From IMG/VR virus record IMGVR_UViG_3300027971_000215, positions 1-24,440 of that record: a stretch of DNA of 24,440 bases. One strand, 5' to 3'. This document shows, one piece after another, positions 1 to 24,440 of the stretch. The notes beneath the pieces are model-generated. The model was given only the letters and a program-made list of their open reading frames with translations, searched no databases and had not been told where the DNA came from. The DNA comes from a virus. Positions within the stretch are counted from its first letter, which is position 1. Each line of letters opens with the position of its first letter. The position numbers were made by a program, and so were the translations under genes.

Positions 1-1
1 A

Positions 2-319
2 CTAAGGTTTCTTACTCGATTGATTTGTTTTTATTAGTCGAAAAAAAGGCGTGAGCCGAGTGTACGCACGCCTAGGCCCATAGGCGGTGAGCGCGTTTTT
101 ATGGCGAACCTGCACGGGAGAAGAAAACTTTTTCATCTCCGCTTTTCCTGCCTTTACCATTGAAGATAAAACGCGACTCGCATGTGGAGGAGTAATTTTT
201 AAAAGATCGGCGATGCCCTTTGTGGTTAGCCAGCCCGGTGGCGCTGGGCGATCTACTCGTTGAGAAACGTGATCCTGCAGGGCCAGCGCCCAGTCGCGCG
301 TCAGATCGGGTAGCGCCAT
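2..319 (-). CDS. Small winged-helix DNA-binding protein
   Basis: The protein has 105 residues and is complete, with a TAG stop at the window edge. Residues about 30-60 read as a helix-turn-helix (GWLTTKGIADLL, then ASRVLSSMVKAGK), followed by a basic wing-like segment. This is the MarR/replication-initiator style of winged helix. The frame is open further upstream, but I chose the ATG at 319 because a GGAGGG ribosome site lies a few bases before it, and it overlaps the preceding phosphoesterase gene by only 19 bp. The C-terminus is Lys/Arg rich. It probably binds DNA, perhaps as a late regulator, but the target is unknown. It is the last gene of the operon seen here. Confidence 0.7.
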   Translation of the reverse strand: MALPDLTRDWALALQDHVSQRVDRPAPPGWLTTKGIADLLKITPPHASRVLSSMVKAGKAEMKKFSSPVQVRHKNALTAYGPRRAYTRLTPFFRLIKTNQSSKKP

Positions 320-1044
320 TGGCCCTCCACTGGCGACAGGACTTGCACCGTGCACCCCTGCCCTCCATCGATAAACTCGCCCCAGGCTACGCCGTGTTGC
401 CACCTAGTAACCGAACGCTGCCGCCTAGCGTAGTGCATAGATCCGATATTCGCCAAGCATCCGATCGTCCAACCCACCGGGGCGCCGATGCTTCTGCCAG
501 CCGATCGATCGACCCGGTGCAAATGGCCAAAGACTACGGGCTTGCGCAACATCTCCACGTGATCCCTCACCGATGACTCGTTAAACATGTAGCCATGACC
601 AAACAGCGTTCCACCCAGCTCGCGCCAACCTTGCTCTATGTCGTAGGGAATGTAGGTCGCCCGTAGGTCTTTGCAGGTGTTGTGAATCTCGCTTAGTGCC
701 GACGTGCAACAGTGCGCTACGATGGCGCTGGGAGAGTATTGTAGGGCGGTGAGCCTATGTTCATGATTCCCTTGGAAAATCCAGTTGGCGCCTAGTTCTC
801 GAAGGAAATTAAGGCCAGCATCGAAGTCCTCACGTATAGAGGTGCTTCTTTCGGGTGAGTCTGGATCTTTACGGGCACTGCCCATAAGGCCAGAGAGATC
901 GACAAAGTCGCCTAGGTGCATCGTCACGTCCGGCTTCCAGCGCTTCTTCATTTCTAGCGCAGCCTTGAGGGCGGCTGGATTAGCGAGGTGACCGTGGCTA
1001 CAGCTTACCGCCAGCCACCGTTTCCACTTTTTAATGACCTTCAC
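301..1044 (-). CDS. Calcineurin-like metallophosphoesterase
   Basis: The 247-residue protein carries the metallophosphoesterase motif series: SCSHGH (14-19), GDFVD (45-49), GNHEHR (92-97), FGHG (148-151) and GHLH (173-176). These bind a two-metal centre that hydrolyses phosphodiesters or phosphomonoesters. The usual first motif is D-x-H; here the Asp is Cys15, so metal binding at one site may be altered. The start is GTG inside a GTGA overlap with the upstream MazG-like gene. Phages often carry such enzymes, with suggested roles in nucleotide or nucleic-acid metabolism. The substrate cannot be read from sequence. Confidence 0.85.
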   Translation of the reverse strand: MKVIKKWKRWLAVSCSHGHLANPAALKAALEMKKRWKPDVTMHLGDFVDLSGLMGSARKDPDSPERSTSIREDFDAGLNFLRELGANWIFQGNHEHRLTALQYSPSAIVAHCCTSALSEIHNTCKDLRATYIPYDIEQGWRELGGTLFGHGYMFNESSVRDHVEMLRKPVVFGHLHRVDRSAGRSIGAPVGWTIGCLANIGSMHYARRQRSVTRWQHGVAWGEFIDGGQGCTVQVLSPVEGQWRYPI

Positions 1045-1385
1045 TTTTTGTCTTTAGCGCTCGGGAATCCCTGGAGGACGGCTAAAATTTGACGACAATT
1101 TTCTCTGCTCTGAGAAGCGGCGAGTGAATCGTCGGACGCTCCCTGCAAGGCTAGATCTCCGATAACGCCAAGCTGGAGGCGCATTGTGTGCATATACACG
1201 GCTAGGTCTAAAATTTCTTCCCATGCGTCTTTCCATACGGGCCGACGCCAAATAGCCCCCGAGTGCTCGGCCTGGCCACGGCGATACTTCAAATCAACAT
1301 CTTTAATGAGGTCATTTAACACGCCCTGTAAATGTTTCTCATGTTCAGGACTCATGGGTGTGTGGATGGCAGGCGACTCAGTCAT
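1041..1385 (-). CDS. MazG-like nucleotide pyrophosphohydrolase candidate
   Basis: This is a 114-residue, mostly helical protein. The core KYRRGQAEHSG...WRRP (33-49), then WEEILDLAVYMHTMR (55-69), resembles small phage proteins of the all-alpha NTP pyrophosphatase (MazG/dUTPase-like) group. There the acidic EExxxD cluster on a helix binds Mg; here it is E56, E57 and D60. A second ExxD pair is not evident, so activity is uncertain. The ATG sits in an ATGA overlap with the endolysin gene stop, and the gene's own stop overlaps the phosphoesterase start. The pairing with a phosphoesterase suggests a small nucleotide-metabolism set at the end of the operon. Confidence 0.5.
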   Translation of the reverse strand: MTESPAIHTPMSPEHEKHLQGVLNDLIKDVDLKYRRGQAEHSGAIWRRPVWKDAWEEILDLAVYMHTMRLQLGVIGDLALQGASDDSLAASQSRENCRQILAVLQGFPSAKDKK

Positions 1386-1885
1386 GGCTTCCTCGTTTTT
1401 ACGCGACGGGTAGAGGTAGGTTTGGCGAAAACGGCGAGTCGTTGTTCCACTTTATTATGTAGAATGTCACGCCAGCTCACGTACTCTGCCGCTTGGAGGT
1501 GGCCAGTCTCAAAACTAATTGCCGCCAGCTCAAACGATTGGCCGACGTGTTCCCCTAATCGAAAGGCGGTTTCATCGTTCCAATCCGCCACGTACAGGTC
1601 TGGATTCTTAGGCGATATTTTTAGAGGCACCCAATCAAAGGCTAGGCCGTAGTTGTGGTAGCTCTCCCCTGCTCTGGCCTTGGTCACAATTTTACCTGGG
1701 GCGGATCGCCCGATCGCGTAGAGTGCCGTCTGCTCCTCCATCGTCCGGCGGCCGCAGTAGATTAGCGGTGGGATCTTAGAGTTGACCATCTCCATGGCCC
1801 ATCCCCTTACCCGCTTCTGGAACGTAGGCGCGAGGGTATCGATCGCCGCCAAGGTGCGGGCGTTGGACTCAGCTAGGGTGGTCAT
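1382..1885 (-). CDS. M15-family peptidase endolysin
   Basis: The 167-residue protein has the layout of phage L-alanyl-D-glutamate or D-Ala-D-Ala peptidases of MEROPS family M15, which cut peptidoglycan stem peptides to lyse the host. The segment GRRTMEEQTALYAIGR (45-60) is followed by SYHNYGLAFDW (75-85), which supplies zinc ligands His77 and Asp84. ETGHLQ (126-131) supplies the third ligand His129 and probable base Glu126, in the E-x-x-H arrangement of VanX rather than the D-x-x-H common in phage enzymes. There is no signal peptide, so export needs a holin. It follows a lipoprotein gene through an ATGA overlap, within a lysis cluster. Confidence 0.85.
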   Translation of the reverse strand: MTTLAESNARTLAAIDTLAPTFQKRVRGWAMEMVNSKIPPLIYCGRRTMEEQTALYAIGRSAPGKIVTKARAGESYHNYGLAFDWVPLKISPKNPDLYVADWNDETAFRLGEHVGQSFELAAISFETGHLQAAEYVSWRDILHNKVEQRLAVFAKPTSTRRVKTRKP

Positions 1886-2136
1886 CGTCCTTCCCTGGCG
1901 TTGGATTTTGCAGTTTCCGCCAAGCTATCAGAAAGCGCCTTAAGCGCCTGGACGTACTGATCCCGATATTCTTTATTACAATGACCGACACGGCGTTCGA
2001 TAGCGTCCCACCGCATGATGAGGTCGGTGATCGTGTCCGGCGTCGGTGGCGGGCCTTCTGTGCGCGGGAGAGTCGCACAGGAGGAAAGCGCACTAAGCGT
2101 TAGGAGGACGATTAGACCACCACGAATCAATATCAC
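1882..2136 (-). CDS. Small lipoprotein, o-spanin candidate
   Basis: The protein has 84 residues and an N-terminal lipoprotein signal: a hydrophobic run ends in the lipobox LSSC with Cys20 as the predicted lipidated residue. A proline-rich stretch (PPPTPD) and a helical C-terminal half follow. The start is GTG in a GTGA tetranucleotide, with an AAGGA ribosome site just upstream. The first 44 bp overlap, in another frame, the end of a small inner-membrane protein gene. Together with the endolysin directly downstream this is the arrangement of Rz/Rz1-type spanins, which join inner and outer membranes for the last lysis step. Spanin identity is inferred from layout, not homology. Confidence 0.65.
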   Translation of the reverse strand: MILIRGGLIVLLTLSALSSCATLPRTEGPPPTPDTITDLIMRWDAIERRVGHCNKEYRDQYVQALKALSDSLAETAKSNAREGR

Positions 2137-2260
2137 GGTTCCTTTTTAAGCGATCGATCTCGATCTGTTCGTAGTCGCGCTGGAGCGGGGTGCGCCGTTT
2201 CATGATCCACAGGACAATTCCCGCCACCGTCCCCAGCAACGCTAGGATCCCGGTGATCAT
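2093..2260 (-). CDS. Small one-TM protein, i-spanin or holin candidate
   Basis: This 55-residue gene begins MITGILALLG and ends WSNRPPNA. Residues 2-20 form one hydrophobic membrane span, followed by a positively charged helical tail (KRRTPLQRDYEQIEIDRLKR). N-in topology with a charged helix outside fits a very short i-spanin, and the gene's 3' end overlaps the lipoprotein gene out of frame as Rz and Rz1 do. It could also be a second holin-like protein. It starts 6 bp after the stop of the holin candidate; no strong ribosome site is seen, so coupling is likely. A reading frame opposite in phase over the same bases has no credible protein character. Confidence 0.6.
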   Translation of the reverse strand: MITGILALLGTVAGIVLWIMKRRTPLQRDYEQIEIDRLKRNRDIDSWWSNRPPNA

Positions 2261-2266
2261 CTGCTT

Positions 2267-2434
2267 TTACTTTTTTGCGGAGAAGCGTGCGATGAAATCG
2301 ACGATTTTTTGCAGGGTGGCTTCCGGCTCGTCCCCTGGGACCATGGCCGCCACCGCGATCGCCGCCACTAGCACGGCCGAGAGTGCACCCAGATACGCCT
2401 GCCAGTTGTTCAGTATGTTGTTTAATATGTCCAT
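2267..2434 (-). CDS. Holin-like small membrane protein
   Basis: The 55-residue protein starts MDILNNILNNWQAYLGALS. It has one hydrophobic segment at about 13-32 (small residues Ala, Val, Gly, Ile), a charged turn (PGDEPE) and an amphipathic helix ending RFSAKK. This resembles small phage membrane proteins placed beside endolysins, and a holin role, timing membrane permeabilisation, is the natural inference. The ATG lies 16 bp after the upstream stop, without a clear ribosome site. The longer frame on the same strand (2133-2438) gives a Gly/His/Arg-rich product with no domain character and is rejected in favour of this gene. Confidence 0.65.
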   Translation of the reverse strand: MDILNNILNNWQAYLGALSAVLVAAIAVAAMVPGDEPEATLQKIVDFIARFSAKK

Positions 2435-2450
2435 GCAAGCGGACGTAGTG

Positions 2451-2711
2451 TCAAAGCCCCATCCGGCGCTTGATCAACTCCCACACCATCGAGCAGACGG
2501 CCCCAGCGCAGACGGAGATCAGCCATATCTTAGTGCGGAGGGAGTGGGCGGAGTTTTCCATTTCCCGTAATCTGCCGTGGTACTCGCCCAGGCTAGATTG
2601 AGAGCGCTCGATCATATCCAAAATTACAGTCTGACGAGTCTCAATCCGGGCGATTGATTCGCGGACTAAGGAAAGACGCTCCGATAGTTCGACTACTTGG
2701 TCGGTGCTCAT
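2451..2711 (-). CDS. Coiled-coil protein with C-terminal TM, XhlA-like
   Basis: In this 86-residue protein, residues 5-57 form a charged coiled coil (VVELSERLSLVRESIARIE onward), and residues 61-80 (KIWLISVCAGAVCSMVWELI) form a membrane span followed by basic KRR. This is the layout of XhlA-type phage lysis-associated proteins, which assist holins, though sequence identity was not tested. The ATG lies in an ATGA overlap with the preceding 52-residue gene. Its place at the head of the membrane-protein cluster supports a role in lysis. Confidence 0.65.
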   Translation of the reverse strand: MSTDQVVELSERLSLVRESIARIETRQTVILDMIERSQSSLGEYHGRLREMENSAHSLRTKIWLISVCAGAVCSMVWELIKRRMGL

Positions 2712-2866
2712 AGGGTGTAGCCCTCTGCCCCTTCCGCGATCCTTACGGTTTCTTCCCCGTTATCGTCGTAGAAGAGCTCGATGTAGCCTTCCGCCTCTAG
2801 CCATTTTAGGCTTTGCCAAAACTCGCGCCAGCCGGGGCCGCGGTTCTCATCATTGGCGATCGTCAT
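2708..2866 (-). CDS. Small hypothetical protein, winged-helix-like wing
   Basis: This is a 52-residue protein, MTIANDENRG to EGAEGYTL. The central segment WREFWQSLKWLEAEGYIELF followed by DDNGEETVRI looks like the last helix and beta-hairpin wing of a winged-helix fold, but the recognition-helix part is missing. I do not recognise a specific family. The reading frame fills the gap between two lysis genes; its stop overlaps the next start by ATGA, and an AAAGG sequence lies just before its ATG, which together support that it is translated. Function is unknown. Confidence 0.6.
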   Translation of the reverse strand: MTIANDENRGPGWREFWQSLKWLEAEGYIELFYDDNGEETVRIAEGAEGYTL

Positions 2867-2887
2867 GGCCTTTGATAAAAAAGCGCC

Positions 2888-3016
2888 TTATTTAAGGCTG
2901 GGGGTTTTCCCCGCATCCTCGGCGGCTTGCATCATCTCGTAATTCGGCAGGGCGTTGTTATCTGTGTGCTTAGGACTACAAGAGCAGAGGAAGAGGGCGA
3001 GGAGGAGGAGGGGCAT
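2888..3016 (-). CDS. Very small lipoprotein
   Basis: This is a 42-residue protein. Its N-terminus, MPLLLLALFLCSCSPKH, is a short lipoprotein signal with a lipobox-like LCSC or LFLC, so Cys11 or Cys13 would be lipidated. The remaining 29 residues are polar. The ATG shares a base with the TAA of the fibre gene upstream (TAATG), and an AGGA ribosome site lies 8 bases before it. A small outer-membrane lipoprotein here could be a lysis component or a superinfection-exclusion protein; neither can be proved. The first bases of this gene are duplicated at 3750-3767. Confidence 0.65.
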   Translation of the reverse strand: MPLLLLALFLCSCSPKHTDNNALPNYEMMQAAEDAGKTPSLK

Positions 3017-3019
3017 TAG
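3002..3019. repeat. 18-bp direct repeat, copy 1
   Basis: This segment (plus strand GAGGAGGAGGGGCATTAG) is identical to 3750-3767, at an offset of 748 bp. It covers the stop codon of a fibre gene and the first codons of the small lipoprotein gene. The copies bracket the fibre gene 3016-3741, as expected if that gene was inserted with duplication of the junction. Confidence 0.85.
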
Positions 3020-3741
3020 GTTAATCCTAGCCCTTGGCAAAGTGTTGTTTTTAATAGGTTATGAAGAGCCAGTATTTGTGCCGTTGTTAGTGTAGTGTTA
3101 AAAACTGCGGCAAAAGAACCAACGCTGCCCCATTGTGCACTATTGGCAAGATCGCCGAAAAATGCAGGGCCACCATGACTTGTGCCAGTTGCAAAAGTCC
3201 TTGAGGTGGTTGCCGCAAATGAATTATAGACATTTGCGATTGCTGTATTTGTAATCGCTCCGTTAATAAATCCACTTAAATCTGTATTTGGAGAAAAAAC
3301 AGTAGCAGACGCTCCGCTTCTTCTTTGCCAGAAATGAAAATTATTAGCACCATTGGACACCCTAAAAACTATAGAACTAGTAATTGTAGTGTTATTAAGG
3401 CCAACTGCAAAAATTGTGTGAGAGCCTGTTGGTAGATAATATGAAAATTGCAGACAAGAATTTGCTGGGGAAAATGTAACTCCGTCTGTCCCCCAAGCTG
3501 GACTATTAGCTAGGGTTCCATCATATGACCCCAACCCGCCCAAACTATACGCAGTCGCTCCAGTTCCAGCGTTCTGCGTTGAGCAAAGAGGCCAGCAGAC
3601 CATACTGCTGTAAAGGCCGAGGTCTTTTACGCCTGTAACAAAACGAGAAATCTGTTGCCGTCCAGCTGTGTTAGTCACGCCAGCCGTAGTAAAATAGGCA
3701 GAGGCATCCGCATCGTAAGCTGGCTTAATTAGGATGCTCAT
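3016..3741 (-). CDS. LamG-like tail fibre or receptor-binding protein
   Basis: The 241-residue protein is rich in Ser, Thr, Asn, Gly and aromatic residues. Its pattern is typical of concanavalin/LamG-like beta-sandwich modules on phage fibres: an N-terminal DADASAYFTTAGV, a middle GTLANSPAWGTDGVTFSP, then strands with HTIFAVG and a C-terminal helix (TTAQILALHNLLKTTL). Such domains usually bind host surface glycans. The ATG overlaps the stop of an 8-codon frame (ATGA), so it is probably reached by coupled translation. Together with 3764-4456 it is visibly more AT-rich than the capsid and glycosyltransferase genes, which fits recent exchange. Receptor binding is inferred from fold character and position. 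Confidence 0.6.
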   Translation of the reverse strand: MSILIKPAYDADASAYFTTAGVTNTAGRQQISRFVTGVKDLGLYSSMVCWPLCSTQNAGTGATAYSLGGLGSYDGTLANSPAWGTDGVTFSPANSCLQFSYYLPTGSHTIFAVGLNNTTITSSIVFRVSNGANNFHFWQRRSGASATVFSPNTDLSGFINGAITNTAIANVYNSFAATTSRTFATGTSHGGPAFFGDLANSAQWGSVGSFAAVFNTTLTTAQILALHNLLKTTLCQGLGLT

Positions 3742-3764
3742 GGAGTGATGAGGAGGAGGGGCAT
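3738..3764 (-). other. 8-codon mini-ORF, relic start of the lipoprotein gene
   Basis: A frame of eight codons (MPLLLITP, then TGA) begins at the TAATG of the upstream fibre gene and ends in ATGA at the next fibre gene. Its first five codons match the start of the 42-residue lipoprotein gene. It looks like the leftover beginning of that gene after a fibre cassette was inserted. It may still serve as a coupling bridge for ribosomes between the two fibre genes. Confidence 0.55.
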
Positions 3765-3767
3765 TAG
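3750..3767. repeat. 18-bp direct repeat, copy 2
   Basis: Exact copy of 3002-3019. It lies over the stop codon of fibre gene 3764-4456 and the first codons of the 8-codon relic frame. Identity ends sharply on both sides, with a mismatch at 3749 versus 3001 and at 3768 versus 3020. Confidence 0.85.
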
Positions 3768-4456
3768 TAAAGTGCCCACTTTGAGTTTAAGTAATTTCGT
3801 ACTAGATTTTTTTGTGAGCTTGTTAGGTTTGAATTGTAAACAACGATTTCCGCATACTCTCCATTTGGTGACTGAAATTCCGAAGATATTGTTTTCAAAT
3901 TCCACCCTGTTGTATCGCCGTCAAAAACCTTAAAAACCCCATCAAACAGCTTTAATGCGCTCGGATAAACTGGAACGGTAACAGAAGATCCATTCAAATT
4001 TTCATTTGAAATAAAATCTGACGGATACATATAGTTTCCATTAGAATTACTATGAAACCCAAAGTTGGTTGTAGAGTTTAGAACAACACCGAAGTCTTTG
4101 TAGGTGGTTTGCTTTAAAACGATGAAGAATGTGCCAAGGCTTGTTATTTGATTTACATTCATGAACCTATAATTTCCATCAGACTTAACCGTATTCTTGT
4201 TATTTTTACCAAGAGTTTGTAGAACAAATTGATTTACAGCATTTACCTGTATGGCGTGATTCGCGTTTCCGCTTTGGTCTTCCCACCTTGCTATGGAAGA
4301 GCCATTTGTAGTTACTTTATTACCGCCAGTAGAGGTATCAAATAATCCAATCGTAGCGTCTAGCCAGAGTTGTAGGCCAGCGATGTTGGATGGGGCAAAA
4401 ACTCCACCAAAGAAGCCCCTGCGATTTAGAATTCCGCTGGAAGCAAAGAAGCCCAC
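3764..4456 (-). CDS. LamG-like tail fibre protein
   Basis: This 230-residue protein starts at a GTG (TAGTG junction) preceded by GGAGG at good spacing; an upstream in-frame TTG is less likely. After a short N-terminal segment comes GLQLWLDATIGLFDTSTGG, then SIARWEDQSGNANHAIQ. This signature is seen in LamG/concanavalin-like domains of phage fibre and adhesin proteins, where the sandwich binds carbohydrate. The C-terminus (EYAEIVVYNSNLTSSQKNLVRNYL) is the usual last strand plus helix of such domains. The gene is AT-rich relative to most of the operon. It probably contacts the host surface, alone or with the following fibre protein. Confidence 0.65.
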   Translation of the reverse strand: MGFFASSGILNRRGFFGGVFAPSNIAGLQLWLDATIGLFDTSTGGNKVTTNGSSIARWEDQSGNANHAIQVNAVNQFVLQTLGKNNKNTVKSDGNYRFMNVNQITSLGTFFIVLKQTTYKDFGVVLNSTTNFGFHSNSNGNYMYPSDFISNENLNGSSVTVPVYPSALKLFDGVFKVFDGDTTGWNLKTISSEFQSPNGEYAEIVVYNSNLTSSQKNLVRNYLNSKWALY

Positions 4457-5460
4457 TACGCCTCCAATATGGTGAAGCAAGAAGCTGTTACGCTGGATAA
4501 TAAATTAACCGCACCAGTAGGGATATAACTACCCTCAAAGGTCAGCCCTGCCCCAGAGGAAAGCTGGATGCCTTGGGTGGTGGTGGGTGTAAATCCAATC
4601 CCGACTGTGATTACATTTGAAGCAGTAGTTACATTCTGAATTAAGAGATATTTTCTATTTGAGTTCGTTACGGCAGATGTCGCAAAAGCCGTGTTCGCAG
4701 TAGTGACAGAGCCAAATCTTGTCGTTAGAGAGCCGTTAGATGAGTTGGCGGTGACTGTCCCGCTTATCGCAATGGCCGTCCCACTCGTCACGCCTTGGAT
4801 GGACAGCACATCAATCGAGGGGCTACCCGCCGTCCCCACCTCGGCATAAGTGACGGCTGTGCCAGCGGGGTTAATTAGCCTTGCTGTGACGCTGGTGGCG
4901 AAGGAGGAGATCGATGCGGTGACTGAGCCTATCTGTGCCGTCCCTGCTCCTATTGTTACCGTTCCTGCCCCAATCGTCACCACGCCGATGCGGTTTGTGC
5001 CAGCGGGGAGGGCAGAGCCGATGGTGACTGTGCCAGAGATTTGATTTCTAACTTGAACAAATGCCGAAATTCCTTCTTCTTCTACAACTTCACTGCCCCA
5101 AACAGCAAGCACTTGCGAGTTATTATTGGTGTTTATTACTCCTATGGCTGTTTGAATTGCACTAGTTTGAGCAAAAACCCCTTGAGTACATACTTGTATG
5201 TTTGGAACATTCGCCGTTACCGTGCCAGAGATGGCGGGGAGGGAGCTGACGGTTAAAGAGTTTCCCACAGTGACTGTCCCGGTAATGGCCGCGCCGACGG
5301 TCACAGTAACGTTCTCCAGGGCGGACAGGCTATTGGCATCGAGCGCCACGGTGACGGTGTTCATCACGGTGACGGAGCTGGCCACGGCGCTGTTAATCAC
5401 GGCGCTGGTCAGAGTGACTACGGTGGGTGTTTCGCTAACGGCTAGGTAGATGTCGGCCAT
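4456..5460 (-). CDS. Repetitive beta-rich tail protein
   Basis: The protein has 334 residues, dominated by Val, Thr, Ser, Ala and Gly. Short repeats of the form SGTVT / GTVTVG / VTIGAGTV recur from about residue 45 to 250, suggesting a beta-helix or beta-prism shaft. The last 70 residues (QNVTTASNVITVGIGFTPT, then LSSGAGLTFEGSYIP) look like a globular C-terminal domain of the kind found at the end of phage appendage proteins. The ATG has an AAGGAA ribosome site. It is probably a fibre or tail-tip component carrying or neighbouring the LamG proteins; there is no specific family assignment. Confidence 0.55.
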   Translation of the reverse strand: MADIYLAVSETPTVVTLTSAVINSAVASSVTVMNTVTVALDANSLSALENVTVTVGAAITGTVTVGNSLTVSSLPAISGTVTANVPNIQVCTQGVFAQTSAIQTAIGVINTNNNSQVLAVWGSEVVEEEGISAFVQVRNQISGTVTIGSALPAGTNRIGVVTIGAGTVTIGAGTAQIGSVTASISSFATSVTARLINPAGTAVTYAEVGTAGSPSIDVLSIQGVTSGTAIAISGTVTANSSNGSLTTRFGSVTTANTAFATSAVTNSNRKYLLIQNVTTASNVITVGIGFTPTTTQGIQLSSGAGLTFEGSYIPTGAVNLLSSVTASCFTILEA

Positions 5461-5469
5461 ATATTTTCC

Positions 5470-5802
5470 TTAAGGGACGGTTATTCTAGGAGATAATGTC
5501 ACTACGCCTTCGAGTAGCCGGGTGTAGGTACCAGAATTATTCATCAGTAGATCGTACTTTCCCCCGCTAGTAGGGACGACGAGGGTGGCGGCCGCGGATA
5601 GTGCCATGGTCAGCTGGCCCCCGGCCGCGCTGGTCACGGTGCAGGTAAAGGCGGTGGCTACGGTGCCACCAGGCATCTGGCGAATCTGGGCGGAGAACGT
5701 ACGGCCCGCGATGTTAATGGGGGTGGAGGTATCGGTGGTTAAAAAGAGGGTGCGGGAGAAGTCTGTCCCCTGCTCTATGGTTATGTTGTAGGAGGCGGAC
5801 AT
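5470..5802 (-). CDS. Small Ig-like beta protein of the tail tip
   Basis: This is a 110-residue all-beta protein. The pattern ITIEQGTDFSRTLFL, AGRTFSAQIR, LTMALSAAATL, GKYDLLM, YTRLLEGVVTLSPRIT recurs in small phage proteins encoded beside baseplate or fibre genes. They probably form an Ig-like or BppU N-terminal-like sandwich that attaches appendages. I cannot name the family with certainty. It sits between two structural genes with short spacers (9 and 19 bp), which supports a virion role. Confidence 0.5.
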   Translation of the reverse strand: MSASYNITIEQGTDFSRTLFLTTDTSTPINIAGRTFSAQIRQMPGGTVATAFTCTVTSAAGGQLTMALSAAATLVVPTSGGKYDLLMNNSGTYTRLLEGVVTLSPRITVP

Positions 5803-5821
5803 GGATTACGTTAACCGCATG

Positions 5822-6595
5822 TCAAGCAGGGCGTTTATTGTTAGGCAACCAGTTGATTTGCGCCTTAATTCCGCTCTCAAGGCCCGCCACGGTGCCGTTA
5901 TATGCAGTACTACCTACCCTAAGGGTGGCGTTTGGACTGTTCTCTGTTTCGTTAAATCCGGTAAAAGTAAGAACCTTGCCCAGCTCCTTAGTTTTTGGAT
6001 CAATAAATCCAGAATGAATTTTTATTGTAAACGTAGCCACAACACGCTGAAGAGCGTTTACTAGAAAACCTATTAAAGGATCCTGATCTTGTGGATCTGC
6101 AGAAAGAAAATCTGGGCCGCTAATAATTTCAAATTCTTCATAAGTTGCATCGCCTGTTGGGGGCGTATCATCATCTATAGCCGTGAAAATAAGGTTTTTA
6201 GTTCGCTTACGTAAATTAACCCAAGCGGTAAAACTACAGTCAAAGCAAGGATTATGCTTAATCCTAATTAGGTCTGAATCTTGAATCTTGCCGTACTTCC
6301 CGGCTGGATTAAAAGATGCAGAAGTCTCTATCTCATAAGTTCCTTTGGGTTTAGTTTTTGGGAATTTGTTTTCACGTCCATCGTTAATTACGTCGGAAGA
6401 TTTAAATTCATAAGTAATGGTTGTGGGAATTTTGTCGCCCTCCTCGGGGCCATACTGATTCATTGTTTTATTTTCACCCTCAAACGCGACTGCAAAATCA
6501 AACAAAGAACGCTCTTTCCATTGGAAATAGTCGCCTAGCTTTATGTTGGTTTTTTGATCTGTTTTTAAGGCGTGACAGGTGGGCGCGTAAATCAT
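5822..6595 (-). CDS. Hypothetical tail-region protein
   Basis: The 257-residue protein is not recognised. It is polar, with mixed alpha/beta character, and has few Cys (CHALK near the start, CFDCS near residue 119). It contains no membrane span or signal peptide. Its ATG overlaps the stop of 6592-7203 as ATGA, and the two look like a coupled pair, both AT-richer than flanking genes. The position between the big repetitive tail protein and the fibre genes implies a structural part of the tail tip. No enzymatic motif is seen. Confidence 0.4.
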   Translation of the reverse strand: MIYAPTCHALKTDQKTNIKLGDYFQWKERSLFDFAVAFEGENKTMNQYGPEEGDKIPTTITYEFKSSDVINDGRENKFPKTKPKGTYEIETSASFNPAGKYGKIQDSDLIRIKHNPCFDCSFTAWVNLRKRTKNLIFTAIDDDTPPTGDATYEEFEIISGPDFLSADPQDQDPLIGFLVNALQRVVATFTIKIHSGFIDPKTKELGKVLTFTGFNETENSPNATLRVGSTAYNGTVAGLESGIKAQINWLPNNKRPA

Positions 6596-7203
6596 GTTGT
6601 GGTAGGTTCTTGGCGCAGAAAGATGGCAGGATATCCGTCCGAGCAGATTGTTACTGGCAGAAGGTTTGTTCGCACGTTTTGTACAATCTGAAAGTTTTTT
6701 GCATTAGATGGGTCAATAAAGAGCCCGATGGTAATCCTCGATTGGATCTGCTTACCGCCAGAAATGGTTACAAGCTCTAAGGTTTGGTCTGGGGCAATAG
6801 CTTTTAACAAACAACTGGTAATTTTTAAATCGCTAACAGTTGCCTCAAGATAAATTCGTGCAGGAGCCTCAAAATCAACCCACTTTTCCTGATTTGAAAC
6901 AAGGGTGTCGTTATTCCCGACTGAGCCCTGAATGACAAAGAACTGATATTTTTTATCTTTTTGCCTGATCTTGATTTTGAACGGGTAGAGATCCTCTGGG
7001 CTGGAAGATCCTGAACCAGTTTTAATGGTTAGAGACGTGCCGCCGCTTGATCGCGTGAGGGTGTAGCCCACGCCTGGCTGAATCCTGCACTGGTCTATGG
7101 CCTCCCGCAGCTTGTTCAGCTTATCGACAAATTGTGTGACGTTGGGATTGCTGGCTACCTCAAATGCTCCGCACTGAAAGCTGTCGGACTTTTCACTGGC
7201 CAT
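6592..7203 (-). CDS. Hypothetical tail-tip structural protein
   Basis: In this 203-residue protein, residues 20-45 form a helical segment (VTQFVDKLNKLREAID) followed by QPGVGYTLTRSSGGTSLTI and a long beta-rich part (YPFKIKIRQKDKKYQFFVI). A short coiled helix leading into beta strands is common in trimeric phage tip and fibre adaptors. I do not recognise a named family. The gene lies 6 bp after the large repeat protein and overlaps the next gene by four bases, so it belongs to the tail operon. Confidence 0.45.
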   Translation of the reverse strand: MASEKSDSFQCGAFEVASNPNVTQFVDKLNKLREAIDQCRIQPGVGYTLTRSSGGTSLTIKTGSGSSSPEDLYPFKIKIRQKDKKYQFFVIQGSVGNNDTLVSNQEKWVDFEAPARIYLEATVSDLKITSCLLKAIAPDQTLELVTISGGKQIQSRITIGLFIDPSNAKNFQIVQNVRTNLLPVTICSDGYPAIFLRQEPTTT

Positions 7204-7209
7204 GGCGGC

Positions 7210-9489
7210 CTAGCTGATCCGTGCTTGGATAGTAATGGGAACTTGAGCGAGCACGGTGGTATCTGTCCCGGTCTTTTCCTCTATCTGAAGATAGGCGGAG
7301 GCTGAGCTGTTCCCGGCCAGTAGTGTGGTTACGGATGCGGTGGAGAGATCGATCTGCTTTTTGTAGTAAACAGAGGATGGAGCAGAATCAAGCGTGGCGG
7401 CCGGAGCAGATGTGTAGCCAACGCCTCCTGTGGTGATTGAGATGGTGGTAATAGATCCGTTTTCAATGGTGGCCTCGGCTGCCGCTCCTGTTCCACCTCC
7501 GCCAGTAAGTGTGACGACTGGGGCGACCAGATATCCCAATCCCTTACAGGTAACGGTAAACGCGGAGATTTGACCGCCCAGATCAGGTTTGGTCACCACT
7601 ACTCCGGGGACGCTGGTGTAGCCACGACCAGAATTAACAACGCTAAAGCTCTGGCTAGTCCCGGCTTTTACAAAATTTACGATAGCGGTCGATCCCCCCG
7701 CTGGGGCGGCGGAGACAGCGCAGGAGAATGTGCCGTCAGAATAACCAACTCCCGAGGTGACGACGGCTACAGTCCTGATCCCGTTTCCGCTATTGGGCGC
7801 TGAAATGCTGATCGAGGGAGTGCCCGTGTAGCCGTATCCAGCCGAGACTAAAGACAGTGAAACAGATCCATCACCATTAAGTCCGGCAGATATGACCGCA
7901 GGCGTAGCGCCAGGGGCCGTGGAAAGGTAGTTAAAAGAATCTATGGTTACTTCTGGCGCTGTTTCCCAGTAGCCCGCTCCAGCACATGTAGCGGTGATGC
8001 CGGAAATGGATTTATAGCTGGTCAGACTGACTACGGTGGAGGTGGTAGTAAATCCGCTACCACTGCAAACGACGGTGATGCTGGAAAGTTGTCCAGTATT
8101 TGAAACAGAGACAACGCCAGACGCTGCATCGCCACCGCATGAATCTGAATTAATGGCAAAAGGAATGGCACTGCCGGCGGCGTAGCCCGATCCAGCGCAA
8201 GCGACAGAGGCGGATGAAAACGTCCTGGTAAAAGTTAACGGATAGATTTTGGCTCCGACAGTAGCAAGGGAAACGGATGAGGACGGCGGGCAGGCAAACT
8301 TATCGATTCTAAACAAAAAGGAGTTACTAGTGACGGAAACCAAGGGCCATACTCCCTTTACCCCGAAGCTCTTAAATCCAGTGTAGCTATCTACATAATC
8401 CAAAGCCTCTACATAAATTAGGCTGCCAGCGGCAAGCCCGTGGGCGGTGCTGGTGACTACGGTGGTGCGGCCGGAAATGGATGCGGAGGTGGCGGTCTTG
8501 TAGGCGCCTAAGGTGTAGTCGCTAGGATCGGGAACGACAAAAATATCCGGGCTGTCCGAATAATTACTGCCAGTGCTCTGTACTTGAATAGTAAGCGCCC
8601 CATTAGTTAGCTGAGGGGTAAGCTGGGCGCGGTTAGCCGGGTTTCTAATATTCACATGCCCAGTGAGGACTGCGGATCCGTTACCAATGCTGGCCATGGC
8701 CACTGTGACCGATCCAACTATGGGTGAAACTCCAAGAAGGGTGACGCTCGATGCAAAGCCTCCGCTGACAACCGACGAAGCAAAAGTGGCTATCGTGCCC
8801 AGCTGGTTTGATACTTGCGCAGACCCCGAGTGCCCGCCTGATTCATATCCCGCGGCGGCGGAGTATGTAGCATACAAAGACATAACCTCTGGCCAGTTGT
8901 CGGTTGATTGTTGGGTGTATATGGCCTCGTTCTTTGCCTCGTTTGTTCCATTGACCAGCACGTAAAACGGATCTTTTGAAAAAATATCAGGCTCAGACGC
9001 AAAAACGCAGGGGACGGTAGTAAAGTAATTCCCGCATGTAGGTACCTCTAGGGCGACAAGCTGGTTACTCTTAAGCACGGGCACAACAGACGGCAACTGC
9101 ACTTGGCTAAAGTTTGCGGTGATGGATCCAGTGACAGGACTATTCATGCCCGCCGTGGCCGTAGCTGTAATTGATCCCAGCATGGTGGCCAGCGCAGTGG
9201 CCGTGACTGGGCTAGTGATGCCGACGGTGGCCGTAGCGGAGGCGGACAACGTAACAACAGAAAGGCTGAGTACGGAGGCGACGCTGGCCGATCCTAGCGC
9301 TCCGATGCGTACGTTCACGGCACTGGCGGCGGATGTGTACTGCGCCATGCTTCCTGAAGCTCTTGTGATCAGCTCTAGCTCTAAGGTTGGCTTGTCTCCC
9401 TGGTACAGGCTGGGCGTAGCCGCAATTTGTGTGCTGGAGGATCCCGTGATCAGCTTATTATTGTCGAGGTCTACGTAGAAATGAGGCAT
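7210..9489 (-). CDS. Large tail protein with GxGYTSxP beta repeats
   Basis: At 759 residues this is the largest virion protein of the window. The N-terminal 150 residues are Ala/Ser/Thr/Val-rich with a duplicated element (GITSPVTAT and GMNSPVTGS). From about residue 430 there are eight repeats of the form G-x-G-Y/F-x-x-x-P followed by a beta strand, e.g. GRGYTSVPGVVVTKP and GVGYTSAPAATLDSAP. This repeat type is known from viral structural proteins and builds elongated beta shafts. The C-terminus (SVTTLLAGNSSASAYLQIEE, then VLAQVPITIQA) is a separate domain. It is probably a tail-tip or fibre shaft. There is no catalytic motif. Confidence 0.6.
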   Translation of the reverse strand: MPHFYVDLDNNKLITGSSSTQIAATPSLYQGDKPTLELELITRASGSMAQYTSAASAVNVRIGALGSASVASVLSLSVVTLSASATATVGITSPVTATALATMLGSITATATAGMNSPVTGSITANFSQVQLPSVVPVLKSNQLVALEVPTCGNYFTTVPCVFASEPDIFSKDPFYVLVNGTNEAKNEAIYTQQSTDNWPEVMSLYATYSAAAGYESGGHSGSAQVSNQLGTIATFASSVVSGGFASSVTLLGVSPIVGSVTVAMASIGNGSAVLTGHVNIRNPANRAQLTPQLTNGALTIQVQSTGSNYSDSPDIFVVPDPSDYTLGAYKTATSASISGRTTVVTSTAHGLAAGSLIYVEALDYVDSYTGFKSFGVKGVWPLVSVTSNSFLFRIDKFACPPSSSVSLATVGAKIYPLTFTRTFSSASVACAGSGYAAGSAIPFAINSDSCGGDAASGVVSVSNTGQLSSITVVCSGSGFTTTSTVVSLTSYKSISGITATCAGAGYWETAPEVTIDSFNYLSTAPGATPAVISAGLNGDGSVSLSLVSAGYGYTGTPSISISAPNSGNGIRTVAVVTSGVGYSDGTFSCAVSAAPAGGSTAIVNFVKAGTSQSFSVVNSGRGYTSVPGVVVTKPDLGGQISAFTVTCKGLGYLVAPVVTLTGGGGTGAAAEATIENGSITTISITTGGVGYTSAPAATLDSAPSSVYYKKQIDLSTASVTTLLAGNSSASAYLQIEEKTGTDTTVLAQVPITIQARIS
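7390..8205 (-). repeat. Eight GxGYTSxP-type repeat units
   Basis: Within the 759-residue protein, degenerate units of about 30-40 residues each open with G-S-G-Y, G-A-G-Y, G-R-G-Y, G-L-G-Y or G-V-G-Y. The gcycGTAkCC-type codons recur on the plus strand (for example near 7405, 7530, 7615, 7745, 7830, 7968, 8055 and 8185). Units differ from each other strongly at DNA level, so this is an old protein repeat rather than a recent tandem duplication. Confidence 0.65.
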
Positions 9490-9519
9490 AGATTTGTAAG
9501 CGGTTAGGGTGTCAAAGGA

Positions 9520-10218
9520 TCAAGGGCCGTAGAGAAACGTATCCCAGCCGCCTTGCCCGCTCATTTCGTACTCTTCTGTGATGGTGTAAGATCCTGTCGT
9601 TCCTCTGGCTGATACACTGATAAGCAGAAATGTTGCTCCAGCTGGCGTGCCTGAAACAGTGCCACCTGGGGATGCTATTTTTCCGATTTTACCGCCCGCT
9701 GGAGGCGAGGATGCTTGATAGGTTTTACGAACAACCATTGACGGGACGTAGTAAGATTCAATTCCTGCCGCGAGGTAACCATACAAGCTTCTGCACTTTG
9801 AAGTTTGTCCAGATATAAGTTGGTCTGTAATATCTTCAAAAGTTTTGCCAGGGGTTTGAACGGTGTCTTTGATTAGCTTTATATCTTCCGGCTTAATAAA
9901 TCCACCCCTAGAGATTTGCGATCCGCCAAAGTTTGGGTGGGCCTCAATCGGGACGGTGCGGACGGTTGAAATATATTCATAGGAAGTGCCGCCAGATAGC
10001 GGGCCTGCTGTGGGCGCTTGACCTGCTGAATCTAGTTCAATTTGATACTGGGTGCGGATTTGACCAGCTTCTGATTTTGTGACTGATTTAGATTTTACTG
10101 TCCCGCTGAGGCCTACCGGCTGGGGCGCTTCCTCTGTTCCGACGTAAACAATCGTCGTCGACTGTTTCCCGTCTTTATCAGTAGAAGTCGTGCGGCCGGG
10201 CTGTTCGTAGTATGCCAT
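9520..10218 (-). CDS. Hypothetical tail protein downstream of the tape measure
   Basis: The 232-residue protein is polar and beta-rich, with no family recognised by eye. Notable segments are ISTVRTVPIEAHPNFGGS, a helical middle (PEDIKLIKDTVQTPGKTFED) and a Gly-rich C-terminal part with TITEEYEMSGQGGWD. It starts at a TAATG junction with the tape measure gene. In siphoviruses this slot holds distal tail or tail-tip hub proteins, so a tail-tip role is the best guess. There is no signal peptide or membrane span. Confidence 0.45.
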   Translation of the reverse strand: MAYYEQPGRTTSTDKDGKQSTTIVYVGTEEAPQPVGLSGTVKSKSVTKSEAGQIRTQYQIELDSAGQAPTAGPLSGGTSYEYISTVRTVPIEAHPNFGGSQISRGGFIKPEDIKLIKDTVQTPGKTFEDITDQLISGQTSKCRSLYGYLAAGIESYYVPSMVVRKTYQASSPPAGGKIGKIASPGGTVSGTPAGATFLLISVSARGTTGSYTITEEYEMSGQGGWDTFLYGP

Positions 10219-11315
10219 TATTGTGCTCCTTTAGATGCTCCAAATCCTGGTATTCCGTCAATGATCTCGGCCTTGACCCTAAACTTGCCCGAAGATAGGC
10301 CGCCTAAAATATCTCGGCTGTAATCTTGCCCGCCTATTCTCGCAAATTGCCCGCCTCCTCCGACTTTCTGTAATGCGTCCGCAAGAACAGTCATCTTGTT
10401 GTCGTTATTTTTAATCGCAGCTGGCATAAATCCCTCATCGGCCATAGCCCGTGCTCCGGGTTTCGCCGCTATAGCCATTCGATGATCAAACTCTAATCCA
10501 CCCGCTTTAAACGCATTAATCAGGTTTCCCGGCCCATTCATCATTAACTCCTTTACGTTGCCAGCCAGCAAATCAGTAATCTGGCCTCCAAATTCATATG
10601 CGACCGCTTGAAGCTGTGCGAAAAGGCGAAGCATAGGGGTGCCAAATTTAGCTGCGATATCTGCAAACAAATCTACGATATTGCTCTTAATTCTAATAAA
10701 TTCGTCTTCTAGTCCTTTAAGCGCTCCAGATACCTCAGTCGACATAACTCGCATACTGTCGGCCTCTTCCCGTATAGATGCAGACCCCTGCCCCAAGAAG
10801 GACAACATGCCAGGGCCGCCACGGCTCATTAGATCCTTTGCTAGCGCGAAATCCCTTCCTGCTAATGCACCGCTATGCAGAGCATCTGCAAATTTCATGA
10901 GCTTTTCTGTGGGTGTCATTTTTACTAGGTCGTTTCCAGAGACTCCGATTGCAGCAAACTCTTCCCGCATCTTTGCCGCCTCTTCTCCAGTACCGTTAAA
11001 CGCTTTTTGTGCGTTTGCCTCCATGAGCTGCATGGATCGCGCCAGAGTTTCCATATCTACCCCAGATAACTGAGCGGCGTTTGCCATCCTTTGTAATTCG
11101 TCTGCCGGAATCCCAAATCTCTTAGAAACTTCCACAAGGCGAGACGCCTTGCTAATGGCACCCTCAAAGCCTGCTGCCAATCGCTCAAGACCAAAAACCC
11201 CCGCAAGCCCAGTCATTAACTCATGTTTAAATCGAGCGGCCGAGTTCTGTAGCCTAGCAAATCCAGTTTCAAACGCGGTTGTCTCAAGTCCTACCGATAC
11301 CTTGACTTCACTCAT
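10218..11315 (-). CDS. Short tape measure protein candidate
   Basis: The 365-residue protein is mostly helical. The N-terminus VKVSVGLETTAFETGFARLQ leads into Ala/Leu-rich helices (NSAARFKHELMTGLAGVFG), the usual opening of tail tape measure proteins. Residues 60-230 contain helices with KRFGIPADELQRMANAA and IKSNIVDLFADIAAKFG, also typical. It follows the tail chaperone-position genes and precedes tail-tip genes, as in lambda. The length is small: at about 0.15 nm per residue the tail would be only some 50 nm. The ATG is in ATGA overlap. An alternative is a minor tail protein, but then no tape measure exists in the window. Confidence 0.65.
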   Translation of the reverse strand: MSEVKVSVGLETTAFETGFARLQNSAARFKHELMTGLAGVFGLERLAAGFEGAISKASRLVEVSKRFGIPADELQRMANAAQLSGVDMETLARSMQLMEANAQKAFNGTGEEAAKMREEFAAIGVSGNDLVKMTPTEKLMKFADALHSGALAGRDFALAKDLMSRGGPGMLSFLGQGSASIREEADSMRVMSTEVSGALKGLEDEFIRIKSNIVDLFADIAAKFGTPMLRLFAQLQAVAYEFGGQITDLLAGNVKELMMNGPGNLINAFKAGGLEFDHRMAIAAKPGARAMADEGFMPAAIKNNDNKMTVLADALQKVGGGGQFARIGGQDYSRDILGGLSSGKFRVKAEIIDGIPGFGASKGAQ

Positions 11316-12115
11316 TTAAAGCCTGCGATTTTTGAGGAGTATTTAATTGCCGTGTCGATCTCTTTCACAATCTTGTATCTTGCGATGTCAAGGGCACGCT
11401 GGCCCTGTCCTGGCGATAAAACCTTGGAAACCCAAGGCACTGTATTTGTGAGTGTGATGCGAGGATCCTTATCTCGCATGCTTTGATCGTTCACGATCCC
11501 TCCTGCCCGCTTCCCTGCATGTCGTGTAACCCACTGAGGTATGCCCCTAGATCCACCCAAAAGTTTGGCGCAGGCGGCCCAGCCACCCTTGGCTATTCCT
11601 GACTTCTTCCAGACCGCCTGCTTGTAGGTGGCCAGATCGGTTTGAGAAACCACACCCCGCGGGCGTTCATCATGACGGCCGATGTCCTTAGTCTGGCGCT
11701 TTGAGTTTGCGTTCTTCACGTTGCCACGGCCGGGTGTTCGCATAGTTTGATGAAATGCCTTCATCTGGCCCTTGGTCATGTAGGTATCCGTATCAGTAAT
11801 AAAGACCGTGCCGTCCTTTTTTCGCAACGTAAGACGCCGATTAGTCCCACCCATGACCTCTTGAAAGTAGGCCATGCTCTGTGCGTTAAGCGTCACAAAG
11901 ATATAATTAAGATCCCTAGCGATGGCAGACTTGCCCTGCTGAAATCCTTGTTCGTCTCCAAATGGTTGCGTCTGATAGGCAAGATTTACGGAAATCAGAC
12001 GAGTCGCTTTTTTTAGAGCATCCGAAACGTTTTTTCCTTTTAGCGCCATCCACTGTTTCAGCGCTTGTCGAAGACGCAAATCATCGACCCGCATGTAAAC
12101 TGGTTGCTGGCTCAT
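11312..12115 (-). CDS. Minor tail protein or frameshifted tail chaperone extension
   Basis: The 267-residue protein is rich in Lys and Arg. It contains DDLRLRQALKQWMALKG with ISVNLAYQTQPFG early, an LTLRKKDGTVFITDTDT hairpin, and KSGIAKGGWAACAKLLGG with GIPQWVTRH later. The overall look is of HK97 gp10-like or other minor tail proteins, but no firm family is assigned. Its ATG overlaps the stop of the upstream gene (ATGA) at an A7 run, so it could be made separately or as a frameshift fusion with the 185-residue protein. Its C-terminal helix runs to a TGA that overlaps the tape measure start. Confidence 0.5.
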   Translation of the reverse strand: MSQQPVYMRVDDLRLRQALKQWMALKGKNVSDALKKATRLISVNLAYQTQPFGDEQGFQQGKSAIARDLNYIFVTLNAQSMAYFQEVMGGTNRRLTLRKKDGTVFITDTDTYMTKGQMKAFHQTMRTPGRGNVKNANSKRQTKDIGRHDERPRGVVSQTDLATYKQAVWKKSGIAKGGWAACAKLLGGSRGIPQWVTRHAGKRAGGIVNDQSMRDKDPRITLTNTVPWVSKVLSPGQGQRALDIARYKIVKEIDTAIKYSSKIAGFK

Positions 12116-12123
12116 TTTTTTCC
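12112..12123 (-). other. Candidate -1 programmed frameshift site (A-AAA-AAA)
   Basis: On the minus strand the bases are GGA AAA AAA TGA. The A7 heptamer (12121 down to 12115) is in the phase X-XXY-YYZ required for -1 slippage. After slipping, the next codon is the ATG of the downstream gene, so slippage would fuse 184 residues to the whole 267-residue product. A GAAGG sequence lies a few bases upstream and could act as stimulator or as ribosome site. Confidence 0.4.
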
Positions 12124-12669
12124 AGCCTTCACCCGATCAATCACCAACTGCTCTTCTGGGCTAACTAGATCGATCTCTGAGCCCCTCTGCTTGGCACACG
12201 CGATGTAGTACCAGTGGGCTAAGCCGATCGGCATATTCCACGACCTAGCCTCTCCAAAGCCGTGACGAACAAGCCAGGCGACAAGATCAAGGGCCATAGG
12301 CAGAGCACATTTTGGAGCTTCTTTCTTTTCTGTCTTATCTGCCGTCCAGAGCATTGGAACGGAGTTGTAGTCGTTAAAATACGCCACGAGTTTTTTGGAT
12401 TCTCTTTCAAGTCGCTCGCCACGTAGAAACGTGTTTCGCAAAATCGTAAATGTATCGGCCTTAAGCGTAAATTTAGGCCACTCGTTAGAGCAGATGGCAA
12501 CGGCAGAATGGAGATCAGGAAGTGTAAGCATCCCTCTGCCTAGCCAGATGGGCGACTCGATGGCCTCAAGAAGAAGCGCATGCCATAGGGAAAACGGCCT
12601 TAATCTTTTACCCAAGACGCGGTGCTCTAAATTAAGAACACTTTCAGCAAACTTTAGATCAAGGGACAT
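12112..12669 (-). CDS. Tail assembly chaperone-position protein
   Basis: The 185-residue protein is helical (LDLKFAESVLNLEHRVLGKR, SLWHALLLEAIESP). A C-terminal part IGLAHWYYIACAKQRGSEID leads to a Lys-rich end (KAGKK). Its place, after the tail tube candidates and before the tape measure, is where siphoviruses encode the G-type tail assembly chaperone that coats the tape measure during assembly. The gene ends in a canonical A-AAA-AAA slippery sequence followed at once by TGA, as in lambda-like G/GT systems. Identity is from position and this signal, not homology. Confidence 0.5.
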   Translation of the reverse strand: MSLDLKFAESVLNLEHRVLGKRLRPFSLWHALLLEAIESPIWLGRGMLTLPDLHSAVAICSNEWPKFTLKADTFTILRNTFLRGERLERESKKLVAYFNDYNSVPMLWTADKTEKKEAPKCALPMALDLVAWLVRHGFGEARSWNMPIGLAHWYYIACAKQRGSEIDLVSPEEQLVIDRVKAGKK

Positions 12670-12697
12670 AATCTATGCCCCAGAGTAACAATCTGTT

Positions 12698-12991
12698 TTA
12701 AGCAGCGTAATCGTAGGCGGTGCCACGCAGTGAGACCTTCTTAACGTCTCCTGCGGTACGCTTAGTTTCTGTGCTAGTGACTAGAAATGTTTTCCCCTTG
12801 TAGGTTACCGATGCGCTAGGGGTAAAACCATCGTCAATCCCTTCAACGCTAATATCTAGTTTTTTGTTGTATGCCTCAGCAACAACTGGAACCGTGTTAG
12901 CGGTTCCTGACTCGACAATCGACGTATCAACAGATCCGCTAATGGACACGTTGGTTAGAGCCAATCCTGATACTGTTCCTGAAAATGCCAT
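12698..12991 (-). CDS. Small beta protein, tail tube candidate
   Basis: This is a 97-residue, all-beta protein. Alternating hydrophobic strands include LALTNVSISGSVDTSIVE, KKLDISVEGIDDGFTPS, KTFLVTSTETKRTAGD and VKKVSLRGTAYDY. A compact sandwich or barrel in the position just before the chaperone gene is typical for tail tube subunits, although 97 residues is shorter than usual. It lies one base after the stop of a 95-residue gene of similar size and may be a partner. No signal peptide. Confidence 0.45.
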   Translation of the reverse strand: MAFSGTVSGLALTNVSISGSVDTSIVESGTANTVPVVAEAYNKKLDISVEGIDDGFTPSASVTYKGKTFLVTSTETKRTAGDVKKVSLRGTAYDYAA

Positions 12992-12992
12992 A

Positions 12993-13280
12993 CTATGATA
13001 TTGTTGTCAGTTGGGTTGTGTTAGTTGTGAGCCTATTGGGCTCCACTGGGCTTTCCCTATATTCGTAGGAAATGATTCTGGCCGAAGATCCCATTGATCC
13101 AGTAAAGAGAGTAGGCAGGGATGCAGAACCAACCGTTTCCGTACTTGCCTCGCCTCTTGCGTATTTTTGAAAAACAGTAACTACCGTGCCCGCGGCCCCT
13201 ACTATGGGAGCGAGTTCGTTGGTGGTTACTACTGACTCTGAGACGTTAGAGCTAGCGGTTGTTCCGTAGGTGTATGCCAT
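12993..13280 (-). CDS. Small beta-rich tail protein
   Basis: The 95-residue protein is Thr/Ser/Val-rich. Its segments TYGTTASSNVSESVVTTNE and GAAGTVVTVFQKYARGEAS are followed by IISYEYRESPVEPNR and a polar tail. I do not recognise a family. It lies between the tail terminator candidate and the tail tube candidate, so a role in the tail tube or tail completion is likely. Start is ATG, with only a weak ribosome site. Confidence 0.45.
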   Translation of the reverse strand: MAYTYGTTASSNVSESVVTTNELAPIVGAAGTVVTVFQKYARGEASTETVGSASLPTLFTGSMGSSARIISYEYRESPVEPNRLTTNTTQLTTIS

Positions 13281-13302
13281 ACTCGATAAATTCCCGTGTC
13301 AA

Positions 13303-13719
13303 TCAGCGTGTGACAAAAAAGAAGGCCGAAACTGTGTCTCCCATGGCTTGCTCGTTTCCAGAGCTTTTTTCGTCAGCTATGTAGGAGCCATAAACAGTCA
13401 TCCCTGAGGTAACCGCTGAACAGATTGCCGAGTTGTTCCTAAGCCTTTCGCAGGCCCAAAGGTAGAAAGCGGAGTGGCTAACAGTAGTTCCTGTTTCTTG
13501 TACGGGGGTAATCACGGTGGCATCGATTCTGATCTTTCTGTCTGCCCCTGGGTTACCATCGGAAATTGGCTCAGCCGATTCCGCATGAATAATTAGAGCT
13601 GGCACCTGTAAATCGTCGATGCGATGCCCTGCCTGAATGTTTAAGCCATAGGGTTTGGACGGGCTGACGGTGGTTAGGTAACTTGTCAGAGCACTCTCAA
13701 AGTCTAGGCGGAGGCTCAT
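13303..13719 (-). CDS. Tail terminator-like protein
   Basis: The 138-residue protein starts with a helix (LRLDFESALTSYLTT) and has strands such as DLQVPALIIHAES and RKIRIDATVITPVQE. A second helix SAFYLWACERLRNN and C-terminal strands (TVSAFFFVTR) complete an alpha/beta layout. That topology and the slot between connector and tail tube match tail terminator proteins (lambda U type), which cap the tail. The ATG is in an ATGA overlap with the upstream connector gene. Moderate confidence, as no sequence comparison was possible. Confidence 0.5.
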   Translation of the reverse strand: MSLRLDFESALTSYLTTVSPSKPYGLNIQAGHRIDDLQVPALIIHAESAEPISDGNPGADRKIRIDATVITPVQETGTTVSHSAFYLWACERLRNNSAICSAVTSGMTVYGSYIADEKSSGNEQAMGDTVSAFFFVTR

Positions 13720-14027
13720 TTTCTGACGTCCTCTGGGGTGGAAAGCATGAGGCTGGTAGTTCCGCTGTCGCTATTGATTCCGGCCACCCGCTTGCGAATC
13801 CCCGCTACTGTGATCACGCTGAGCAGGCTGGGCGTGGTGACGCCAGCGCTAACGTAAACAAATTCGCTTCCTTGGGGATCTATCATTCCCCCGTAACCAA
13901 GCTGGCCTGTCTGCTCGTTGGGACTGTAAACGCCCTGAACGGCTACTCCCGAGATTGTGGCGGTGGTGGGTATGGCGGAGATCATATCGGCCAGCCCAGT
14001 AGTCATGAGAGTTTGGAGTTCGGTCAC
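13716..14027 (-). CDS. Head-tail completion protein candidate
   Basis: The 103-residue protein has one helix at the start (TELQTLMTTGLADMISAIP) and beta strands with IDPQGSEFVYVSAGV. It is similar in layout to small head-tail joining proteins (lambda FII type), which have about 100-120 residues. The start is GTG with AAGGGC upstream. It is the first structural gene after the cargo genes, and its stop overlaps the next gene. It could also be a stopper or adaptor; function is by position. Confidence 0.45.
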   Translation of the reverse strand: MTELQTLMTTGLADMISAIPTTATISGVAVQGVYSPNEQTGQLGYGGMIDPQGSEFVYVSAGVTTPSLLSVITVAGIRKRVAGINSDSGTTSLMLSTPEDVRK

Positions 14028-14049
14028 GTCGTAGCCCTTATGTCAAAAC

Positions 14050-14075
14050 TTGCTCTCCTCCTGCTGGCCTATAAA
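14050..14075 (+). promoter_or_regulatory. Possible promoter of the plus-strand gene
   Basis: TATAAA at 14070-14075 lies 8 bases before the ATG at 14084, and TTGCTC at 14050-14055 is a poor -35 with a short 14-bp spacer. If it is used, transcription would begin almost at the ATG, giving a leaderless mRNA. This would explain the absence of a ribosome site. The match is weak and by eye. Confidence 0.25.
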
Positions 14076-14083
14076 TTTAGCAG

Positions 14084-14344
14084 ATGGCCAAGTGGTTTTT
14101 TATTTTTGTTTTAATTTGTAGCGTGGCGCTGGGGGCTGATGCGGTGAGTGAAAAGCGGCTAAGCCTAGACGACGGAAAGTGGTGTCTGAAGGGAAAGCCG
14201 TTTTCTGGGGTGGCTTTTGTAGCGGAGGGCAACTGGCGAGCGGAGATGACTTATCTGGATGGAGTGCTAGACGGACCCGTGACGGTGATCGTAAATAACA
14301 AACTGTTCTCCCAGTTTAGCTACTCCAACGGCGTGAGAAATTAG
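14084..14344 (+). CDS. Secreted MORN-like protein (moron candidate)
   Basis: This is the only gene on the plus strand. The product has 86 residues; residues 1-20 (MAKWFFIFVLICSVALGADA) are a signal peptide with predicted cleavage after ADA. The mature part shows MORN-type units: LDDGKWCLKGKPFSG, then MTYLDGVLDGPVTV and a third weak FSYSNGV. Such repeats occur in secreted or surface proteins. There is no ribosome site before the ATG. It converges on the methyltransferase gene with a 3-bp overlap of stops. Its opposite orientation, own signal peptide and position in a cargo region suggest a gene expressed independently of the late operon, perhaps changing the host envelope. Confidence 0.65.
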   Translation: MAKWFFIFVLICSVALGADAVSEKRLSLDDGKWCLKGKPFSGVAFVAEGNWRAEMTYLDGVLDGPVTVIVNNKLFSQFSYSNGVRN

Positions 14345-14880
14345 GCCGAAAGTTTTCTGGCGTAGACAATAAACACGTCGGTGCAGTCGCCCTGCTGGTC
14401 GATGCGGTAGATGGTCATGGCCTGTCTGTTTATCCAGTCGCATATTTTGCGATGGGTGGCGTTACCGTGTGTCTCGATAGCTACGACCTGAAGGGTAGGC
14501 AGTAAATTTTCTATGGCGGCTAGATGTTCCTCAGCTCCCTCAATATCACTTTTTATGTGAGTGATTGAATTAGAGGTAATCCAGTTATAGATCTGATCTA
14601 AGCTGCTGATCGATGCCTGTATAAAATGATCGCCTAGTTCCTGAGTAAGCAGGGCGATGTCCGATTGATTTTGATCGATCCCCAGGTAAAAGGCAGGGTT
14701 TTGTCCTAGATAAAAATATGGGGTGCCAAGACGATCCGCCCGTAGTGGCTCGTCCCAAAAGGCACAGCCCAGATCTAAGACTCTGCTTTGACTATCCACA
14801 GGCATGTGTGCCCAGTGGATAGATGGGTTTTCATCGCACACCCTTCCGTGTTCAATGGTCATAGCTAAGTGAGGATCCAT
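14341..14880 (-). CDS. FkbM-type SAM-dependent methyltransferase
   Basis: The 179-residue protein has a SAM-binding motif VLDLGCA (34-40), the FkbM signature IKSDIEGAE (109-117) and AIETHG (134-139). FkbM enzymes methylate sugar hydroxyls and other oxygen acceptors and are frequent in glycan clusters. It is somewhat shorter than many members but the core is complete. The ATG at 14880 overlaps the upstream glycosyltransferase by 16 bp; an internal ATG at 14862 is an alternative start. The context suggests it caps or modifies a glycan made by the two transferases upstream. Confidence 0.75.
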   Translation of the reverse strand: MDPHLAMTIEHGRVCDENPSIHWAHMPVDSQSRVLDLGCAFWDEPLRADRLGTPYFYLGQNPAFYLGIDQNQSDIALLTQELGDHFIQASISSLDQIYNWITSNSITHIKSDIEGAEEHLAAIENLLPTLQVVAIETHGNATHRKICDWINRQAMTIYRIDQQGDCTDVFIVYARKLSA

Positions 14881-15539
14881 TTTGTTTTTTTATCTAATTC
14901 TGTGGCCACGCGGGTGGCGTGATGATTCTCCTGGTGAAACTCTGGGCTAGGACAAAAGGCACCGCGAGTGGCGCCGATATTCTGGATGCGACTTACCCTG
15001 GGGAAGATCTCCCCGTTGCCCATGCTCTCGCGTACGCTCTGGACGCCACCATCCCAAAAAGAGCTGTCCCAGTTAGGTAACAGATATTTTTCCCATGCGC
15101 TTTTCCACGTAGCCCAGCCCCAAGGGGTAAACCAGTGGCGGAATCCTGCAACGCTGGGATCTGCATCGGCTCCGTGTTGGTTGTAGGCGGAAATGGTGAG
15201 CGTTTGCTTTGGGGCGTGTGTCCGGCCCCACTCCATCCATCGCAAAAAGTCTGGGCTGGGCACGGTATCGTCCTCGAGGTGTATGTGGTAATCGCTAACC
15301 CGAAAGCCCAGCGCCATGCAGTAGCGGATCATGGCGCCGCATCCTAGACGATCGAGCATGACCATGGCCTGCACTCCCTGCCCTTTACAAAATTCTGCAA
15401 TCTCTGGAGTTTTATCTGATGGATCGAGAACGACGACGACGTCGTACTCACTAATCCCCTCGCACTTGGCCAGTGCTTTTAGGGTGGTGGCAAAGTAGTC
15501 CGGCCTGTTGTAGCCAGAAAGTGTGATGGTCTTGTTCAT
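14865..15539 (-). CDS. Glycosyltransferase (GT-A fold)
   Basis: The 224-residue protein begins ITLSGYNRPDYFATTLKAL, the start of a GT-A nucleotide-sugar domain, and has the metal-binding acidic motif LEDD (88-91). The later block HWFTPWGWATWKSAW (135-149) and SRIQNIG (183-189) recur in a group of phage and bacterial glycosyltransferases. The donor sugar cannot be read. The ATG overlaps the stop of the two-domain transferase (ATGA), so both should be made together. No membrane segment, so it is cytoplasmic and acts on a soluble or virion-protein acceptor, or on a lipid-linked one through partners. Confidence 0.8.
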   Translation of the reverse strand: MNKTITLSGYNRPDYFATTLKALAKCEGISEYDVVVVLDPSDKTPEIAEFCKGQGVQAMVMLDRLGCGAMIRYCMALGFRVSDYHIHLEDDTVPSPDFLRWMEWGRTHAPKQTLTISAYNQHGADADPSVAGFRHWFTPWGWATWKSAWEKYLLPNWDSSFWDGGVQSVRESMGNGEIFPRVSRIQNIGATRGAFCPSPEFHQENHHATRVATELDKKTKWILT

Positions 15540-17677
15540 CCCTTGAGCAAGGCGTACGCCGCCAGATTGCCCCCGGTGGCTTTATTATTTTGCAGGGCAT
15601 CGGCGCCCAACCCTTCTGGACGGATGCGGATGCCGCCGGAGCGCGAAAAGTCCGGCGTGTTGCAAACAAGTGTTTTGATTCCGTTTTTTTGTAGCGCCTT
15701 ACTCATAACAAAATCGTCCGCAAGGAAGTGGGCACGGCCGACCGCGTCGAGGTTAGCAAACTCCTTGGGACTCATCGCAGGCCAGAGATCTGCGCTGGGC
15801 ATATCCGAGCGCCGACAGATGACGCCAGCAAAGCCCTCGAGGATCTCGGCGTGGCCGAGGTGGTCGGGTGCGATGGCGTAGCCCGTGGAGCCTGTCATAA
15901 AAAAGCCACAGATCCCTAGCGCCGCTTTTTGCGTTTTGTTTTGTTCGTCGGCGAGGACCTGCAACATCGTGGGACCGTAGAGGATATCGTCATCGCACCA
16001 GACGATCTGGGCGGTGGGATCCTGCTCGGCCGCCATCGCACCGATAAACTTGGTGGCGGGGCCGTGGTCTAGGGTTCGGTTAATTTCTAATTTACCAGAA
16101 TCCGCTAGAGCTAAGAGCTCGGCGGGGATATCCCCAAAGCGTTCGCCTGTGCGGGCGAGTTTTTCTGGTACGGAAAGGATGATGCGATCGGCTGGGCGTG
16201 ACTGTGCCAAGAGACTCTGGATGGTAGGCAGGATCTTTCCAATCCGCGTGGGGGTTGTGGTAAGTCCGACGACTATTTTGCCTGGGCGATCTATAGGATC
16301 GGGTAGGCGGACGGCCGCGGCTGGGATGGTGCCCTGGCTAATAAGATCTACATCCCAGCGCAGTGGTGGGCAGGCGGTGTCCTTATCACATTTTACAAAG
16401 AGCAGGATCCGGCCGAGAGCTGCGGCGGTGGCCTCTTCTGCATCCTTAACGATGTGGATCCGTTTGCCCGCGATCTCAGTGCCGGGATCGGTAATAAAGA
16501 GGTACTGGATGGCGGCCGGATTGTCCGACGTATCCATAAAGAATTTCTGTAGGCGGAAAGCGTCTTGGAATGGGCCGTTGAACACGATGGTGATTTGGCC
16601 CCAGTTCCCGCGGAAGTTTTCCCGTAGGCAACGATCCGCATCCGCGGTCTGGCCGACGGCTCGCAGGCACTGCTCGATGAGTAGCTTGGGTAGGTGGCCG
16701 TACCACTTGGCGTCCAGATTCCAGATAACGCCTGGGGGACGCGGTAACGTCTCGACCATATTGAGCAGGCGGACGGCTTCGGAGAAGTTACCCTCGTCGA
16801 TGAGAAGTGTGGCGAGGTGGCCGTAGGCTTCGCGACGGGTGGGGCAACGGGCGATGCCCATGCCGAGGTACTTGCGCTTTTTAACGTGATCCGCGCACAT
16901 GACGCCAGCCATGCAGAAAAGCTGGTAGCGTTCCGTCTCGCCTAGATCTGGATGCTCAAGGCCGAGGAGTGTGGGGCCGATGCTCTCTTGATAAAGGCCG
17001 CGCAGATATCCCTCTTGGGCTAAGTAATAAAGATTCATCCCGGTATGTTGTAAGAGGGTGCCGAGGATCCGTTTGTTGCGATCGCTAGAATTTTTCTTAC
17101 AGGTGTTAGGTGCGTGAATGACGACGAGGTGATCGGCTAGGCCGACGCCCATGCCAGGGACGGGTTTGACTCGTTCATGGACGGCTCGTTCCCAGATGGC
17201 TGGCAGAGTGCCGTCGGGCTGGCGCCGAAAGATACGTTCCCGGCGGTTATCCCGCATCCCGCTATTCTGGACGTCGTACCGGGTGACTAAAATTTCCCAG
17301 CCTTCTTTGGCTTGTTCACGGACGAGGACGGCGTCGCGGTGTAGTTTAGCCTGGCCGGGATCCAGCAGGTCGTCCGCATCGAACCAGACGACGTACTTCC
17401 CTGTGGCTAGGTTGAAGGCTTTGTTTCTGGCGGCGGCGAAATTGTCGATATGAGGCCAGTCAGCGTGCTCGGGTGCGTTCTGGTACTCGCCCCAGACTAA
17501 AGCCTCGCCAGCGGCCTCCTGAGCGCAAATACGCACACTCTGCGCATCATTTTTACCACAAGCGGAGACGACGACGACTTCGTCCCATAGACCTGCACAG
17601 GACTTAATTAAACGGGCGACGAGTTCCCCTTCGTTGGGGCCGACGATTAAAGCTAAAGAAATAAGGGGGGTATTCAT
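15536..17677 (-). CDS. Two-domain glycosyltransferase
   Basis: The protein has 713 residues from the ATG at 17677; the frame is open upstream but those codons lie over the capsid-distal hairpin. The N-terminal GT2-like domain begins PLISLALIVGPNEGELVARL and has FDADD at 99-103. A middle part (about 210-350) has TPR-like helices (EAYGHLATLLIDEGNFSEA). The C-terminal domain starts near IVVGLTTTPTRIGKILPTI and has WCDDD near 560-564, a second acidic donor-binding motif, with a later FLADDFVMSKAL. It may add two different sugars. It is the first gene after the capsid hairpin and is coupled to the next transferase by ATGA. Acceptor unknown. Confidence 0.8.
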   Translation of the reverse strand: MNTPLISLALIVGPNEGELVARLIKSCAGLWDEVVVVSACGKNDAQSVRICAQEAAGEALVWGEYQNAPEHADWPHIDNFAAARNKAFNLATGKYVVWFDADDLLDPGQAKLHRDAVLVREQAKEGWEILVTRYDVQNSGMRDNRRERIFRRQPDGTLPAIWERAVHERVKPVPGMGVGLADHLVVIHAPNTCKKNSSDRNKRILGTLLQHTGMNLYYLAQEGYLRGLYQESIGPTLLGLEHPDLGETERYQLFCMAGVMCADHVKKRKYLGMGIARCPTRREAYGHLATLLIDEGNFSEAVRLLNMVETLPRPPGVIWNLDAKWYGHLPKLLIEQCLRAVGQTADADRCLRENFRGNWGQITIVFNGPFQDAFRLQKFFMDTSDNPAAIQYLFITDPGTEIAGKRIHIVKDAEEATAAALGRILLFVKCDKDTACPPLRWDVDLISQGTIPAAAVRLPDPIDRPGKIVVGLTTTPTRIGKILPTIQSLLAQSRPADRIILSVPEKLARTGERFGDIPAELLALADSGKLEINRTLDHGPATKFIGAMAAEQDPTAQIVWCDDDILYGPTMLQVLADEQNKTQKAALGICGFFMTGSTGYAIAPDHLGHAEILEGFAGVICRRSDMPSADLWPAMSPKEFANLDAVGRAHFLADDFVMSKALQKNGIKTLVCNTPDFSRSGGIRIRPEGLGADALQNNKATGGNLAAYALLKG

Positions 17678-17695
17678 ATTTTTTGAGTTGGGAAA

Positions 17696-17723
17696 GCCCA
17701 GCGCACCCCCCGATGCGCTGGGC
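17696..17723 (-). terminator. Hairpin after the major capsid gene
   Basis: A perfect 10-bp inverted repeat (GCCCAGCGCA / TGCGCTGGGC) with an 8-base loop starts about 20 bases after the capsid stop codon. On the minus strand it is followed by TTTCCC rather than a long U tract, so it may only partly terminate. Capsid genes are often followed by such structures, which protect the abundant capsid mRNA and lower expression of the genes behind it, here the glycosyltransferases. Confidence 0.6.
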
Positions 17724-17743
17724 AACCCAGATGAATCTGTGAC

Positions 17744-18619
17744 TTAGACCAACCGAACGAGCGAGGCTGTCGATCCACGTCCGCATCCGAAGAGCAAGAT
17801 GTAGGACCGATTACGCGTTCCGAGCGTAGGATTGTAGAACTCGCGCATCTGCAGGCTGAGGCCGCTGACGGGTTCCGTTACGTTTTCGATGGAGCCGGGG
17901 TAGTCCGAAGGAACTTCGGGCAGACGCGCCGCCACCAGGAGCGCTTCCTGTTGAGCCGCGAAGCCTTTGCTGATCGCGGAAGGGAGCGAAGGGTAGCTGA
18001 ACACTTCGATGCCGTTTACGATTCCAACTGATCCAGTGCGAACCGTATCACCTTGGATCTGGGCGTTAGCCACAATCGATGTGTCGTTGAGCAGGCTGGC
18101 TTTGTTATTCGGAGACACGATTGCGTAGCGGCTGCCGCTAGGCACTTTGTTTCCGTCGAGCACCACACCCATCGAAACGATGGAGCGGTAGCTGAGAACG
18201 TCGGCCGCCACGGTCATTGTGGAGGTATAGGACGCTGCGCTGATTGTGCCGAGCAAGGTGTCCACCATGGATTTTCCGATCGCGTGTGCGGCGGAAGCGG
18301 CGAAACGCTCAATCAAGTTGATCGAGGAGCTGGCTGCTTCGGAATCATTGATCGCCACAGTGCTGTGGATCAAGTTATCCAGCGACACGATGCAATCGGT
18401 CTGCGTGCGGTCTCCCGCGACGTATCCGTTTGCAGTGCTGTAGGCCACCGCGGTTGCCGCGGTAATCAGGTGGGTGGTGACGATATCGCCCTTACGAGCG
18501 GAAGCGTCGGAGAAGTCCGCGTAGGCGGACGTGAGGAAAGGGAATTGCTCCACCAAGAGGCTGAGCGCCCGTTGGGAAACTAACTTTCCGTTGCTGACTG
18601 ATGCGAGTGTGTTTGCCAT
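17744..18619 (-). CDS. Major capsid protein
   Basis: The 291-residue protein shows the pattern of HK97-fold coat proteins of the P22/gp5-like group. It has an N-terminal MANTLASVSNGKLVSQRAL helix, then ARKGDIVTTHLITAATAV, a long central helix (SSSINLIERFAASAAHAIG) and SGSRYAIVSPNNKASLLND in the A domain. It forms the icosahedral shell. It lies directly behind the protease-scaffold gene with an AAGGA ribosome site in the 21-bp spacer, and a stem-loop follows its stop. The G+C content and codon use look even and conservative. A long antisense frame over it is a shadow. Confidence 0.85.
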   Translation of the reverse strand: MANTLASVSNGKLVSQRALSLLVEQFPFLTSAYADFSDASARKGDIVTTHLITAATAVAYSTANGYVAGDRTQTDCIVSLDNLIHSTVAINDSEAASSSINLIERFAASAAHAIGKSMVDTLLGTISAASYTSTMTVAADVLSYRSIVSMGVVLDGNKVPSGSRYAIVSPNNKASLLNDTSIVANAQIQGDTVRTGSVGIVNGIEVFSYPSLPSAISKGFAAQQEALLVAARLPEVPSDYPGSIENVTEPVSGLSLQMREFYNPTLGTRNRSYILLFGCGRGSTASLVRLV

Positions 18620-18640
18620 ATGTCTATCCTTCTTTCTTTG

Positions 18641-19579
18641 TTATCGTGCGAGCTGGTTTAGTTTTTGATAAATCACAGCCGCACGACTGGGATTTTTTTC
18701 ATCGTTGAACTGCTTAAGCAGGTCAGCGCGTGAAAGGGTGGGTGCCACAATTTCGAGGGGTTGTGTGCCTCGGCTAGCTTCGAGATCAATTTTTAAGCGG
18801 CTGAGTTCGTTGTTCAGCGCGACGATCTTAGGATCCTCGGCCAGTTCAACGGCTACTTCGGCCACGGCGGGAAGTTCGGGTGTCGCTTCGGCCACAACCT
18901 CAGCGGCGGGCGCGGGGGCGGGTTCGGCTGCGACTTCGGGTTCGGAGAGCTTGGCGCTCATGGCGGGCTCTTCGACGACATCGCTAGAAGCGTCGACGGA
19001 AACGATTGCAAGAATCTGATTCATGACGGCGAGAAGATCGGTGATGGTTGGCTCGGCCAATTTGGTTTCCAGAGCCGCTGGCGCGGGCGCGGTCACGATC
19101 TCCGGCGCTTGTTCAACTTTTGTATCGGTCATAAGCGTTTGGACGCTGTCAACCTGAGCGCGAAAAACTCCCGTGGGATTGGCCGCGGGATTTAAAACAA
19201 GATCGACGGAATACAAGTTTGTGACGTTCGCCAGGACGGTGCCGTCCTTAGCTTCCCTGGGGATCCCGGCAAAGCTGATGGAGAAGCCGATTTGCGTGGG
19301 CAGAGTGCTAATGATCTCGGAGAAGTAGGAAAAGCCGTCGTGCGATTCAAAGAGGACGAGATCGGCGCGGACGCGGCCGCCGTCTAAGGCAAAGTCTTCG
19401 AGGTATCCGATGATGTTGGAGATGCTGGAGCTGTGGTCGCTGAGGACTTTAACTTGGCCAGCGGCGTTCCCGGCCTGGACTACTTGGTCGAGGGTGTCGG
19501 CATCTACGACCATGCCATGACCCAGTGCGGGTCCGGCGGTGATTACGCTTACTTTACGAAATAATTTGATTGAGGCCAT
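18641..19579 (-). CDS. Prohead protease fused to scaffold-like domain
   Basis: Of the 312 residues, about 1-145 form a capsid maturation protease of the HK97/Mu I type. Likely catalytic residues are His49 in SDHSSS and Ser100 in GFSISF, and the conserved end of the domain is LYSVDLVLNPAANP (122-135). Residues 150-275 are Ala/Pro/Glu-rich and disordered, then a coiled helix (IVALNNELSRLKIDLEAS) and a C-terminal helical tail follow, as in internal scaffolds. The protein would guide shell assembly and then cleave the scaffold. An internal ATG at 19132 (Met150) could start a separate 163-residue scaffold, like Nu3 inside lambda C, but has no ribosome site. Confidence 0.75.
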   Translation of the reverse strand: MASIKLFRKVSVITAGPALGHGMVVDADTLDQVVQAGNAAGQVKVLSDHSSSISNIIGYLEDFALDGGRVRADLVLFESHDGFSYFSEIISTLPTQIGFSISFAGIPREAKDGTVLANVTNLYSVDLVLNPAANPTGVFRAQVDSVQTLMTDTKVEQAPEIVTAPAPAALETKLAEPTITDLLAVMNQILAIVSVDASSDVVEEPAMSAKLSEPEVAAEPAPAPAAEVVAEATPELPAVAEVAVELAEDPKIVALNNELSRLKIDLEASRGTQPLEIVAPTLSRADLLKQFNDEKNPSRAAVIYQKLNQLAR

Positions 19580-19600
19580 GCCCGCGCATGGCGTGTCAAA

Positions 19601-20116
19601 TTAGTTGCGAGAATTTACGGGGCTGGGAAAGTAAGGCTGGTAGGCGACGGATTCACCGCCAGATGGAGGGGGTGGCGGTACATGGCTTATGGCTTGGGTG
19701 ATTGCGTTACAAAGTTTAACCGCATCCCGCCTTGATTTCATAATCAGCGTTTGATTGCCAAGACCACTAAATTGCAGGGATACAAACCAAGCAAAGGTCA
19801 GTGCTTTTTTAAGTTTAAAGAGGCCAAAGGCAGCCAGGACACCGCCTAGAGCGTAACTTTTATTTGCTATAAAACCGATGCCACAAACCAACGCAAAGCC
19901 TCCAATAATAATTCTAAACAAGGTAGTGATGGTTTCTTTTTCTTTGGAATAGGACACGCCGATAACTTGAGGTATGGCAAACGCTTGGTTATAGGGTGAG
20001 CCAATGAGAATTGCTTTTTGAGTTACGCGGATGGTGCGGTCCTTAAAAAACACGACTTCTTCATTTTCTTCGGAAGGGGCGCGATCGGACGAATGAAAAT
20101 GTATCCTACTGCTCAC
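19601..20116 (-). CDS. Two-TM membrane protein, DUF6232-like
   Basis: The 171-residue protein has an N-terminal beta part (VVFFKDRTIRVTQKAILIGSP, then AIPQVIGVS) leading to two hydrophobic spans (about 66-84 and 88-101). After them come beta strands and a helix (RRDAVKLCNAITQAIS) and a Pro-rich end. This layout resembles DUF6232-type proteins found in bacteria; the assignment is by pattern only. The start GTG lacks a clear ribosome site. It lies between portal and protease, where no structural role is expected, and is AT-richer than neighbours, so it is probably an acquired accessory gene acting in the host membrane. Confidence 0.55.
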   Translation of the reverse strand: MSSRIHFHSSDRAPSEENEEVVFFKDRTIRVTQKAILIGSPYNQAFAIPQVIGVSYSKEKETITTLFRIIIGGFALVCGIGFIANKSYALGGVLAAFGLFKLKKALTFAWFVSLQFSGLGNQTLIMKSRRDAVKLCNAITQAISHVPPPPPSGGESVAYQPYFPSPVNSRN

Positions 20117-20150
20117 CCCTCAAGCCTGCTCCCCTTGGAAGCCGTAGCAA

Positions 20151-21809
20151 CTACTTTCGCTTTTTAGTTTTTGGGCGGTACTTACCGATGCCAAGGGCTG
20201 AGACGATCATTTCCTGCTCCGCCTTCGTTAGTGTAAAGTCGGCATCGTCGCGCATGGTGAACGTATCTGTGGACGGTGCGGGGGCGGATTCTGCAACTGG
20301 CTGAGGAATAGGCGCGGGCTCTGGCTCGGCCATCGTCAGGTGGACGACCACTTCCCTCGCTTCTAGCGCTGGGGTGACGGTTGTCTCTTGAGTGGCCGGA
20401 GCTGATGGGGCGTTGATCGCTGGGGCCGCTACTGGCGCGTTATTCAAAATCTGAATTGCGGTGGTCTCAATTCCAGCGGCTTTACACTGGGTTTGAATAT
20501 AAACAGATTCAGAGATTCTCTGGTTAATAGCAGTTTGATAATCCTCTCCGCGGGAGGCGTACACCTGAGCCATCGTCGTCAGGCCCATCTTTAGGTCTTC
20601 TCGGTCAGCTGCACTATCGCGGCCGGCGTCTATGGTGGCCTTTGCTGGCGTGTGATACTCGGCTGCCCACCACTGCATCACGCCTTTAGGCGGGGTGAGA
20701 TCTCCACGCTTGATCGCCTTGGCTAGTGCCCACTTGCGCACGCGAGAGATGAACTGAACAATGACGGTCTGGGCTACTTCATCGAAACGCCGTTGGGCTT
20801 GGCCAAGTATAAGTCTAGTGTTTGGTCCAGAGAGCGTGGACGGATCCCACATCATCGCGTACGGCAGGCCGAGAGTTTGCGCGATGGCTTTGAGATACTG
20901 ATCCATGTGGGTCTGGAGGTTTTGGCTGGGCCGATCGTTTTTAATCTCACGCAATACCTTACCGATCGGAACATTAAGTAAGGCACCGCCGCCAAATATC
21001 TTGTCGGTAGTGAGATTAAAATCGTCGGTGGATGTGGGATTAAAAAAGCCTGGGCCAGAGTTGCTCGATGATTCTAAGGCAAGGCCGATCTGGCCTGCTC
21101 TTTTTAGTGCAAGCATTTCTGTCTCAAGAATTTCGGAGCGATCAAGGCAGGTGTTGATGCAGGATGCTAGTTTACTGATCGAGCGCACTTCGTCGGCTCG
21201 ATCGCGTTCGGCAAGTAAGATGAGATCGTTAGCCTGGACTTCTGTAAATTTTTCGCCGTCATTTCCAGATCGGACATAGTAACTGAGCGGGCGACCATTT
21301 TTATTAAGGCGCACTCCGTCGAAAACATTCGGTTCGTTTGAAAGATAGCCGGGCGTTTCACAGCGGTGCCCTTCGACTAGCTGGATCATAGGCCAGCCGT
21401 CGCCGTTATCTGTCAGCAAGGCAAATATCTCGTTATCCCGTAACATGGTGCGAGTGGCCACCTGTTGCATTGTGTTCCAATCTAAAATTCCTCTGACGTC
21501 GCAACTGCCCGACCACATATCAAACCACGCCTCGGCGTCGTTGTTCCAGCCTTCGTCAGATGTGCGACTCTGAGCTTTGATGCCAGCGCCGATGGTATTG
21601 CGAGTGATGGTATCGATCGCGCCACGGATGGTGGGGTCATTGTAACAAAGCCAGCGGGCGAGACTAGAAACTGCCTGACGCGAAGCGGCCGAGACGTCGA
21701 GCCTAGTATCGGCTAGCTGTGCTTCGACAAAACGACGCTTGCGAGTGTCGGGGCCGACGGCCCGGAGCATGCGGCTCCAAGTGCTAATTATTTTTGATCC
21801 TAAGGCCAT
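20151..21809 (-). CDS. Portal protein, lambda B family
   Basis: The 552-residue protein matches the lambda-type portal pattern: SLARWLCYNDPTIRGAIDT and TRNTIGAGIKAQ near the N-terminus, then MLRDNEIFALL, LVEGHRCETP, GRPLSYYV and ANDLILLAERDRADEVR. Further on are KAIAQTLGLPYAMMWDPST and LILGQAQRRFDEVAQTV. The portal forms the dodecameric ring through which DNA is packed and ejected. The last 100 residues are Ala/Pro-rich and end KYRPKTKKRK. The start is one base after the stop of the gpW-position gene. The lambda arrangement of terminase, W, portal and protease is kept, apart from one inserted gene. Confidence 0.9.
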   Translation of the reverse strand: MALGSKIISTWSRMLRAVGPDTRKRRFVEAQLADTRLDVSAASRQAVSSLARWLCYNDPTIRGAIDTITRNTIGAGIKAQSRTSDEGWNNDAEAWFDMWSGSCDVRGILDWNTMQQVATRTMLRDNEIFALLTDNGDGWPMIQLVEGHRCETPGYLSNEPNVFDGVRLNKNGRPLSYYVRSGNDGEKFTEVQANDLILLAERDRADEVRSISKLASCINTCLDRSEILETEMLALKRAGQIGLALESSSNSGPGFFNPTSTDDFNLTTDKIFGGGALLNVPIGKVLREIKNDRPSQNLQTHMDQYLKAIAQTLGLPYAMMWDPSTLSGPNTRLILGQAQRRFDEVAQTVIVQFISRVRKWALAKAIKRGDLTPPKGVMQWWAAEYHTPAKATIDAGRDSAADREDLKMGLTTMAQVYASRGEDYQTAINQRISESVYIQTQCKAAGIETTAIQILNNAPVAAPAINAPSAPATQETTVTPALEAREVVVHLTMAEPEPAPIPQPVAESAPAPSTDTFTMRDDADFTLTKAEQEMIVSALGIGKYRPKTKKRK

Positions 21810-21810
21810 A

Positions 21811-22140
21811 TTAGACTCCGCCTGGTAAGGCGTTTTCTAGGAAACGCGGGTAAGAAACCATGGACTGATCGCCGGTGAAGATTGCCGCGACTTGTGCGTC
21901 GGTTTTGCCGTTGGTAAGGCGCCATCCTTCTAACGCTGCCTTAACCACCTCTACTGGGGTGATGCCGGTGGTGACTTGGTAGCTGAACGATTTACCCGCA
22001 ACGGATGCGGAGATCATGGTGCGGCCGCCGTTTTGAAAGACGGTGGCTTGGCCAGCGGCGATTGCTTCAAGGGCAAGGACCAGCGCCTGAGCGTTCTTAG
22101 ACGCTTGAATCCATAGGGAAAAAAGGAGAGCACGATCCAC
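21811..22140 (-). CDS. gpW-position head-tail joining protein candidate
   Basis: The 109-residue protein has an N-terminal helix (ALLFSLWIQASKNAQALVLAL), a short beta hairpin (GRTMISASVAGKSFSYQV) and C-terminal helices. This alpha + beta-hairpin arrangement and the slot between large terminase and portal match lambda gpW, although gpW itself is only about 70 residues. The start is GTG, 23 bp after the terminase stop; an ATG overlapping that stop is in another frame and soon closes. Function by position. Confidence 0.5.
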   Translation of the reverse strand: MDRALLFSLWIQASKNAQALVLALEAIAAGQATVFQNGGRTMISASVAGKSFSYQVTTGITPVEVVKAALEGWRLTNGKTDAQVAAIFTGDQSMVSYPRFLENALPGGV

Positions 22141-22162
22141 GACTTCGTTGGGGTGGTGTCAA

Positions 22163-23902
22163 TCATGGTTTAGAGTCCTGTGCTATGGCGGCCTCTGCGG
22201 TGATCACTTTGCCGTAAACAGCCAGACCGACTAGGTAGGTCTCGCAATCGTATAAATGATCCTGCCTGCCCTTTACGCGGATCCATTCGTATACGTCTTT
22301 GCCGGTCTTTCGGTTGATGCGATGAGCCTTGCGATGGCTGGCCATGTGCTCGCGGTATTCTGGGCTAACGTCGTGAGCAACTTCCCACAGCGGCCCCTGC
22401 CCTCGCCTTAACCACGCAAGCAGATCCTGACACGACGGCGACGAAAGGAGGAGCAGGCGGCACCCAGCGTCTGTCGGTTGATCGGAGCTATGCACGCTTT
22501 TGAATCGGCCGCCGGCGCCTTCAACGTAGAAAAACTGCCGCTCCTCCCCTTTAATTGCTAACCACCCATAGCGAGCCGCGCATCGGTAAGTGTCTTGCGT
22601 TTCATATCCTGAATCAATGCAGGTGTGAATCGGTTTCACGCCCAGCTCGGACAATGCTTGTGCAACATCCTCAATCGTTCGTCGCCTTCCTTCTTCAATT
22701 AGTCGGCTCGATCCATCCCTAGAAAACGCCCTAACGACAAACCAAAACTCGTCGATCTGTCGATCAATCGCCGCTAATTTGATGTGGTCGGTTTCCCAAG
22801 TTTGTTTTTTAGCAAAAGCACCGGGTGGAATTGTCGTGAGTTCGTTATCGTCAAACTGATCCTCCCAAGGCATCGCGCTCCAACCGTTCACCCACCCCTG
22901 CAATCCGTGGAGATAATGTTTTTCAGTAAGAAACTTTTTAGCGCAGTCGGCGATGGTGATGGTGGGCGAGTACCAGCTGGGCAGGCGGAAAGATCGCCGG
23001 CCTGCCTCGGCTGAGGTGTTGGCCGCTACCCACTTGCCTTGCTCGATCGATTTGCGACGGTTGCCCTCGCTCCACTTAGCGTCGCACTTCGAGCAGTGAT
23101 AGGCGGCGGTTTCCGTGACTCGCTTCATGTCCCACTTACCGTCCTCAGATCTTGCAGTTTCGTCCCACTTGATCTGGCCAAACTCCATCGGGGCAGACTC
23201 TGCGCACGCATGGCAAGGGACGTGGAAAGTCTCTTGGGTGCCTGCTTGAAAGTTGATCCAGATGTCGCCGGTGTTGAGCGTCGGGGTGGAGGTTAGGACG
23301 TGCTTGCGTTGCGGGAACGCTTTAGTCCGCTCTAAGGCTAGCGAGTAGGCGGCCGCATCTTTTTCGGATGGTGCAGCAAAAGAGTCCAGCTCGTCCAAAA
23401 CGGCTAAGCAAATCGGGCGTGAACTAAGATTGGCCGGACTGTTACTGCCAACCAGAGAAAGCGTCATCGTGGCAAATTGCATTTCTAAGATTTTAAAATC
23501 GTCCATGTCCCGCGGAAAAAGTCGCTTTACTGGCTTGCACTTCTCAAAGATCGGGGTCAGTCGCGTCTCGCTGTATGATCTAGCCAGATCCGCGTTAGGC
23601 ATAACCAGCAGAGCCGGCGCTGGATCGTTGGCGATCCGATAAGCCAGCCAGATAGCCAGCGTTAGCGTCTTGCCCGTTTGCGATCCCCAGCAAAGCGTCA
23701 CAGTGTGCACGCCAGGATCGGCCAGTGCTTCTAGTACGCCCCTAACGTAAGGCGTCCATGTCGTGCTGTAGAGTCCGGGCCTTGCGGTCAGTCGGCTATC
23801 GAGCTGGATGTTTTTCTCCGCCCACTCAATCACCCCAGGCGGTCGTTCGTAGTGCCATCGGATTCTAGCGCGTTTGCGCAGATCCTCTTGAGCCTTGGTC
23901 AC
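22163..23902 (-). CDS. Terminase large subunit, GpA family
   Basis: This 579-residue protein is the ATP-driven DNA packaging motor and nuclease. The N-terminal ATPase shows a Walker A GSQTGKT (73-79) and Walker B AVLDELD (167-173). Two CxxC pairs (CHACAES and YHCSKCDAKW) form the zinc ribbon usual in GpA proteins. The C-terminal nuclease shows CIDSGYE with Asp430 and HLYDCE with Asp552 and Glu554 as metal ligands. The start is GTG in a GTGA overlap with the small subunit. GpA-type enzymes usually go with cohesive-end or related packaging. Confidence 0.9.
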   Translation of the reverse strand: MTKAQEDLRKRARIRWHYERPPGVIEWAEKNIQLDSRLTARPGLYSTTWTPYVRGVLEALADPGVHTVTLCWGSQTGKTLTLAIWLAYRIANDPAPALLVMPNADLARSYSETRLTPIFEKCKPVKRLFPRDMDDFKILEMQFATMTLSLVGSNSPANLSSRPICLAVLDELDSFAAPSEKDAAAYSLALERTKAFPQRKHVLTSTPTLNTGDIWINFQAGTQETFHVPCHACAESAPMEFGQIKWDETARSEDGKWDMKRVTETAAYHCSKCDAKWSEGNRRKSIEQGKWVAANTSAEAGRRSFRLPSWYSPTITIADCAKKFLTEKHYLHGLQGWVNGWSAMPWEDQFDDNELTTIPPGAFAKKQTWETDHIKLAAIDRQIDEFWFVVRAFSRDGSSRLIEEGRRRTIEDVAQALSELGVKPIHTCIDSGYETQDTYRCAARYGWLAIKGEERQFFYVEGAGGRFKSVHSSDQPTDAGCRLLLLSSPSCQDLLAWLRRGQGPLWEVAHDVSPEYREHMASHRKAHRINRKTGKDVYEWIRVKGRQDHLYDCETYLVGLAVYGKVITAEAAIAQDSKP

Positions 23903-24387
23903 ATTGCCGCCTCAACCTGTCGCATGATCTGGCCCACTTCATTTTCCACCTCTGTCTCAACATCGGCGGCCGGACGGTTAGCGCAGATCGGTGCCAACCT
24001 TTTGGCCATACCTTTAAGCAGCGGGATCAGGGCGTTATCCCTTTGGGCTAGCACCTTGTCTGCTTCATCCACCGGAATCATTTTACCTTCGGCCTCGTCT
24101 ATATCTGGGCGGTCTGACTTCATGCGCCTTAACGCCTCAACCACTCGGGTGTAGTCACCGATCAAAGCCGAGCGCTCTGGGCCGGTGGCGTCCTTGGCGC
24201 CTTCGCCCAGGGTGGCGGCTAAGGATTCAAGCCGCAGGATCTCGCAATCTAATCCAGATCCGGCCACCTCTTTCAATGGGCGGCCGGTGGCTTGTGCAGC
24301 CTTCTTTAATTGATTCTGGGCTTGGCGCCTCTGCACACCCGTGGCCGCCATCTGCGCTCGGACCACGGTGTTGATTGGCCTGCCCAT
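23899..24387 (-). CDS. Terminase small subunit candidate
   Basis: The 162-residue protein is helical. It starts MGRPINTVVRAQMAATGVQRR, which looks like the DNA-binding helix-turn-helix end of a small terminase, followed by GRPLKEVAGSGLDCEILRLE and a long charged coiled coil. Its C-terminus (ENEVGQIMRQVEAAM) could contact the large subunit. The position immediately upstream of the GpA gene, overlapping by four bases, supports the call. The small subunit recognises the packaging site and regulates the motor. Nothing recognisable lies in the last 53 bases of the window. Confidence 0.7.
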   Translation of the reverse strand: MGRPINTVVRAQMAATGVQRRQAQNQLKKAAQATGRPLKEVAGSGLDCEILRLESLAATLGEGAKDATGPERSALIGDYTRVVEALRRMKSDRPDIDEAEGKMIPVDEADKVLAQRDNALIPLLKGMAKRLAPICANRPAADVETEVENEVGQIMRQVEAAM

Positions 24388-24440
24388 TACCCACTACCTT
24401 GTTGAGCTACACTCAAAAAATCGACGGGAGTCGTCAACAC

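Follow-up and report, generated by a model that had tools for sequence, protein, structure and literature searches.

Phage virions are usually regarded as bare protein. The capsid and tail-tube proteins of mycobacteriophages are reported to carry glycans (PMC12619734, PMC11256854), both papers citing Freeman et al. 2023 for virion glycosylation of Che8 and Rita, and phage-encoded glycosyltransferases are thought to decorate the capsid and tail proteins. The same idea is pursued here for a locus from an uncultured virus whose closest relatives infect Verrucomicrobiota and whose group is described as aquatic phages; a stretch of 24,440 nucleotides (IMG/VR record IMGVR_UViG_3300027971_000215, positions 1 to 24,440, hereafter the window) was analysed. 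In Maravista, a mycobacteriophage relative, the glycosyltransferase genes are reported to lie towards the genome's right end (PMC11256854), whereas here a glycosyltransferase gene, GTa, is locked behind the gene of the major capsid protein (MCP) throughout a lineage, with a swappable set of tailoring genes. Virion glycosylation is already known from mycobacteriophages; the new element is an obligatory, capsid-linked and hypervariable cassette. No sequence match to GTa was found in the phage collection, and no relative among cultured phages by DNA or protein.

Parts of the locus have counterparts elsewhere. Listeria GmaR, reported to add GlcNAc to flagellin with a TPR region proposed to recognise the substrate (PMC9638930), has a GT2 domain followed by TPR like GTa, but it ends in an antirepressor domain where GTa ends in a second glycosyltransferase domain. 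The glycocin S-glycosyltransferases SunS and ThuS are the best structural matches to GTa, over about 370 residues; they modify small secreted peptides and lack the C-terminal glycosyltransferase domain. The next enzyme, GTb, matches the catalytic core of POMGNT1 and MGAT1 (GT13, GNT-I family), including the EDD region, but at 224 aa it is a far smaller protein, and a soluble one; POMGNT1 and MGAT1 extend glycoprotein glycans. Among phages, the uncultured SU10-type podovirus ctSlx955 (MW202743) carries MCP, one small gene, a GT2-TPR protein fused to a glycosyltransferase, and further glycosyltransferases. However, its MCP and portal are unrelated to ours and its C-terminal domain belongs to group 1, whereas that of GTa is GT-A. 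Verrucomicrobia phage P8625 shares the overall order of head genes and a distantly related MCP (27%) but, unlike the present locus, has no annotated glycosyltransferase behind it.

Linkage of GTa to the major capsid gene

The order MCP, GTa (713 aa), GTb, MTf and head-tail completion genes was confirmed on the minus strand, as were the coordinates (Table 1). The slot is not of the lambda-like kind, enzyme-free and holding structural genes only. A GTa start at TTG 17725 was rejected as too long, the conserved start being ATG 17677. The gene resembling hc1 by eye (L073:9687-9986) matches PF05354 (Phage_attach) with E 0.0016, under the cut-off, and hc2 had no match in family searches.

Table 1. 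Features of the capsid-linked glycosyltransferase locus (window coordinates)
Feature	Position	Strand	Remarks
MCP, major capsid protein	17744..18619	-	match to phrog_283 (major head protein), E 7.6e-22; gene to which the slot is anchored
Stem-loop between MCP and GTa	17696..17723	-	10-bp stem, loop TCGGGGGG
GTa, probable polypeptide glycosyltransferase	15536..17677	-	GT2, TPR, short middle region and swappable C-terminal GT-A-like domain
GTb, GNT-I/POMGNT1-like glycosyltransferase	14865..15539	-	PF03071; 4-nt overlap with GTa
MTf, probable FkbM-like SAM methyltransferase	14341..14862 (or 14880)	-	swappable third gene
Small ORF, 86 aa, first called MORN-like	14084..14344	+	hydrophobic N-terminus; opposite strand
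hc1, probable head-tail joining protein	13716..14027	-	right border of the slot; by position and resemblance to L073:9687-9986
hc2, next head-tail completion gene	13303..13719	-	by position and conservation among relatives

Flanking genes of relatives were compared by tblastn. GTa lay directly behind MCP in 154 distinct pairs of MCP and GTa sequences from many metagenomes; in the main clade the spacing is within about 70 nt. Wherever there was room behind a related MCP, GTa was present. The deeper clade has the order MCP, hc1, GTa, and GTa was found there in 74/74 loci with room. The gene is intact throughout (129 full-length homologues, no internal stop), and the slot is occupied in every locus of both GTa clades where both borders are visible. 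GTa is thus obligatorily linked to MCP in this lineage. It did not occur behind distant viral MCPs (0/49) or behind MCP in Verrucomicrobiota prophages (0/17), and its alignment found no relative in 84,980 bacterial and archaeal genomes. A TerL search of bacterial and archaeal genomes returned a single contig, short and phage-like, from a MAG of Verrucomicrobia that contained no GTa.

A hairpin separates MCP from GTa across the clade. In its alignment 100% of the cells are paired, 9/10 pairs show double-sided changes and covariation reaches 0.69 vs 0.21 in shuffles, with a folding energy of -32.4 kcal/mol (z -5.3). An Rfam search returned no family; the hairpin looks terminator- or attenuator-like, or like an RNA-processing element. 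Since it stands between the two genes, expression of GTa may be attenuated relative to that of the capsid protein.

Predicted activities of the encoded enzymes

The expected pair of glycosyltransferase genes, one of them with two domains, was borne out. GTa comprises a GT2 domain (about residues 1-210; PF00535, E 1.9e-9, above cut-off), TPR repeats (211-355) and, after a short middle region, a second domain of GT-A-like type (about 479-713). The catalytic domain has the GT-A fold and an acidic metal motif (D100, D102 and D103, invariant among homologues). Residues 215-327 match consensus TPR proteins in a profile search and form helical pairs in the AlphaFold2 model (pLDDT 84). GmaR is the closest natural solved sequence relative (profile search, E 6e-13), while SunS and ThuS are the top Foldseek matches (E 5e-14; first ~370 residues, ~15% identity). 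The N-terminal half of GTa, GT2 plus TPR, is therefore nearest to the polypeptide-glycosylating enzymes GmaR, SunS and ThuS, and GTa is probably a polypeptide glycosyltransferase. It would work like SunS without being a member of the SunS equivalog TIGR04195, which has a cut-off of 350 bits and gives 12.2 bits for GTa and 21.7 for its deeper-clade homologue. The C-terminal domain is weakly similar to heparosan synthase/KfiA.

GTb scores 26.2 bits against PF03071 (GNT-I, GT13; cut-off 25.4), a relative in L013 scores 29.2, the EDD is invariant, and profiles match MGAT1 as well as POMGNT1 (E 5e-10 for the latter). Because its AlphaFold model is poor in the C-terminal half (pLDDT 65), its Foldseek ranking is taken as no more than supportive. 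MTf is a probable methyltransferase, as first proposed, with a sub-threshold match to phrog_8156 (methyltransferase, E 0.006). Its assignment to FkbM is tentative and draws on further sub-threshold scores (PF05050 12.2 vs 22.7 bits, E 0.2; TIGR01444 14.6 vs 37.7 bits, E 0.035) and on an IKSDIEGAE motif; a PDB profile search gave chance-like matches only. MTf has eight viral relatives, and those with GTa in view sit in the same slot. The overlap of GTa and GTb is an ATGA, and MTf starts either at its first ATG (14880), overlapping GTb by 16 nt, or at the start common to most relatives (14862), 2 nt past the GTb stop; the proposed translational coupling is supported.

The 86-aa ORF, predicted to be a secreted MORN-like member of the module, has a hydrophobic N-terminus that fits a secreted protein, but it matched no Pfam family even at E 5. 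It lies on the opposite strand, its relatives are confined to three contigs, all from a single sample (L003, L004, L009), and it probably stands outside the glycan pathway.

Mosaicism behind GTa

Genes always follow GTa, and their contents change wholesale between relatives. We counted 26 architectures, in which nearly all recognised genes are tied to sugar or methyl transfer: methyltransferases, GT7 with epimerase, GT34, GT32, GT47, radical SAM and transketolase halves. Genuine FkbM genes occupy the slot in other relatives (C9, C17); a heptosyltransferase identity considered for two gene types (C1/C6) was rejected, with no above-threshold support. The survey of relatives proposed at the outset found GTa in the slot throughout, then variable tailoring genes: rather than cargo, GTa is part of the lineage's conserved gene set, and only what follows it varies.

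The exchange reaches into GTa itself. The proteins of L021 and L032 are 55% identical before residue 479 and 93% identical after it, indicating a C-terminal domain that is swapped between relatives. Identities of the N-terminal, TPR and middle regions track those of MCP and portal (r 0.65-0.73), whereas those of the C-terminal domain do not (r 0.32-0.39). Identities of hc1 correlate with the GTa N-terminal domain at least as well as those of MCP. We therefore rejected these correlations as a guide to the acceptor, MCP, portal and hc1 being indistinguishable.

A probable virion-glycosylation cassette

The linkage of GTa to MCP and its polypeptide-glycosylating relatives suggest that the locus is probably a virion-glycosylation cassette acting on a capsid or tail protein, in line with the original prediction of decorated virion proteins and of a glycan pathway located with the capsid gene. 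The resemblance of GTb to POMGNT1 and MGAT1, the mosaic sugar-related genes downstream, the like design that the unrelated ctSlx955 carries behind its own MCP and the mycobacteriophage precedent also favour it. GTa would be expressed from the late operon, its gene coming straight after that of the capsid protein; late expression is deduced from operon position. Its TPR repeats may recognise a phage structural protein to which the N-terminal GT2 domain would attach the first sugar; the C-terminal domain would probably add the next and GTb a further one, and MTf, or whatever gene occupies its place, could cap or alter the glycan. The likeliest candidate acceptor would be the adjacent MCP, followed by a neighbouring head or tail protein. 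A fuller version is that GT2-TPR primes MCP lineage-wide, that the recombination-prone end (C-terminal domain and tailoring genes) yields strain-specific glycotypes, and that such a design evolved a second time, independently, next to a capsid gene of other origin; we put it forward tentatively, at somewhat less than an even chance. Lying next to GTa does not in itself make MCP the acceptor, and GT2-TPR enzymes lie away from MCP in phages PaBG, AD1 and ctf1B273; in Dickeya phage AD1 such a gene, gp145, is close to head genes. A variant of the virion reading, in which a tail or fibre protein is modified, with effects on host range or adhesion, is rather unlikely. It draws on the Ser/Thr content of 26-28% in the 759-aa and 334-aa tail-region proteins of the window and on the tail-tube glycans reported in mycobacteriophages (PMC12619734), but GTa is locked to MCP or, in the deeper clade, to MCP and hc1.

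Serotype-conversion glycosyltransferases of phages are well known, and the enzymes could instead remodel host surface glycans late in infection, blocking adsorption of rivals or re-binding of progeny to debris. Sugar-nucleotide epimerases and glycosyltransferase families also used for polysaccharides occur among the variable genes, and the weak KfiA-like similarity of the GTa C-terminal domain points the same way. However, hydrophobic membrane segments are absent from GTa, GTb and MTf (no 19-residue Kyte-Doolittle window above 1.35), and searches with cargo representatives recognised neither a Gtr-type flippase nor a polymerase, so that the Gtr-type combination of membrane-embedded glycosyltransferase and flippase is not seen. 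The genes sit inside the late structural operon, the N-terminal and TPR region of GTa co-varies with structural genes, and its best matches are polypeptide glycosyltransferases, all of which make this alternative improbable. Hypermodification of phage DNA against restriction is more improbable still. DNA-modifying viral glycosyltransferases are known (cited in PMC12619734) and the cargo includes genes for methyltransferases and radical SAM proteins, but GTa and GTb resemble protein and glycoprotein glycosyltransferases, the location is late and structural, and a non-exhaustive search of the window, a genome fragment, recognised no base-modification gene. An assembly chimera or bacterial contamination, the outcome named beforehand as refuting the module, can practically be dismissed: no point was found in its favour, the identical junction recurs in the 154 pairs and throughout the deeper clade, GTa is never missing where a related MCP has room, and the genome collection yielded no bacterial relative of GTa.

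Because the same lead enzyme is present in every close relative checked, together with changeable tailoring genes, these phages probably put strain-specific sugars on their own particles; exchange of the GTa C-terminal domain and the downstream genes would give each strain its own surface glycan. If true, the locus would be to phages what a serotype locus is to bacteria, with an enzyme set that may modify capsid proteins, and a GT2-TPR gene directly behind MCP would be a genomic signature for predicting glycosylated phages. Surface sugars would then be a standing part of virion biology in this environmental phage group.

A glycosyltransferase module behind the capsid gene

The minus strand of the window, a 24,440-base fragment of a virus genome (IMG/VR record), carries nearly all of the genes. 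They run terS, terL (GpA type), a gpW-like gene, a lambda-family portal, a 171-aa gene, the maturation protease, the major capsid protein (MCP) and the module, on whose 3' side follow head-tail and tail genes, the tape measure gene and an endolysin. The predicted coupling by overlaps was seen for GTa and GTb, the two glycosyltransferases, which share an ATGA; for the third gene, MTf, it depends on the start, which lies either 16 nt within GTb or, at the position commonest among relatives, 2 nt past it.

Features in and around the module
Feature	Position	Strand	Remark
Stem-loop	17696-17723	-	gap between MCP and GTa; invariant loop TCGGGGGG (TCGGGGG)
GTa	15536-17677	-	module gene 1
GTb	14865-15539	-	module gene 2
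MTf	14341-14862	-	module gene 3; start common to most relatives
Small ORF	14084-14344	+	opposite to the operon; hydrophobic N-terminus
Tail-region proteins	7210-9489, 4456-5460	-	Ser/Thr 26-28%
Two proteins near tail-region end	3016-3741, 3764-4480	-	lectin/LamG-like by eye

GTa was predicted to be a two-domain glycosyltransferase, and it indeed comprises a GT2 domain (D100, D102 and D103 invariant in the alignment), TPR repeats at 215-327 (profile) and, after a short middle region, a second GT-A-like domain. In a more distant phage group (the deeper clade), the counterpart of this middle region in the alignment lies within a C-terminal region bearing a GSDDW motif; judged by eye, the middle region could be what is left of an earlier second GT domain, a reading confirmed by no family model. 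The GTa profile matched the flagellin GlcNAc-transferase domain of GmaR (E 6e-13), and a Foldseek search with its AlphaFold2 model (pLDDT 84) ranked SunS and ThuS first (E 5e-14). From PDB titles and established knowledge we take SunS and ThuS to glycosylate polypeptides, a property that all three of these GTa-like enzymes have in common. In GmaR, a polypeptide-glycosylating enzyme, the TPR domain is the proposed site of substrate-protein recognition (PMC9638930).

GTb scored above the Pfam cut-off for GNT-I and matched POMGNT1 (E 5e-10), which bears out its assignment as a glycosyltransferase. MTf, described as an FkbM methyltransferase, is probably FkbM-like, its matches all being sub-threshold. 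A GTb relative (37%) was found at L209:6001-6660, in a contig stretch without window-type MCP or GTa. The small ORF had been labelled MORN-like, a match that the Pfam search did not return. It is a recent moron-like insertion; counterparts (90-98%) were found only in three contigs, all from one sample.

Linkage to the capsid gene and exchange of the downstream end

Relatives were gathered by peptide patterns with at most 80 matches per scan, so that locus counts are lower bounds. IMG/VR searches yielded at least 79 loci with GTa and at least 46 with MCP, and tblastn mapping placed GTa about 70 nt downstream of MCP throughout. Over both clades, with identical pairs removed, GTa followed MCP in at least 154 distinct pairs, establishing the predicted module as real; at least 11 contigs ended too early, and among the matches listed no MCP with room lacked GTa. 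None of at least 129 full-length GTa copies contained an internal stop. The deeper clade (MCP 47%, GTa 32% relative to the window) has the order MCP, hc1, GTa, cargo, hc2, where hc1 and hc2 are head-tail completion genes; with its MCP as query, GTa was present in 74/74 loci with room among the matches listed. The cassette thus lies on the other side of hc1 there (e.g. L073) than in the window (MCP-GTa-hc1), implying a rearrangement. The module is obligatory within the lineage, and its loss was not seen among the loci surveyed.

The downstream end of the cassette, on the other hand, is hypervariable. In none of the 151 loci that show both borders (a figure that includes overlapping fetches from the same contig) was the interval from GTa to the following head gene empty; it held 26 architectures as called, some differences reflecting ORF-calling noise. 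Families recognised in the cargo were transferases (GNT-I, Methyltransf_24, FkbM, Methyltransf_23, GT34, GT32, GT47, nucleotide-diphospho-sugar transferase) as well as GT7 fused to NAD-epimerase, DUF5672, radical SAM, transketolase halves and epimerase. Even contigs closely related to the window differed, L002 keeping MTf and L003, L004 and L009 carrying Methyltransf_24 instead. Sequence identity in the N, TPR and middle parts of GTa tracked that of MCP and portal (r 0.65-0.73), whereas in the C domain it did not (r 0.32-0.39), and the GTa proteins of loci L021 and L032 were 55% identical through residue 478 and 93% beyond. Judged from these alignments, the C-terminal domain is exchanged separately from the rest. 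At L139:8956-10661, L185:7242-7760 and in about 35 deeper-clade loci, the genes behind GTa included one for a radical SAM protein and transketolase/E1-like genes split into halves (cargo groups C2, C3, C4), possibly for virus-encoded synthesis of an unusual sugar.

Distribution outside the lineage

Behind MCPs one step more distant (31-36% identical), GTa was absent in 49/49 loci with room among the matches listed. A Verrucomicrobia MAG carries a TerL 75% identical to that of the window, and of 388 genomes belonging to its phylum 23 held a related MCP. In the 17 MCP regions inspected from these, the slot contained neither GTa, GTb or MTf nor any of the known cargo. Nor is a GT annotated there in the cultured Verrucomicrobia phage P8625 (MCP 27%). 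By these controls, the module marks one lineage. Its hosts are likely Verrucomicrobiota. The sole host hint from genome contigs was the TerL of L269, a 3359-base contig of Verrucomicrobia bacterium UBA3063, 75% identical to that of the window; L269 may be a binned phage contig.

The deeper-clade GTa query also picked up podovirus ctSlx955 (L429, MW202743.1), whose MCP and portal are SU10-type, the MCP showing no similarity to that of the window. In its stretch 5028-10679, MCP is followed, one gene on, by a GT2-TPR protein fused to a group-1 GT and then by further annotated GTs; past a 598-aa gene comes a methyltransferase. It is an independent, convergent case of the same capsid-linked design. 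PaBG and Dickeya phage AD1, too, carry GT2-TPR genes close to head genes, and ctf1B273 has a relative between terL and portal.

Expression, acceptor and proposed function

The stem-loop between MCP and GTa showed compensated changes in 9/10 stem pairs and is followed by three T only; a plain terminator would not usually have so conserved a loop. In the deeper clade the hairpin behind MCP is a different one. Terminators behind capsid genes set capsid:enzyme ratios in other phages, and by analogy this stem-loop may do so here.

Modification of the host surface is less likely as a role for the module, because a hydropathy scan found no membrane segments in its enzymes and neither flippase nor polymerase was recognised among the cargo representatives searched. 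We rather read the module, from its sequences, as a virion-glycosylation cassette. As GTa is locked to MCP, the capsid protein is the leading candidate for the acceptor; hc1 or tail proteins, including the Ser/Thr-rich ones of the tail region, could be alternatives. The two proteins that look lectin/LamG-like have a possible parallel in P8625, whose tail region includes an annotated concanavalin-like protein.

Virion glycosylation has precedent in mycobacteriophages (PMC12619734, PMC11256854), with GT genes located, by the account in the latter, elsewhere in the genome and not behind MCP as here. In the cassette that we propose, GTa would prime a structural protein; the glycan would then be extended by the C domain of GTa and by GTb, and capped by the product of the last gene.
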